NCBI GenBank assembly: GCA_003152315.1
Contig: PLZV01000062.1
Location: 28,626-84,476, forward strand
Source: Verrucomicrobiota bacterium
GTDB lineage: Bacteria; Verrucomicrobiota; Verrucomicrobiia; Palsa-1439
Direction: 5' to 3'
Length of the DNA stretch: 55,851 nt
Position 1 is the stretch's first letter, and the number at the start of each line of letters is the position of its first letter. The notes under the pieces are model-generated. The model did not search any database, was not told where the DNA came from, and saw only the letters and a program-made list of their open reading frames with translations. The translations under genes were made by a program, and so were the position numbers. This document shows positions 1 to 55,851 of this stretch, one piece after another.

Positions 1-92
1 CTGGGCCGGGCTAGACGATGGGGTCGCCGGAAAATATGCCGCGCAGGCGGCCCGAATATAGCGGAACAAACGCGAATCGCAATGCGGAAGTT

Positions 93-114
93 GGCCCCGG
101 AGATCTTTGGGGCC
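93..114 (-). terminator. Weak hairpin downstream of frr
   Basis: GGCCCC (93-98) pairs with GGGGCC (109-114) around a 10-nt loop, starting six bases past the frr stop codon. On the minus strand no T-run follows, so it would be a weak or Rho-assisted terminator at best. Bases 1-92 show nothing else. Confidence 0.25.
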
Positions 115-119
115 ACCCA

Positions 120-680
120 TCACACTTGCAGGATCTCTTTCTCCTTGTGACCCAGAACCGTGTCGATCTCCTTGATGTATTCGTCGGTCTTGTTCTGGAT
201 TTCCTTCTCGGAGTGCTTGAGATCGTCCTCGGTGATTTCCCCATCCTTTTGCAGCTTTTTGACCTGGTCGTGGGCGTGGCGGCGCTCGCTGCGAACGGCA
301 ATGCGGCCTTCCTCGGCCATCTTCTTGCAAACCTTGTCCAACTCAAGGCGCCGCTCCTGGTCGAGTTCCGGAATCGGGATGCGGAGGATTTTGCCGTCAA
401 TGCGCGGCGTGATGCCCAACTCGGACTTCATCAAGGCTTTCTCTACGGCCTGCACGAGGCTGACATCCCAGGGTTGGATAACGATGAGCCGCGGTTCGGG
501 GGTGGAGATTCCCGCCAGTTCGCGCAACCGCATGTTCGCGCCATACGCCTCCACCTGGATGTTCTCCACGAGGGCTGTCGACGCTTTACCCGTGCGAACA
601 CTGGCGAATTCGCTGTGGACGAATTCGAGCGTTTTCATCATCTTTTCTTCCATCGAGTCGAGGACTTCTTGCAAGGTCAT
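120..680 (-). CDS. frr: Ribosome recycling factor
   Basis: This 186-aa protein is a full-length RRF. With EF-G it splits the post-termination ribosome so the subunits can be reused. The sequence shows the family's N-terminal helix, the FASVRTGKAS segment, the central domain (near VQPWDVSL-type residues) and a C-terminal three-helix bundle rich in Lys and Glu. It is the last gene of the leftward rpsB-tsf-pyrH-frr block. It is separated from pyrH by a 540-bp gap holding an opposite-strand gene unit (752-1208), although pyrH and frr are normally adjacent. There is no clear Shine-Dalgarno sequence. A promoter-like pair lies directly before the ATG, so frr may have its own leaderless promoter after the operon was interrupted. 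Confidence 0.97.
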   Translation of the reverse strand: MTLQEVLDSMEEKMMKTLEFVHSEFASVRTGKASTALVENIQVEAYGANMRLRELAGISTPEPRLIVIQPWDVSLVQAVEKALMKSELGITPRIDGKILRIPIPELDQERRLELDKVCKKMAEEGRIAVRSERRHAHDQVKKLQKDGEITEDDLKHSEKEIQNKTDEYIKEIDTVLGHKEKEILQV

Positions 681-689
681 ACCGCCGAC

Positions 690-717
690 TTTATGGGAGA
701 ATGCTGGGCAAATTCAA
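690..717 (-). promoter_or_regulatory. Putative promoter of frr, very close to the start codon
   Basis: On the minus strand TTGAAT (712-717) and CATAAA (690-695) are 16 nt apart. The -10-like box ends 9 nt before the frr ATG at 680. Transcription would begin at or next to the start codon. It lies between the inserted S23 unit and frr, where a new promoter would be needed. Confidence 0.35.
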
Positions 718-751
718 CCACGAATTGTGCCGACCAAAAATTTCCTGCCAA

Positions 752-786
752 GTTCTCGGTTCACGGTTCGCAGTTCATGGTTTAGA
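752..786 (+). repeat. Heptamer tandem repeat, left side of S23 unit
   Basis: Five consecutive degenerate heptamers (GTTCTCG, GTTCACG, GTTCGCA, GTTCATG, GTTTAGA) occupy 752-786. The array continues to within 11 nt of the TTG start of the S23 gene, and its last unit contains a TAGAAT box. Confidence 0.7.
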
Positions 787-797
787 ATGCACGACGC

Positions 798-1199
798 TTG
801 AAGATCGAACGATTTGAAGACATCGAGGCGTGGAAGCTCGCTCGCGAGATTACGGCCGCCATCTACCGTGCGACTGACGTCGATGGTTTCAGTAAAGACT
901 TCGGCCTGCATGACCAAATTCGCCGGGCGTCGGGTTCAATCATGCACAACATCGCCGAGGGTTTTGATGCCGGCAGTAACGCCGAGTTCATGCGCTTCCT
1001 AAACTACGCCAAGCACTCTTGTACCGAAGTCCAAAGCTAACTGTACGTGGCGTTCGACCGCCGCTACCTGACGCAGCAGCATTTCAATACTTTGTACGAG
1101 CAAGTCCGTCTCACGCGCGCCAAGATTGGCACTTTCATCAAGTGCCTTGCGCAATATGAATCCGAGAAAAAGGGAACACGCCGTACCCGCCAACCGTGA
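798..1199 (+). pseudogene. Four-helix bundle (23S rRNA intervening-sequence, S23) protein, interrupted by TAA
   Basis: The reading frame opens with TTG at 798 and matches the S23/four-helix bundle family: an N-terminal FEDIEAWKLARE helix, a DQIRRASGSIMHNIAEGF segment and SNAEFMRFLNYAKHS. At 1038-1040 an in-frame TAA follows EVQS. The same frame then continues with LYVAFDRRYLTQQHFNTLYE, the usual second half, to a TGA at 1197-1199. Family members usually read SQLYVA here, so TAA probably replaced CAA (Gln) by one transition. The total length of about 133 codons fits the family. These proteins are structurally related to Avd of diversity-generating retroelements, but their cellular role is unclear. 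It could be a pseudogene, a sequencing error, or read through by suppression. Confidence 0.8.
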
Positions 1200-1212
1200 A
1201 CCGAGAACCGAG
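1192..1212 (+). repeat. Heptamer tandem repeat, right side of S23 unit
   Basis: Three heptamers (AACCGTG, AACCGAG, AACCGAG) form the reverse complement of the left-hand array. The TGA stop of the S23 reading frame lies inside the first unit, so the coding region runs into the repeat. Confidence 0.7.
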
Positions 1213-1223
1213 CGAACCGCTCC

Positions 1224-1955
1224 TTACTCCGTGACCAGTGTGCCGATGGCTTCGCCGAGGAGGACGCGCTTGATGTTACCGCGCTTGAAAAGGTTGAAGA
1301 CAACGATCGGGATCTTGTTGTCCATGCAAAGGGAGAACGCCGTGGAGTCCATCACATTCAGCCGACCCTTCAGGGCGTCCATGTAATTGAGTCTGTCGTA
1401 TTTCGTCGCGGTCGGGTCCTTTTTCGGGTCAGCCGTGTACACGCCTTCGACCTTCGTCGCCTTGAGCAGGACATCTGCGCCGATCTCGCTGGCGCGCAGC
1501 GCGGCGGTCGTGTCGGTGGAAAAATACGGGTTGCCCGTGCCGGCGGCGAAAATGACCACGCGGCCCTTTTCGAGATGCCGCATCGCGCGACGGCGGATGA
1601 ACGGTTCGGCCACCGCGCGCATTTCGATGGCGGATTGTACGCGGGTGTGGACGCCATTCTTTTCGAGCGCGTCCTGAAGCGCCAACGCATTGATCACCGT
1701 GGCGAGCATGCCCATGTAATCGCCGGTGGTGCGGTCCAGGCCGTGCTTCGTTCCCGCGAGTCCGCGGAAGATGTTGCCGCCGCCAATGACAACCGCCAGG
1801 CGGACATCAAGTTCCTTGACCTCCTTGATTTCCTGAGCGATGGAGTCGCAGGTTTCCGGTGAAATGCCGTACTCGCGCGGACCCAGTAGCGCTTCGCCAC
1901 TCAACTTCAACATCACGCGCCGATATTTGGGGGGCGGTGCGGATGTCGTTGTCAT
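1224..1955 (-). CDS. pyrH: Uridylate (UMP) kinase
   Basis: This 243-aa protein is the bacterial hexameric UMP kinase, which phosphorylates UMP to UDP with ATP in pyrimidine synthesis. It has the amino-acid-kinase fold: an N-terminal KLSGEALLG loop, [10 protein letters not shown] near residue 57, a nucleotide-binding segment around [19 protein letters not shown], and a C-terminal region with FNLFKRGNI. The ATG at 1955 is preceded by GGAG about 9 nt upstream. It lies 18 nt downstream of tsf in the same operon, the common bacterial order. The length is normal and the motifs are intact. Confidence 0.98.
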
Positions 1956-1973
1956 CCTGGCAGTCTCCGTGAC

Positions 1974-2606
1974 TCAGGTTGTCGGTGTCGAGTCCAAAAC
2001 TTCCTCACCCAACTGCCAGCGGGTGAAGCGCCGAATGACGATGTTTTCCTTCAATTGCGCGATCTTCGCCGTGACGTGGTCCTTGACGGTGATTTCGGGA
2101 TTCTTCACGAACGGCTGCTCCAGCAGGCAAACGGTAGAGTAAAACTTCTCCAGCTTGCCAGCGACGATCTTGTCGACCGCTTGAGGCGGTTTGTCCTTCA
2201 CTTGAGCGCGGTAGATTTCCTTTTCGCTATCGAGGACGTTCGCGGGAACATCTTCGCGCTTCACGTAACTGGGGTTGGCAGCTGCAATGTGTTGTGTGAT
2301 ATCCTTGACCAGTTCGCGGAAGCTGTCGTTGCGCGCGACAAAGTCGGTCTCGCAGTTGATTTCCACCAGGACGCCGAGTTTGCTGCCGTGATGAATGTAG
2401 CTGGCGATGCACCCTTCGTTGGCCACACGCCCCGCCTTCTTGCCGGCGACGGCGATGCCCTTCTTGCGAAGGATCTTCTCGGCCTCGGCCAGGTCGCCCC
2501 TGGCTTCCTGCAGGGCCACTTTGCAGTCCATCATGCCCGCGCCGGTCTTATCGCGCAGTTCCTTCACGACCTTGGCGTCAATTGCTTGCGTGGTTGTTGT
2601 CGTCAT
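1974..2606 (-). CDS. tsf: Elongation factor Ts (short form)
   Basis: EF-Ts catalyses GDP release from EF-Tu. The 210-aa product has the N-terminal UBA-like domain (VVKELRDKTGAGMMDCKVAL, residues 13-32) and the TDFVARND motif that contacts EF-Tu. It then has one shortened core domain, as in short EF-Ts forms of about 200 residues rather than the 280-residue E. coli type. It lies between rpsB and pyrH in the same direction, 26 nt from the rpsB stop, so it is probably co-transcribed. The Shine-Dalgarno sequence is weak. Five residues of Thr follow the start Met. Confidence 0.98.
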   Translation of the reverse strand: MTTTTTQAIDAKVVKELRDKTGAGMMDCKVALQEARGDLAEAEKILRKKGIAVAGKKAGRVANEGCIASYIHHGSKLGVLVEINCETDFVARNDSFRELVKDITQHIAAANPSYVKREDVPANVLDSEKEIYRAQVKDKPPQAVDKIVAGKLEKFYSTVCLLEQPFVKNPEITVKDHVTAKIAQLKENIVIRRFTRWQLGEEVLDSTPTT

Positions 2607-2632
2607 TTTATTTTCTGGCGTCGTATAACTGC

Positions 2633-3409
2633 CTAGGCTGAGACGGCTGACTCCACGGGAGCCAACGCTGGCTCGGCGGGCGGCGGAGGGGCCTGCACGG
2701 GCACGGGTGCGGGATACTTCTTGCCCAGCTCGGCCTGTGCTTCGGCGATGGTGTTGGCGATCACGCTCGTGATCAGTTTAACCGCGCGAATGGCGTCGTC
2801 GTTCCCGGCAATCGGGTAGGTGGCGAGGTCGGGGTCACAATTGGTGTCCACCAGGGCAATGATCGGGATGCCGAGGCGCTTCGCCTCGTGGATCGCGATA
2901 GCTTCGCGCATGATATCGATCACGAACATCGCGGCAGGCGCCCGCTCCATCTTCACGATGCCGTCGAGGTTACGATGCAGTTTGTTTTGCTCACGACGAA
3001 GAGACGCGACTTCTTTTTTGGGCAGATGTTCGCCCTCGGGCGACAAGAGAAGACGGTCGATTTCCTGCATCCGCTTGACGCTGTTGCGAATGGTGCGCAA
3101 GTTCGTCAGGGTGCCCCCGAGCCAGCGATCCACGACGTACGGCATATTGGTGCGCGTGGCCGCTTCCTTGATTTCCTGTTGCGCTTGCTTTTTGGTGCCG
3201 ACGAACAAAACAGAACCCCCGCTGAGCACGATATCGTGGAGAAAACCGCAGGCGATTTCGACCTGGGTGAGGGTCTTATTGAGGTCGATGACATGAATTC
3301 CGTTGCGCGCGGCAAAAATGAACTTTTTCATCTTGGGGTTCCACCGCTTGGTCTGGTGACCGAAATGAACCCCGGCTTCCAACAACTCTTCCACTGTTAC
3401 GCTGGGCAA
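2633..3409 (-). CDS. rpsB: 30S ribosomal protein S2
   Basis: S2 binds the 16S rRNA head and is needed for translation initiation and S1 docking. The start chosen is TTG at 3409, giving [18 protein letters not shown], which matches family N-termini. A GGAGG sequence lies 5 nt upstream of it. A longer frame opens at a GTG at 3442 but would add 11 non-homologous residues that overlap this ribosome-binding site. The 258-aa product has the conserved [21 protein letters not shown] and RWLGGTLTN segments. The last 25 residues are a Pro/Ala-rich tail. It heads the operon with tsf, pyrH and frr. Confidence 0.97.
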
Positions 3410-3462
3410 TGTATCCTCCGTTGTTTCATCCCGCGACCGCACGACTTTTCATGGCGCGAGAC

Positions 3463-3485
3463 ATCCAGTCATTAAACGACTGGAT
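3463..3485 (-). promoter_or_regulatory. Stem-loop in the predicted rpsB leader
   Basis: ATCCAGTC (3463-3470) pairs perfectly with GACTGGAT (3478-3485) around a 7-nt loop. It lies about 55 nt before the rpsB start, within a predicted 150-nt leader. rpsB operons in several phyla are controlled by S2-binding leader structures; that this hairpin does so is inference. On the plus strand a TTTT follows the stem, so a weak terminator is an alternative reading. Confidence 0.35.
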
Positions 3486-3563
3486 TTTGGCTTAGTGTTT
3501 TTGTGTCCCGAATCCCTTCAGGACGGTTCGCTACTGCCTCGACCACTCGTGGCAGGACTTAGT

Positions 3564-3592
3564 ACAGTACCGGCCAGACGGCGGCTTTGCAA
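3564..3592 (-). promoter_or_regulatory. Putative promoter of the rpsB-tsf-pyrH operon
   Basis: On the minus strand TTGCAA (3587-3592) and TACTGT (3564-3569) are 17 nt apart. This predicts a leader of about 150 nt that includes the stem-loop at 3463-3485. Confidence 0.4.
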
Positions 3593-3616
3593 GCGGAAAA
3601 GGCGCACTTGTTGGCG

Positions 3617-4774
3617 TCAGAATCTCGGGCCGGAAGCACCCAGATTGGGGAGGAAATTTCGCGAGGCGGAGTCATCGTATGAAAAAAGGACGAAACCCGG
3701 CGCGCCGAGTTGGCGGGTCATGGTAATCTGCGCCGACAACTGGCTCAGGCGGTCGAACTTCCAACTGCCGATGCCGACGACCACCTTGCTGCGCGGCGCC
3801 GACGTTTGTTCCTTTTGCACCTTGGATTCGAAATCGCGCAAATCGGGTGTGTACGTCATCGTGCAGACGTAATCCACGTACCCGCGGTCGAGCCAGAGCT
3901 TCCAGTCCTGCGCTTTTTCCTCACGCGCGCGATTGAGGTCGGAGAAGACGGCGGCCGACACCGCCAGGTTTGGCCGCGCCTGCCGCGCGCGGGCGGAGAG
4001 ATCTTCGATCCAGGTATTGATGACGTGTTGCCGCCATTCGTTGAACTGCGTGACGTACGCACCCTGCAGCACGGCTTCCGGCCAACGTTTCACGTGGGTG
4101 CCGATGGTGCGCTCAAATTCGCGACGACAGTTGGCGCAGAAGCAGGATGGCTGTTCGCAGAAGCGGATGTAGTCGAATTGGATGCCATCGACAGGATACC
4201 TCTTCACCATTTCCGTCACGGACGAGGCAATCAACGCACGGTTCGCTTCCTGCGAGGGACACAACCACGCGAAACCCGCCTGCATGACCGGGTGGCCGTC
4301 GGGTCCCCGCATCACGCGGTCCGACGCGATCAATTCCCGTTGGAATTCAGGTGGCGCCTTGAACATGAACGTAACGATTTGCTTGGCGTGTACCGCCAGC
4401 CCGCGTCGGTGCGCCAGGTCGATGCCGTGCGCGACTAGATCAGGCGAACCACCCACGATGCTGGGGAGGGAATGGCTATTTGGGTAAAGCGCCGCTCCGC
4501 CCGAGGCAAGATTGGCAAAAATCGTGTTGAACCCCGCCCGCTGCAGGTTTGCCGTCGCGCTGTCCCAGTCCAGCTTCGTGGTGTCGCTGACCCAGACGCC
4601 GCGCAATTCGGCAGCACGCGTTGGCCGTGGCACCGGTACTGGTAGCGGTGGTGGTGGTGGTTTTGGCGGGCTCGTGACATACGTGGGATGCGAAACCGTG
4701 CACGAGCCAAACAATAAAATGACACCGTAGGCGACGATCAGTGCGCCTGCGGGAAAGTTCCCCAACCTCCTCAT
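3617..4774 (-). CDS. GHL10 (DUF187)-type glycoside hydrolase-like lipoprotein
   Basis: The 385-aa product begins with a short basic region and a hydrophobic stretch ending at Cys25 (LLFGSC), a probable lipobox. A Pro-rich linker follows (residues 37-52). The remainder is a TIM-barrel-like GHL10/DUF187 domain: RGVWVSDTTKLDW near 60, AKQIVTFMF, then GIQFDYIRF (about 190-200) with the Asp-Tyr-Ile-Arg-Phe signature of the family. A C-F-C-x2-C cluster comes next. Members are thought to act on polysaccharide or peptidoglycan, but the substrate is not known. A GGGAGGAAT sequence precedes the ATG. It is transcribed divergently from tyrA. Confidence 0.82.
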   Translation of the reverse strand: MRRLGNFPAGALIVAYGVILLFGSCTVSHPTYVTSPPKPPPPPLPVPVPRPTRAAELRGVWVSDTTKLDWDSATANLQRAGFNTIFANLASGGAALYPNSHSLPSIVGGSPDLVAHGIDLAHRRGLAVHAKQIVTFMFKAPPEFQRELIASDRVMRGPDGHPVMQAGFAWLCPSQEANRALIASSVTEMVKRYPVDGIQFDYIRFCEQPSCFCANCRREFERTIGTHVKRWPEAVLQGAYVTQFNEWRQHVINTWIEDLSARARQARPNLAVSAAVFSDLNRAREEKAQDWKLWLDRGYVDYVCTMTYTPDLRDFESKVQKEQTSAPRSKVVVGIGSWKFDRLSQLSAQITMTRQLGAPGFVLFSYDDSASRNFLPNLGASGPRF

Positions 4775-4856
4775 ATTCCTCCCTGTGACCCGGGGAGCGC
4801 GGCGGCTAGTTCGCGCGCTCCAAAAGTCGCGGCACTATAAGTGGAATCCCGTGATG

Positions 4857-4885
4857 TTGCCAAATCAAATGTTTGCTGTTACAAC
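4857..4885 (+). promoter_or_regulatory. Putative leaderless promoter of tyrA
   Basis: TTGCCA (4857-4862) and TACAAC (4880-4885) are 17 nt apart. The -10-like box ends 8 nt before the tyrA ATG at 4894, and no Shine-Dalgarno sequence is present. The mRNA would start at or within a few bases of the start codon. Confidence 0.4.
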
Positions 4886-4893
4886 GACCTTCG

Positions 4894-5748
4894 ATGCTTG
4901 GCAAACTCTCCATTCTCGGCCCTGGCCTTCTGGGCGGTTCCATCGGCCTCGCGGCCCGACAACGCAAGGTCGCCAAGCGGGTCGTCATTTGGGCGCGCCG
5001 CCCCGATGCCGCGGACCAGGCCTACAAGCTCGGGGCGGCGGATGAAGCGGTGACCGATCTGGCGAAAGCTGTCGCAGACGCGGAACTGGTCGTGCTCGCC
5101 ACGCCGATCGGGGCCATGCGCGGGCTCGTCGACCAGATTCGCCCGGTCCTGCCTGCGGGCTGCATCGTGACCGATGTCGGCAGCGTCAAATACACCATCG
5201 TGACCGCGCTTTCCGACGCGTTGGAGGGCCACGCCCGTTTTGTCGGCTCGCATCCGATGGCTGGTTCGGAACAATCCGGCATCGATGCCGCGCGGCGCGA
5301 TCTATTCGACAATGCCGTCTGCATCGTCACCCCGCGCGAGGACACGGACAAGGCGGCGCTGAACATCGTTTACGATTTTTGGAAAGCGCTCGGCTGTTCG
5401 GTGAAGACGCTCGCGCCGCTGGAGCACGACGAGATTGTGGCGCGCATCAGCCATTTGCCGCACATCGTCGCCGCCACGGTCATCAACGTCGTCTGCAACG
5501 ATGGCGCGCATCCGCTGAACTTCGTTGGCCCCGGCTTCAAGGATTTCACCCGCATCGCCAGCGGCCCCTTCGACATGTGGACGGAAATCTGCCTCGAAAA
5601 CCGCGAGGAAATCGGCCGCGCGCTCGACCAGTTGATCGAAGAACTCGCCAAGGTCCGCGCCGCGGTCGAAAACTCCGACGCTGTCGAATTGCGCACGATG
5701 CTGAAGCGGGCCAAGCACTTTCGCGATGAATTGAGGTTCCGGACGTAA
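4894..5748 (+). CDS. tyrA: Prephenate dehydrogenase
   Basis: TyrA oxidatively decarboxylates prephenate to 4-hydroxyphenylpyruvate (or arogenate to tyrosine) with NAD(P). The ATG at 4894 is preferred, giving MLGKLSILGPGLLGGSIG; the in-frame TTG at 4873 is only upstream extension. The N-terminal Rossmann domain carries GPGLLGGS. ATPIGAM, DVGSVK and the SHPMAGSEQSG signature follow, then an all-helical dimerisation domain with HLPHIVA. At 284 aa it is a normal single-domain enzyme without chorismate mutase or ACT domains. It starts a rightward run with aroA. Confidence 0.96.
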   Translation: MLGKLSILGPGLLGGSIGLAARQRKVAKRVVIWARRPDAADQAYKLGAADEAVTDLAKAVADAELVVLATPIGAMRGLVDQIRPVLPAGCIVTDVGSVKYTIVTALSDALEGHARFVGSHPMAGSEQSGIDAARRDLFDNAVCIVTPREDTDKAALNIVYDFWKALGCSVKTLAPLEHDEIVARISHLPHIVAATVINVVCNDGAHPLNFVGPGFKDFTRIASGPFDMWTEICLENREEIGRALDQLIEELAKVRAAVENSDAVELRTMLKRAKHFRDELRFRT

Positions 5749-5758
5749 GGAGGAAGTC

Positions 5759-6943
5759 ATGAGAACGATGAGTTGGATGATCGTTGGGCTGCTTGCGTGC
5801 AGTGTCATGTCGGACGCGCGCGCGGAAAAGCAAGTTGACCCGCGCTTGAAAGAGTTCGCCCGGCAAAAGCGCCAGCAGACGGAGGAGCTGGCGGCGAAGC
5901 TTCACCTCGATGTGCCACCGGAAGCTCGTGAGTTCTTCAAAGCGGCAGAAGCAGGTGATTGGATTGCCGTATCGAACGCCTTCGAACGAATCCGTCCCAG
6001 CCCGGCGGGGACGAACACGAGCGTAACGGTGCCGGGCTTGGACAATGCCTTGTTCATCCCGATTCACGAAACTTTTTGGACCTACGACGAGTTCAATCGT
6101 TGGGACGGGACGATGATGCAGAAGTTCGCCGACGGGATTCTGCGGCCGATTCCCCCCGGCAGCATCTACTTCGGAGGAACAGACGCGGGTCGGTTTGTCA
6201 TCACGGCGGTTCGTGATGTCGCGAAATCACCCGACATCTTTATAGTGACACAAAACCTCATCGGGGCGGACGGTCACTACACGGATTATCTTCGGTCGTT
6301 GTATGGGAATCGCATTTGGGTCCCCGGCGAGAAGGACATTCAACGTGCCTTCCAGCAGAGCGCCGAAGACGTGAGGTCGATGACCGGCATCATGGGTATC
6401 ATTGACAAGGTGACGAAGATGATCTTCGACAACAACAAGGACAAGCACGAGTTTTACGTCGAGGAGAGCTACACCATTGGCTGGATGTATCCGTACCTCG
6501 AGCCGCATGGACTGATTATGAAGTTGAACGCGCAACCGCTGCCGCAACTCGATCCAGCAATCGTAGCGAAAGACCGTCAGTTCTGGAGTGCGTTGACCAA
6601 AGAACTGCTGGCTGACAAGGGGTTTCTCGGCAACGAATGGGGACGGAACGCATTCGCCAAGCTGCGCTCGTCCATCGGCGGCCTCTACCAATACCGGCAT
6701 CAGACAGACGAGGCCGAGGCAGTCTTTAAGCAATCGCTGGAGCTTGGCCCCACATGTCCCGAGCCTGCATTTCGGCTGGCACAACTCTATACGGAGGCGG
6801 AACGTTTCGATGACGGTGTGGCGGTTCTGGAGCAGCTTCAGGCCAATATGAGTTCGAACAATCCCCACCGGCCACTCGTGAGCAAGGGGATCGCGCAGAT
6901 CCTCGAAATGAAACGACAAGCCAGCGAGAAGCAAACCAAGTGA
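5759..6943 (+). CDS. Secreted protein with C-terminal TPR-like repeat, conserved hypothetical
   Basis: I do not recognise a biochemical function. The 394-aa product starts with a clear signal peptide (hydrophobic core residues 5-17, cleavage likely after ARA at about 22). A charged coiled segment, a central conserved domain (residues 90-280, Trp/Tyr-rich, ending in SYTIGWMYPYLEPHG) and a C-terminal tetratricopeptide-like stretch (about 300-370) follow. It is likely periplasmic. An AAGGAGG sequence (5747-5753) overlapping the tyrA stop lies 5 nt before the ATG, so translation is probably coupled to tyrA. Its stop overlaps the aroA GTG start. The placement between two aromatic-pathway genes need not imply a linked function. 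Confidence 0.85.
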   Translation: MRTMSWMIVGLLACSVMSDARAEKQVDPRLKEFARQKRQQTEELAAKLHLDVPPEAREFFKAAEAGDWIAVSNAFERIRPSPAGTNTSVTVPGLDNALFIPIHETFWTYDEFNRWDGTMMQKFADGILRPIPPGSIYFGGTDAGRFVITAVRDVAKSPDIFIVTQNLIGADGHYTDYLRSLYGNRIWVPGEKDIQRAFQQSAEDVRSMTGIMGIIDKVTKMIFDNNKDKHEFYVEESYTIGWMYPYLEPHGLIMKLNAQPLPQLDPAIVAKDRQFWSALTKELLADKGFLGNEWGRNAFAKLRSSIGGLYQYRHQTDEAEAVFKQSLELGPTCPEPAFRLAQLYTEAERFDDGVAVLEQLQANMSSNNPHRPLVSKGIAQILEMKRQASEKQTK

Positions 6944-8118
6944 CGCCTTTGCCCGACATCTTGGAGATCAAACCGCTCACGAAGCCGCCGAATTGCACGA
7001 TCACGGTGCCCGGCTCAAAGAGTATCACCAACCGCGCCTTGATTCTCGCGGCGCTTGCCAAAGGCAAATGCACGTTGCGTGGCGCATTGTGGGCCGACGA
7101 CACGCAGGTGATGGTCGATTCACTGCAAAAACTCGGGTTCGACACGACGGTCGAGCCTGATCCAAACGAGGATTGCAATCGCACGATCACGGTCATTGGA
7201 CGCGGTGGCGAAATCCCTGCGAAAAAGACAGAATTGTACGTCGGCAATGCCGGCACCGCGGCGCGATTCCTGACGGCGCTGGTTTGTCTCGGTCATGGGG
7301 AGTACAGCATTCGCGGGGACGAGCGGATGCATGAGCGACCGATGCACGACCTGTTTTATGCACTACAGCAACTGGGTGTGGAAGTCCAAGCCACACATGG
7401 CTGCCTGCCAGCCGTTATTCGAACGAAGGGACTAAAGGGCGGCCATGTCACAGTTAGCGCCAAGCAGAGCAGCCAGTTCGCCAGTGCGCTACTGCTGATC
7501 GCGGACAAGGCGCAATTCGAGTTGCAACTGGTGGAACCAGACGAGCCTTACAGCTACGTGGACATGACCCGCAAAATGGTGAAAAATTTCCGCCATGACT
7601 ATCTGATTGAGCCCGATCTCTCGAGTGCATCCTACTTCGTGGCGGCAGCCCATTTGACAGCGGGGTGCGTGGAAATTGGTGGCCAACCTCGAAATTCCTT
7701 ACAGGTCGATGGCAAATTTCCCCAGTTTCTCCCACCACCAACGACTGTGTCCCGGTTGCGGGACTTGGGCGATAGCGTGATGACGCTGGCCATCTGTGCG
7801 TTATTCGGAAAGTACCCGGTCAGCATTACGGACGCGGCAAGGATGCGTGAGCAGGAAAGTGATCGAATTCATGCAATGGTAAAGGAATTGCTGCGTGTTG
7901 GAGCGAAGGCTGAGGAGCGCAAGGGTGGTTTCACTGTCTGGCCCGCCGAACCCGGCCAACTGCACGGTGCGGACATCGAAACGTATAATGACCATCGGAT
8001 AGCTATGTGTTTTTCTGTGTTGGGATTGAAAGTTCCGGGGATTCGTATTAAGAATCCACAGTGCGTGAGCAAAACGTTTCCAAATTTCTTCGAGAAGCTG
8101 GAGCAACTGCGACAGTGA
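6940..8118 (+). CDS. aroA: 3-phosphoshikimate 1-carboxyvinyltransferase (EPSP synthase)
   Basis: AroA joins shikimate-3-phosphate and phosphoenolpyruvate to form EPSP. The 392-aa protein has the PGSKSITNRALILAAL motif near residue 24 and the NAGTAARF loop. It also has the catalytic Asp in DLGDSVMTLAICA and MREQESDRI near the C-terminal domain, where the family usually shows an RxKExDR motif. The GTG start at 6940 overlaps the upstream stop (GTGA), and its own stop overlaps the cmk GTG in the same way. This is an operon with coupled translation. It is slightly shorter than the usual 420-430 residues, from trimmed loops rather than a truncated end. Confidence 0.96.
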   Translation: MTPLPDILEIKPLTKPPNCTITVPGSKSITNRALILAALAKGKCTLRGALWADDTQVMVDSLQKLGFDTTVEPDPNEDCNRTITVIGRGGEIPAKKTELYVGNAGTAARFLTALVCLGHGEYSIRGDERMHERPMHDLFYALQQLGVEVQATHGCLPAVIRTKGLKGGHVTVSAKQSSQFASALLLIADKAQFELQLVEPDEPYSYVDMTRKMVKNFRHDYLIEPDLSSASYFVAAAHLTAGCVEIGGQPRNSLQVDGKFPQFLPPPTTVSRLRDLGDSVMTLAICALFGKYPVSITDAARMREQESDRIHAMVKELLRVGAKAEERKGGFTVWPAEPGQLHGADIETYNDHRIAMCFSVLGLKVPGIRIKNPQCVSKTFPNFFEKLEQLRQ

Positions 8119-8837
8119 GCAACCCATCGACAACCGACAACGTCGTCGTGGTGGCGGTGGACGGACCGGCCGCCAGCGGCAAGAGCACCGTGTCGCGGGC
8201 GCTGGCCCGGATGCTGGGCTACAACTATGTGGATACCGGCGCGATGTACCGCGCGATTACCTGGAAGGCGCTCGAGGAAGGGATCGACGTCGAAGACCCA
8301 ATCGCGGTGATCGCGATGATCCACCGGATCAAGATTACCTTTGAGATCGTTGACCATCAGGCGCGGATGCTGATTGACGGTTTTTATCCGGGCGATGCCG
8401 TTCGCAAGCCGCACGTTACCGAGAAAGTCTCGACCATCGCGGCCATGCCCGAAGTGCGCCACGTCCTCGTGCAACATCAACGGTCGCTGACCAAGCTGGG
8501 CAGCCTGGTGATGGAAGGACGCGACATCGGCACGGTGGTGTTTCCCAACACGCCGTACAAATTCTATCTCGAAGCCAGCCCGGAAGTGCGGGCGCGGCGT
8601 CGCAAGCGGGATTTGGAGGCGATGAAGATCGATGCCAGCCAGGAGGGCGTGAAGGAATCACTCCAGCGCCGCGACAAAAAGGACACGGGCCGCAGCACGT
8701 CACCGCTGCAGATCGCGCTGGGCGCCACCGTGATCGAGAACTCGAATTTGTCGGTCGAAGAAAACGCCAAGGTGTTGCTGGACCACATTCGCCAGCAAGG
8801 CCAGCGCCGTGGCAGCTTCGGCGTCGGCGGCGCCTGA
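8115..8837 (+). CDS. cmk: Cytidylate kinase
   Basis: Cmk phosphorylates CMP and dCMP. The GTG at 8115 is chosen because it overlaps the aroA stop as GTGA and brings the P-loop GPAASGKST to about residue 17; a longer frame from 8061 would lie inside aroA. The 240-aa product has YVDTGAMYRAIT, the CMP-binding insert and EGRDIGTVVFPN, followed by the lid region RRKRD. The stop lies 4 nt before the plsC ATG. The cmk-plsC-rpsA order is shared by many bacteria and supports the assignment. Confidence 0.97.
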   Translation: MSNPSTTDNVVVVAVDGPAASGKSTVSRALARMLGYNYVDTGAMYRAITWKALEEGIDVEDPIAVIAMIHRIKITFEIVDHQARMLIDGFYPGDAVRKPHVTEKVSTIAAMPEVRHVLVQHQRSLTKLGSLVMEGRDIGTVVFPNTPYKFYLEASPEVRARRRKRDLEAMKIDASQEGVKESLQRRDKKDTGRSTSPLQIALGATVIENSNLSVEENAKVLLDHIRQQGQRRGSFGVGGA

Positions 8838-8841
8838 GCGC

Positions 8842-9480
8842 ATGAGGCAACTCTGGTACCGGTTCTGCCGCTTCCTGTATCGCGTCTACTTCTATTTATA
8901 TCATCGCGGCCGGGTCTATAACGCCGAGCGACTTCCCGCGCAGGGGGCGTTCATCCTGGCCGGGAACCACGTTAGTTTTCTCGATCCGCCCTTTTTCGGG
9001 CTGGCCTGCCAGCGCGAAGCGTTCTTCATGGCGCGTGACACCCTCTTTCGCAATCCGCTGGCCAACTGGGTTCTGCGGAGTTGGAACTGTGTGCCCATTA
9101 GCCGCGATCGTGGCGACATTGGCGCCATGCGGACCGTGTTGCGGATGCTCGGTGAAGGCAAGGCGGTGCTGATGTTTCCCGAAGGCACGCGTAGCGAGAA
9201 CGGCGAGCTACAGGAGGCGCGCGCGGGCATCGGCATGATCGCGGCGCGGGCGAACGTTCCCATCGTCCCCATGCGCATCTTCGGCACGGACCGCGCGCTG
9301 CCGCGCGGCGCGAATTTCCCGCACCCCGCGCGGGTGGAAATCAAGTTCGGCGAGCCGTTCCTGTATCCGTTACCCGCGGAATTCGAGAAACTGCGCGGCG
9401 ACGCGGTCAAGGCGGTCTACCTCGACATCGGGCGCGAAATCATGCAGCGGATCGCGGCCTTGAAGCCCCAAACCGAGTGA
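8842..9480 (+). CDS. plsC: 1-acyl-sn-glycerol-3-phosphate acyltransferase
   Basis: This membrane-associated acyltransferase makes phosphatidic acid from lysophosphatidic acid. The ATG at 8842 gives 212 aa; an in-frame GTG-type extension to 8809 would overlap cmk and add no homology. The catalytic NHVSFLD (H-x4-D) motif lies near residue 42, and the substrate-binding FPEGTRS motif near residue 114. An N-terminal aromatic-rich stretch (WYRFCRFLYRVYFYLY) probably anchors it to the inner membrane. It is co-transcribed with cmk and followed by a 120-bp gap before rpsA. Confidence 0.93.
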   Translation: MRQLWYRFCRFLYRVYFYLYHRGRVYNAERLPAQGAFILAGNHVSFLDPPFFGLACQREAFFMARDTLFRNPLANWVLRSWNCVPISRDRGDIGAMRTVLRMLGEGKAVLMFPEGTRSENGELQEARAGIGMIAARANVPIVPMRIFGTDRALPRGANFPHPARVEIKFGEPFLYPLPAEFEKLRGDAVKAVYLDIGREIMQRIAALKPQTE

Positions 9481-9502
9481 ATTAGCGGCTTCCAGAAAGG
9501 TC

Positions 9503-9532
9503 TTGCTAACAACCCGCTCCACGCCTTATATT
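9503..9532 (+). promoter_or_regulatory. Putative promoter of rpsA
   Basis: TTGCTA (9503-9508) and TATATT (9527-9532) are 18 nt apart, about 70 nt upstream of rpsA. An AGGAGA ribosome-binding sequence follows, roughly 14 nt from the ATG, which is a long spacing. Confidence 0.4.
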
Positions 9533-9600
9533 TGCCCGCCTTTTCAGCATTCCGCACCATCGTTGTGCCTTGCCAGAGGCAGGAGAAATAATCAGTCCAA

Positions 9601-11268
9601 ATGTCGAATTCAATGGAGAAACTCTTTTCCGAGGTGAAGCAATTCACCGAGGGAATGCTTGTGAAAGGACGCATCCTCGAGGTGCGTCCGAACGAAGTGT
9701 TGGTGGATATTGGTTACAAGTCCGAGGGCTCGATTTCGCTCTCGGAGTTCGATGAACCAGAAGCGGTCAAGCAGGGCGACGAGATCGAGGTGCTGTTGGA
9801 AAGCCTCGAAGACGACGACGGCATGGTTGTGCTGTCCTACGCCCGGGCCGAGCAGAAGAAGAACTGGGACCGCATCGTCACGATTTGTACCGAAGGCGGC
9901 ACCATCGATGGCAAGGTCCGCGGCAAGGTCAAAGGCGGCTTGATGGTCAATATCGGCGTCGACGCCTTCCTTCCCGCCTCGCAGATTGACGTCATCCCGC
10001 CCCGCAACCTCGACGACTACATGGGCAAGACGTTCAAGTTCAAGGTCGTCAAGATCAACCAAGAGCGTCACAACATCGTTCTCTCACGGCGCGAGTTGAT
10101 CGAGCAGGAGCGCGAGGACAAGCGCCGCACGCTGCTCTCGAGCATGCAGGTCGGCCAAATCCGTTCCGGCGCGGTCAAGAACCTCACGGACTTCGGCGCC
10201 TTCATCGATCTCGACGGGCTCGACGGGTTGCTCCACATCACGGACATGAGTTGGGGCCGTATCAATCATCCCTCCGAATTGCTCAAGGTCGGTGAGACCA
10301 TTGAAGTCATGATCCTGGAAGTTGACCGTGAGAAGGAACGCGTCTCGCTCGGTCTCAAACAACGGAACCGCAATCCCTGGGACAACGTCGAGGTCAAATA
10401 TCCCGTGGGCAGCAAAGTACGCGGCAAGGTCGTCAGTGTTGTGCCGTACGGCGCCTTCGTGCAGTTGGAGGACGGTGTCGAGGGCATGGTGCACGTCTCC
10501 GAGCTTTCGTGGACCAAGCGGGTCGCGCGGGCCTCGGACGTCTTGAAGGTCGGCGAGGAAATTGACACGCTCGTGCTCGAAATCAAGCGTGAAGAGCAGA
10601 AAATATCCCTCGGCATCCGCCAGCTCGAAGCGAACCCGTGGTCGCAAGTCCCGAAGAAATATCCGCCGGGCACGAAGATCACCGGCAAGGTCCGCAACCT
10701 CACCAATTTCGGCGCGTTTGTCGAAATCGAGGAAGGCATCGACGGCATGGTGCACGTCTCCGACATGTCGTGGTCGCGCAAGGTCACGAATCCGGCCGAA
10801 CTGTTGAAGAAGGGCCAGACCGTCGACGCCGTGGTGCTCGAAGTGGACAGCGCCAACCAGCGCGTTTCGCTCGGCATGAAACAACTGGAAGAAGATCCGT
10901 GGCGGTCCATCGAACAGCGTTACAAGATGGGCGACCTCGTGAAGGGCAAGGTCGTCAAACTCGCGTCGTTTGGCGCGTTTATTGAGTTACCCGACAAGCT
11001 CGAGGGTCTCGTCCACATCTCGCAGATCAGCGAAGATCATATCGACAAGATCAAGAGCGTGCTCAAGGTGGGCGACGAAGTTAGCGCGCGCGTCATCAAG
11101 GTGGATGCCCCGGAACGGCGCATCGGTCTCAGCATCAAGGCTGCGAATTACAGCAGCGAGCAATTAGAGGCCGAGAAGGAGCAGTACGAGGCCGCGCTCA
11201 AGCCGGGCGAGGCCATCGTCGATCTCGAGCATGCGTTCGAACAGGCTGAGGAGGAGAAAAACCAGTAG
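9601..11268 (+). CDS. rpsA: 30S ribosomal protein S1
   Basis: S1 helps the ribosome bind and unwind mRNA. The 555-aa protein contains six S1 (OB-fold) domains, starting near residues 19, 103, 189, 274, 361 and 448. Domains 3-6 carry the RNA-binding FGAF or YGAF pattern followed by HITDMSW/HVSELSW-like strands. The first two domains, which bind the ribosome through S2, are more divergent, as usual. An acidic C-terminal tail (EEEKNQ) ends the protein. A strong rho-independent terminator lies 24 nt after the stop. It is the final gene of the tyrA-aroA-cmk-plsC run but probably has its own promoter. Confidence 0.98.
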   Translation: MSNSMEKLFSEVKQFTEGMLVKGRILEVRPNEVLVDIGYKSEGSISLSEFDEPEAVKQGDEIEVLLESLEDDDGMVVLSYARAEQKKNWDRIVTICTEGGTIDGKVRGKVKGGLMVNIGVDAFLPASQIDVIPPRNLDDYMGKTFKFKVVKINQERHNIVLSRRELIEQEREDKRRTLLSSMQVGQIRSGAVKNLTDFGAFIDLDGLDGLLHITDMSWGRINHPSELLKVGETIEVMILEVDREKERVSLGLKQRNRNPWDNVEVKYPVGSKVRGKVVSVVPYGAFVQLEDGVEGMVHVSELSWTKRVARASDVLKVGEEIDTLVLEIKREEQKISLGIRQLEANPWSQVPKKYPPGTKITGKVRNLTNFGAFVEIEEGIDGMVHVSDMSWSRKVTNPAELLKKGQTVDAVVLEVDSANQRVSLGMKQLEEDPWRSIEQRYKMGDLVKGKVVKLASFGAFIELPDKLEGLVHISQISEDHIDKIKSVLKVGDEVSARVIKVDAPERRIGLSIKAANYSSEQLEAEKEQYEAALKPGEAIVDLEHAFEQAEEEKNQ

Positions 11269-11292
11269 CCGTTTCACCTCGAATCTAGTACA

Positions 11293-11335
11293 AGAAACCC
11301 AGCCCGGAACGTTTTCGGGCTGGGTTTCTGTTTTT
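11293..11335 (+). terminator. Strong rho-independent terminator after rpsA
   Basis: AGAAACCCAGCCCG (11293-11306) pairs perfectly with CGGGCTGGGTTTCT (11316-11329) around a 9-nt loop, followed by GTTTTT. The T-run ends only 7 nt before the tyrS ATG at 11343. Confidence 0.93.
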
Positions 11336-11342
11336 GCACTCA

Positions 11343-12527
11343 ATGAAAACCGTCGATGAACAACTGAACCTCCTCGCCCAGGGTTGCGAGAGCGTTGTCA
11401 CCCGCGATGAGTTGAAGAAGAAGCTGGAGCTGAAACGCCCGCTCCGCGTCAAACTCGGCTGCGATCCCACCGCGCCCGATTTACATCTGGGCCACAGCGT
11501 CGTGCTGCGCAAGCTCCGCCAGTTTCAAGACCTTGGCCACAAGGCCGTGCTCATCATCGGCGATTACACGGCGCTCGTGGGCGATCCGACGGGACAGAAC
11601 AAGACGCGGCCCATGCTCAGCGAAGCTGATATCGAGCGCAACGCCACGACGTATTTTGAGCAAGCCGGCAAGGTTCTCGATACCGCTCCCGACAAGCTGG
11701 AAATTCGCCGCAACAGCGAATGGCTTGCGGGAATGCGTCTCGTCGACGTGCTCAAGCTGATGAGTCAGATGACCGTCGCGCGTATGTTGGAACGTGATAC
11801 TTTCGAGAAACGCTACAAAGCGGATGTGCCGATCGGCTTGCACGAGTTCCTCTACCCCCTCATGCAAGGTCACGATTCAGTCATGATTCAGGCGGATATC
11901 GAATTGGGGGGAACGGATCAGCTGTTTAACAATCTTGTCGGACGCGACCTGCTACGCGACGCAGGCCAGGAGCCCCAGGTCGTCATGATTCTCCCCATCC
12001 TTGAGGGACTAGACGGCGTCGAGAAGATGTCCAAGAGCAAAGGCAACTACATCGGCATCAGCGACACGCCGAAAGACATGTTTGGCAAGACCATGAGCAT
12101 TGGCGATGAGCTGATGTGGAAGTGGTACGCGCTCCTCTTCGGCAAGACTCCCGGCGAAATTGCTGATTTGAAAAAGGGCCACCCGATGGAGGCGAAGAAG
12201 GCCCTCGCCCACGCCATCGTCGCGCAATATCACGACGCAGCAGCAGCGGATCATGCGCGCGGGGATTTCGACAAGCAGTTTTCAAAGAAGGACCTCGCGG
12301 ATATCGCCGAGAGCCTGAGCGTGCCGGCCGGGGAGACTTGGATTGTTGAGTTGGTGGAGAAGACCGGCAAGTTCAAGAGCCGTGGCGACATCCGCCGTCT
12401 TATCCAACAGGGCGGCGTCACCTTGGACGGACAGAAGATCACCGACGACAAGACTCGTGTCACTGTCAACAACGGTCAGATTCTCAAAGCCGGCAAGTTG
12501 GTCGTCGTCAAGCTGACGGTTGCCTAA
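11343..12527 (+). CDS. tyrS: Tyrosyl-tRNA synthetase
   Basis: TyrRS charges tRNA-Tyr. The 394-aa protein has the class I HLGH signature in LHLGHSVVL near residue 46, the Tyr-binding GGTDQLFNN segment, the KMSKS loop (EKMSKSKGNYI) and a C-terminal S4-type RNA-binding domain (SRGDIRRLIQQGGV). It belongs to the longer TyrRS type (about 400 aa). The ATG at 11343 is used; the TTG at 11334 lies in the terminator tail. There is no Shine-Dalgarno sequence because the terminator stem occupies that position. How this gene is expressed past the terminator is unclear. Confidence 0.97.
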   Translation: MKTVDEQLNLLAQGCESVVTRDELKKKLELKRPLRVKLGCDPTAPDLHLGHSVVLRKLRQFQDLGHKAVLIIGDYTALVGDPTGQNKTRPMLSEADIERNATTYFEQAGKVLDTAPDKLEIRRNSEWLAGMRLVDVLKLMSQMTVARMLERDTFEKRYKADVPIGLHEFLYPLMQGHDSVMIQADIELGGTDQLFNNLVGRDLLRDAGQEPQVVMILPILEGLDGVEKMSKSKGNYIGISDTPKDMFGKTMSIGDELMWKWYALLFGKTPGEIADLKKGHPMEAKKALAHAIVAQYHDAAAADHARGDFDKQFSKKDLADIAESLSVPAGETWIVELVEKTGKFKSRGDIRRLIQQGGVTLDGQKITDDKTRVTVNNGQILKAGKLVVVKLTVA

Positions 12528-12560
12528 CGCCGTTCTTTCCCGTACACTCTTTCACTCGAC

Positions 12561-12618
12561 CGGGACGTAGCTCAGCTTGGATTAGAGCGTCCCGAGCACG
12601 AAGTGTCTCGGGAAGGTC
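12561..12618 (+). pseudogene. tRNA-Pro-like 5' fragment with substituted anticodon arm
   Basis: Bases 12561-12589 are identical to the first 29 nt of the tRNA-Pro gene. The anticodon arm is then replaced by a TCCCGAG...CTCGGGA hairpin (12590-12613), followed by AGGTC as in the variable loop. The T-arm and acceptor 3' strand are missing. Confidence 0.75.
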
Positions 12619-12650
12619 GCCGGCGGTTTCATAAGTATTGGTAAAGGGTA

Positions 12651-12729
12651 CGGGACGTAGCTCAGCTTGGATTAGAGCGCCTGCCTTGGGCGCAGGAGGT
12701 CGCAGGTTCAAATCCTGTCGTCCCGACCA
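12651..12729 (+). tRNA. tRNA-Pro (anticodon UGG)
   Basis: The acceptor stem CGGGACG (12651-12657) pairs with CGTCCCG (12719-12725), followed by A and an encoded CCA. D-stem GCTC/GAGC, anticodon stem CCTGC/GCAGG with loop CTTGGGC (anticodon TGG at 12687-12689), variable loop AGGTC and T-arm GCAGG-TTCAAAT-CCTGT are all present. The total is 79 nt with CCA. Similar tRNA fragments lie on both sides. Confidence 0.97.
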
Positions 12730-12741
12730 TTTTTGACAGTG

Positions 12742-12813
12742 GCTTGGATTAGAGCGTCCCGAGCCGCAAGGCATCTCGGGAAGGTCTAGGTTCAAATCCT
12801 GTCGTCCCGACTA
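12742..12813 (+). pseudogene. tRNA-Pro-like 3' fragment with substituted anticodon arm
   Basis: From the D-loop (GCTTGGATTAGAGCG) to the 3' end this copies tRNA-Pro, but the anticodon arm is TCCCGAG-N11-CTCGGGA (12757-12781). The terminal CCA has become CTA. The acceptor 5' strand and start of the D-arm are missing. Confidence 0.75.
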
Positions 12814-12822
12814 TTCTTTCGT

Positions 12823-12978
12823 ATGTATTTCGTTTACGTTCTCCAGAGCCTGAACACAGGTCGGTTTTACGTTGGTCAGTGCCACCATCTCATCGAACGT
12901 TTTTACGAGCATCAGCGCGGCGCCAACCTGGCAACTCGTAATCGCGGCCCATGGTGGGTGGCGATGGCACAGCTTTGA
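12823..12978 (+). pseudogene. Truncated GIY-YIG endonuclease-domain gene
   Basis: The 51-codon frame starts MYFVYVLQS and contains GRFYVGQ, the VYVL...FYVG pattern of GIY-YIG nucleases, then LIERFYEHQ and NLATRNRGPW. Complete small GIY-YIG proteins continue for 30-40 more residues. Here homology stops at about 12950, where the sequence joins ankyrin-coding DNA in another frame. It begins 10 nt after a tRNA 3' fragment. It is a remnant, probably non-functional. Confidence 0.65.
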
Positions 12979-13682
12979 TGTTGGCAGTGAGGGAGGACAA
13001 ATCGGAAGCTGTCAAAACATTGCTGGAATCACGTGCAGACCCAGAACTTCGAGACGGATATTATGGAGGTATCAACACTGCTTTGATTGAAGCCTCTGAA
13101 TGGGCACGCACCAACATCCTGGCCATTCTGATTGCTGGAGGTGCCAGAGTCGATGGTGCGAATTCCACCGGCCAGACGGCGCTTATGCGCGGAGCGTACC
13201 AAGGACAAGTTGCCAGTATGGAAATTCTTCTAAACAAAGGAGCAAATCTGGAGACCAAGGATATCGAAGGTCAAACAGTCTTACTGTTCGCGGCGGAGGC
13301 CGGTCAAGAGGCTGCTGTGCGTTTACTGCTGAGCAAAGGAGCAAAGGTCAATGCAAGAGACAAGAAAGGTCGAACTCCCTTGATGCTCGCTTGCAGGGGG
13401 TATGACCTGGCTGTGATCAAGATGCTGCTGGACAAAGGCGCTCTCATCAACGTCCAGGATAACGATGGTCGGACAGCCCTAATGTGGGCATCGTATGGAC
13501 CGTTTATCGCCCAGACCATACTAGGAGAGCCTGAACGAAACTCACAAGCATATCAAGACCGGCTCAAACCTGCTCTTGCAAAGCAAGCCGCTGCCGTTAA
13601 CTTCTTGCTCTCTCAAGGCGCAGATCCAAATATAAGAGCGAAGGATGGACGGACTGTCGTGCTACCGGCAACCGGCAGATGA
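12951..13682 (+). CDS. Ankyrin-repeat protein, truncated at both ends
   Basis: The 243-aa frame encodes about six ankyrin repeats (GDGTALMLAVREDKSEAVKTLLES and similar helix-turn-helix units of about 33 residues), which mediate protein-protein contacts. The ATG at 12951 lies inside the first repeat, a TAA precedes it in frame at 12939, and there is no ribosome-binding site or signal peptide. The last repeat breaks off after KDGRTVV. The beginning abuts the broken GIY-YIG gene and an attC-like palindrome lies 55 bp after the stop. It is probably a fragment of a larger gene; expression is doubtful. Confidence 0.6.
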   Translation: MVGGDGTALMLAVREDKSEAVKTLLESRADPELRDGYYGGINTALIEASEWARTNILAILIAGGARVDGANSTGQTALMRGAYQGQVASMEILLNKGANLETKDIEGQTVLLFAAEAGQEAAVRLLLSKGAKVNARDKKGRTPLMLACRGYDLAVIKMLLDKGALINVQDNDGRTALMWASYGPFIAQTILGEPERNSQAYQDRLKPALAKQAAAVNFLLSQGADPNIRAKDGRTVVLPATGR

Positions 13683-13737
13683 AAAAGTCCCAGCTACTCA
13701 GTTTGAAATTGTGCGGAGGTTTCGGGATGAGCAATGA

Positions 13738-13797
13738 GTCCAACCAATCGGTGCAGCGAATGCTGCGTCGCCGCATCGCTGACCTCAAACGTTACCC
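13738..13797 (+). repeat. attC-like imperfect palindrome
   Basis: GTCCAAC (13738-13744, fits RYYYAAC) and GTTACCC (13791-13797, a degraded GTTRRRY) bound a 60-nt imperfect palindrome. Inner arms GGTGCAGCGA and TCGCTGACC pair with one unpaired extra G on the left, like the extrahelical base of integron attC sites. TGCG/CGCA form the tip. The position after the ankyrin frame fits a cassette. No integron integrase is present in the window. Confidence 0.4.
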
Positions 13798-13924
13798 CGG
13801 AGTCCATTCAGGAAGTTCCAAGCCAAGCTCGTGGCAACCGAATTGCATCACCGTTTCCCGATCTTTCCACGTCGGGTACCGCCTAACAGTGGCTTCTGAT
13901 TCCTTAGGAAATCGCCCTTTTTCG

Positions 13925-13952
13925 GCAGGTTCAAATCCTGTCGTCTCGACCA
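13925..13952 (+). repeat. Direct repeat of the tRNA-Pro 3' end
   Basis: 27 of 28 bases match 12702-12729 of the tRNA-Pro gene (T-arm through CCA). No tRNA 5' half precedes it, so it is a fragment. Together with the tRNA it brackets 1.2 kb of decayed genes, as attachment-site duplications do. Confidence 0.6.
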
Positions 13953-14028
13953 CCTTCAATCCTTCCGCTTGCCCTTCCCCACCCGAGACGCGTACATTAC
14001 CAACAGGCGGATAACGGAGGATTCTTTC

Positions 14029-14475
14029 ATGCACACGGTCAAGGAACTGTTGCGGGAGAAAGGCAGCGAGGTCTGGACCATTGCGCCCAAGGTCACGGTG
14101 TACGAAGCGCTGGAGTTGATGGCGACGAAGAACATCGGCGCGCTGGTGGTTGTCGAGCGGGGAGATGTCGTGGGGATATTCACGGAACGCGATTACGCCC
14201 GCAAAGTCATCCTCAAAGGCCGGTCGTCCAAGACCACGACAGTGAGCGAGTTGATGGTCACGGACGTTCTGTACGTCAGTCCCGATGACACGATCGAGAA
14301 CTGCATGGCGCTCATGACTGAAAAGCGGCTGCGGCATTTACCCGTTATGCATAACGGCCAATTGGCGGGGATCGTCTCCATCGGCGACATTGTGCGGGTG
14401 ATCATCTCCGATCGCGAATTCACGATCCGCGAACTCGAACACTACATCACCGGCGGCCATAGCTCTCGGGCGTAA
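14029..14475 (+). CDS. Two-CBS-domain protein
   Basis: The 148-aa protein consists of two CBS motifs: VYEALELMATKNIGALVVVE...VGIFTERDYARKVI (residues 18-70) and VSELMVTDVLYVSPDDTIENCMALM...LAGIVSIGDIVR (residues 72-130). Stand-alone CBS pairs bind adenosyl ligands such as AMP, ATP or SAM and act as energy or redox sensors. The partner protein here is unknown. The ATG at 14029 is preceded by GGAGG with 7-nt spacing. There are no transmembrane segments. It stands alone between the tRNA locus and a large secreted protein. Confidence 0.9.
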   Translation: MHTVKELLREKGSEVWTIAPKVTVYEALELMATKNIGALVVVERGDVVGIFTERDYARKVILKGRSSKTTTVSELMVTDVLYVSPDDTIENCMALMTEKRLRHLPVMHNGQLAGIVSIGDIVRVIISDREFTIRELEHYITGGHSSRA

Positions 14476-14571
14476 CACACCCAGTTGGAGCCTCCATCGA
14501 TAAGTCTTGACGGTGCCGCAGCACGGCTGTAGTTGTTCTCCAGTAGCTCATCCCGAGCGAAAGGAGATAGT

Positions 14572-17500
14572 ATGAAGTCAGCGCTTATTGTTGTGCTCTC
14601 AATTTGTTTGTTCTGCGGGCGGCCCGCTCCTGCCAGCGTGATTTACTTCGACAATTTCGACCAGTTCCCCAATGGCACGGTGCTGACACAAACGAACTAT
14701 TTCCCCATCCTCGGCTTGAACGCCGAAATCGACACCAATGAGAATAGCGGGGGAAATTCTACAACGGTGGTGGCGTCGAATTTCCTGGGTAGCACGCGGG
14801 CGTTCTTCAATTTGGGGACGTTGCCGTACCAGCAGGATTATCGCGGCGACCAGATCGGCGGGACATTGACCAACCAGTTGATCGTGCTTTCCTTCAAGCT
14901 GTGGGTCGAGGCGACCAAGAGCGCGGCCCACATTGGCGGAGTCGCCGTCAACGTGCTGACGGTTGACACGAACCAGAACGAGAACCCGCTCATCTTCATC
15001 AACGATGGCGGACAGGTGTTCATGTTCACGAACAGCCCAGCGCCACCGATCCTCAACAATGTGGTCGTCGGCAATTGGGGGACCCTCGCCGGTCACTTTA
15101 TGACGAACGTCCTGACGATGAACTACCCGGCCGGCACATATACATTCTCCATCAACGGGACGGTGTTGACCAATGCGCCGATCCCGTCATTTCTGACCAA
15201 CCTCTTCGACCGCGTACGCATCCAGGTGTTCGAGGGTGTCAGCGGGGCCGGCACGCTGAATTCGCTCGGCAACCGTTTCGCGCTCGACGACGTGCAACTT
15301 ACCAGCGGGGTGGCATCCACCAACCAGGACGTAAGGAGTTACATTGCGGCGGCCAAAGGGCAGAGTTTTGATCAGCTCAGCGCCGGTGTGCCCACGATTT
15401 CCACGACAGGTTTCCTGTTCCACGCCGACGTGGTGGGCGTGGACACGAGTTCGGTTGTCAGCGCCAGCGTCCAGGTGCCCGGCGGCGCCACCAAGACATT
15501 GCTGCGGTCTGATCCGAGCGACAGCCGACTTGAGTTCAATGACACCTTCACCACCAAGATCGGATTGGACAACACGTATCAGAGCAGCGGGACCTACACG
15601 ATGAGTGTTGACACTTCGGACCAGGGGGCGTTCGTGCCCGCGTTGAATCTTTCCGCCGACAACTATCCGAACACGCCGCAAGTCTCCAATTTCACCGCCG
15701 CGCAGTCCGTCAACAGCACCACCAATTTCATTGTAACGTGGAATGCGTTTACGGGAGGAAGCAGTCTCGACTTCATTACACTAAGCGTCGATGACAGCCT
15801 GGGCAACACGGCCTTCAGCACGCCGGACATCGGTCAGGTGGGCGGGCTTGACGGGACCGCGACCTCGGTGGTCGTCACGGGCGGCATGCTTCAAGTGGGG
15901 ATGACCTATACAGGCCAGCTCTTATTCGTGAAGCGAACGGCCACCGACACCAACAGCATCCCCGGTGCGGTCGGTATCACGGGATTCTTCAAGCAAACTG
16001 ATTTTCCCATTACCACCCTCGCGGGAGCCGGGGCGATCTGCTCCCTCACACCGCAACTCGCGACCAACAATGTTGGGGCAACGCATACCGTCACGGCGAC
16101 GATCACGACCAACGGCACCCCTGCCGTGGGTGTGACCGTGAATTTCGATGTGATTTCAGGGCCAAACGCGGGCACCAACGGCAACAATGCCACCGATGTC
16201 GGCGGACAGGCCAGTTTTAGTTACTCCAGCATAACGACCGGCACGGATACGATCCAAGCCAGCGGCACCATTAGCAGCATGTCGTTTACGTGCACTGCGA
16301 CGAAGGTCTGGCTGTTGCCGAACGTGCCGCCCGTCGCCGTCTGTCAGGATGTTACCAACGCCGCGAACTCCTCCTGTCAGGCCAACGTGTCCGCTGCGCA
16401 AGTCGATCACGGCTCCTTTGATTCCGACGGCGTAATTGTCAGCCGCACCCTCAGCCCGCCCGGCCCATACGCTCTGGGCGTCACACCCGTCACGCTCACG
16501 GTCGTCGACGACCGCGGTGGCTCCAACTCTTGCGTGGCGGCCATCACCGTCATTGACCAGACACCGCCGACGATTACTTGCCCGTCCAATATCACCACCA
16601 ACGTCCCCTTCGGACAGAATAGCGTGGTCGTGAACTACCCCGCACCAACAGTCGGCGACAATTGCTCGGTGGCCAGCACCACCAACACTCCGCCTTCAGG
16701 CTCGAGTTTTGCGCTGGGAACAAATCCGGTGACTTGCACCGCCGTTGACGGGGCGGGCAACAGTAATTCCTGCACCTTCAACGTCATCGTCACCCAGGCG
16801 CCGCCGTCGGCCGATCTGGCGCTGATCAAAGTCGCTTCGCCTAATCCCGTGTTTTTTGGCAGCAACCTGACCTATACAATCACTGTCACCAACCACGGCC
16901 CGAACGACGCCGCCAGCGTCACCGTCACCGACGCCTTGCCCAGCCGGGTGACGTTTGTGTCCGCGAGCGCGAGCCAGGGGAGTTGCACGCAAATCGCCGG
17001 CATCGTGACCTGTGACCTCGGTACGGTGGCCAACGGCTCGACCGCCACGGTGTCGGTCGTCGTCGTGGCTTCCCATCAGGGCATCGTAACCAACCGCGCC
17101 AGCGTCGCCAGCGTAACTACCGACCCGCTCTCCAGCAACAACACCGGGTCGGCCGTCACCGCCGTTGCGGTGCACGATTTTGCGGTCGTCGCCCTGAAAG
17201 TTCCAAGGACGATCACCCTCAGCGCGACGAAGTCCAACCTGACAAAGTCGGTCCGCGTCACAATCCAAAGCCGCAGCCCGGTGCCCGAGACGATTGCCGA
17301 CGCGGCGACGCTCAACAATCTCGTGACGCTCGCGCTCACGTCATTGCACACGAATTCGACGTGCCAGGCGCCCGTGGCGGTGCTGCATGCCGGGCGACCC
17401 CAACGCCCGCTGCCCGTCACGCTCAAACCGAAACAGAAGTTCACCGCGATCTTCGACGTGACGTACACCTGCGCGACTGACCCGCTAAAGACGACCCGAA

Positions 17501-17724
17501 CTGATCCGGGCCACGACGACTTCAGCTACACTGCCACTGTCCATGCCGGGGCGATTAGTGGTGAAGCCGACGCCGATCCGCTCGACGACAATTGCCCGCA
17601 CAACGCCCTGCCCGGTGGAGTCGATCAGTTTCCCGATGGCAAGGTCAAGGACACGGGTTGTGGCGGCAGGAATCCCGACCACACGCTTGGCGCGCCGGTG
17701 ACGACCGACGTGATTGTTAAATAG
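14572..17724 (+). CDS. Large secreted multi-domain protein (Big-1-like, HYR, DUF11)
   Basis: The 1050-aa product starts at the ATG at 14572 after AAAGGAG and has a signal peptide (residues 1-22). The N-terminal part (25-240) looks like a lectin/concanavalin-type beta domain. A bacterial Ig-like Big-1-type domain follows (about 488-580: TITTNGTPAVGVTVNFDV), then two HYR-type modules (583-740, with TPPTITCPSNITTNVP). A DUF11 repeat (747-865) begins ADLALIKVASPNPV. The last 185 residues are unassigned. The composition is Thr/Ser/Asn-rich, as in surface proteins. No LPXTG, PEP-CTERM or C-terminal membrane segment is visible, so attachment to the cell is not explained. An adhesive or structural role is inference. 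Confidence 0.85.
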   Translation: MKSALIVVLSICLFCGRPAPASVIYFDNFDQFPNGTVLTQTNYFPILGLNAEIDTNENSGGNSTTVVASNFLGSTRAFFNLGTLPYQQDYRGDQIGGTLTNQLIVLSFKLWVEATKSAAHIGGVAVNVLTVDTNQNENPLIFINDGGQVFMFTNSPAPPILNNVVVGNWGTLAGHFMTNVLTMNYPAGTYTFSINGTVLTNAPIPSFLTNLFDRVRIQVFEGVSGAGTLNSLGNRFALDDVQLTSGVASTNQDVRSYIAAAKGQSFDQLSAGVPTISTTGFLFHADVVGVDTSSVVSASVQVPGGATKTLLRSDPSDSRLEFNDTFTTKIGLDNTYQSSGTYTMSVDTSDQGAFVPALNLSADNYPNTPQVSNFTAAQSVNSTTNFIVTWNAFTGGSSLDFITLSVDDSLGNTAFSTPDIGQVGGLDGTATSVVVTGGMLQVGMTYTGQLLFVKRTATDTNSIPGAVGITGFFKQTDFPITTLAGAGAICSLTPQLATNNVGATHTVTATITTNGTPAVGVTVNFDVISGPNAGTNGNNATDVGGQASFSYSSITTGTDTIQASGTISSMSFTCTATKVWLLPNVPPVAVCQDVTNAANSSCQANVSAAQVDHGSFDSDGVIVSRTLSPPGPYALGVTPVTLTVVDDRGGSNSCVAAITVIDQTPPTITCPSNITTNVPFGQNSVVVNYPAPTVGDNCSVASTTNTPPSGSSFALGTNPVTCTAVDGAGNSNSCTFNVIVTQAPPSADLALIKVASPNPVFFGSNLTYTITVTNHGPNDAASVTVTDALPSRVTFVSASASQGSCTQIAGIVTCDLGTVANGSTATVSVVVVASHQGIVTNRASVASVTTDPLSSNNTGSAVTAVAVHDFAVVALKVPRTITLSATKSNLTKSVRVTIQSRSPVPETIADAATLNNLVTLALTSLHTNSTCQAPVAVLHAGRPQRPLPVTLKPKQKFTAIFDVTYTCATDPLKTTRTDPGHDDFSYTATVHAGAISGEADADPLDDNCPHNALPGGVDQFPDGKVKDTGCGGRNPDHTLGAPVTTDVIVK

Positions 17725-17740
17725 CAGCAGCGTCGGCGGA

Positions 17741-19219
17741 TTAGTCGAGGTTTCGGGGTTTGAAGAACTTGTAATTGGGCAGCCGCGTATCATCGGGAAC
17801 GAAGATCGCCGCGGATCGCGGTGGGATGTCCAGCTTCAGGTTACCCGCTTCCATGTTCACCACCTGCGACGGCTCGAGCAGGTTTTTCATGGGCAACGCG
17901 TGATAGAGATGCGAGTGCGGGGTGAAGACAATCTGGCGCAATGGCTGCGTCGCATTGTTGATCGCCACCAGCGCGACCTCATTGATCTTGTCCGTGTGGC
18001 GGAGGAAAACCAGGGCGTCCCCATCCAGTCTCTGTCCGAGGACGGTGAGTTTGCCCCGGCGCAGTGCCGGATGGGTTTGGCGGATTTCGATGATCCTCTT
18101 GTAAAACTCCAGCGTCTCCCTGTCCCAGCGTTTCTCATCCCAAATCATGGGGCGGCGGCAATCCGGGTCGTGCCCGCCATTCATGCCTATTTCCTCCCCG
18201 TAGTACAGGAACGGGACGCCCGGTAGCGTGAACTGCGCGATCACTGCGAGCCGTCGTTGGGCAGTATCCTCAATCGTCCAGCGCAACCGCGGTGTGTCGT
18301 GACTCGACAGCATGTTCCAGGATCGAATCGCACCGGCGTGGCTGTAACCGTCATGATATTCCCCGGCGTGGTTCATCTGCCGTGCGGAAACTTCCCCGCC
18401 CAACCAACCGAGCACCGCGTCGCGGAAGTAATAGTTCATCACGCCGTGGAAGACCTGGTCGTTATTGCACCAATCCCCCGCGTAGCACATCACTTCGCCC
18501 AGCAGCACCGCGTCCGGGAAACGCTGTTGGATCGCTTTTCGCATCTCACCTACCGTACGCAAACCGACGTCCACCGCCACGTCAAAACGCCAGCCGTCGA
18601 TGCCCATTTCGAGGTACTTCTGCAGCACACTTTTTTTGCCACGATACAGCAGCTTCTGCAGCGCCACGTTGGACAGATTCAACTCGGGCATGTGCCGATG
18701 GCCGCGCCAGCATTCGTATTCGCCGGACTTGAGGAAGGTGAAAAAATCCTTGTACGGCTTCTCGCCGCGCCGCGCCGCCTGGAACCAGGGATGACTATCG
18801 CTGACGTGGTTGAGCACCGCGTCGAGAATGAGCCGCATCTTCCGCCGCTTCAATTCGCGGATCAACTGCTTGAGCGCCTTCTCGCCGCCAAACTGCGGGT
18901 CGACGGTGAAGAAGTCGGTGGTGTCGTACTTGTGGTTCGACGGCGCGATGAAGATCGGGGTGAGATACAAGGCCGTCACCCCGAGGTCCTGGATGTAGTC
19001 GAGATGGTCGATGATCCCCGGTAAATCGCCGCCGAAAAAATCCTTCCCGCGTGAGGGGTTCTCCGGCATCTCGTCCCAGCGCCGCCGCGTACACCCGTGG
19101 TTCTGGTAAATCGGCAGCGCCAGTTTCGACTCTGACGTGTGTGATTTCCCGATGGCGAATCGGTCGGGGAAAATCTGGTAGGTCACCTGGTCGGCCAGCC
19201 AAAGCGGATCGTTCTTCAT
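17741..19219 (-). CDS. GH13 alpha-amylase family glycosidase (cyclomaltodextrinase/neopullulanase-like)
   Basis: The 492-aa enzyme has the GH13 TIM barrel: DAVLNHVS (region I, about 133-140), GWRFDVAVDV with nucleophile Asp213, GEVM with acid/base Glu242, and SSHDTPR with transition-state Asp308. The N-terminal VTYQIFPDRFAIG and the GIIDHLDYIQDLGVTALYLTPIF segment are typical of maltogenic amylase or cyclodextrinase-like enzymes, but the N-terminal dimerisation domain of those is absent. There is no signal peptide, so it probably acts on imported maltodextrins in the cytosol. It is transcribed divergently from the EamA gene across 36 bp. Confidence 0.93.
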   Translation of the reverse strand: MKNDPLWLADQVTYQIFPDRFAIGKSHTSESKLALPIYQNHGCTRRRWDEMPENPSRGKDFFGGDLPGIIDHLDYIQDLGVTALYLTPIFIAPSNHKYDTTDFFTVDPQFGGEKALKQLIRELKRRKMRLILDAVLNHVSDSHPWFQAARRGEKPYKDFFTFLKSGEYECWRGHRHMPELNLSNVALQKLLYRGKKSVLQKYLEMGIDGWRFDVAVDVGLRTVGEMRKAIQQRFPDAVLLGEVMCYAGDWCNNDQVFHGVMNYYFRDAVLGWLGGEVSARQMNHAGEYHDGYSHAGAIRSWNMLSSHDTPRLRWTIEDTAQRRLAVIAQFTLPGVPFLYYGEEIGMNGGHDPDCRRPMIWDEKRWDRETLEFYKRIIEIRQTHPALRRGKLTVLGQRLDGDALVFLRHTDKINEVALVAINNATQPLRQIVFTPHSHLYHALPMKNLLEPSQVVNMEAGNLKLDIPPRSAAIFVPDDTRLPNYKFFKPRNLD

Positions 19220-19227
19220 GGCGCGGG

Positions 19228-19256
19228 ATTCTAGGAGTTATGATAGGCTCGCGCAA
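19228..19256 (-). promoter_or_regulatory. Putative leaderless promoter of the GH13 gene
   Basis: On the minus strand TTGCGC (19251-19256) and TAGAAT (19228-19233) are 17 nt apart; the -10-like box ends 8 nt before the ATG at 19219. The -35-like box touches the start codon of the divergent EamA gene. The layout closely resembles that before the lipoprotein gene at 32362. Confidence 0.45.
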
Positions 19257-20188
19257 TGCGCGAATCGCTGCCTCAAACCGGGACACCCCCGCGCTGGCAG
19301 GTCGCGATGGCCTTCGGGGCGGTCTACCTCATTTGGGGATCGACGTATCTGGGCATCCGCCTGGCAGTTGAGACCATCCCGCCGTTTTCGATGGCGGGTT
19401 CGCGGGCACTGGCAGCGGGCGCACTGCTTTACGCTTGGGCGCGGGGGCGCGGCGCCGCGCGTCCCGAACGCATTCACTGGCGTGAAGCGGCCATCGTCGG
19501 CGGTTTCTTGCTGCTCGGCGGAAACGGATTGCTGAGTTGGGCCGAGCAACAAGTGCCGTCGGGAGTCAGCGCGCTGATCATCGGCTCCGTTCCCCTGTGG
19601 ATGGTGCTGCTGGAATGGCTCTGGCACAGCGGGCCGCGGCCAACGGTGGGCATCGTCTTCGGGCTCGTCGTGGGATTTGCCGGCCTCGGTTTCCTCGTGG
19701 CCCCCGGCAATTTGGGGGACAGGACGCAGGTCAGTTTCTCCGGTGCGGTCACACTCCTGCTGGCGGCATTTTTCTGGGCGATCGGGTCATTGTACTCGCG
19801 ACGGGCGCGATTGCCGGCGTCGCAGTTGCTGGGAGCGGCGATGGAGATGATCGCGGGTGGCGCGTTGCTGCTGGTGGTGGGCGCCGCGCTCGGCGAATGG
19901 AGGCACTTTGCGTTCGCCCGTGTGACCATGCACTCGGCAATTGCGTGGATCTATCTCACGACCTTTGGATCGCTGGTCGGCTTCACCGCGTATGTGTGAC
20001 TCCTCAAAGCCACGACAACGGCGCGGGTCTCCACCTATGCGTATGTCAATCCGGTGGTCGCCGTGTTCCTCGGTTGGGCGGTAGCCAGTGAGCCGATTGC
20101 GCCCCGCATGATGTTCGCCGCCCTCGCGATCATCCTGGCGGTCGTGATCATCGTGACCCGTTCCAAGGAAGTGCCGTCCGAAACCTGA
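19256..20188 (+). pseudogene. EamA/DMT-family transporter interrupted by TGA
   Basis: The frame encodes a ten-helix drug/metabolite transporter with two EamA repeats (YLIWGSTYLGIRLAVETIPP near the N-terminus is diagnostic). At 19997-19999 a TGA follows GFTAYV. The same frame continues with LLKATTTARVSTYAYVNPVVAVFLGW to the real stop at 20186-20188. Homologues read AYVWLL at this place, so TGA replaces TGG (Trp) by one transition. The rejoined length of about 310 codons is normal. A 247-residue protein lacking the last two helices would probably not work. Its stop lies 1 bp from the convergent gene's stop. Confidence 0.85.
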
Positions 20189-20189
20189 G

Positions 20190-22970
20190 TCAGTGCTTCT
20201 TGGTTGCGGCGGCAAGCTCTTCCGCCAACTGCTTCTCGACGGCGGTCCGCACGAGCGCATCGTCCTTCTTGTATTCTGATTTCGCCCAGGCCAACCCATG
20301 CTTGTCGCCGAGCTTCGCCAACGCTTCGAGAATGTGCGGTCGCGATCGGGGAGACGCTTTCGCAAAGGCCGCGCGCAAGGGGCCGACGCTTGGTTGGCCC
20401 AGCGCGACGAGCGAGTCCTCGGCGGCGTAGCGCACGTCCCACATTTCATCGTTGAGCGCGGTGATCAGCGTCGGAATCGCGCGTATATCGGCGATCCGTC
20501 CGAGCGCTTGCGCGGCGCGCAGGCGCACCAGCTCGCGTTCGTCTGTGAGCGCGGTCATGGCGAGTTCGAAGGCCGCGCGGGCCCGCAGGTGACCGAGCGT
20601 ATAAAATGCGGTTGTCCTTGTTTTGTCCCGGTCAATCAGCGGCAGAATATCCGGGATGGCCGCGCTGGCCTTTTCGTCAAAACGAGCGAGGAAATAACAG
20701 CAGAGGCGGGCGATCTCATCATTCTTCGCGTGGTCGATTCCCTCGATGAGCAACGGGATGGAGTTGGTGCCGAGACTGTCGATCACCTCCTCGGTCTTGG
20801 CCCGGACGAGAACGTCCGGACTGTCCAGCCGCGTGATGAGCCAGGGTAGCGCTTTGACTCCGCGCTTCTTCAACTCCTCCGAAGCCGCTGCCGCGTCGGG
20901 CTTGTCGCTGTTCGCGCGGCGCAGCAACTGTTCGATGGGATGATGCGGGTCAACAGGGTCGATGGTGTAGAGGCGTTTTTGGGGAGTGCCGGTGAATGGT
21001 TTGGGATTATTTAATTCTGCGCTTCGCAGAAGCGCAGCTACAACATTTGTGCCTACGACATTCGTGCGGGCTTCACAATCCAGTCCGGCACCGTACAGCG
21101 GCTTGAGCCAGATGGCGTTGTTTGTCTGCCCTTGCGAATACTGGTCGTGGCCGCCGAGGTCGAGCAGGAGGCCGATGGAACCGTACTCGCGCTTACCCCC
21201 ATCGTGACCGCCGCCTTGCGAGTTTGTATCAATACTGGTGTACGAATCATTGCCGTCGTGGTCGAGGAGCAGCGCGAACGAGTTATTGATCGCCGCGCCT
21301 TGCGCGGTCGTGTCGCCAGAGTATTTGTCCTTGCCGCCGCGGTCGATGAGCATGCCAACAGCATAATCGTGAGCCGCGCCCTGGCAGATGTGGCCCGCAG
21401 TATAGGTGTCGTTGCCACCCCAATCGATGAGAGCGCCGCTGCTGAGATGAATTCCCGCGCCCTGGCAATATTGGTAGGAGTCGTAGGTATCATTTCCTTC
21501 CGCATCGAGCAACAGGCCGACCGAGTACCAGTAGCTGGCGCCCTGACCGTAAACATCGGACACATAGTGGTCGTTGCCCTTCAAATCGCAGAGGATGCCG
21601 ATTCCACCACCGGCGAATGGCCGCATCCCGTAACCGAACCCTTGTGACAACGTGAAGAAATGTTTCGGGAGCCAGCCGCAGGGATACTTGCCGCCGGCGT
21701 AGTACGAATCATCGCCACTTTCGTCCAGCAGCAGCCCGAGTCCGCTCGTGCCGCCAAATCCCTGCGCCATTTCGGCCGCCTTGTACGTGGTATCGCCGCC
21801 GCGCTGCCACAGAATGCCCGCGCCAAACTTCCCGGCTCCCTGACAGAACGTGTCCGCCTCGAAGGTCTGCTTCCCCTGCCCTGTCATCAGCAATCCGCAA
21901 CCGAAGAAGCCGGCGCCCTGCGACAGATTTTTCGCCTGAAATGTGCAATTGCTGCCAAGCGCGGCGAGAATGCCAATGCCGAAGACTCCCGAACCTTGCG
22001 AGAAACTTTGTTTTGAGACGAATTGATCGTTGCCGCCGAGATCGATGACGATGGAAATGGGACGTCCAAGCAATCCATTCGCCCCGCCTGCGGAATTCAG
22101 GTAGGTGTCGTCGCCACCGGTATCAATGATGAGGAATGCTTCGTTCGAGTACACGTTGTGCCCTGCCCCGCCGACGATGATCTTGCCGAGGGGAGTGTCG
22201 GTCTCGACCTGGAATTCTTCGGTGAAGGTGTTGGTGCGAAGATCGGCAATTGCGGAATCGACGGCCGCGCTCAGGTTCTCGAAGGCGGTAAAGAGAAGCG
22301 ATGAATCCAACTTGTCGCTGGCGCCAAGAATGTCACGCGCCAGTTCGTCGTCTTGAAGTTCAAGTTTATCGTTACGCTGCAGGATGTCCCGGAGGCTGTG
22401 AGTGTCGATGCCCATTCCGTCCCACGATTCCAACTCGGCCTTGTCCCTGTCGAGATCGAACGTGTCCGCTGCGAAAGCGGCAAACGGCGTATTCTTGTCT
22501 TGCGGCAGCGCCTGGGCGAGCAGGACTTTTGAGAGCGCCGCGGCCTCAGCGATTTTTCGAACCGCGCGGGCGATAGGTGGCGGCAGCCCATTCAAAAAGT
22601 CCGGGTCAATGGATATCGAAGCAAACGTGAAGTCTGAATAGCCCGGGAGGATTTCCAGTTGTTCGCGTGAGAATCGAGCGACCGCGGCCATCGACGAGAC
22701 GGATTGCAGATTGGACATCACCGACTGGCCATAAGCCGGCAACGTAAGCGGTTGCTGCAGGAAGAGGCCGGCTTTGTGAAGCACCAGTTCCGACTCGACG
22801 TTCGTTTTCATGAACGAGAGATCGGCCGGGGTCATTTTGAGGGCGCGCAGGGCGAGTTCGATGGCATGTTCGTCCGCGGAGTCGAGAGCCGGAGGAGTTT
22901 CACCACGAAGAAACGAAGGGCACGAAGTCAGGAGACAAAGCGCCATGACGATTCGAATGGTGTGGGTCAC
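20190..22970 (-). CDS. Secreted protein: 12-fold beta-repeat region plus C-terminal HEAT repeats
   Basis: I do not recognise a named family. The 926-aa product has a signal peptide (hydrophobic core 6-16). A helical N-terminal domain (25-265) is followed by about twelve 26-27-residue repeats (about 270-615) with consensus LL-x-D-x-G-G-x-D-x-Y-x6-QG-x-G-x5-G, for example LLLDAEGNDTYDSYQYCQGA. The spacing suggests a beta-solenoid whose Asp-rich turns (GGNDTY) might bind Ca2+. Residues 670-926 are HEAT-like helical repeats (PWLITRLDSPDVLVRAKTEEVIDSLG and following). It probably sits in the periplasm or on the surface as a binding scaffold; this is inference. It ends tail-to-tail with the EamA gene. 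Confidence 0.8.
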   Translation of the reverse strand: MTHTIRIVMALCLLTSCPSFLRGETPPALDSADEHAIELALRALKMTPADLSFMKTNVESELVLHKAGLFLQQPLTLPAYGQSVMSNLQSVSSMAAVARFSREQLEILPGYSDFTFASISIDPDFLNGLPPPIARAVRKIAEAAALSKVLLAQALPQDKNTPFAAFAADTFDLDRDKAELESWDGMGIDTHSLRDILQRNDKLELQDDELARDILGASDKLDSSLLFTAFENLSAAVDSAIADLRTNTFTEEFQVETDTPLGKIIVGGAGHNVYSNEAFLIIDTGGDDTYLNSAGGANGLLGRPISIVIDLGGNDQFVSKQSFSQGSGVFGIGILAALGSNCTFQAKNLSQGAGFFGCGLLMTGQGKQTFEADTFCQGAGKFGAGILWQRGGDTTYKAAEMAQGFGGTSGLGLLLDESGDDSYYAGGKYPCGWLPKHFFTLSQGFGYGMRPFAGGGIGILCDLKGNDHYVSDVYGQGASYWYSVGLLLDAEGNDTYDSYQYCQGAGIHLSSGALIDWGGNDTYTAGHICQGAAHDYAVGMLIDRGGKDKYSGDTTAQGAAINNSFALLLDHDGNDSYTSIDTNSQGGGHDGGKREYGSIGLLLDLGGHDQYSQGQTNNAIWLKPLYGAGLDCEARTNVVGTNVVAALLRSAELNNPKPFTGTPQKRLYTIDPVDPHHPIEQLLRRANSDKPDAAAASEELKKRGVKALPWLITRLDSPDVLVRAKTEEVIDSLGTNSIPLLIEGIDHAKNDEIARLCCYFLARFDEKASAAIPDILPLIDRDKTRTTAFYTLGHLRARAAFELAMTALTDERELVRLRAAQALGRIADIRAIPTLITALNDEMWDVRYAAEDSLVALGQPSVGPLRAAFAKASPRSRPHILEALAKLGDKHGLAWAKSEYKKDDALVRTAVEKQLAEELAAATKKH

Positions 22971-23001
22971 GAGAGAGGAATAGCGGATAGCAGGCGCAGA
23001 G

Positions 23002-23643
23002 TCACGAGAATCTGTCGTCGGTCCACGGGTCGGCGGTGTTGGAATAGCCGCGGACTTCCCAAAACCCGGGGTTATCTTCTCCCAGGAAGATGATGTCTTT
23101 CACCCACTTCGCGCCCTTCCAAGCATAGACTTTCGAGACGACCACGCGGACGGGGCCGCCGTGTTCGCGTTCCAGCGGTTGGCCTTCCCAATGGTGGACG
23201 ATCATCGCATCTTCGCGCGCCAGATCGAGCGGGAGGTTCGTCGAATAGCCATCGAAGCCGGTGAAGAGGACGAATTTCGCTTCCGGTTTCGGCTTCACGA
23301 GATCGCAGATGGCTTCGAAAGCAACGCCCTGCCAGTGATTGTCGAATCGGCTCCAGGTGGTGACGCAATGGAAATCGGCGGTTCGTTCGACCTGTGGCAG
23401 TGCCAGGAAATCCTGCCACGTGAGCAGCTTGGGATTTTCGACGAGACCTTCGATATTCAGCGACCATTTATCGAGCGGGATGTCGGGTTGGATGCCAAGG
23501 TCGAGAACGGGCCAGTTTTTCACCTCGTGCTGACCGGGCGGAAGACGCAATTTGCCGGCAGCAGGAGCGGGACCTTTACGAGAGTGACCGGCCTGAGCGA
23601 TGCGCTCCTTACCCTTGATCAGCTTCTCGTTCCGTTCGTCCAC
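23002..23643 (-). CDS. Molybdopterin-dependent sulfite oxidase-like oxidoreductase (YuiH type)
   Basis: The 213-aa protein matches the soluble Oxidored_molyb family. GTG at 23643 is chosen because AGGA lies 6 nt upstream; the longer frame to 23736 adds unrelated residues. Motifs: WSLNIEGLVENPKLLTWQDFLALP, then DFHCVTTWSR with the molybdenum-ligand Cys93, GFDGYSTNLPLD, HGGPVRVVV, and the C-terminal WVKDIIFLGEDNPGFWE. There is no twin-arginine signal, unlike MsrP, so it is probably cytosolic. The electron partner and substrate are unknown. It is one of two molybdoenzymes in the window, the other being the XDH set at 50-54 kb. Confidence 0.88.
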   Translation of the reverse strand: MDERNEKLIKGKERIAQAGHSRKGPAPAAGKLRLPPGQHEVKNWPVLDLGIQPDIPLDKWSLNIEGLVENPKLLTWQDFLALPQVERTADFHCVTTWSRFDNHWQGVAFEAICDLVKPKPEAKFVLFTGFDGYSTNLPLDLAREDAMIVHHWEGQPLEREHGGPVRVVVSKVYAWKGAKWVKDIIFLGEDNPGFWEVRGYSNTADPWTDDRFS

Positions 23644-23742
23644 AATTATCCTGTTAGCTGATTGGATGGAAAAAGACGAGGTTTGGTTTCGGGTAAAGCG
23701 TAAAGATCTGTCAGTAATAACGCAATATGCAATCATCGCAAT

Positions 23743-24201
23743 GTGAATTGGACGAAGGTAACGAAAGTCTTAGTGGCCATTGGGATTTCGGGCGCCGTTC
23801 TTGTTTTTTGCTGGGTGGGCCTTTTCGGGGGCTACACGCAGGAGGAGAGCGGGCCAGAGGCGGCGTTTGAACTGGCATGAATTACACACATGCCGGCGTC
23901 AGCATTTAAGGACGCTCGCTATGCAATTCACTTGGGCGGAGTACTTAGTCGCGGTGGGCCAATGTACTATTCATTTGCATGCGACCGTAGATCGGTGGAT
24001 ACGGTAGCCGAAGCCCTGAAAATTCAATCTGGAGTAATAGAGCCGGTTCGGCTTCCGCCGGGTTATCCGCGATGGTGGTTAGAGGTGAGCCGCAAACAAC
24101 CGACCGAGCTTGTGTATTACGGCCGGAGATCTGCGGGTAGGGAGATGTGGTTTGTTGAACGAGAGGGAGTCTGTTTTGTGCTCAATAATGAGGATTCATA
24201 A
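23743..24201 (+). pseudogene. Small membrane-anchored conserved hypothetical, interrupted by TGA
   Basis: Two segments share one frame. The first (GTG at 23743) encodes a short N-terminal transmembrane helix (VLVAIGISGAVLVFCWVGLF). It ends at TGA 23878-23880. The second continues with ITHMPASAFKDARYAIH and a soluble domain ending in RRSAGREMWFVEREGVCFVL. Reading through the stop gives a plausible single protein of about 152 residues: one membrane helix plus a small alpha/beta domain containing YPRWWLE. The second part alone (from the ATG at 23890, 103 aa) lacks a ribosome-binding site. TGA could have come from CGA or TGG by one transition. The function is unknown. Confidence 0.6.
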
Positions 24202-24405
24202 GTGTGACAATCAATATCATGCGTAATACAAAGAAGGACACTATTTATCGTTGATTAATACTTTTACTGGACAAGGCACTTTGGAAATGGTATTGTTGGC
24301 ACAGTTCTTTGACAAGACACTGTGCCTTCTTCGCCAGAGCGCCACGAAGGCCAACGGGAGTCGTTTTTCGGGGAAGAAGGGATCTCAGAAACATCCATTT
24401 CTGCG

Positions 24406-24504
24406 AAACGAACCGGATTCAAAATGAGTGAAAATAGGCTCGGATTTCATTGATAGCGAGGTTGTTGCGACTGGCTAGATGAGGTTTTCCAATCCGGTTC
24501 GTTT
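24406..24504 (+). mobile_element. 99-bp MITE-like element, copy A
   Basis: Terminal inverted repeats of 14 bp (AAACGAACCGGATT / AATCCGGTTCGTTT) bound a 99-bp sequence with no gene. A second copy of the same length, 85 of 99 bases identical, lies at 38798-38896 in the other orientation. Weaker similarity extends about 8 bp to the left and 15 bp to the right. The rest of the gene-free stretch 24202-24666 holds one 7-bp hairpin (24298-24326) and nothing else I can support. Confidence 0.75.
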
Positions 24505-24666
24505 GGCGAGAAATGCGAGGTTTGTACGAGGTTGACTTTGGACTATGATTCTGTTTTTCTTATTCACAGCTTCACGGGTTAAGGAAGGTCTTTGGCGTAC
24601 GATTTCCTTCGGTTGCGCAATCCATTCGTTAACGGGTAGAGTCGCACTGCAATTCCAGGAGCTACG

Positions 24667-25779
24667 ATGAAAGCCATTGCCGTTTTTCCCGCCAAGCAGG
24701 AACTCGCGTTGATCGCGCATCCCGAACCCGCGCTCACGTCACCGACCCAGGCAAAACTGCGCATGCTCGAAGTCGGCGTCTGCGGCACCGACAAGGAAAT
24801 CTGTGCCTTCGAGTACGGCACGCCGCCGCGCGACTCCGACCACTTGGTCATCGGCCACGAATCGCTGGCGGAAGTTGTCGAGGTGGGCCAGGGCGTGTCG
24901 CGGGTTAAACGGGGCGATCTCATCGTAATGATGGTGCGGCGTCCCTGTTCCCATCCGGAGTGCGTGGCCTGCCGCTCGGATCGACAGGATTTCTGTTACA
25001 CGGGTGATTTCACGGAACGCGGCATCAAGGAACAACACGGGTTCATGACCGAGTTGATCGTGGACGACGAGAAGTACATGAACGTCGTGCCCCGCGAGCT
25101 GCGCGACGTGGCGATCCTGGTCGAGCCGTTGACAATCGCGGAAAAAGGACTGACGCAATTGTGGCAGGTGCAACAGCGTCTGCCGTGGGCCTGTCCTCTG
25201 GAACCGGGGAAGGCGGCGGCTTCCTGTCATCGCGCGGTGGTGCTGGGGGCCGGGCCGGTGGGCCTGCTGGGAGCGATGGTACTGGTGAGCCAGGGCTTCC
25301 AGACATTCGTCTACTCGCAAGAACCCAAGCCCAGCCCTAAATCGTCAGTGGTGGAGTCGATCGGAGCGACGTACGTGTCCGGCCAAGATACCTCGCTGGA
25401 GCAACTCGCGGCGCTGGTTGGCAACATCGACATGGTGTACGAAGCGACGGGCGCAGCGAGCGTGTCGTTTCAGTTGATGGAATTGCTGGGGACGAACGGC
25501 GTGTTTCTTTTCACCGGCGTCCCCGGGCGCAAGGGGCCGATCGCGTTGGACGCTGATCTGATCATGCGCAACCTCGTACTCAAGAACCAGGTCGTGTTCG
25601 GCACGGTCAATGCCAACCGCGAGGCCTTCGAAGCTGCGATTGCCGACCTGGGAGTTTTCATGAAAAAATGGCCCCAGGCTGTGCGGGCACTGATTACCCA
25701 GCGCTACCCGATGGAGCGTTACCGGGACCTGTTGTTGGGCAAAGTGGGCGGAATCAAGAACGTCATATCCATCGGTTGA
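24667..25779 (+). CDS. Glucose 1-dehydrogenase (zinc-dependent MDR family)
   Basis: The 370-aa protein resembles the archaeal/bacterial glucose dehydrogenases that oxidise glucose to gluconolactone with NAD(P). The catalytic zinc ligands are in VGVCGTDKEI (near residue 40) and GHESLAEV. The structural-zinc cysteines lie in RRPCSHPECVACRSDRQDFC. FTERGIKEQHGFMTE is a GDH-type segment, and VLGAGPVGLLG begins the Rossmann fold. The ATG is preceded by AGGAG at 5-nt spacing. It is 18 nt upstream of a GH63-like glucosidase, so the pair may release and oxidise glucose together. Galactose or related sugars are possible substrates. Confidence 0.9.
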   Translation: MKAIAVFPAKQELALIAHPEPALTSPTQAKLRMLEVGVCGTDKEICAFEYGTPPRDSDHLVIGHESLAEVVEVGQGVSRVKRGDLIVMMVRRPCSHPECVACRSDRQDFCYTGDFTERGIKEQHGFMTELIVDDEKYMNVVPRELRDVAILVEPLTIAEKGLTQLWQVQQRLPWACPLEPGKAAASCHRAVVLGAGPVGLLGAMVLVSQGFQTFVYSQEPKPSPKSSVVESIGATYVSGQDTSLEQLAALVGNIDMVYEATGAASVSFQLMELLGTNGVFLFTGVPGRKGPIALDADLIMRNLVLKNQVVFGTVNANREAFEAAIADLGVFMKKWPQAVRALITQRYPMERYRDLLLGKVGGIKNVISIG

Positions 25780-25797
25780 GGCGAGAAAGAGGAAACG

Positions 25798-28470
25798 ATG
25801 ACCCAGGAAGAGACCAGACTCGCCGAGGACAATCGCCGCGAGAAGAATTGGAAACGCTGGGGACCGTATCTCTCCGAACGGCAGTGGGGCACGGTTCGAG
25901 AGGATTATTCCGAGTTCGGCGATTGCTGGAATTATCTGCCACACGATCACGCCCGCCACCAGGCCTACCGATGGGGTGAGGATGGTTTGCTCGGCATTAC
26001 CGACCGCGAATGCCGCCTGTGCCTGTCGCTCGCGTTGTGGAACGGGAAAGACCCGATTCTGAAGGAGCGCTTGTTTGGTCTCACCGGCCCCGAAGGCAAT
26101 CACGGCGAGGATGTGAAGGAGTGTTACTTCCATCTCGACTCCACGCCGACGCATTCCTACATGAAGGCGCTCTACAAGTATCCGCAAGCCGAGTTTCCCT
26201 ACGCGTGGCTGGTGGAGGAGAACCGACGCCGCGGCAAGAATGACCCCGAGTTTGAGTTGCTAGACACCGGCGTCTTTAACGACAATCGCTACTTCGACGT
26301 CTTCGCGGAGTATGCGAAAGCCGGTCCGGACGACGTTCTGATCCGGATTACTGTGGCCAATCGCGGCCCGGAGGCCGCGGCGCTGCATCTGCTGCCCACG
26401 CTTTGGTATCGCAACACCTGGATCTGGGGTTGCAAACACGAAGGTTGTTGGATCAAGCCGTGCATTTCCGCGGTTGGCGACTCCACGCTTCAGGGCGAGC
26501 ATGTCAGCTTTGGAAAACACTGGCTGGTTGCGGGACCGGGACCGGATAGCAAGGCCCCGCAGTTTCTTTTTACGGACAATGAAACGAACACGAAGGAACT
26601 CTACGGCACGGATAACTACACTCCGTACGTCAAGGATGCCTTCCACGAGTACGTCATCCACGGCAAGACCGACGCCGTGAACCCAAAGCATGTCGGCACC
26701 AAAGTGGCCGCGTACTACAACTTGGAGATCCCCGCCGGCAAGGAAGTTGTCCTGCGCCTCCGTTTAGCCAGCCAAGAACTTTCTCCTCTAAGAAATCTGG
26801 GTCAAGAATTCGACGATATTTTCGCGGCTCGCCGGCGCGAGGCGGATGAATACTACGCCGCATTCATCCCCACCAACCTTTCCAGTACAGAAACCAATGT
26901 TGTGCGCCAGGCGTACGCAGGTCTGCTCTGGAGCAAACAATTCTATCACTACATTGTACGCGACTGGCTTGATGGCGATCCGCAACAGCCGCCTCCACCG
27001 GAAAGTCGCCAACTCGGCCGCAACTCGGATTGGCAGCATCTCTACAGCCGCGACGTCCTTTCGATGCCCGACACGTGGGAATACCCGTGGTTCGCGGCGT
27101 GGGATCTTTCGTTCCACATGATACCCTTTACAAAGCTGGACCCGCAGTTTGCCAAAGACCAGCTGGTGTTGATGCTGCGCGAGTGGTACATGCACCCGAA
27201 TGGGCAGATCCCGGCCTATGAGTTTGCGTTTGGCGATGTGAACCCGCCGGTGCACGCGTGGTCGTGCTGGCGAACGTACAAGATGACGGGCGACCGCGGC
27301 GAGCGGGATCGCGTCTTCCTCTCGCGTACCTTCCAAAAGCTCGTAATCAACTTCACGTGGTGGGTCAACCGCAAGGACGCGGAAGGCAAGAACATCTTCG
27401 GCGGCGGCTTTCTCGGCCTGGATAACATCGGCGTCTTCGACCGCTCGAAACCTCTACCGACCGGCGGACGTCTCGAACAGGCCGACGGCACAGCGTGGAT
27501 GGCGTTTTTTTGCAACACCATGCTCTCCATCGCACTGGAACTCGCGCAGGATAATCCCGCGACCGAGGACATGGCTTCAAAATTCTTTGAGCATTTCGTC
27601 GCCATCGCCGACGCAATCAATACGCACGGCGGCACAGGGTTGTGGGACGAGGAAGACGGATTCTATTACGACCAATTGTATCTGGACGGGCACACGACCC
27701 GGTTGAAGGTGCGTTCTTTGGTGGGGTTGCTGCCGCTCATCGCGGCCGAGGTGATCGAAGACGAGGTGGTCAAGAAGTTGCCCGGCTTCGCGAAGCGCTT
27801 GCAGTGGTTTTTGGACAATCGCAAGGACCTGGCAGAACACATCTCCTATATGGACTCCGATGGCCAGGAAGACGTCCACGGGCATCGGCTGCTGGCAATC
27901 CCGTCGCGCGAGCGGCTGGAGCGTGTGTTGCGTTACATGCTCGACGAAAGTGAGTTTCTCTCGCCGTACGGGATCCGTTCGGTATCCAAATACCACGAGC
28001 GCAATCCGTACGTGTTTCGCGTCAACGGCGAGGAGTACCGCGTCGATTATGTGCCCGGCGAATCTGATACGAGTCTGTTCGGCGGCAACTCCAACTGGCG
28101 CGGCCCCATCTGGTTCCCGATCAACTATCTGCTCATCGAGGCCCTGGAGCGGTACCACCACTTCTACGGCAACACACTGAAAGTGGAGTGCCCGACTGGC
28201 TCGGGTCACGTGATGAATCTCCAGCAAGTGGCCGATGATCTGCGCGCACGGCTGGCGCGCCTCTTCCTGCCCGACGCCAGTGGTCACCGCCCCTGCCACG
28301 GCACCGAGCCGCGCTACGCCGCCGACCCGTACTGGAAAGATCTGGTGTTGTTCTACGAGTATTTCCACGGCGACAATGGCTGCGGCCTCGGCGCCAATCA
28401 CCAGACAGGCTGGACAGCTCTCGCCGCGTCGTGTGTCGAAGGCTCCGCTCGTACACGAGCAAAGAAATAG
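25798..28470 (+). CDS. GH63/MGH1-like glucosidase
   Basis: The 890-aa protein has the (alpha/alpha)6-barrel glycosidase layout of bacterial GH63 (mannosyl-oligosaccharide glucosidase-like) proteins. The N-terminal beta-rich part contains GLLGITDRECRLCLSLALWNG and LTGPEGNHGEDVKECYFHLD. The barrel follows with WEYPWFAAWDLSFHMIPFT (about residue 425), PNGQIPAYEFAFGDVNPPVHAW and NWRGPIWFPINYLLIEAL near 770. The substrate is probably an alpha-glucoside or glucosylglycerate-type sugar; this is inference. There is no signal peptide, so it is cytosolic. AGAGGAAACG precedes the ATG and it is probably co-transcribed with the GDH gene. Confidence 0.85.
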   Translation: MTQEETRLAEDNRREKNWKRWGPYLSERQWGTVREDYSEFGDCWNYLPHDHARHQAYRWGEDGLLGITDRECRLCLSLALWNGKDPILKERLFGLTGPEGNHGEDVKECYFHLDSTPTHSYMKALYKYPQAEFPYAWLVEENRRRGKNDPEFELLDTGVFNDNRYFDVFAEYAKAGPDDVLIRITVANRGPEAAALHLLPTLWYRNTWIWGCKHEGCWIKPCISAVGDSTLQGEHVSFGKHWLVAGPGPDSKAPQFLFTDNETNTKELYGTDNYTPYVKDAFHEYVIHGKTDAVNPKHVGTKVAAYYNLEIPAGKEVVLRLRLASQELSPLRNLGQEFDDIFAARRREADEYYAAFIPTNLSSTETNVVRQAYAGLLWSKQFYHYIVRDWLDGDPQQPPPPESRQLGRNSDWQHLYSRDVLSMPDTWEYPWFAAWDLSFHMIPFTKLDPQFAKDQLVLMLREWYMHPNGQIPAYEFAFGDVNPPVHAWSCWRTYKMTGDRGERDRVFLSRTFQKLVINFTWWVNRKDAEGKNIFGGGFLGLDNIGVFDRSKPLPTGGRLEQADGTAWMAFFCNTMLSIALELAQDNPATEDMASKFFEHFVAIADAINTHGGTGLWDEEDGFYYDQLYLDGHTTRLKVRSLVGLLPLIAAEVIEDEVVKKLPGFAKRLQWFLDNRKDLAEHISYMDSDGQEDVHGHRLLAIPSRERLERVLRYMLDESEFLSPYGIRSVSKYHERNPYVFRVNGEEYRVDYVPGESDTSLFGGNSNWRGPIWFPINYLLIEALERYHHFYGNTLKVECPTGSGHVMNLQQVADDLRARLARLFLPDASGHRPCHGTEPRYAADPYWKDLVLFYEYFHGDNGCGLGANHQTGWTALAASCVEGSARTRAKK

Positions 28471-28723
28471 TGGTGACGGTTAGCAGGTTATCGCTGCAAT
28501 AGGTGAGTTGCGTGCGACACTGGCGTTCGCGAAATATCTTCGGGGGTTCCGTGCAAGGCATGGATACCCGGGGCCAGACCGATGCTCGCCCGTGTGAACA
28601 CGTACTGCACGAAGCCCGAGCAGTACATTGATTTCCTCCGGGCCAGCAGGTTACGGCGCGAGCGGAAGCTGGGATGCCGTAGCGCGAACGACGATAGTCT
28701 CGTTCATGTCGCCGCGAGAAAAA

Positions 28724-31700
28724 CTACACGGTGTGCTTGACGGGAACCGTCACCGACGCCGTCTTCTTTGGCTGGGAGAATAATCCTTCCGCCTTCCGCC
28801 GTGCTTCTTCCATCTTCGGATAACGGACCTCGCGATAACCGCGGACTTCCTCGACACAACGCAGCGCCTTCACGTAGCGGTCGTAGCCGGCGCGATCTTC
28901 GTAGTGGAAGTTCTCGACGAGGCTGACATACCAGTCGCGGAACTCACGCTCGCGATGGTGCCAGGCCGGCATAACGCGCCGCAGCCAGCGCAGGTGCTTG
29001 AGCAGGTTGAGTTGCCACTTCTTCGGGCTCATCTTGAAACGGAAGTCGCGACCGAGGATGTTGAACTCGGGCCGGTTCAGGTGGTGATAGACGATCTGGT
29101 CGCCACGTTCCGTGTTCACGTGGTAGCGATGTTGATCGCGGCGGGTCTTCTCTTCGCTCGTGAGCAGATGCGCCACGTAAATCTCATCCTTGATGACCAT
29201 CGCCTTGTGCAGATTCCAAATGACTGCCTTTGTCGCGGCATAATCGAACTGGGCGTTGTCCCGCGCGTAAACCCTCTCGACCAGGTCGAGGTAAAGCGGT
29301 GCGTAGGTGGCCACGCCACCGTACTCCAGCAAATCGTACAACCGCCAGACGATGTCGCGAGCCGTTTGTTCCCCGAGTCGGATCGACTCCTCACTGCGAC
29401 GGATGAGCACTTCAAACTCGCGCGCCCAATGCTCGCCGGACCGATGGTTGCGCTGCAACACATCTTTGCGCTCAGCGATAAACTCCTCGTACGTCTCATG
29501 CAATTCATGTTTGTGGACGAGTTCCGGTTCAAAGACGAGCTTGCGTCCCAGATGCAACGCTTTGATATTGTCGACTGCGGCGGAGCCCATCGTCTCGCGC
29601 AGGCCCCACTCGATGTTTTCGAGTGACAGGGGTAACAGGCCTTTTTGAAACGCGATGCCGAGCATGACCACGTTCGCGTACAACTTCGTGCCGAAGAAGT
29701 ACTCGGAGATACCGGCGACGTTCAGGCCGAAATACTCGTCCGACTTGGTGTAGCGGCGCAGTGTATCCTCGAGTTCCGCCACGTTGAAGTCGTCCTTGCC
29801 GAGCAGGGTGAGGATCGTCGGCGTCTTGTATGCATTCACGACCGCCACGGTGCGTTGCGGACTGCCGACGCGCACATTGCCCTTGGGCGACAGGCTGCGC
29901 GTCGCCTCCAGCGGGTCGATGCCGAGCAACAAATCCGCCTGACCGTACGGAATGATGTTGGAAGTGGCGCTCGCGCCCTTTGTGAAGATGAGCTGGGAAA
30001 ACACGCCGCCGTTGCGAATCGCCAACCCCTTCTTGTCGCAGAACAAAACGTGGTAGCCCTGACGGAACCCCGCGCGCACAAGGGTCGCCGTGCTGACGCC
30101 AATGCCCTGCCCGCCCACACCGGCCAGATAGCAGCGCCAGGCGTCAGCAAAATCAGCAATCCTGGGGAGCGGAATATTGGTGAGATCAATTGCGTCGATC
30201 GGTGCGGGGGGCTTCTGTTTGCGGACGATGGTGACTTCCTCAAACGATGGACAGGCGTAAATCTTGGTGCACGCGGTGTCGGAAACGCACCACGACAGAT
30301 CGGTCTGGATCTTTGCGCCGAACGGCGTTTCGGCGATGGTCAGGCCCGGACACCCGGTTGCCAGAGTACATTCGAGGCAGTACTCGCAGACGTCGGGGTT
30401 GATGTTGACGAAGCGTTTCTCGGCGAGGAAACCATGTTCACGGATGTCGCGTCGTTCTTCGCGCGACTCGCGGCGATGATAGGTAATGCCGCATTCTTTG
30501 TCGGCGACGATCACCTTCACGCCTTCGCGCAGGATGGTCTCCTCGAGCATATTCTTCCACGTCTCGCGGTAGGCGGGATTCGCGCGCACCACGTGCACGC
30601 CCTGCCCGATCATCGCGTCAACGATACCGTCAATGTTCTGCTTGTAAGTGTGCTCGCCAACAATGTCCACATCCATGGATGGCGTCGGTTGGTGGCCGGT
30701 CATCGCCGTGGTGGCGTTGTCGAGAATGATGTACGTGATGTCCTGGCCTTGCTTGAGCGCGTTGGAGATACCAAGCATTCCGCTATGGAAAAACGTCGAG
30801 TCACCAAGGAAGACCACCTGCTTGTTGGTAATAAACGGGTCGATGCCCGCGCCCGTGCCGCCGCCCAGGCCCATGCCGCTGTAGTTGTGCATGAGATCCT
30901 TGGTCGGCTCAAACATCAGCATCGTGTAGCAGCCCGTATCACCGTGGAAAACCAGGTCTACCGGGCCACGCCGGTGGTGCTGCTTCATGTAGCGCGGATC
31001 AATGAATTGTTTCTTCATCTCGATCAACACGCTGGCACTGTCGCGATGCGGGCAGCCGGGGCAGAATGTCGGGGTGCGTAGGGGAATCTGGATGTCAAAC
31101 TTGTCCGTCTCGTGAATCAATTCGACGGCGCAGTCGATACGCTTCTGGTCGATGACCAGATTCGGGTCGTGAAAGAACCGGCCCAGAGGCGCGAGCCGTT
31201 CGATGAGAATGCTCGGATTCAAGCCCCGTGTCGCAGGGATTCCGATCAACCCGGCCGGGAACTCCTTACCCCAAACATTCGTGCGGTTGGCCGCAGTGCC
31301 GTTTTGGTTGAGGCGGTTGACGATTTCCGCGATCTGCTCTTCCATGAACCCGCGGCGCTCTTCGATGACGAAGACGCTGCGGACTTGCCGCGTGAATTCT
31401 GTGACCAACTCGGGATCGACCGGATAACTGATACCGAGTTTGAGGATCGGCACCTGGTCCGCAACACCAAGTTCCGCCAGCGCGTGTTCGAGGTAGCAAA
31501 ACCCGAGACCCGAGGCTACAAAACCGATCTCGGCGCGCCAACGCGGGTTCTCGCGGGCATTGAAGATCCGGTTCACACCAATACGCCGGGCGATCTCAAA
31601 TAAACGCGTATAGCGGCGCGGCAGGCCCTCTTCCTTGATCCATGTGCGCGGCGGCAGCAGGACGGTGTTCTCCAAATCGATCCGCGCGGTGTCGAGCGAA

Positions 31701-32317
31701 TACTTGTTGACGCTGCTGATGTCGGGAAAACAATTCGGCCGCACTTGAACACTGCCACCACCATCCGCCTGGTTGGTGGTGATAATGTAGCCGATAAAAA
31801 GATTGGCCTCGCGAGAGAGTTTGAAACCGAGATCGATCCAGTCCTTCAACTCCTGGTTGCTGCTGGGTTCCATCACCGGCATGAAGATGTGCTTGCAGAG
31901 ATAGCGCGAGTCGGCCGGAACTTGCGTCGAATCGCTCCACGGGTCGTCCCCAATGATCACCAGTGCGCCGCCTTGCGGATGAGCGCCCGCAAGATTGCCG
32001 AGTGCCAGCGCATCGGCGGCGACATGGAACCCGACCGATTTCATGGCACACAGGCCGCGCAACGGGCCCATTTGCGAGCCGTTGAGCATCGCCGCGCCCA
32101 GCGCCTCGTTGTTGGCGATCGTGGCGCGTATGCCTTTCTCCTTGTAAAGGGGCGCAACCAACTCCATCGCATCGAAAAAGCCCGCGATGGGTGAGCCGGG
32201 GTAGCCGGTCAAGAGATGGGTGCCGCCTTCGGCTTCAAGAGCGCCCTTGATCAGCAGCTCGTTCCCCGTAAAAACCTCGGCCCCCTCCTCCTTGAGGAAT
32301 CGTGGATCGACTGTCAT
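28724..32317 (-). CDS. Indolepyruvate:ferredoxin oxidoreductase, fused alpha/beta
   Basis: The 1197-aa protein joins the IorA and IorB functions: oxidative decarboxylation of aryl 2-oxo acids to acyl-CoA with reduction of ferredoxin. The N-terminal pyrimidine-binding part has LLTGYPGSPIAGFFDAM. A central TPP-binding part has GDTGCYTMLMFEP and GDSTFFHSGMLGISNALKQG. An Fe-S segment CEYCLECTLATGCPG sits near residue 655. An IorB-like gamma domain (GVGGQGIGVSTATLVRAGF) follows, with a further 300-residue helical C-terminal region as in other fused forms. Only one CxxCxxC-type cluster is obvious. A TACAAC box lies 6 nt upstream of the ATG, suggesting a leaderless start. The 253-bp gap on its 3' side holds no gene I can support. 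Confidence 0.93.
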   Translation of the reverse strand: MTVDPRFLKEEGAEVFTGNELLIKGALEAEGGTHLLTGYPGSPIAGFFDAMELVAPLYKEKGIRATIANNEALGAAMLNGSQMGPLRGLCAMKSVGFHVAADALALGNLAGAHPQGGALVIIGDDPWSDSTQVPADSRYLCKHIFMPVMEPSSNQELKDWIDLGFKLSREANLFIGYIITTNQADGGGSVQVRPNCFPDISSVNKYSLDTARIDLENTVLLPPRTWIKEEGLPRRYTRLFEIARRIGVNRIFNARENPRWRAEIGFVASGLGFCYLEHALAELGVADQVPILKLGISYPVDPELVTEFTRQVRSVFVIEERRGFMEEQIAEIVNRLNQNGTAANRTNVWGKEFPAGLIGIPATRGLNPSILIERLAPLGRFFHDPNLVIDQKRIDCAVELIHETDKFDIQIPLRTPTFCPGCPHRDSASVLIEMKKQFIDPRYMKQHHRRGPVDLVFHGDTGCYTMLMFEPTKDLMHNYSGMGLGGGTGAGIDPFITNKQVVFLGDSTFFHSGMLGISNALKQGQDITYIILDNATTAMTGHQPTPSMDVDIVGEHTYKQNIDGIVDAMIGQGVHVVRANPAYRETWKNMLEETILREGVKVIVADKECGITYHRRESREERRDIREHGFLAEKRFVNINPDVCEYCLECTLATGCPGLTIAETPFGAKIQTDLSWCVSDTACTKIYACPSFEEVTIVRKQKPPAPIDAIDLTNIPLPRIADFADAWRCYLAGVGGQGIGVSTATLVRAGFRQGYHVLFCDKKGLAIRNGGVFSQLIFTKGASATSNIIPYGQADLLLGIDPLEATRSLSPKGNVRVGSPQRTVAVVNAYKTPTILTLLGKDDFNVAELEDTLRRYTKSDEYFGLNVAGISEYFFGTKLYANVVMLGIAFQKGLLPLSLENIEWGLRETMGSAAVDNIKALHLGRKLVFEPELVHKHELHETYEEFIAERKDVLQRNHRSGEHWAREFEVLIRRSEESIRLGEQTARDIVWRLYDLLEYGGVATYAPLYLDLVERVYARDNAQFDYAATKAVIWNLHKAMVIKDEIYVAHLLTSEEKTRRDQHRYHVNTERGDQIVYHHLNRPEFNILGRDFRFKMSPKKWQLNLLKHLRWLRRVMPAWHHREREFRDWYVSLVENFHYEDRAGYDRYVKALRCVEEVRGYREVRYPKMEEARRKAEGLFSQPKKTASVTVPVKHTV

Positions 32318-32324
32318 GATTTTG

Positions 32325-32353
32325 TTGTAGCGGCGAGAAGGCTACCATAGAAT
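32325..32353 (+). promoter_or_regulatory. Putative leaderless promoter of the lipoprotein-M23 pair
   Basis: TTGTAG (32325-32330) and TAGAAT (32348-32353) are 17 nt apart, and the ATG at 32362 follows after 8 nt (CCCCGTCC). There is no Shine-Dalgarno sequence. The same 8-nt gap and TAGAAT box occur before the GH13 gene. Confidence 0.45.
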
Positions 32354-32361
32354 CCCCGTCC

Positions 32362-32859
32362 ATGCAACGCCTTAAAATGGTGGGATGCCTTGCACTCGTC
32401 GCGGCGTGTTTCGTTGGCTGCTCCACGGCCGCCTCAAGGCAGAAAAAAGCCGAAGAAGAGGTAAGTTTGGGCATCCACGAGGAGTCCAATTCTTTGCTTC
32501 CAGCCGAGACCCAACGGACCATCGAAATCCCGCATACGGGCGTGAAACTCACGGTTAATCTCTTCCCTGCGCTTACCGAACGGGACGTGCAATCGGCGGA
32601 ACTGTACGACACGGCTGGCGGCAAAGCGATTTTCCTGCGGTTCGACCCCCATGGCACGATCGTGCTCGACGAAATGACCACGCGCGACCGCGGCCAATAT
32701 CTGGTGATTTTCCTCAACAAACGTCCCGTCGGCTCGTGGTCTGTGGATCAACGCATCACCAATGGCCAGTTCCTCGTGGAAGGCGATTTCACCGACGAAG
32801 AAGCCAAGAAAGCCGTCGAAGCGCTGAACAAGCTGAGTGAAAAGAATAATAGTCGATGA
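32362..32859 (+). CDS. Lipoprotein with SecD P1-head-like domain
   Basis: The 165-aa product has a lipoprotein signal peptide ending ACFVGC (Cys20). Residues 50-160 resemble the head of the SecD/SecDF P1 domain: a strand-rich start, RGQYLVIFLNKRPVGSWSVDQRITNGQFLVEGDFTDEEAKKAVEALN, where SecD shows a similar IxGNFTxEEA pattern. It is not SecD, having no membrane domain. It overlaps the next gene by ATGA, so translation is coupled to an M23 peptidase. Its role is unknown; help in envelope assembly is a guess. Confidence 0.75.
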   Translation: MQRLKMVGCLALVAACFVGCSTAASRQKKAEEEVSLGIHEESNSLLPAETQRTIEIPHTGVKLTVNLFPALTERDVQSAELYDTAGGKAIFLRFDPHGTIVLDEMTTRDRGQYLVIFLNKRPVGSWSVDQRITNGQFLVEGDFTDEEAKKAVEALNKLSEKNNSR

Positions 32860-33884
32860 GTTGGCCGCGGCTTTTCCCCCTTATTATTTCCACCTTCATC
32901 CTCGCCGCCACCGCGCGCGCGCTGGACATCTGTCTGCCCACCTCCAACGACGCGCTCCTACGGCCCGGCGGTGACGCGGATTACTTTCAACCCACCGTCG
33001 AAGGCACCGTTGAGTCCGGCATGTTCGGCTGCGTCCGGAGCAAGGGTCGCCGTTTCCACGAGGGCATCGACATCAAGTGTCTCCAACGGAACCGGCGCGG
33101 TGAGCCGACCGATCCCGTTCATGCCGTAGCCGACGGAAAGGTCGCGTTCATCAACACCAAGCCCGGTCTCTCGAATTATGGACGGTACATCGTCCTCCAG
33201 CACAACTGGGACAATGTGTCAGTCTGCACGCTGTACGCGCACCTCAGTGAAGTCGCCGCCGGTCTCGTCGTCGACCAACCCGTAAAGAAAGGCCAGATCA
33301 TTGCCACGATGGGACATTCCACAAACACGCGTGAAGGCATCGCGCGCGACCGCGCCCATCTCCATTTCGAGATCAATTTCCTGTTGAACCCAGATTTCCA
33401 TATCTGGTACCCGAAACACGACCCGCAAGCGCCACCCTTCGGCAATTTCAACGGCAAGAATCTCATCGGCCTCGATCCTGCCGCCTTTCTCCGGGCCTAC
33501 GCCGACAATCGCAAGGTGAATTTCGCCGAGTACGTCTCGAAGCAGCCCATTGCCTTTACGGCACTCGTTGGCGCACGCCCGTTACCGTGGCTCACGCTTC
33601 ATCCCGAACAGGTTCAACCTGCCTCCGGCATTCCTGTCGCCTACGAAATCGCGATGACGACCTGGGGTTTGCCTGTCATGGTGTGGCCGCGCACGGCGCA
33701 GGAGCTTGGCGGACCGCAAAGGCGCCTGCTCCAACGCGGTCGGCCCCTCGTGCAGCGCGTCAACGAAGCGGAACTGGCGCAGGCTACTTGCCACGAACTC
33801 GTGAAGCGTAATTCACGCGGGAACGGTTGGATGCTGAGCGAGAGTGGCCGGGAGTGTTTCGAACTTCTGACCTACACCCCGTAG
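32856..33884 (+). CDS. Secreted M23-family metallopeptidase
   Basis: The 342-aa product has a signal peptide (cleavage probably after ARA near residue 22). The M23 (LytM) fold has zinc ligands His in RFHEGIDIKC (near 69) and the AHLHFEI motif (near 167), with YAHLSEVAAG and GQIIATMGHS between. M23 enzymes cut peptidoglycan cross-links or act as division and envelope regulators. The C-terminal 120 residues are an extra domain without a recognised match. The ATG overlaps the lipoprotein stop (ATGA). Confidence 0.9.
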   Translation: MSWPRLFPLIISTFILAATARALDICLPTSNDALLRPGGDADYFQPTVEGTVESGMFGCVRSKGRRFHEGIDIKCLQRNRRGEPTDPVHAVADGKVAFINTKPGLSNYGRYIVLQHNWDNVSVCTLYAHLSEVAAGLVVDQPVKKGQIIATMGHSTNTREGIARDRAHLHFEINFLLNPDFHIWYPKHDPQAPPFGNFNGKNLIGLDPAAFLRAYADNRKVNFAEYVSKQPIAFTALVGARPLPWLTLHPEQVQPASGIPVAYEIAMTTWGLPVMVWPRTAQELGGPQRRLLQRGRPLVQRVNEAELAQATCHELVKRNSRGNGWMLSESGRECFELLTYTP

Positions 33885-33911
33885 CAGTCGAGGACCGCCG
33901 CTGCCGCGCCC

Positions 33912-34280
33912 TTAGCGCAACACGGTCGCCGGCAAACCACGGAAAGAGAGCAGCGCCTGCTGCAGGTCGTCGAAAAACTCCATCAAGTCACCCATCGCAA
34001 TCAGGTTGGCCACATGCTGGATCGTCGGCGCGATCCCGACGCACTTCACGTCACCGCCGCGCGCTTGCGCCAGATGGGCGAAATCGAGGAGTTCTTTCAA
34101 CTGTGCGCTGCCGATGTAAGTGACACGGGAACATTCCAGGACGATGCAGGGAGTGACTTCCGCGATCATGCGTCCCAAAGTGGCGGACAGATCCGCGAAA
34201 GCCAGCGCGTCGATCGCCCCCGTCATCTCCACGACCTCGACACCGGAAACCTGGTGCATTTTGATTTGCAAATCGTGCAT
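33912..34280 (-). CDS. STAS-domain protein (anti-sigma factor antagonist type)
   Basis: The 122-aa form from the ATG at 34280 (MHDLQIKM) is chosen; ATG 34289 and longer frames up to 34397 are possible but lack homology. The STAS fold is shown by VVEMTGAIDALAFADLSATL, CIVLECSRVTYIGSAQLKELLDFAHLAQARGG and the C-terminal helix. In SpoIIAA-like proteins a Ser in the DxSxxS-type loop is phosphorylated; here the loop reads RVTYIGSAQL, with Ser and Thr nearby. It may belong to the partner-switching system of a stress sigma factor, but no RsbW-like kinase is adjacent. The ECF sigma/anti-sigma pair lies 460 bp away. Confidence 0.8.
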   Translation of the reverse strand: MHDLQIKMHQVSGVEVVEMTGAIDALAFADLSATLGRMIAEVTPCIVLECSRVTYIGSAQLKELLDFAHLAQARGGDVKCVGIAPTIQHVANLIAMGDLMEFFDDLQQALLSFRGLPATVLR

Positions 34281-34401
34281 GGTTATCATCAGGTGCTTAG
34301 AGCATCGGTTGTGCCCCACCAGGGAAAAGGTGCTCTCGGTGGCAGAACTGCGAGGGGAGTCCAATTCTGTCAGGCCGTGGCGGACGATTCTGTGCATCCC
34401 T

Positions 34402-34435
34402 TTTCGGCGGGGGCTTATCCAGCCCCCCGCCGAAA
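34402..34435. repeat. Long GC-rich hairpin
   Basis: TTTCGGCGGGGGCT (34402-34415) pairs with AGCCCCCCGCCGAAA (34421-34435) with one bulged C and a 5-nt loop. It stands alone in the 462-bp gap between the STAS and sigma-factor genes. No uniform T-run follows on either strand, though TTTT lies 7 nt after it on the plus strand. The rest of the gap (34436-34742) shows no gene. Confidence 0.6.
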
Positions 34436-34742
34436 CCCAGTTTTGCGGTTATCCCGGCCAAGTGCCGCGCAACGCGCGAGTTTGGGCATTACAACCACTC
34501 CGGAAGACGGCTGCATAGCGGGGGATCGACCACAACGCGGCCACTTCCTGAACGAACTGCTACAGCACCCGGTTTACGGCACCGCAACCCTTAAACTGAC
34601 TGACTCGCTTTCCTACGACAAATGCGATGCACACCGAACGGTTTTGTTCCCGGTTGTTTTTCCTGTTGCAGGCGAGTCCAACATTCGTGACAATCAAAGC
34701 ATTCACCTGTAACGGGGAACAATTACGGGCGCTGCGCCTCTT

Positions 34743-35297
34743 ATGGCTACGGACAAACAAATCGGAGCTTCGCCCCCGATGGATTTTGAATCGTTGGTGG
34801 AGCAGTACTATAGAGGACTGTACCAGTTTGCCTATAATCTCGCGCGTGATGAGGCGGAAGCTTGTGACCTTACCCAGCAAACCTTTCTCATCTGGGCGCG
34901 CAAAGGACACCAATTGCGGGATCCACTAAAAGTGAAAACGTGGCTCTTCACCACCTTGCACCGGGAGTTCCTCCAGGCGCGCCGCAAACACCTGCGCTTT
35001 CCGCATTATGAACTCGACGAGGTCGCCGGTGAATTGCCGTCCGTCCCGCCCACGATGGTTGACCAATTGGACGCGGTGGCGGTGGTCACTTCCCTCGCGC
35101 AAGTCAACGAACTTTATCGCGCACCGCTCACACTTTTTTACCTTGAGGATTACTCATACAAGGAAATTGCCGAGATCCTCGATGTGCCCATCGGCACCGT
35201 CCAGTCACGCATTGCCCGCGGCAAGGGCCAACTCTATAAGACTCTTACCGACGGTCAGTCACATCCGGCCATCAGAGTGAAGGAATCGCGTGAATAG
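34743..35297 (+). CDS. ECF-type RNA polymerase sigma factor
   Basis: The 184-aa protein has sigma region 2 (residues 18-80: YYRGLYQFAYNLARDEAEACDLTQQTFLIWARKG) and region 4 (about 115-165: APLTLFYLEDYSYKEIAEILDVPIGTVQSRIARGKGQL), with no region 1 or 3, as in extracytoplasmic-function sigma factors. It directs RNA polymerase to a specific regulon under envelope or other stress. The next gene overlaps it by 8 nt and encodes a membrane protein suited to be its anti-sigma factor. The target promoters are unknown. Confidence 0.95.
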   Translation: MATDKQIGASPPMDFESLVEQYYRGLYQFAYNLARDEAEACDLTQQTFLIWARKGHQLRDPLKVKTWLFTTLHREFLQARRKHLRFPHYELDEVAGELPSVPPTMVDQLDAVAVVTSLAQVNELYRAPLTLFYLEDYSYKEIAEILDVPIGTVQSRIARGKGQLYKTLTDGQSHPAIRVKESRE

Positions 35298-36039
35298 TCA
35301 GGAAGCCAAAGAGATTTTGCTCAGCTATCGACCCGGCGTCGATGATGCAAAGAATCCGTCGATTGTGGCAGCCCTGCAACAACTGGAGCACGACTCCGAG
35401 TTGTCCCGATGGTTCCAGCAGTTACAGGAGACTGACAATGCGATCCGCCGCCAGCTTCGTGAAACGCCCGTGCCCTTCGGCCTCAAGCAGCGCATTCTCG
35501 CCGAACAGAAGGTCGTCCGTCCGGATTTTGGCTGGCGAAGACTCGCGGTCATTGCCGCGGCCGCAGCCATCATCGTGCTCTGCGTACTCTCCGCGTGGAT
35601 CTTCCAGCGAAGCACCCGCAATGGATTAAACGCCTATCGTGCGGACATGGTCCGCTACGTCTCCAGCAGCTACAGCAGTACCTTCATCAAAGCCACGAGT
35701 TTCGACGAATTGCGGCAAGTTCTTGCCAAGAGACAATGGCCGACTGACTTCGTCATTCCCGACCGTCTCAAGTCCGTCACCGTCATCGGTGGCAGCGCCG
35801 TAGAATGGAATGGCCACAAAGTCGCTCTCGCTTGCATGAAGGAAGGCCGTCACGGCCTCTGGCTGTTCGTCATCGAGAAGTCCGCGTTACCCGATGCTCC
35901 CAAGGCTGAAACACCACAGGTCAAGGAAGTCGAAAGCGCGCCCACTGCTGCCTGGAGTCAGGACGGTAAGGCCTACCTCTTCACGGTCCAGGGCGACGAG
36001 GCCTTTCTCAGGAAATATCTCCCGCCGACCGGTAGTTAG
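35290..36039 (+). CDS. Putative membrane anti-sigma factor
   Basis: The 249-aa product starts at GTG 35290, inside the sigma-factor gene. Residues 1-80 are cytosolic and could bind the sigma factor. One transmembrane helix (about 85-105: LAVIAAAAAIIVLCVLSAWIF) follows, and a periplasmic domain of about 140 residues. The zinc-binding HxxxCxxC motif of ZAS-type anti-sigma factors is not present, so the sigma-binding mode must differ. The gene overlap and topology are the main grounds for the call. Confidence 0.75.
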   Translation: MNSQEAKEILLSYRPGVDDAKNPSIVAALQQLEHDSELSRWFQQLQETDNAIRRQLRETPVPFGLKQRILAEQKVVRPDFGWRRLAVIAAAAAIIVLCVLSAWIFQRSTRNGLNAYRADMVRYVSSSYSSTFIKATSFDELRQVLAKRQWPTDFVIPDRLKSVTVIGGSAVEWNGHKVALACMKEGRHGLWLFVIEKSALPDAPKAETPQVKEVESAPTAAWSQDGKAYLFTVQGDEAFLRKYLPPTGS

Positions 36040-36061
36040 CCCTCTCCCAGAGAAAAGATGA

Positions 36062-36664
36062 TCACTCTGCGGCGGGCTTCTCGGCAGCCGGTGCGGCAGG
36101 CTTCTCAGTGGCCGGTGTGGCGGGCGCTTCAGCCTTGGGTTTCTTGGGCGTCTTCGGAACTCCCGACGAAAGATCGACCAGCTGCACTAACAACGCATCC
36201 GCTTGTTTATCCGATAGACTAAACAGACCCTCTTTCTCAACTCCGGTCATAAACTTACCACTCGACGTTTGAAATGCATACTTGGTGTCCACCACCTTGA
36301 TCTTGAATACGCTCCCCTCCGAATTACGCTTAATCCCCTCGGGAGTTTCCATCCAATAATTGCTCTTGGCTTTATCTCCCTTAAGCCCGCCCGGGGTATA
36401 CCGGACCTTCACCGGATCTCCATCCACCAGATCGGTCCCGTTGAGATCAACGATGGTAAAGGTTTGCTTGGAGCCTATCTTTTCTCCGCCCAGGGTGAGA
36501 AAACCACCCGTGACCGTTGTGATGCATTTATTGTCAGCCGTCCGAAACGCGACTGGCTTCTCCAACGGTTCCGGCGCGGTGGTTACTTTAACACCCGCCT
36601 GCAGAGGAACAGCGACCAGTATCCCGAGAGCGGTAGCGATGAGCGAGAGAGTTGCCTTTTTCAT
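36062..36664 (-). CDS. Secreted hypothetical protein with Ala/Pro/Lys-rich tail
   Basis: The start is ATG 36664, giving MKKATLSLIATALGILVAVPLQAG, a clear signal peptide; the frame to 36784 is upstream extension. The 200-aa protein has a beta-rich middle (residues 30-150) with FRTADNKCITTVTGGFLTLGGEKIGSKQTFTIVD and FQTSSGKFMTGV. These resemble the repeats of fascin-like beta-trefoils, which is an inference. The last 35 residues are a repetitive Ala/Pro/Glu/Lys tail. It is convergent with the anti-sigma gene and its function is unknown. Confidence 0.8.
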   Translation of the reverse strand: MKKATLSLIATALGILVAVPLQAGVKVTTAPEPLEKPVAFRTADNKCITTVTGGFLTLGGEKIGSKQTFTIVDLNGTDLVDGDPVKVRYTPGGLKGDKAKSNYWMETPEGIKRNSEGSVFKIKVVDTKYAFQTSSGKFMTGVEKEGLFSLSDKQADALLVQLVDLSSGVPKTPKKPKAEAPATPATEKPAAPAAEKPAAE

Positions 36665-36791
36665 AGTCCAAATTCCAAAATATCCCGTATTCTTCGACGT
36701 TGCTTCTCTAAAGTTATTCGGCGCCTGTGTCAAGGTGCATCGAATAGCGTCGTTTAACACCTTGGCGATTCTCACAGACGGCACGCGACCT

Positions 36792-36820
36792 TTGTGCTAG
36801 GATGGTTGCGCACTTAAAAC
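36792..36820 (+). promoter_or_regulatory. Putative promoter of the Cys-containing hypothetical gene
   Basis: TTGTGC (36792-36797) and TAAAAC (36815-36820) are 17 nt apart; the ATG at 36840 follows after 19 nt without a clear Shine-Dalgarno sequence. Confidence 0.35.
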
Positions 36821-36839
36821 CAAAGAAAGACCAAACACG

Positions 36840-37232
36840 ATGTATCGACCAAAAGAAGGACCACGCTTCGATTACCGCGCGCAAGAAAGCCAGCGCGTTG
36901 GCAGCTCGCCCACCCTCACGGACAGATTTCCCCAGTTGAAATCTCTGATCGTGAACCTCGGCTATTACAATTCCAAAGGCGTTGCCAAGAACAGCCAGAT
37001 CAAGTACTCGCCGAATCTCGACCGTGCCAAATCCGTCTTCCGTGTGGACTGTCCCAATGCCGGCTGTATTCGGGGCGATTTTGATCTGACGGAGCCGATC
37101 GCCAAAGCGGTTAAGGAGCACCGCACCACGGTCAGCGCCGAAATGTGCTGCCAGGGCTGGCAAAGCAAGACCACCATCGACACCGTCCCTTGCCACAATA
37201 TCCTGCGCTACACGCTCAGCCTCGGTTATTGA
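36840..37232 (+). CDS. Conserved hypothetical protein with CPNAGC / CCQGW motifs
   Basis: I do not recognise a named domain. The 130-aa protein is basic at its N-terminus and has cysteines in VDCPNAGCIRGDFDLTEPI, MCCQGWQSK and VPCHNILRYTLSLGY. These C-x4-C, CC and PCH pairs could bind a metal. No signal peptide or membrane helix is seen, so it is probably cytosolic. Codon use looks like its neighbours, supporting a real gene. It is convergent with rhlE, with a GC hairpin between. Confidence 0.75.
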   Translation: MYRPKEGPRFDYRAQESQRVGSSPTLTDRFPQLKSLIVNLGYYNSKGVAKNSQIKYSPNLDRAKSVFRVDCPNAGCIRGDFDLTEPIAKAVKEHRTTVSAEMCCQGWQSKTTIDTVPCHNILRYTLSLGY

Positions 37233-37239
37233 GTAGACA

Positions 37240-37265
37240 GCGGGCCGACCAACTCGGCGGCCCGC
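37240..37265. terminator. GC hairpin between convergent genes
   Basis: GCGGGCCG (37240-37247) pairs with CGGCCCGC (37258-37265) around a 10-nt loop, 8 nt after the stop of the plus-strand gene and 49 nt before the stop of rhlE. No T-run follows. Confidence 0.4.
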
Positions 37266-37313
37266 CCGTCGATGCCGTGAATCGAAGTAAGCCGAGATCA
37301 TTGCGATGCCTGC

Positions 37314-38618
37314 TTATCGACCCCACCGCGACCGGGCTTTTGTACCTTGATGACCGCCGCCCTGTCCTCGATGCTGCTTGTGGCCTGAACCACCACTGTG
37401 TCCTGAGTGCCCGTGACCTGCCGGACTCAACTGCTTGGACCGATACGGTCGCTCGTCCCCGTCACCGGGCTGCGCCACGGCGCCTTGATAGTCAAAACCC
37501 TCCGCCCTCTTCCGTACAATTCCGCGGCCGATGAATCGCTCCAGCGCCCGTAACGCCCCGTAGTCCGCCGCCGTCACGAAACTGATCGCGTCCCCGACCG
37601 CATGCGCCCGACCCGTCCGGCCAATCCGATGGACGTAATCCTCGGAGTGCATCGGGAAATCGTAGTTCACCACATGCGAGATACCATCCACATCAATCCC
37701 CCGCGCCGCGATGTCCGTCGCCACCAGCACCCGCACCGCGCCGGACTTGAAATCCTTCAACGCCCGCAAACGCTGGCTCTGCGACCGATTCGAGTGGATC
37801 GTCGCCGTCCGTATCCCCTTATGGTCCAGGTGGTCCGCGAGATGATCCGCCGCGTGCTTCATGCGAACAAAAATCAGCACCATGTTCATCTGCGGCTCCT
37901 TGAGCAAATGCAATAGGAGCGACGCCTTCAAATGCTTCGGCACCTCATAAACAAACTGCGTCACCGTCTCCGCGGGATTTGCGCGCTTACCGATCTGAAC
38001 AATCTTCGGCGCATGCTGAAACTCCCGCGTTACCTGCTCGATGTCCCGCGACAGCGACGCCGAGAACAGCAGCGTCTGCCGCTTCGTCGGCAGCGCTTTC
38101 ACGATCCGCCGGATGTCCGGCAAAAATCCCATGTCCAGCATCCGGTCCGCTTCATCGAGCACCAGGAATTGTATGCCGGAGAAATCCCCGTTCTTCCGCC
38201 CCATCAAATCCAACAACCGCCCCGGCGTTGCCACCACGATGTCCACCCCCGACCGCAACGCCTGGATCTGCGGATGTTCGCCCACGCCCCCATACACCGT
38301 CGCCATCCGCACCGACATATACCGCCCGTACGCCCGCACATTTTCCTCGATCTGCACCACCAACTCCCGCGTCGGCGCCACCACCAACACCCGGATCCCC
38401 CGCTTCTGCCCCGCGCCGATCAGCGCCGCCAACTTCGCCAAAATCGGCAACACAAACGCCGCCGTCTTCCCCGTCCCCGTCTGCGCGATGCCGATCACAT
38501 CATGCCCCGCCAAAATCAACGGGATCGCCGCCGTCTGGATGGGTGTAGGTTCCGTATACCCGGCAGCATCAACAGCTCTCAGGACATTAGTATCAAGACC
38601 AAGTGCGCGAAATGACAT
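37314..38618 (-). CDS. rhlE: DEAD-box RNA helicase, RhlE type
   Basis: The 434-aa protein has all the DEAD-box motifs: Q-motif FRALGLDTNVLRAVDAAGYTEPTPIQ, AQTGTGKT (I, about 45-52), PTREL (Ia), TPGRL, DEAD (about 151), SAS (III, in place of SAT), IATI-type region, ATDIAARGID and HRIGRTGR (VI). The C-terminal 50 residues are a Gly/His/Ser-rich basic tail with HSGHSGGSGHKQHRGQ repeats, likely to bind RNA. Such helicases assist ribosome assembly and RNA turnover, often in the cold. It is transcribed alone. The SAS in place of SAT is a mild variation also found in functional helicases. Confidence 0.93.
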   Translation of the reverse strand: MSFRALGLDTNVLRAVDAAGYTEPTPIQTAAIPLILAGHDVIGIAQTGTGKTAAFVLPILAKLAALIGAGQKRGIRVLVVAPTRELVVQIEENVRAYGRYMSVRMATVYGGVGEHPQIQALRSGVDIVVATPGRLLDLMGRKNGDFSGIQFLVLDEADRMLDMGFLPDIRRIVKALPTKRQTLLFSASLSRDIEQVTREFQHAPKIVQIGKRANPAETVTQFVYEVPKHLKASLLLHLLKEPQMNMVLIFVRMKHAADHLADHLDHKGIRTATIHSNRSQSQRLRALKDFKSGAVRVLVATDIAARGIDVDGISHVVNYDFPMHSEDYVHRIGRTGRAHAVGDAISFVTAADYGALRALERFIGRGIVRKRAEGFDYQGAVAQPGDGDERPYRSKQLSPAGHGHSGHSGGSGHKQHRGQGGGHQGTKARSRWGR

Positions 38619-38680
38619 AGCCGTCCAGTATGGGGTCGTTCCAACTCAATAGCACGCCGCAATTACCAACAGTTTCTAGG

Positions 38681-39047
38681 TGTAGCCGCACGGCTTTAGC
38701 CTGCGCCGTAGGATGTCCCCAAAAATCGTAGGGCGACCGGTCCGGTCGCCGCCGTTGTAGGCTCGCCGTGTCTCCGCGCCGTACCGCATTCCGTTCCAAA
38801 CGAACCGGATTGAAAAACCGCATCCCGCCAGTCGTAACAACCGCGTTATCAATGATATACAAGGCCATATTCGCTCATTTTGAATCCGGTTCGTTTCGCA
38901 GAAACACGTGTTTTGCGCACCCTTCCCTCGCCATGTTTCCACCATCAATCGCGCAGCATGCCGTGATTGTAGGGCGCGATGCCTGTCGTGTAGGTATCGC
39001 GCCGTGCCGTTCATTAAAACTCTGCCCTTGTAGCGGCGCTCGGCGCC
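38681..39047. repeat. Cluster of GTAG-associated GC palindromes
   Basis: Within this gene-free stretch lie GGCGACCGG-T-CCGGTCGCC (38732-38750), GGCGCGATGCCT...AGGTATCGCGCC (38973-39003) and GGCGC-TCG-GCGCC (39035-39047), plus an imperfect one at 38684-38707. Most are next to a GTAG or TGTAGG word. They resemble REP-like intergenic palindromes. The MITE copy B lies among them. Confidence 0.6.
38798..38896 (-). mobile_element. 99-bp MITE-like element, copy B
   Basis: This is the second copy of the element at 24406-24504, in reverse orientation, with the same 14-bp terminal inverted repeats and the same 99-bp length. 14 substitutions and no gaps separate the copies. No gene is encoded. Confidence 0.75.
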
Positions 39048-39217
39048 TGCCCTGAGTCGGATCGAAGGGACCGTCGTCACGTCCTTCACCCAAACGCTTC
39101 TTCTCCGGGCTACCGATCATGACCGCACTATACCACTATCGTAACACGATGTCTAGAAGAAATATTAATCTCCGATTCCGCCTTCGTCACCCTACCCGGT
39201 AGTGTCCTAATATAGAG

Positions 39218-39269
39218 GGCCACGCTCCGTCGTGGCCGCATTGAACGAACAGACGCGACTGAGCGCGTC
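39218..39269. repeat. Two adjacent short palindromes
   Basis: GGCCACG (39218-39224) pairs with CGTGGCC (39231-39237), and GACGCG (39252-39257) with CGCGTC (39264-39269). They are part of the gene-free repeat region 38619-40237. Confidence 0.55.
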
Positions 39270-39369
39270 CCTCCAAACGGCAAAGCAGGACATTCCTCTC
39301 TGCCCCCACCCATTGAGAAATGGGGAATCTCGCCTACAATCCCCCCGGATGATTCCTCAGGAACAACGA

Positions 39370-39612
39370 ATGAGCGACTGTATGCGCAAGGTTCTCGAAA
39401 GCAAATGCGCGATGCGCCAGCACCTCGCTACCCTTTCCTTTTCCGAAAGCCGAGTCTGACGGAGCGGAGTCTGACGACACGCCGCACGCTGTACTTCCGC
39501 GGCAAACGCCGCTGTCATTTGCGGCAACCTCAAGATTCTCGAGGACCTTCGCAACCGCAGCCTCGTCATCGCCGCCAGCCCCCTGCGACAACAACAGTCG
39601 CCGAAGAACTGA
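39370..39612 (+). pseudogene. Small conserved gene split by an in-frame repeat insertion
   Basis: The frame starts MSDCMRKVLESKCAMRQHLATLSFSE, then hits TGA at 39457-39459. About 70 bases later the same frame resumes with LKILEDLRNRSLVIAASPLRQQQSPKN and ends at TGA 39610-39612. Together they look like one 55-60-residue helical protein of a type that I recall beside nucleotidyltransferase toxins; this is memory, not tested. The inserted stretch (about 39448-39524) contains the direct repeat GAGTCTGACG twice and a CCGCGGC...GCCGCTG palindrome. The insertion keeps the frame but brings stop codons. The gene is therefore broken. Confidence 0.5.
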
Positions 39613-39748
39613 TCGATTCACAATTCTCCCGGTCTGTCACCCTGCTCCTAGTCCGCCATAGCTTTAGCGACGGCGGAAGCTTGTCGAAGGGTCTCTGTCG
39701 TTCACTTCGTGGATCAGCATTGCCGCCCGACAGCTTGCCCACTTCCTC

Positions 39749-39790
39749 ATTGAGCGTTGAGTGTTGTGCGTTGAACGTTGAGCGTTAAGG
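39749..39790 (+). repeat. Heptamer tandem repeat (GTTGAGC type)
   Basis: Six degenerate heptamers follow one another: ATTGAGC, GTTGAGT, GTTGTGC, GTTGAAC, GTTGAGC, GTTAAGG. Confidence 0.65.
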
Positions 39791-39831
39791 CGTTCTCCCT
39801 CCGCCATCGGCGCCCCTTCCCGCCCAGCCCA

Positions 39832-39866
39832 CGAATCACCAATCACCAATCACGAATCCGCAATCC
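39832..39866 (+). repeat. Heptamer tandem repeat (CCAATCA type)
   Basis: Five degenerate heptamers follow one another: CGAATCA, CCAATCA, CCAATCA, CGAATCC, GCAATCC. The unit length equals that of the arrays at 752 and 39749 although the sequence differs. Confidence 0.65.
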
Positions 39867-39896
39867 CCCCCGCCACCTTCTTCACAAACGGAAATG

Positions 39897-40213
39897 GGGT
39901 CAGGTCTCAACATCAAACAATCCGGTAGTCCCCTAATCTGAAATTTCTAGCCTCAGCTTGACGCTCCGCAGTTACGCAGTGTAACTCTACGGCGTGAGTG
40001 GTTTCTCCACGCCTCCGAAGGACGCACGAAGTCCAGCCATGCGCTGGTACTGGTATCCAAAGGGCAACTCATTCAAGAACTGGTACCGGGTGATCTGGCC
40101 CAAACAGCCGTTGCGGATAGTCTCACAGTAAGACGAATCATCGGGCTCAACTCAGCACCCGTGACATTTTCACGCGCTTCTCGCTCGTAATGGACGCTGT
40201 ACAGAACTGACCC
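39897..40213 (+). mobile_element. GGGTCAG-ended cassette-like element A
   Basis: The element begins GGGTCAGGTCT and ends AGAACTGACCC, an 11-bp inverted repeat with one mismatch. Its first 35 bases are identical to those of element B. Bases 40184-40221 (38 nt spanning the right end) are identical to 40940-40977 of element B. The 317-bp interior holds no clear gene. Confidence 0.6.
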
Positions 40214-40237
40214 TGGTCACGCCGCAAGAGAGGAATA

Positions 40238-40969
40238 GGGTCAGGTCTCAACATCAAACAATCCGGTAGTCCGCCGATCTTAGATTTCCAGCCCCGTCTT
40301 GAGGCTTCACAGTCACGATCTCGGCAAAAAACGATTTTTGGAGTCCGGCAACGGCAGCCACATTCCGCATGATTTTGCATTCTCTTTCATCAGCCACTTG
40401 ATACCGGGAAAACAACATAATCGTCGCTTTCCCGAAGCAAGCATGTCGCAAGCTTTCTCGATCCGACGCCGGCGCGTTTCCGCTTGCTTGGCGGTGGTGA
40501 TCGAGAAAATCCAGTCCCGGCGCGCCATCGGCGTAATGTCCGTCCACGCTGCCTGCGCCCGCGGGGCAGCGGCAAGGGCTTGGCGTAGATCCATTGGCAC
40601 CCGGATCTCCGGTTCTTCCCCGACCCGCGTAATCTCCACCGTTACCGTGTCTCCAGCGTCCGCGCCGGCCGCATCGTGCAGGGCTTTGGTAACCCGGAGC
40701 CAGTGACTTCCTTTGCCGTTTGGTTCGAGAGCGGCTCGAAAAGGAAAGCCGTTGATAGTTGCCTCAACCATCGTCATTCCTCGTGATGGAAGCTTCGCAC
40801 TCGCGTTCCTGGGCAGAGTGAGCAGCGTCCACGATCCAATCTTTCCGGTTGCCTTGGCCCGAACCAACCTGCCACGAAAGCGAATCGTTACCGGGGTTTC
40901 TTGCCGCTTGGCCAGCTTCATATATTGTTATACTACTCACTCGTAATGGACGCTGTACAGAACTGACCC
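40238..40969 (+). mobile_element. GGGTCAG-ended cassette-like element B with DUF1905 gene
   Basis: It has the same left end (GGGTCAGGTCT..., 35 identical bases at 40238-40272) and the same right end (AGAACTGACCC inside a 38-bp repeat, 40940-40977) as element A, from which it is separated by 24 bp. The interior is one gene (40313-40921) read towards the left end. No transposase is present. Confidence 0.6.
40313..40921 (-). CDS. DUF1905 / YdeI-OmdA domain protein
   Basis: The 202-aa protein has an N-terminal DUF1905 beta-barrel (residues 10-100: VTIRFRGRLVRAKATGKIGSWTLLTLP, then NGFPFRAALEPNGKGSHWLRVTKALHDAAG). A C-terminal YdeI/OmdA helix pair follows (RRDWIFSITTAKQAETRRRRIEKACDMLASGKRRLCCFPG). 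YdeI proteins are linked to stress or peptide resistance, but the mechanism is unknown. The last 20 residues differ from what I expect of the family, and the stop lies just inside the element's left repeat. The gene is the sole cargo of element B. Confidence 0.85.
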   Translation of the reverse strand: MKLAKRQETPVTIRFRGRLVRAKATGKIGSWTLLTLPRNASAKLPSRGMTMVEATINGFPFRAALEPNGKGSHWLRVTKALHDAAGADAGDTVTVEITRVGEEPEIRVPMDLRQALAAAPRAQAAWTDITPMARRDWIFSITTAKQAETRRRRIEKACDMLASGKRRLCCFPGIKWLMKENAKSCGMWLPLPDSKNRFLPRS

Positions 40970-41069
40970 TGGTCACGAGTTCTTTGATCGCGCGACGCGG
41001 GTCCAGGCGAGACGACCCCGCCTACAGGACAGCGTCGGTGCGATGTGATCTGTCGATTGCACATTTGCC

Positions 41070-41098
41070 TTGCGCGAGGTGGCTGCCGATTTCATCAT
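41070..41098 (+). promoter_or_regulatory. Putative leaderless promoter of thrC
   Basis: TTGCGC (41070-41075) and CATCAT (41093-41098) are 17 nt apart; the ATG at 41108 follows after 9 nt with no Shine-Dalgarno sequence. Confidence 0.35.
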
Positions 41099-41107
41099 GC
41101 ACGGGTT

Positions 41108-42454
41108 ATGTCCTATCGCGCCTGGTTTCAATGCATCAATGAAGGATGTCGGGCCACCTACCCGCTCAACGAAATCATCTACCGTTGCCGGAACTGCGGA
41201 TCGTTGCTGGAAGTGACCCACGACCTTGCCGCGTTGCGCCAACGCGACGCGAAAGCGTGGATGAAGTTATTCGAGGAGCGCTACAAGTCCAACACCTGGC
41301 CCTACGGCTCCGGCGTCTGGGGCAAGAAGGAATGGATCCTGCCGCAGATCGCCGACGACAATATTGTGTCGATGTACGAGGGTGGGACGAATCTGTTCTG
41401 GGCCGAACGTTTCGGCAAGGTGATCGGCGTGGACGATCTGTGGGTAAAACTTTGCGGCAACACGCACAGCGGTTCGTTCAAGGACCTCGGCATGACCGTG
41501 CTGGTGTCGCAGGTCAAACAAATGATCAGTGAAGGCGCGCCCATCAAGGCGGTCGCGTGTGCTTCCACGGGCGACACGTCGGCCGCACTGGCCGTCTACT
41601 GCGCGGGGGCCGGCATCCCGGCGATTGTGTTGCTGCCGAAAAACAAGATTTCCATCGCCCAACTCGTGCAGCCCATCGCCAACGGCGCGCTGGTGCTCTC
41701 GTTGGATACGGATTTTGACGGCTGCATGAAGGTGGTGCAGGAGATCACCAAGGACGACACGATTTACCTCGCGAACTCGATGAACTCGTTGCGCATCGAG
41801 GGACAAAAGACGGTCGGTATCGAGATCGTCCAACAGTTCGACTGGGAGTGTCCGGATGTGATCGTGATCCCGGGCGGCAATCTCGGCAACGTGTCGGCGC
41901 TGGGCAGCGGCTTGTTGATGATGCGTGATCTCGGGTTGATCACCTCCCTTCCCCGCATCGTCGTCGCACAGGCCGAGCGAGCGAATCCTCTGTACCGGTC
42001 GTATCTGAAACACTTCGACAGCTTCGAGCCGATGCAGGCGCAGAAAACGCTGGCCAGCGCGATCCAGATTGGCAACCCGGTCAGCTACGAAAAAGCCGTG
42101 CGCACACTCCGGCAGTTCAACGGCATCGTCGAACAAGCGACCGAACAGGAACTGGCCGACGCCGCGGCGCTGGGAGACCGCACCGGCATGTTCACCTGTC
42201 CGCATACCGGCGTGGCGCTGGCGGTGTTGATCAAGCTGCTCAAGGCCGACAAGATCGACAAGTCGGAGCGCGTCGTGGTGATTTCAACCGCCCACGGCTT
42301 GAAGTTTGCCGATTTCAAGGTGCGCTACCACGAGGGCAACCTGGAGTTTCCGTCCCAATACGCCAACCAGCCCATCGAACTGCCGCCCAGTGTGGCGGCC
42401 GTCAAGGAAGCGCTCGCGCACGCGTTGCAGAAGAGGAACAAGACCGATGCCTAA
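41108..42454 (+). CDS. thrC: Threonine synthase
   Basis: This PLP enzyme converts O-phosphohomoserine to threonine. The ATG at 41108 (MSYRAWFQC) is chosen over the upstream frame to 41045. The 448-aa product has an N-terminal zinc-ribbon-like cluster (CINEGC and CRNCG, residues 9-35) and the PLP-binding Lys in [10 protein letters not shown] (near 125). [15 protein letters not shown], the phosphate loop GGNLGN and a C-terminal STAHGLKF follow. It overlaps the next gene by 8 nt, so the two are coupled. The order suggests shared control of the threonine/methionine branch point. Confidence 0.95.
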
Positions 42455-43655
42455 GAAATCCCCCAAACCAAAACATTACCAGCCGGCCACGCTCGCTATC
42501 CATGGACCCGGCCGCGAGCCGAAGGCACACTTCGCCGTCACCACCCCCATCGTCCAGACCTCGAACTACTACTTCGACTCCACGGAAGATGTGCTGAAGT
42601 TCATGAAAGGCAAGAGCGAGGGACACGTGCTTCGCGAGCACGAATACGGCCGCTATGGCAACCCGACCCAACAGGAATGCGAGCGCAAACTCGCCGCCGT
42701 CGAAGGCGCCGAGCGTGCCCTGCTCTTCTCCACCGGCATGAGCGCGGTCGTCATGACGTTGCTGGCCTACCTGCGCCACAACACCCACATTATCTTCACC
42801 AAGGACTGCTATCGTCAAACCCGCGATTTCGCCACCAACATCCTGACCGGGTTCGGCATGCAGGTCTCCATCGTTGACCCAACGGCGCGGGAAATCGCCA
42901 GGGCCATCCGGCCCAATACCACCATCATCTTCACCGAGTCACCCACCAATCCCTACCTGCGCGTGCTCGACATCCCGGCAGTCGTCAAAGTCGCCCGACA
43001 ACGCAAGGTGAAGACCATCATCGACGCCACCCTGGCCACTCCCTACAACATCCAACCGCTCGCCATGGGCGTGGATATCGTCATCCACTCCGCCACCAAA
43101 TACCTGGGCGGTCACAACGACCTGCTGGCCGGCGTGGCCCTCGGGAAAAACAAAATGCTCGATGAGCTCTACCGGTTGCAACGCATGATCGGCGCAACAC
43201 CGGGACCGTTCACTTGTTTCCTGCTCGAACGCGGACTGAAAACCTTCGCGCTGCGGATGGAACAACACAACCGGGCCGGCCTCGCCATCGCCCGCCTGTT
43301 GGAGTCACATCCCAAAATCGAAAAGGTCTGGTACCCCGGCCTGACCTCCCATCCCGACTACCAGATCGCCCGCGAACAGATGCGCGGATTCGGGAGCGTC
43401 ATCACCTTCCTCGTCAAAGGCGGCGAAAAAGAAACACGGAAATTCATCGACGCACTGGAGTTGTTCCTCATCACGCCCAGCCTCGGCGGCAGCGAAAGTT
43501 TGGTCACCCAGATGTCCACGATGTCGTTCTTTGACTACCCCGAAACCTACCGGCGCTCGATCGGCATAGTGGACAACCTCGTCCGTATCGCCCTCGGCCT
43601 CGAAGACACGGACGACCTTATCGCTGATCTCCAGCAGGCGTTGGGAAGAATCTGA
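42447..43655 (+). CDS. metB: Cystathionine gamma-synthase / trans-sulfuration PLP enzyme
   Basis: The 402-aa protein is a Cys/Met-metabolism PLP enzyme. ATG 42447 is inside the thrC end, and longer frames are shadows of thrC. Motifs: [57 protein letters not shown], and [15 protein letters not shown] with the PLP Lys near residue 217; [15 protein letters not shown] comes near the end. It probably joins cysteine to an activated homoserine to give cystathionine. With thrC adjacent the acceptor could be O-phosphohomoserine; acyl-homoserine sulfhydrylase or methionine gamma-lyase activity cannot be excluded by sequence reading. Confidence 0.88.
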
Positions 43656-43797
43656 CCCCGTTCACGGGTTTGACGTACGCAACACGAACGCTTTCTGTGC
43701 TTGCTTCGGTGCTCCTGGCAAGCTAGCCTGCGGGTGAGCGCGAGGTTCGGTTTCACCCCCAAGTGATTTGCGGCCACCGGCGGCTGCGAGGTAAATC

Positions 43798-45302
43798 ATG
43801 CACCGAATGCGACGCGGTTGTCTGATTGCGGAATTCCTCATCGGGTTCGCGCTGGCCTCTCGACCCTCCGAAGCGCAGTACGGCGCTAACTTCCAAACCA
43901 ACACCATCAGCGGCGTGACCAGCAATTGGTCGGGTGACTACTGCGTTGGGTCCAACACCTTCGCCAATGCCTTGTTGATTCGGAACGGCGGGGTGCTCAC
44001 CAACGCCGCTGGGTATGTGGGCTATCTGCAGACCAGCAGCAGCAACCGTGTCCTGGTCGCCGGCACCAATTCGGTCTGGAACTGCGCCAACAATCTGCAG
44101 TTGGGAGTTTCGGGCTCCGGCAACAGCTTGGTCATCAGCAATGGTGGCCGGGTCATCGACAGCTCTGGTTTCGTGGGGGCGAACCCCGGCAGCGACAGCA
44201 ACAGCCTGCTGGTTGTGGGCGCCAATTCTATCTGGACCAACACGGCCGACGTGTATGTCGGAACTTTCGGCGCAGGCAACAGCCTGTGATCAGCAACGGC
44301 GGCCGGGTCTTCAACAACTGGGGCCACATCGGATATGACACCAACAGCTTCAACAATCAGGCGCTGGTTACCGGCGCCGGTTCGATCTGGAGCAACGCCA
44401 CGGTGGTGCTGGTTGGCGATTCCGGTTCCAGCAACAGTCTGGCGATTCGCGATGGGGGATTGGTGGACGATTACTGGGGTATTGTCGGCGAGGGAGAGTC
44501 GGGCAGCAACAACAGCGTGTATGTTGAATCCGGTGGCGTTTGGCGCAGCCAGCAGCTCGCGGTTGGCGACATGGGCTCGCACAACGCCTTGTTCGTAGAT
44601 GGCGGGTCGGTTTTCGTCTCCACTTCCATGGTCGTTGGATACAATCCGCTCTACTGTAACAATCTCGTCCAGTTGGAGAGCGGACAGGTGATCGTCACGA
44701 ACGCGGCTGGCAACGCTACGCTGGAAGTGTATGGCGGCTCATTCGTGCTACTGGGCGGCACGCTGCGCGTGGACACGCTGGTCGTGACCAATGACTGTGC
44801 TCAATTCATGCACCTCGGTGGCACGCTGGTTTACAAAACCCTCATGCTCGACCCGAATCTGAGCGCCGTTGGCGACGGCATCCTCAACGGTTGGAAGCAG
44901 CATTATGGTCTTGATCCTTTCGATCCCAACCTGGCCAATGAGGACCCTGATGGGGACGGATTCACGAGCTTGCAAAAATTCTTGGCGGGCTTCAATCCGA
45001 CCAACGCTGCGGCGTACCCCCACATCATCAGCGTTGCCAGACAGGGTGCCAACATAAACGTGACGTATCGGGGAGCAAACGGCGACAACACGTGGTCACC
45101 CGGCACCGCGTCGCTCACCAACGTGCTGGAGTTCACGACGGGCACGGTCAACGGTGGCTACTCGAATAACTTCGTGAGCGCTAACGTAACCAACATTCTC
45201 AGTGGCGGGACCGGAACCGGCATCGTGACCAACATGATCGATAGCGGCGCCGCGACCAACAGCTCGTCACGTTACTACCGGGTCCGCGTACTGGTGCCAT
45301 GA
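43798..45302 (+). pseudogene. Secreted beta-repeat protein with type-3-like calcium motif, frameshifted
   Basis: The frame starts with ATG 43798 and a signal peptide, followed by repeats such as NSLVISNGGRV and VLVAGTNSVWNCANNLQLGVSG that suggest an autotransporter-type beta helix. It stops at TGA 44287-44289 right after GNSL. A second frame (from 44286) continues the same repeats with ISNGGRVFNNWGHIG, so one base is missing in CCTGTGATC, where the repeat predicts CTGGTGATC. The second part ends with GDGILNGWKQHYGLDPFDPN and DPDGDGFTSLQKFLAGFNPTN, a calcium-binding spacer frequent in verrucomicrobial secreted proteins, then a fibronectin-like tail. Rejoined it would be about 500 residues. The lesion could be a sequencing error. 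Confidence 0.75.
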
Positions 45303-45329
45303 ACACGATTGGCGGAGAAGAGGGAAATG

Positions 45330-45358
45330 GCGTCAGGTCCCATCATCAAACAATCCGG
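45330..45358 (+). repeat. Third copy of the GGGTCAG left-end sequence
   Basis: GCGTCAGGTCC, a few divergent bases, then CATCAAACAATCCGG match the left ends at 39897 and 40238. It has no obvious right-end partner downstream. The remaining gap 45303-45581 shows only shadow frames. Confidence 0.55.
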
Positions 45359-45581
45359 CCTCCAGCTCGCCGACAACGGGCCGCACCTCCTGCTCGTGCC
45401 GCGTTCGACAACCCGCCCCAGTTTCGCCTCTTCCAGTTTCGGTAACGCACGCGTCAGCCAAAGGGGAATTCCCATCGATTCACCAGCTCGAAAAACAAAC
45501 GGAGAGGCCAACTCGGTCTCTCCGATTGCCAGGCCTTCGAGAGCATCGAAGACCTGTGTCTGTTGGATCGCCTCGACCGCG

Positions 45582-45884
45582 TTAGCGGTGGGCTGCGGCG
45601 TGCTCCGGCGCGTGTCCGGGCAGACCAAACGCCTGTTCGGCGTTGATCTGGAAGTACTCGTTCTTCGCCGCCTTCGACGTCAGTGGTTCGAGGAACCGCT
45701 TCAGATTGTCCAGCGAATCCGCTTCCCACAGGCAATCGGCCCGCCGACCGTCCGTGCTGGGCAAATAAGAAAGCGCCTTCAGACCTTTCGGCAATTTCCC
45801 CTGTTCGACCATCGGGCCGATCTGGCTCGTGGTCTCCTCCCACTTCTTGGGATCCGTGATGTTGTGATGAATCGCGACAAACAT
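45582..45884 (-). CDS. Small conserved hypothetical (DUF3303/dimeric alpha-beta barrel-like)
   Basis: The 100-aa protein begins MFVAIHHNITDPKKWEE. It contains LKALSYLPSTDGRRADCLWEADSLDNLKRFLEPL and NEYFQINAEQAFGLP, a pattern of small ferredoxin-like dimeric alpha-beta-barrel proteins. No catalytic residues are evident and the function is unknown. AAAGGAG lies 8 nt upstream of the ATG, which supports a real gene. It is a single-gene unit. Confidence 0.75.
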   Translation of the reverse strand: MFVAIHHNITDPKKWEETTSQIGPMVEQGKLPKGLKALSYLPSTDGRRADCLWEADSLDNLKRFLEPLTSKAAKNEYFQINAEQAFGLPGHAPEHAAAHR

Positions 45885-46180
45885 GACCCATACTCCTTTC
45901 GGTTGGTGTTAACTGCTTTTGCCATCGCGGTACGATTCCGACCGCCCCTGGCATCCTAAAAACGCTAGCACACGTCCCGGCAATTGCAAAAAATTATTTG
46001 TGACATTTTCGAGCTAGGGCGACGCTTTCCCTGGACTATTGCCTGGGCGCATATACGGTCTACTGCGTATTGCGGAAACCGGCCATCACGCGCATGTTTC
46101 TATGTGCAGTGATCGCTAAAACTCGGGATCAAAGCACTGCTGAAACAACTGTGAGCCTGAAAAATGTGGAGGATTAGGTC

Positions 46181-46306
46181 ATGATTATCGCATCGTTTAC
46201 ACCGGTTATTGGCGCCATTGGATATTCGCTCGTCTACCTTCTTTTCGGAGGTGGGATTGGCGGCGCATTCCTTATCTTCGTCATCGCCAAAATGTTCGGT
46301 AAATAG
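46181..46306 (+). CDS. 41-aa single-span membrane peptide
   Basis: The frame (starting MIIASFTPVIGAIGYSL, ending VIAKMFGK) has GGAGG 8 nt before the ATG. It is almost entirely hydrophobic, with a central Phe-Gly-Gly-Gly break, and ends with two Lys residues. It may span the inner membrane once or as a hairpin. There is no function I can name. The preceding 296-bp gap (45885-46180) has no other gene. The UbiB kinase starts 72 nt downstream. Confidence 0.55.
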   Translation: MIIASFTPVIGAIGYSLVYLLFGGGIGGAFLIFVIAKMFGK

Positions 46307-46377
46307 GGCGTACCCCGTCTTGCCGATACCGACGGCGGATTGAATCCGACCGTAGGTCACGCAGAGCATCATAATAT

Positions 46378-48045
46378 ATGGGAATCTCACTCAAGCCGCA
46401 GCATCTGAAGCGCTACAAGGACATCGCCTTTTTGCTCATCAAGCATGGGCGCGCGGACATCCTCGCCAATACCGGCTTGCGCGAAACTCTCGGAGCCGAG
46501 CCGTTTGACAAAACATTGCCAGCCGAGCCTCGCGCCGATGAATTGGCCCGCGATCTGGAAAAGATGGGGCCGACCTTCATCAAGCTCGGCCAACTGCTGT
46601 CCACACGGGCGGATTTTCTTCCCCCCGCTTACATCCAGGCCTTGACCCGCCTGCAGGACAACGTCGACCCCTTCCCTTTCGGGGAAGTCGACACCATTGT
46701 CTCTCATGAGTTGGGCGTGCGCATCTCGAAGGCCTTCTCCAACTTTGAATCCACACCTCTCGCCGCAGCGTCGTTGGGACAGGTCCACCGCGCGTGGTTA
46801 CGGGATGGCCGGGACGTGGTGGTCAAGGTGCAGCGACCCGGCATTCGCGAGATCATCGCCGAGGATTTGGACGCCCTGGAAGACATCGCCGAGTTCCTCG
46901 ACAAACATACCGACTGGGGAAAACGCTACCGCTTCGTGGAAATGCTGGAAGAGCTTCGCCGGAGTTTATGGCGGGAATTGGACTATCGTCAGGAAGCGCG
47001 CAACCTCCTCACGCTCAATGCCAATCTGAAAAATTTCACCCGGATCGTCGTGCCCACGCCCATCGAGGACTTCACCACCTCGCGGGTGTTGACCATGGAG
47101 TATATCTCCGGCAAAAAAATCACGGCCCTGAGCCCCTTGGCGCGTATGGAATTGATGGGCGCGGAACTGGCCGAGGAGTTGTTTCAAGCCTATCTGCAAC
47201 AAATCCTCGTCGATGGTTTTTTTCACGCCGATCCCCACCCCGGCAACGTCTTCATCACCGACGATCAACGCGTGGCCCTGCTGGACCTGGGAATGACCGG
47301 GCAGATCGCCCCGCGCTTGCAGGAGAATCTATTGCAATTGCTGCTCTCGGTAAGTGAAGGCCGCAGTGATGATGCCGCCACCGTCGCCATCAAGATTGGC
47401 GAGGTCACGGAGCAGTTTCAAGAGATCTCCTTTCGCAACCGCATTGCCGCCCTGGTCGGCGCACAGCAGGCCGCGACCCTGGAACAGATGCAGGTCGGCC
47501 GCGTCGTCCTGGAAATTACCCAGGCCTCGGGGGAGAGTGGATTGCGAGTGCCGGCAGAATTGACCATGTTGGGCAAGACGTTGCTGAATCTTGATGTGGT
47601 CGGTCGGACACTGGATCCGCAGTTTGATCCCAACGCTTCGATTCGACGCAACGGCGCAAAAATTCTTCAAGAGCGCTTGTGGAAGGCTCTCTCACCGGGC
47701 AACCTCTTCGGCGGCATCCTCGAACTAAAAGACCTGCTCATGCGTCTGCCCGGCCGCGTGAATCAAATCCTCGATGTCGTGGCGCGTAATGACCTGAAGG
47801 TCAAAGTGGATGCCATTGACGAGCTGGTCCTGATTGAGGGCATGCAAAAAGTCGCCAACCGCATCACCGTCGGGCTGATCCTGGCGTCTTTGATCGTCGG
47901 CGCCGCCCTGCTGATGCGGATCGATTCTTCGTTCCGTCTGTTTGGCTATCCCGGCCTCGCGATCCTCTGTTTCATGGGCGCCGGCGGCGGCGGTTTGCTC
48001 CTGGTCATCACCATTCTGTTGCACGATCGCTCGGCGAAGAAGTAA
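46378..48045 (+). CDS. ubiB: UbiB/ABC1 (ADCK-like) atypical kinase
   Basis: The 555-aa protein has the UbiB-family KxGQ motif (FIKLGQLLSTRADFLP, near residue 66), the Ala-rich loop AAASLGQVHRA, VKVQRPGI with the catalytic-lobe Lys, FHADPHPGNVFI (near 282) and LLDLGMTG. Two hydrophobic helices lie at the C-terminus (ITVGLILASLIVGAALLM and the stretch after FGYPGLAIL). Members use ATP for biosynthesis or handling of isoprenoid lipids such as ubiquinone or menaquinone. No quinone genes are adjacent, so the quinone link here is family knowledge only. Confidence 0.92.
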   Translation: MGISLKPQHLKRYKDIAFLLIKHGRADILANTGLRETLGAEPFDKTLPAEPRADELARDLEKMGPTFIKLGQLLSTRADFLPPAYIQALTRLQDNVDPFPFGEVDTIVSHELGVRISKAFSNFESTPLAAASLGQVHRAWLRDGRDVVVKVQRPGIREIIAEDLDALEDIAEFLDKHTDWGKRYRFVEMLEELRRSLWRELDYRQEARNLLTLNANLKNFTRIVVPTPIEDFTTSRVLTMEYISGKKITALSPLARMELMGAELAEELFQAYLQQILVDGFFHADPHPGNVFITDDQRVALLDLGMTGQIAPRLQENLLQLLLSVSEGRSDDAATVAIKIGEVTEQFQEISFRNRIAALVGAQQAATLEQMQVGRVVLEITQASGESGLRVPAELTMLGKTLLNLDVVGRTLDPQFDPNASIRRNGAKILQERLWKALSPGNLFGGILELKDLLMRLPGRVNQILDVVARNDLKVKVDAIDELVLIEGMQKVANRITVGLILASLIVGAALLMRIDSSFRLFGYPGLAILCFMGAGGGGLLLVITILLHDRSAKK

Positions 48046-48106
48046 GCCAGCGAATACGATCTCAACCCTTACGCCGTGGTCTCAATTGTCGCCGATCTCC
48101 CACTTG

Positions 48107-48736
48107 CCGCCGTCAACGGTGTTCGTCAATTGCGCCACCATTTACCCCGCGACGCACATGCGCGTTGAAAAACTCACGAAGCAGGCGGGCGCCGAGACAC
48201 TGGAAGCCTGCCTGGCGTCCAGCATCACACAGGCCCGCGAGGGCACGCTCTACCTGATGTGCGGTGGCAAAGAGAGCACCTTCCGCAAAGTGGAACCGGT
48301 CCTGATGGGCCTCAGCCAGTCGCTCCGCCATATCGGATCAACCGGTCAGGCGGCGCCAGTGAAGGCGATCGTGAATATGGTGATGAACATCAATACCGCC
48401 GGTCTCGCCGAGGGCCTGGCGCTCGGCGATGCGCTCGGACTGGATTTGACCTTGCTGCGGGAAGTCTTCTCACAGACAGGCGCGAACTCCCGCGTGTTGC
48501 AGACCGATGGCGAGGACATGCAGAACCGCGAACACTCCTGCTTCTTCAGTGCCGCCCACGCCGCCAAGGATGGCGCTATCGCCCTCGCTCTTTCCAAAAA
48601 GGCGAAGCTCAACCTCCCCTTGGCCGCCGCCCACAAGCAATTCCGCCGCATGCTCCAGGCCGGCCTCGGCGAACTCGACAAGTCCGGTATCGCCGAACTC
48701 ACCTTCAAAGGCCGCGCCCCGCGCCGGAAGAAATGA
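48107..48736 (+). pseudogene. 3-hydroxyisobutyrate dehydrogenase-like gene lacking its N-terminus
   Basis: Homology to the beta-hydroxyacid dehydrogenase family starts with PPSTVFVNCATIYPATHMRVEKLTKQAGAETLEACLASS. The coenzyme-binding GxGxxG Rossmann part (about 90 residues) is absent. The remaining 210 codons cover the linker (SxTxxP-type substrate-binding segment, here NCATIYP) and the helical C-terminal domain with VKAIVNMVMNINTAGLAEGLALGDALGL, whose Lys matches the family's catalytic Lys. An internal ATG at 48158 could start a shorter product. It begins about 60 nt after ubiB. Without the NAD-binding domain it cannot work as a dehydrogenase. Confidence 0.75.
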
Positions 48737-48745
48737 GCAGTCCCC

Positions 48746-49963
48746 CTACCGCCGTTTCGTCTCCGCCAGAATTATCTGCGGAATCGCGGCGTAGAAGATC
48801 GTCGCCTTGATCAGCGCGTCCACGGGCACCACCTCGTTGGTCTGGTGGGCGTAGATTTCGTGTTGGGGGCCGAAACCGATGGTGGGGATGTTGTGGCGAC
48901 CGGCCGTGGCGACGCCGTTGGTGGAAAATGTCCAGCGATCGACGCGCGGCTTCTTGCCAAGCGCGATGGTCCCGGCCTTCACGCCGGCGCGCACGAGTGG
49001 ATGTTTCTCGTCGAGCACCCACGTCGGGAAGTATTTCTGCTGGCCAACCTTCAGGCCGGTCCAGGCAACGGCGTCATAATTCAAGATCTCGACTTTGCCT
49101 TTCGCCTTCTTCACGGAAGGCAATGCCTGAATTTCTTTCACGGACGATTGCGGCGTTTCGCCCTTGGTCATGCGCCGATCAAGGTAGATCGTGCATTCAT
49201 CCGCCACGGCGTTGAACGACGGCGTCTTGGCTTCAATACACGTGACGGCCACGGTGCCGATGCCGAGGAATTTGTCGTACTTCAGTCCGCGCCGGTTGAG
49301 CTTGTCGATGTCCTTGATGATCTCCGCCATCTTGGTGATGGGATTATCGCCTCGCTCTGGTGCGGAAGCATGGCAGGAACGGCCTTTGACGGTGACCTTG
49401 ATTTCCATGCGGCCACGATGTCCGCGATAGACGCCAAGATGCGTCGGCTCGGTGATGACCACGTAGTCCGGCACCATTTTCTCTTTTTCGATGACGTGCA
49501 ACAGGCACAAGCCGTCGCAATCCTCTTCCATCACGCTGCCGACTACCCACAGCGTGTAGTCGCCGCCGAGACCGAGCTGCTGAATCGCCTTCCCCGCGTA
49601 CACCATCGACGCCACCGACGTCTTCTGGTCGCACGCGCCGCGTCCGTAAATCTTGCCGTTCTCGAACTTGCCCTTGAACGGGTCCCACTTCCACTGGCTG
49701 CGGTCGCCGACGTGCACCGTATCGACATGGGAATCGATCATGATCTTCGTCTTGCCCTTGCCGATCCGGCCGATCACATTGCCCATCTTGTCGAACCACA
49801 CCTTGTCGAACCCCACCTTGCGCATTTCCTGAGCGATGCGCTTGCAAACATTCCCTTCCGTCCCGCTGAAACCAGGGATGGCAATGAGGTCGCGGGAGAA
49901 CTTGATGATGTCCTTCTCATAGGACTTTACGGTACGGCGCAACAAATCGGCGGAAGCTGTCAT
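48746..49963 (-). CDS. ygeY: M20-family hydrolase, YgeY type
   Basis: The 405-aa protein is a zinc hydrolase of the M20 family. The catalytic pair is in DSHVDTV (near residue 78), further metal ligands are in GRGACDQKTSV and MEEDCDG (near 150), and HASAPERGDNPI is the dimerisation-domain His. A C-terminal HQTNEVV supplies the last metal ligand. YgeY homologues are often encoded beside molybdenum hydroxylases and are annotated as deacetylases or as selenium-metabolism hydrolases. Here the XDH subunits start 212 bp away, divergently, which fits purine or N-heterocycle catabolism. The substrate is not established. Confidence 0.85.
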   Translation of the reverse strand: MTASADLLRRTVKSYEKDIIKFSRDLIAIPGFSGTEGNVCKRIAQEMRKVGFDKVWFDKMGNVIGRIGKGKTKIMIDSHVDTVHVGDRSQWKWDPFKGKFENGKIYGRGACDQKTSVASMVYAGKAIQQLGLGGDYTLWVVGSVMEEDCDGLCLLHVIEKEKMVPDYVVITEPTHLGVYRGHRGRMEIKVTVKGRSCHASAPERGDNPITKMAEIIKDIDKLNRRGLKYDKFLGIGTVAVTCIEAKTPSFNAVADECTIYLDRRMTKGETPQSSVKEIQALPSVKKAKGKVEILNYDAVAWTGLKVGQQKYFPTWVLDEKHPLVRAGVKAGTIALGKKPRVDRWTFSTNGVATAGRHNIPTIGFGPQHEIYAHQTNEVVPVDALIKATIFYAAIPQIILAETKRR

Positions 49964-49995
49964 GATAATTCAATTCCCTTTCGTGCGCCCTGCCC

Positions 49996-50101
49996 TGTCA
50001 TGCCGAGTCCCGTCATACGACGGGATCCCGCAGCATTGCGGGACTTGTCGAGGCATCTCTGTCGTTATGGCGAGAAACCGTCAGCTCCTCTCAGGATGAC
50101 A
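49996..50101. repeat. Intergenic long palindromic repeat (CATCCTGAG type)
   Basis: TGTCATGCCGAG (49996-50007) is the imperfect inverse of CTCAGGATGACA (50090-50101). Two small hairpins (CCCGTC...GACGGG and CCCGCA...TGCGGG) lie inside. It sits in the gap between ygeY and the XDH FAD gene and is a relative of the repeat inserted at 50994-51078. Confidence 0.65.
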
Positions 50102-50140
50102 AATCGGAAGAACGCAAGGCGACTTGTACAATTTTGACTC

Positions 50141-50169
50141 TTGCCCGTCAACAAATTCGTTGACATAAT
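50141..50169 (+). promoter_or_regulatory. Putative leaderless promoter of the XDH operon
   Basis: TTGCCC (50141-50146) and CATAAT (50164-50169) are 17 nt apart and the GTG start at 50176 follows after only 6 nt, with no Shine-Dalgarno sequence. Confidence 0.4.
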
Positions 50170-50175
50170 GCAGCC

Positions 50176-50982
50176 GTGTTCTACCAGCCGAAGGACATCC
50201 AAAAGGCTCTCGGGCTCAAAGCCGAACTAAAGGAACGAGGCGCTTTCCTTGCCGGGGGCACCGACCTCGTGGTCTTGATGAACCACGGCAAAGCCGCGCC
50301 CGAAAACTTCATCGACCTCACGCACATCCCCGAGTTACGCGCGATTCACAAGCACAACGGCACGCTCGAACTGGCCGGCAACGTCACGTACGCGCAAATG
50401 GGGAAACTACCAATCCGCTGTCTGGCAAGGGCTTCGCTGAGTGTCGGCGGCCCGGGAATTCGCGAACTCGGGACCATTGCCGGTAATCTCGCGACCGCCT
50501 CGCCCGCTGGCGACGGTTCCACCGCCCTGCTGGCGCTCGATGCGGAAGTGGAATTGACCAGCGTGCGCGGGACGCGACGGCTGCCGCTCGAGGAGTTTTT
50601 CCTCGGCTATCGCAAAACCGCACTAGCGCCCGATGAGATGATCACGAAGATCTTCATCCCGACGAACTACCAGACCGACTGGGCCAAGAACGGCAAGCGC
50701 GGCGCAATGAACATCTCGATTGTGGCGGTGGCCGTGGCAATTACCCCGAAAAAAGAAGTGCGCATCGCTTTGGCGTCCGTCGCCGCTACGCCGATCCGTT
50801 GTTACCAAGCGGAGAAGTTCCTGGCAAAAAACGGCCTGACTACAGAGACGATTCGCCAGGCCGTCCAGTCGGTTCGCGGTGAGATCAAACCCATCACCGA
50901 TCATCGCGCCAGCGCGGATTACAAAGTTCACGTGTCCGGCGTGATGGTGCGCAGACTACTTGAGAGTTTGGTGAAACAATGA
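50176..50982 (+). CDS. Xanthine dehydrogenase family FAD-binding subunit
   Basis: This is the medium subunit of a molybdenum hydroxylase, passing electrons from the 2Fe-2S centres to NAD through FAD. The 268-aa protein has the N-terminal FYQPKDIQKALGLKAEL, the FAD loop FLAGGTDLVVLMNHG (near 24) and the GTIAGNLATASPAGDGSTALLALDAEVEL signature (near 98). PLEEFFLGYRKTALAPDEMI and a CODH-type C-terminal domain follow. The GTG start has no ribosome-binding site. Its stop overlaps the ATG of the 2Fe-2S gene (ATGA). Confidence 0.92.
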   Translation: MFYQPKDIQKALGLKAELKERGAFLAGGTDLVVLMNHGKAAPENFIDLTHIPELRAIHKHNGTLELAGNVTYAQMGKLPIRCLARASLSVGGPGIRELGTIAGNLATASPAGDGSTALLALDAEVELTSVRGTRRLPLEEFFLGYRKTALAPDEMITKIFIPTNYQTDWAKNGKRGAMNISIVAVAVAITPKKEVRIALASVAATPIRCYQAEKFLAKNGLTTETIRQAVQSVRGEIKPITDHRASADYKVHVSGVMVRRLLESLVKQ

Positions 50983-51569
50983 AAACAAAAGCCTGTCACC
51001 CTGAGCGCAGCGAAGGGTCTCAGTCGTTCGGGAGGAGACGAAAGACGGCAGAGATTCTTCGCTCCGCTCAGAATGACAAGTCAGGAAAGGGGCGTCTTTG
51101 GTCGTTGAAGTTTACCCTGAACGGCAAGAAGGTCTCGGCGCAGGTCCCGCCAACGCGGACTTTGCTGGACTTTCTGCGGCTGGACATGCGCCTGACGGGC
51201 ACCAAGGGCGCCTGTCTCGAAGGCGAATGTGGAAGCTGCTACGTGTTGGTGGACGGCAAACCGATGAACTCCTGCCTGATGCTCGCGCCACAGGTTCAGG
51301 ACCGCGACGTCACAACCATTGAGGGACTGGCGCATAGCAAAAAGCTCGATGTAATTCAGCAAAAGTTCATCGACTGCGGCGCGGTGCAGTGCGGCTATTG
51401 CACGCCCGGCTTGATCCTGGCGGCAAAGGCGCTGCTTGCTGAAAACTCGCACCCCACCCGCGAAGAGTTTCTGGCCGGCATGGAGGGCAACATCTGCCGC
51501 TGCACGGGCTACAACAAGATCCTCCGCGCTTGCGAGCAGGCCGCGGATGCAATGGGGCTGAAGAAATGA
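50979..51569 (+). CDS. XDH family 2Fe-2S subunit with palindromic repeat in its N-terminus
   Basis: The 196-aa frame starts at ATG 50979, overlapping the upstream stop as ATGA. After MKTKA it runs in frame through a palindromic repeat (50994-51078), coding CHPERSEGSQ...AEILRSAQND, and then into the normal protein at LKFTLNGKKVSAQV. The real domain has the plant-ferredoxin cluster GACLEGECGSCYV...SC and the four-helix 2Fe-2S domain CGAVQCGYCTPG...GNICRCTGYNKI. The natural start could also be TTG 51105, which would leave out the repeat, but the ATGA overlap favours the longer form. The extra 30-odd residues would be a foreign extension. Confidence 0.85.
   Translation: MKTKACHPERSEGSQSFGRRRKTAEILRSAQNDKSGKGRLWSLKFTLNGKKVSAQVPPTRTLLDFLRLDMRLTGTKGACLEGECGSCYVLVDGKPMNSCLMLAPQVQDRDVTTIEGLAHSKKLDVIQQKFIDCGAVQCGYCTPGLILAAKALLAENSHPTREEFLAGMEGNICRCTGYNKILRACEQAADAMGLKK
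50994..51078 (+). repeat. Palindromic repeat inserted within the 2Fe-2S gene
   Basis: TGTCACCCTGAG (50994-51005) is nearly the inverse of CTCAGAATGACA (51067-51078), and the arms continue inward (GAGCGCAGCGAAGGGTCTC against GAGATTCTTCGCTCCGCTC), giving a stem of about 30 bp. It stays open in the frame of the surrounding gene. Confidence 0.85.
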
Positions 51570-53908
51570 GCCGACCGACCGACGACACTCTCGAAGAGAG
51601 CGCGGCCCGTCTTCATGTGACCTCCAAGAGTTCGGGGGCTTACGAGACCGGGCCTATGAAAGTTGTCGGCAAATCAGCGCTCCGCCTGGACGCGGTTGGC
51701 AAGGCGACCGGCGCGACGAAATACGGGCAGGATCTGTTCGACAAGAAATTCCTCTTCGCGAAAGTGCTGCGGGCCGCCCATCCGCACGCGGAAATCCTCG
51801 GGATTGACACGCGTGAGGCGAAGCGATTGTCCGGCGTCGTCGCGGTGCTTATCCACAAGGACGTGCCGGGCACCAACCTCCACGGCTTGATCCGCCGCGA
51901 CCAGGAAGTGTTGTGCAGCAAGAAAGTCCGCTACCGGGGCGATGCCCTCGCGATCGTCGTCGCCAAAACGGAAGAGATTGCGGTCGCCGCACTGGAAAAA
52001 ATCCACGTGGACTACAAGCCCCTGCCATCCGTGCTCACGATGGAAGACGCGCTCAAGGTCGATGCGCCCAAGATCCACGCCGAGGGAAATGTGCTCGGTG
52101 AGAAACACCTCCGCCGGGGCGATGCGCCGAGGGCCATGCGCGAAGCTGATGTTGTGGTGGAGGATATCATCCAGACACAGACGGTTGACCACGCGTTTCT
52201 CGACCTGGAAGCCGGCCGCGCGCGCTACGACGGGAAAATGCTGACCATTGAGGTGTCGGGCCAGTGGCTGCACGAGGAACGCCGCTTGATCGCGCTTGCG
52301 CTGGGGTTGCCGCTGGAGAAACTGCGGATCATTCAACCGGCCACCGGCGGCGCGTTCGGCGGACGCGAAGACATCTCGATCCAAATCTACCTCGGCGTAG
52401 CGGCGTTGAAGTTAAAAGGCAAAATGATCTGCCTGCGTTATTCGCGCAGCGAATCAACGATCGTGCGGCATAAACGGCATCCGATCCGGGTTCATTACAA
52501 GCTGGGCGCAAAGAAGGATGGCACACTCGTCGCCGCGCAGGTCACATTCTATGTGGACAAAGGCGCGTATGCCTCGACGGGCATCGCCGTGATGCGCAAG
52601 GCGTCGAGCCATGCGACCGGGCCCTACAAGGTGCCGAACGTGTGGGTCGATGTGCTCGGCGTGTTCACCAATAACAACCCGTGTGGCGCCATGCGCGGCT
52701 TCGGCGCCGCGCAAACCGCCATCGCCTACGAGGGGTTGATGGACCGGCTCGCGGTGAAGCTGGGCATGGACCAGGCCGAGTTGCGCCGAAAAAACCTGGT
52801 GAAATCCGGCGATGAGGTCACGACGGGACAAGTGGTGCCGTACGCGACTGCCACCGAATGTTTCGACGCGGTGTTGAAGCGGATCGACTGGAAGAACCGC
52901 AGCTATGAGACCCCCGCCCCGCACCTGAAGCGCGGTTACGGCATCAGCATCGTCTGTTTCGGCCTCGGCTACGGCGATGGATTCCCCGACGCGTCGCGCG
53001 CGCGCTGCCGGCTCACTCCCGACGGCCTCCTGGAGGTTTACTCGGGTGCCTGCGATGTCGGGCAGGGGCTCACTAATATGATAGCGCAGATCGCCGCGGA
53101 GGAAGTCGGCGTGCCGCTGGAGAAAGTGCGGCCAATTCTTTCGGACACGGCGTTGACACCCGAGTCCGGCAGCACGTCGGCGACACGGCAAACTTACTTC
53201 ACCGGCTCGGCCGTGCACATCGCGGCGTCGGAATTGAAGAAGCAATTGCAGGACATCGCCGCCAGCCACCTCCAAGAGCTGGTTTACGAAATCAAAATCG
53301 AGAACGGCGCGGCCTTCAACGTCCACCGGCCGGAAAGGCGCATGACGTTGAAGGAAATCGCGCGCGTGGGAAAGAAGCGCGGCTTTTCGCTGGAAGCGAT
53401 GGGCGTGTACAAACCGCCGACCATGCCGGAGAACACGCAGACCGGGCAGAGCATGCGAGCGTTTGTCACGTATCTTTTCGGGAGCCACGCCTGCCAGTTG
53501 CTGGTCGATACGGAGACCGGCGAGGTGAAGATCGAGCGCTACATCGCCTGCCATGATGTTGGCAAGGCCATCAATCCCGACCAGGTCATTGGCCAGATCC
53601 AGGGTGGCGTCGCGCAGGGCATCGGCATGGCCTTGATGGAAGAAGTGGTGATGAAGGACGGCAAGATCATGAATCCGGGTTTCACGGATTACATTCTGCC
53701 GACGATTCGCGATGTGCCCGAGATCGAATGCATTGTCTTGGAGAATCCCGACCCGGGCGGCCCGTTCGGCGCGCGTGGCGTCGGGGAACCGCCTCTGATC
53801 GGGACGGGGCCCGCCATTCTCTCGGCCATCTACGACGCCATCGGAACGCCTATTCGCGAACTTCCGGCCACCCCGGAACGCGTCTGGCGCGCTCTTTTGG
53901 ACCACTAA
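51566..53908 (+). CDS. Xanthine dehydrogenase family molybdopterin-binding subunit
   Basis: The 780-aa large subunit binds the molybdopterin cofactor and the substrate. ATG 51566 overlaps the previous stop as ATGA. Motifs: the GKATGATKYGQDL start of the aldehyde-oxidase a/b-hammerhead domain, GGAFGGREDISIQIYLGVAAL (near 265), GAMRGFGAAQ, GACDVGQGLTNMIAQIAAEEVG, and the active-site Glu in GARGVGEPPLIGTGPAI near the C-terminus. The AYxCSFR loop of CO dehydrogenases is absent, favouring a xanthine or N-heterocycle hydroxylase. With the other two subunits and YgeY it forms the purine-like catabolic set. No XdhC-type insertase is seen in the window. Confidence 0.93.
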   Translation: MSRPTDDTLEESAARLHVTSKSSGAYETGPMKVVGKSALRLDAVGKATGATKYGQDLFDKKFLFAKVLRAAHPHAEILGIDTREAKRLSGVVAVLIHKDVPGTNLHGLIRRDQEVLCSKKVRYRGDALAIVVAKTEEIAVAALEKIHVDYKPLPSVLTMEDALKVDAPKIHAEGNVLGEKHLRRGDAPRAMREADVVVEDIIQTQTVDHAFLDLEAGRARYDGKMLTIEVSGQWLHEERRLIALALGLPLEKLRIIQPATGGAFGGREDISIQIYLGVAALKLKGKMICLRYSRSESTIVRHKRHPIRVHYKLGAKKDGTLVAAQVTFYVDKGAYASTGIAVMRKASSHATGPYKVPNVWVDVLGVFTNNNPCGAMRGFGAAQTAIAYEGLMDRLAVKLGMDQAELRRKNLVKSGDEVTTGQVVPYATATECFDAVLKRIDWKNRSYETPAPHLKRGYGISIVCFGLGYGDGFPDASRARCRLTPDGLLEVYSGACDVGQGLTNMIAQIAAEEVGVPLEKVRPILSDTALTPESGSTSATRQTYFTGSAVHIAASELKKQLQDIAASHLQELVYEIKIENGAAFNVHRPERRMTLKEIARVGKKRGFSLEAMGVYKPPTMPENTQTGQSMRAFVTYLFGSHACQLLVDTETGEVKIERYIACHDVGKAINPDQVIGQIQGGVAQGIGMALMEEVVMKDGKIMNPGFTDYILPTIRDVPEIECIVLENPDPGGPFGARGVGEPPLIGTGPAILSAIYDAIGTPIRELPATPERVWRALLDH

Positions 53909-53975
53909 TTCAACGGGGCCGGCGGCGGCATGGGCGTTGCTCTATGAAGCCTTGTTTTGCGAAATCACAAGGCGA

Positions 53976-54004
53976 TTGACAGGATACATTTGCTGTGTTA
54001 AAAA
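53976..54004 (+). promoter_or_regulatory. Putative promoter of the GbsR/MarR gene
   Basis: TTGACA (53976-53981) and TAAAAA (53999-54004) are 17 nt apart, the best -35 match in the window. The ATG follows after 20 nt. Confidence 0.55.
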
Positions 54005-54005
54005 T

Positions 54006-54023
54006 GTTCAGTCTTAATTGAAC
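54006..54023. promoter_or_regulatory. Possible autoregulatory operator
   Basis: GTTCA (54006-54010 region) and TGAAC (54019-54023) form a short inverted repeat between the -10 box and the start codon, where a MarR-type repressor could block its own transcription. Confidence 0.3.
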
Positions 54024-54024
54024 G

Positions 54025-54540
54025 ATGCATAAAGACTCTCCATCCGCCACCTGGCCGGCCGTGCGTCGCAAGTTCATCGAAGCGGGCGGCAGCACCACGC
54101 AATCGTTTGGGCTCGGGCGCATTCTCGGCCAGATGTACGCCCTGCTGTATCTCAGTCCCACTCCCCTTTGTCTCGACGACATCGTCAGGGAACTGAGCGT
54201 CAGCAAAGCCAGCGTCAGCACCACCGTGCGCCAACTCGAGCGTTGGTCCGCCGTCAAGCGCGTCTGGGTCCAGGGCGATCGCAAGGACTACTACGAAGCT
54301 GAAACCGATTTTCATGCGGTCCTGCGTCACGGACTACTCACGACGGTGCGCAAGAAGCTCGATACCGCCGGCTCACAAATCAACCGCGCGGAGAGTTCAC
54401 TCCGCGAGACTCGCGCCAGGGGCAACGGCAAGAGTCACGACGACCTGGCGGTCGTCATGCAGCGCCTCGATCACGCAAAACAATTTCACAGCAAGATCCA
54501 GGGGCTCCTGAGCAATCCCCTGCTGGATCATCTGCTATAA
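54025..54540 (+). CDS. GbsR/MarR-family transcriptional regulator
   Basis: The 171-aa protein has a winged-helix DNA-binding core: GRILGQMYALLYLSPTPLCLDDIVRELSVSKASVSTTVRQLERWSAVKRVWVQGDRKDYYEAE (about residues 30-95), followed by a long helical dimerisation region. The GbsR subgroup controls osmoprotectant (betaine) genes in Bacillus, but other members control transport genes. The next genes encode a polysaccharide exporter. No ribosome-binding site is obvious. A short CAACTC/GAGTTG hairpin follows the stop at 54555-54573. Confidence 0.85.
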   Translation: MHKDSPSATWPAVRRKFIEAGGSTTQSFGLGRILGQMYALLYLSPTPLCLDDIVRELSVSKASVSTTVRQLERWSAVKRVWVQGDRKDYYEAETDFHAVLRHGLLTTVRKKLDTAGSQINRAESSLRETRARGNGKSHDDLAVVMQRLDHAKQFHSKIQGLLSNPLLDHLL

Positions 54541-54715
54541 ATCGCCAAGACAAACAACTCCTTCGGAGAGTTGGAAACGAAACAACGAAGCATGGACCTT
54601 CGATGGGTCGAAGGAAGAACGAACAGGCATTCGCACAGAATGCACCTGGATGGCGGCAGCATGGTTTTGAAACGTTTTTACACATCCCTCGTCGGTCGAC
54701 CTGGGCATTTCTGAC

Positions 54716-55543
54716 ATGACTCCCCTTTCCACAACGGTTATTTCGGCAGATCGGCAGGAGCGGCTGCGCCAGTTCCTCAAGGACCTTTGGGATTTCCGCG
54801 AACTGTTCTATACCTTCCTCCAGCGCGACTTGAAGGTGCGGTACAAGCAAACGGCGCTGGGAGCGGTTTGGGTGGTGCTCCAACCCGTGACGACCACTCT
54901 GGCCTACGTGCTGGTCTTTGGCAAAATTGCCCGCATGCCCACCGACGGGCTCCCCTTGGTGCTGTTCTATTTTGCGTCGAACGTGCCCTGGAACGCATTC
55001 TCTCGCGAGCTGACCGGCTGCGCCCTCAGCATCGAGGGGAACGCGCAGTTGGTTACCAAAGTGTATTTTCCCCGCATCGTGATCCCCGGGGCGATTATCT
55101 CCGCCTCGCTGGTCGACTTTGCCATCGGTTGGTTCATCCTGAACCTGATCGCGGCCTGGATGGGTTACTGGCATTGGCAACTGGTGGCGATGACGCCCCT
55201 GTTGTTGCTCATTCAATGGTGCACAGCCCTCGGCATCGGCCTGGCCATGGCAGCACTGAACGCCCAGTATCGCGATGTCAAGAATGTGATCGGCTTTTTC
55301 ATACAGATCCTGATGCTCGCCACACCGGTGATTTACCCTATTTCCCGGCTGCCGCTGGGTCTTCAACCGTATCTGTTTCTCAACCCCATGGCCGCCGTCG
55401 TCACGGCGTACCGCGATTGCCTCAAAGGCGGCCCCTTCAACGCGCACCTCCTCGGCTTGTCACTGCTGATGGGCCTGTTTTATCTCTGCCTAGGTTTCTG
55501 GTTCTTCCGCAAACAAGAGTCGCGACTGGCCGACATCCTCTAG
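54716..55543 (+). CDS. Polysaccharide/O-antigen ABC exporter permease (Wzm type)
   Basis: The 275-aa protein is an ABC-2 permease with about six membrane helices and the N-terminal [32 protein letters not shown] segment typical of Wzm/TagG/KpsM-type exporters. It probably forms the channel that exports an undecaprenyl-linked glycan across the inner membrane, with the ATPase encoded next. The start codon has no strong Shine-Dalgarno sequence. The gap before it (54541-54715) shows two small hairpins. Confidence 0.9.
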
Positions 55544-55550
55544 GCGCATG

Positions 55551-55851
55551 ATGAGCGAGATCGCGATCAATATCCAGAACCTCGGTAAGCGCTATCGCTA
55601 CGGCGGGATAGCTCCCTTGAGCGATAGCCTGCGGACGGACCTCACGGATTGGGCGAAGGGTCTGCTCCATTTGCGCGGAGAGAAACGGCCGCCCGGCACG
55701 CCACACCACGAGTCCTTTCGCCAGGTGCAGGCTCACCGCTTGGACGCCGATCCCAACTACTTCTGGGCGCTCCGCGATGTGAATCTTGAAATCAACCAGG
55801 GCGAAGTCGTCGCCATCATCGGTCGTAACGGCTCCGGCAAGAGCACGCTGC
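55551..55851 (+). CDS. ABC exporter ATP-binding subunit (Wzt type), 5' part
   Basis: The frame starts at ATG 55551 ([19 protein letters not shown]), with ATG 55548 an alternative, and runs off the window end after about 100 codons. The N-terminal extension before the Walker A motif (GRNGSGKST, near residue 92) and the insert [27 protein letters not shown] are typical of Wzt/TagH-like polysaccharide exporters. It forms a pair with the permease gene, 7 nt upstream. The Walker B and C-terminal carbohydrate-binding parts lie outside the window. Confidence 0.88.

Follow-up and report, generated by a model that had tools for sequence, protein, structure and literature searches.

TIRtrons, which end in terminal inverted repeats (TIRs) with the motif GGGGWSAS, and their Y1 transposases, the TIRYTs, which are relatives of the RAYTs, are known together with families of solo TIRs (Di Nocera et al. 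2013, PMC3733652), and a TnpA-Y1 subclass 2.1 has been described (Quentin et al. 2018, PMC6006769). Mobile insertion cassettes (MICs), or transporter ISs, have been defined (PMC3129680) and include a resistance-gene example (PMC5444012); a cognate transposase is presumed to activate them in trans (PMC3129680, PMC5444012). REP, BIME and REPIN elements are cognate to RAYTs (PMC3116915, PMC2817692).

The window, a stretch of 55,851 nucleotides (C48:28626-84476) in the 4.89-Mb genome of a Verrucomicrobiota bacterium (G000), contains two tandem units, A (39897-40213) and B (40238-40969), which have features of each of these systems. In common with TIRtrons, TIRYTs and subclass 2.1, the left end of both units is a TIR of this kind, the motif GGGGWSAS is present, solo TIRs are dispersed, and a Y1 gene on contig C61 encodes a protein with a HUH motif and a DnaA-like C-terminus. 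Unlike autonomous TIRtrons, the two units lack a transposase gene and have unequal ends, and one of them, B, holds a host gene. As in MICs, IS-type ends surround passenger DNA and a transposase is absent, the passenger of B being a YdeI/OmdA gene; the units differ from MICs in having ends of the HUH/Y1 TIRYT kind and a right end that is strongly diverged, and their activation in trans is hypothetical. The short non-autonomous repeats, which are clustered and cognate to one resident Y1 transposase, resemble REP, BIME and REPIN elements, but the TIR lacks a GTAG-tagged hairpin and on its own does not fold, its copies number 13 rather than hundreds, and units of the A/B type are 0.3-0.7 kb long with coding interiors. 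Gene-carrying units with TIRYT ends were not found in a limited literature search, and searching the literature with the literal end sequences gave unrelated matches only. TIRtrons, solo TIR families and mobile insertion cassettes are already known; a TIRYT-ended gene-carrying unit would be a new variant. The interpretation preferred here, which has about an even chance of being correct, is that A and B are non-autonomous TIRtron derivatives, similar to mobile insertion cassettes in their design and to TIRYT elements in their ends, and that B has captured a gene.

Layout of units A and B

The 35-bp left ends of A (from 39897) and B (from 40238) are identical when read directly, as are the 38-bp right ends (40184-40221 in A and 40940-40977 in B), and both identities had been recorded correctly in the initial annotation. 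Since the left ends agree at 35/35 positions and the adjoining 45 bp at 71%, they are sharply demarcated, far beyond chance. The near-perfect inverted match of the outer 11 bp, also described there, holds as well (GGGTCAGGTCT and GGGTCAGTTCT); 11 bp by itself would mean little. The two units have the same orientation and are 24 bp apart, and the spacer has 8 bp in common with the sequence downstream of B. In the genome, the 35-bp left end has two more near-copies, both on contig C5. The right repeat, with up to three mismatches allowed, has two copies genome-wide, those of A and B, and left and right ends paired in this manner occur in the genome in A and B alone.

In A, the TIR1 portion of the left end (39897-39922, forward strand) is followed by a body of about 205 bp, called E (39923-40130, forward strand); the GGTAGTCCCCTAATCTGAAATT stretch at the start of E is related to a second dispersed repeat. 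Body E is about 86% identical to copies on C5, which begin at 7837, 8751, 9268 and 10261 and are all in the same orientation. The C5 copies and that of B are truncated at differing points. In B, the identical TIR1 (40238-40263, forward strand) is followed by a truncated E (40264-40317, forward strand) that is 90% identical to a C5 copy versus 84% to A. Body E is closed by a hairpin, of which A retains a relic (40113-40129, forward strand) that is recognised from the aligned copies; the palindromic consensus of the hairpin has a folding energy of -12 kcal/mol. For the left end together with the sequence next to it, folding gives no stable structure (MFE 0). Between the hairpin relic and the right repeat, A has an extra TIR-like stretch, GGGCTCAACTCAGCACCCGTGACA (40143-40166, forward strand), with a weight-matrix score of 17.6.

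The initial annotation described A as carrying no gene. This is probably wrong, because A appears to hold a conserved frame of 45 codons with a GTG start, VSGFSTPPKDARSPAMRWYWYPKGNSFKNWYRVIWPKQPLRIVSQ (39994-40131, forward strand), which is also present in two C5 paralogues of its body. Among the three complete copies, dN/dS is 0.12-0.16, based on no more than 8-19 differences per pair. No family match to this frame was found in Pfam, PHROGs or NCBIfam. Neither the 25-bp TIR1 nor a degenerate pattern for the 45-aa ORF had a match in exact scans of the GTDB genome contigs; such matching is strict, and the collection may omit records closely related to the genome of the window. Another dispersed repeat end, GGTAGTGTCCTAATTTGAA, is found at 39198 in the window and at L072-L080, nine places in the genome; several of its copies are followed by different small ORFs, and copy L077 has an inverted partner on its other side.

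The ends and the resident Y1 transposases

There are eleven Y1_Tnp matches in the genome. One of them, on C61, is an apparently intact Y1 gene with a perfect 29-bp inverted repeat, ATGGGGTCAGGTCTCAACATCAAACAATT, on its two sides. This TIR includes, without a difference, the first 25-26 bp of the left ends of A and B (24/24, 0 mismatches). The initial annotation had guessed at a REP-associated (Y1) transposase; this was a good guess, since the left end agrees at every base with the TIR of the C61 gene. No Y1 gene is located inside A or B, and their cognate autonomous element is the one on C61. The C61 protein has a Y1_Tnp domain, a sub-cut-off match to the REP-associated tyrosine transposases, the HUH motif NHYH and a candidate tyrosine downstream of it. 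Its C-terminus (about residues 280-347) matches long open frames, about 457-460 aa in length, from several genomes; these are taken as dnaA because the same C-terminal stretch weakly matches the DnaA model. Two other TIRYT genes, at G000:C1:45708-46181 and C38:142433-142906, are about 68% identical to the C61 protein and run into contig ends, which suggests a high-identity repeat that was collapsed in the assembly.

A second perfect TIR, GGGGTCAAGGCTTGACTCTTGACA, is present at two other loci, on C57 and C49, and the relatives have further TIRtron TIRs, mostly of the form GGGGTCAACTCTNNACA. At the position of the motif GGGGWSAS, the left end of A reads GGGGTCAG and that of B reads AGGGTCAG, one base off. 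IS200/IS605-type HUH/Y1 enzymes act on single-stranded ends and produce no target duplication. In the flanks of TIRtrons and of A and B that were examined, no target duplication is evident, which is consistent with HUH/Y1 enzymes, since such enzymes make none.

TIR1 has 13 copies in the genome, most of them solo, and the sole inverted TIR1-TIR1 pair is formed by the two copies on C61. One copy, at 45330-45353 (forward strand) in the window, had been taken for a third left end. A copy of the left end does exist at this position, but it is degenerate, with 3 mismatches in 24 bp, and solo. Since it has a counterpart at the orthologous place in the sister species G002, this copy is old rather than the border of a third cassette.

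The right repeats contain a putative inverted TIR-type end at 40191-40213 in A and at 40947-40969 in B, which reads GGGTCAGTTCTGTACAGCGTCC in the inward direction. It agrees with TIR1 at 16/23 positions and is about equally similar to the TIRs of several relatives. Within the window, the consensus GGGTCANNTCTNNACA, which is seen in the TIRs of relatives, matches the four ends of A and B alone, in inverted pairs; it was written after both ends had been seen and is supportive rather than a blind test. Scored with a weight matrix built from TIRs other than those of A and B, the right end reaches 9.2; in real G002 DNA, a fraction of 1.8e-5 of all positions score this high, and the chance of such a score within a 20-bp neighbourhood is estimated at roughly 4e-4. 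The score is notable because the end sits at the edge of the shared repeat and in the right orientation. A blind scan of the whole window with the matrix does not single out the right end, and random windows reach higher maxima. With moderate confidence, the right end can be read as a diverged TIR in inverted orientation.

The YdeI gene and comparison with relatives

The gene in B (40313-40921, reverse strand) encodes a protein of 202 aa with Pfam matches to OmdA and DUF1905, and its original assignment as DUF1905/YdeI was correct. Positions 79-699 of B (40316-40936) align at 87% identity with G002:C7:41882-42502, which is a YdeI/OmdA-DUF1905 gene of G002, a sister species in the same genus of which about 0.8 Mb were read as stretches. 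The G002 gene lacks both the first 80 bp of B and its right repeat. On the 5′ side, the homology extends as far as the repeat, about 15 bp ahead of the start codon, while on the 3′ side it stops inside the gene: four codons at the end are missing, and the frame is closed by a TGA at the junction. The boundaries of the gene segment are thus the boundaries of the repeats. The gene in B is intact, and comparison of dN (0.081) with dS (0.33) indicates that it is under purifying selection. In G002, the gene has the same neighbourhood, with the helicase region on one side and a stretch matching 45.5-50.7 kb of the window on the other, and a TIR is located about 290 bp upstream. Relative to its flanks, the gene is inverted between the two species.

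The gene in B has a parallel on C25 (L046, G000:C25 around 110264, locus 1500-1719 and 2454-2557), where two TIR1 copies in the same orientation bracket a 104-bp copy of the neighbouring gene, 89% identical to it; G002 lacks the whole insert, which is about 1 kb long. Between B and the solo TIR1 at 45330, the window has a threonine synthase and cystathionine gamma-synthase-like gene pair (41045-43655) with 78% DNA identity to the more distant G007. The pair is absent from the syntenic place in the same-genus G002, which hints that it was replaced or transferred. Along the threonine-synthase synteny with G007, no empty site was found.

In the parts of G002 examined, body E occurs once. The first search for E in relatives, which scored 8 candidates per genome, missed this copy, and its negatives are not proof of absence. 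The G002 copy starts with GGGGTCAACTCAATACTCTGTACA, which, with ATT before it, is 25/27 identical to the TIR of G002's own TIRYT; the element end and the resident enzyme match in both species. A second type of small unit consists of a TIR, about 60 bp and a hairpin, GTTATGGATAGTGCTATCCATAA, and the TIR is at the start in 3/3 copies (L154:9591 and 12790 in G002, and L022:about 1680 in G000:C23). These TIRs resemble the types of each species. On these few copies, the element ends appear to follow the resident enzyme, species by species.

The initial annotation pointed to presence/absence variation among relatives as a test of the cassette idea. On C5, beside an FHA gene, a stretch with two tandem units (8749-9505) is represented in G002 by 66 bp, in which the units are missing. 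This is presence/absence variation for sibling units, with an empty site that is not letter-perfect. For A and B, a clean empty site was not found in the relatives compared, in which the flanking synteny is rearranged. A palindromic repeat, GGAGGGACGCGCTCCGTCGCGTCC... (L018:8081-8152), is scattered through all six relatives searched.

Origin of the two units

The cassette family that was originally proposed is supported in part, in that the left end matches a Y1 TIR, a gene is cut at the repeats and sibling units on C5 vary in presence, but the pairing of ends is limited to A and B: a genome search with both ends gives 13 copies for the left, mostly solo, and for the right those of A and B alone. 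The solo copies give some weight to the main alternative, a history that makes A and B a mosaic cluster of solo TIRs, the TIRYT counterpart of REP/BIME clusters. Several TIR types would have landed independently in a single intergenic region near YdeI, and local inversion, deletion and short duplication would mimic cassettes. This is a real possibility, although not a probable one. It would account for the 11/13 TIR1 copies outside inverted TIR1-TIR1 pairs and for the extra TIR-like stretch in A, and the TIR families of other genomes do occur as singles, dimers and groups (PMC3733652). The inversion of YdeI within the same neighbourhood, with the G002 TIR about 290 bp upstream, also fits, because a local rearrangement would move the gene as well. 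Harder to reconcile with independent landings are the confinement of the right repeat to A and B, the repeated left-right order and the flush cut of YdeI at both repeats.

The identity of the 38-bp right repeats, which are unique to this locus, and the position of B in the same orientation 24 bp from A could also reflect tandem duplication of one A-like unit, followed by replacement of the second interior by the inverted YdeI through ordinary recombination; the transposase would then have no role after the first insertion. Such an origin is unlikely, since 35 identical positions are followed by 45 bp at 71%, the body of B resembles a C5 copy more than that of A (90% versus 84%), and the spacer and the downstream sequence share just 8 bp, unlike the products of a simple tandem duplication. 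Integron-like gene cassettes, or a DDE-type MITE or transposon with inverted ends, are suggested by tandem units in the same orientation with common ends and variable interiors, a design seen on C5 too, and by the hairpin that the A/B junction can form (-12.3 kcal/mol, z -2.3). The match of the left end to the TIR of a resident Y1 transposase makes both of these very improbable. The DDE-type MITE was set aside on its flanks, which are without target duplication, and the integron reading on inspection of the A/B junction by eye, where an attC-like core was not seen.

If A and B are instead non-autonomous TIRtron derivatives, A would represent the family's own body, with the small ORF and the hairpin relic retained, and B would be a unit in which most of body E was replaced by the YdeI/OmdA gene from the same chromosomal neighbourhood. 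The resident TIRYT would nick single-stranded DNA at the TIR ends, acting in trans, and imprecise use of the ends or repair may have joined the host gene between two of them. Cleavage, excision, transposition, the capture step and mobilisation in trans by the C61 enzyme are all inferred here from sequence. A largely domesticated transposase family may, in this manner, occasionally package host genes. It is a tentative extension, and a somewhat doubtful one, that HUH transposases of the TIRYT/RAYT class, which are generally regarded as domesticated enzymes spreading nothing but tiny repeats, build gene-carrying units with a fixed TIR end and variable interiors (the captured YdeI and the C25 gene fragment as well as the conserved small-ORF body), arranged in series of the same orientation, with ends that co-evolve with the resident enzyme.

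It is not clear why bacteria retain RAYT-like single-copy transposases, of which the known products are small repeats. If the preferred interpretation is true, a TIRYT-bounded unit that holds an intact gene under purifying selection, and has an end sequence that tracks the resident enzyme from species to species, would open a way for these enzymes to move genes. It would also provide a simple test system, consisting of one TIRYT, two ends and one passenger.
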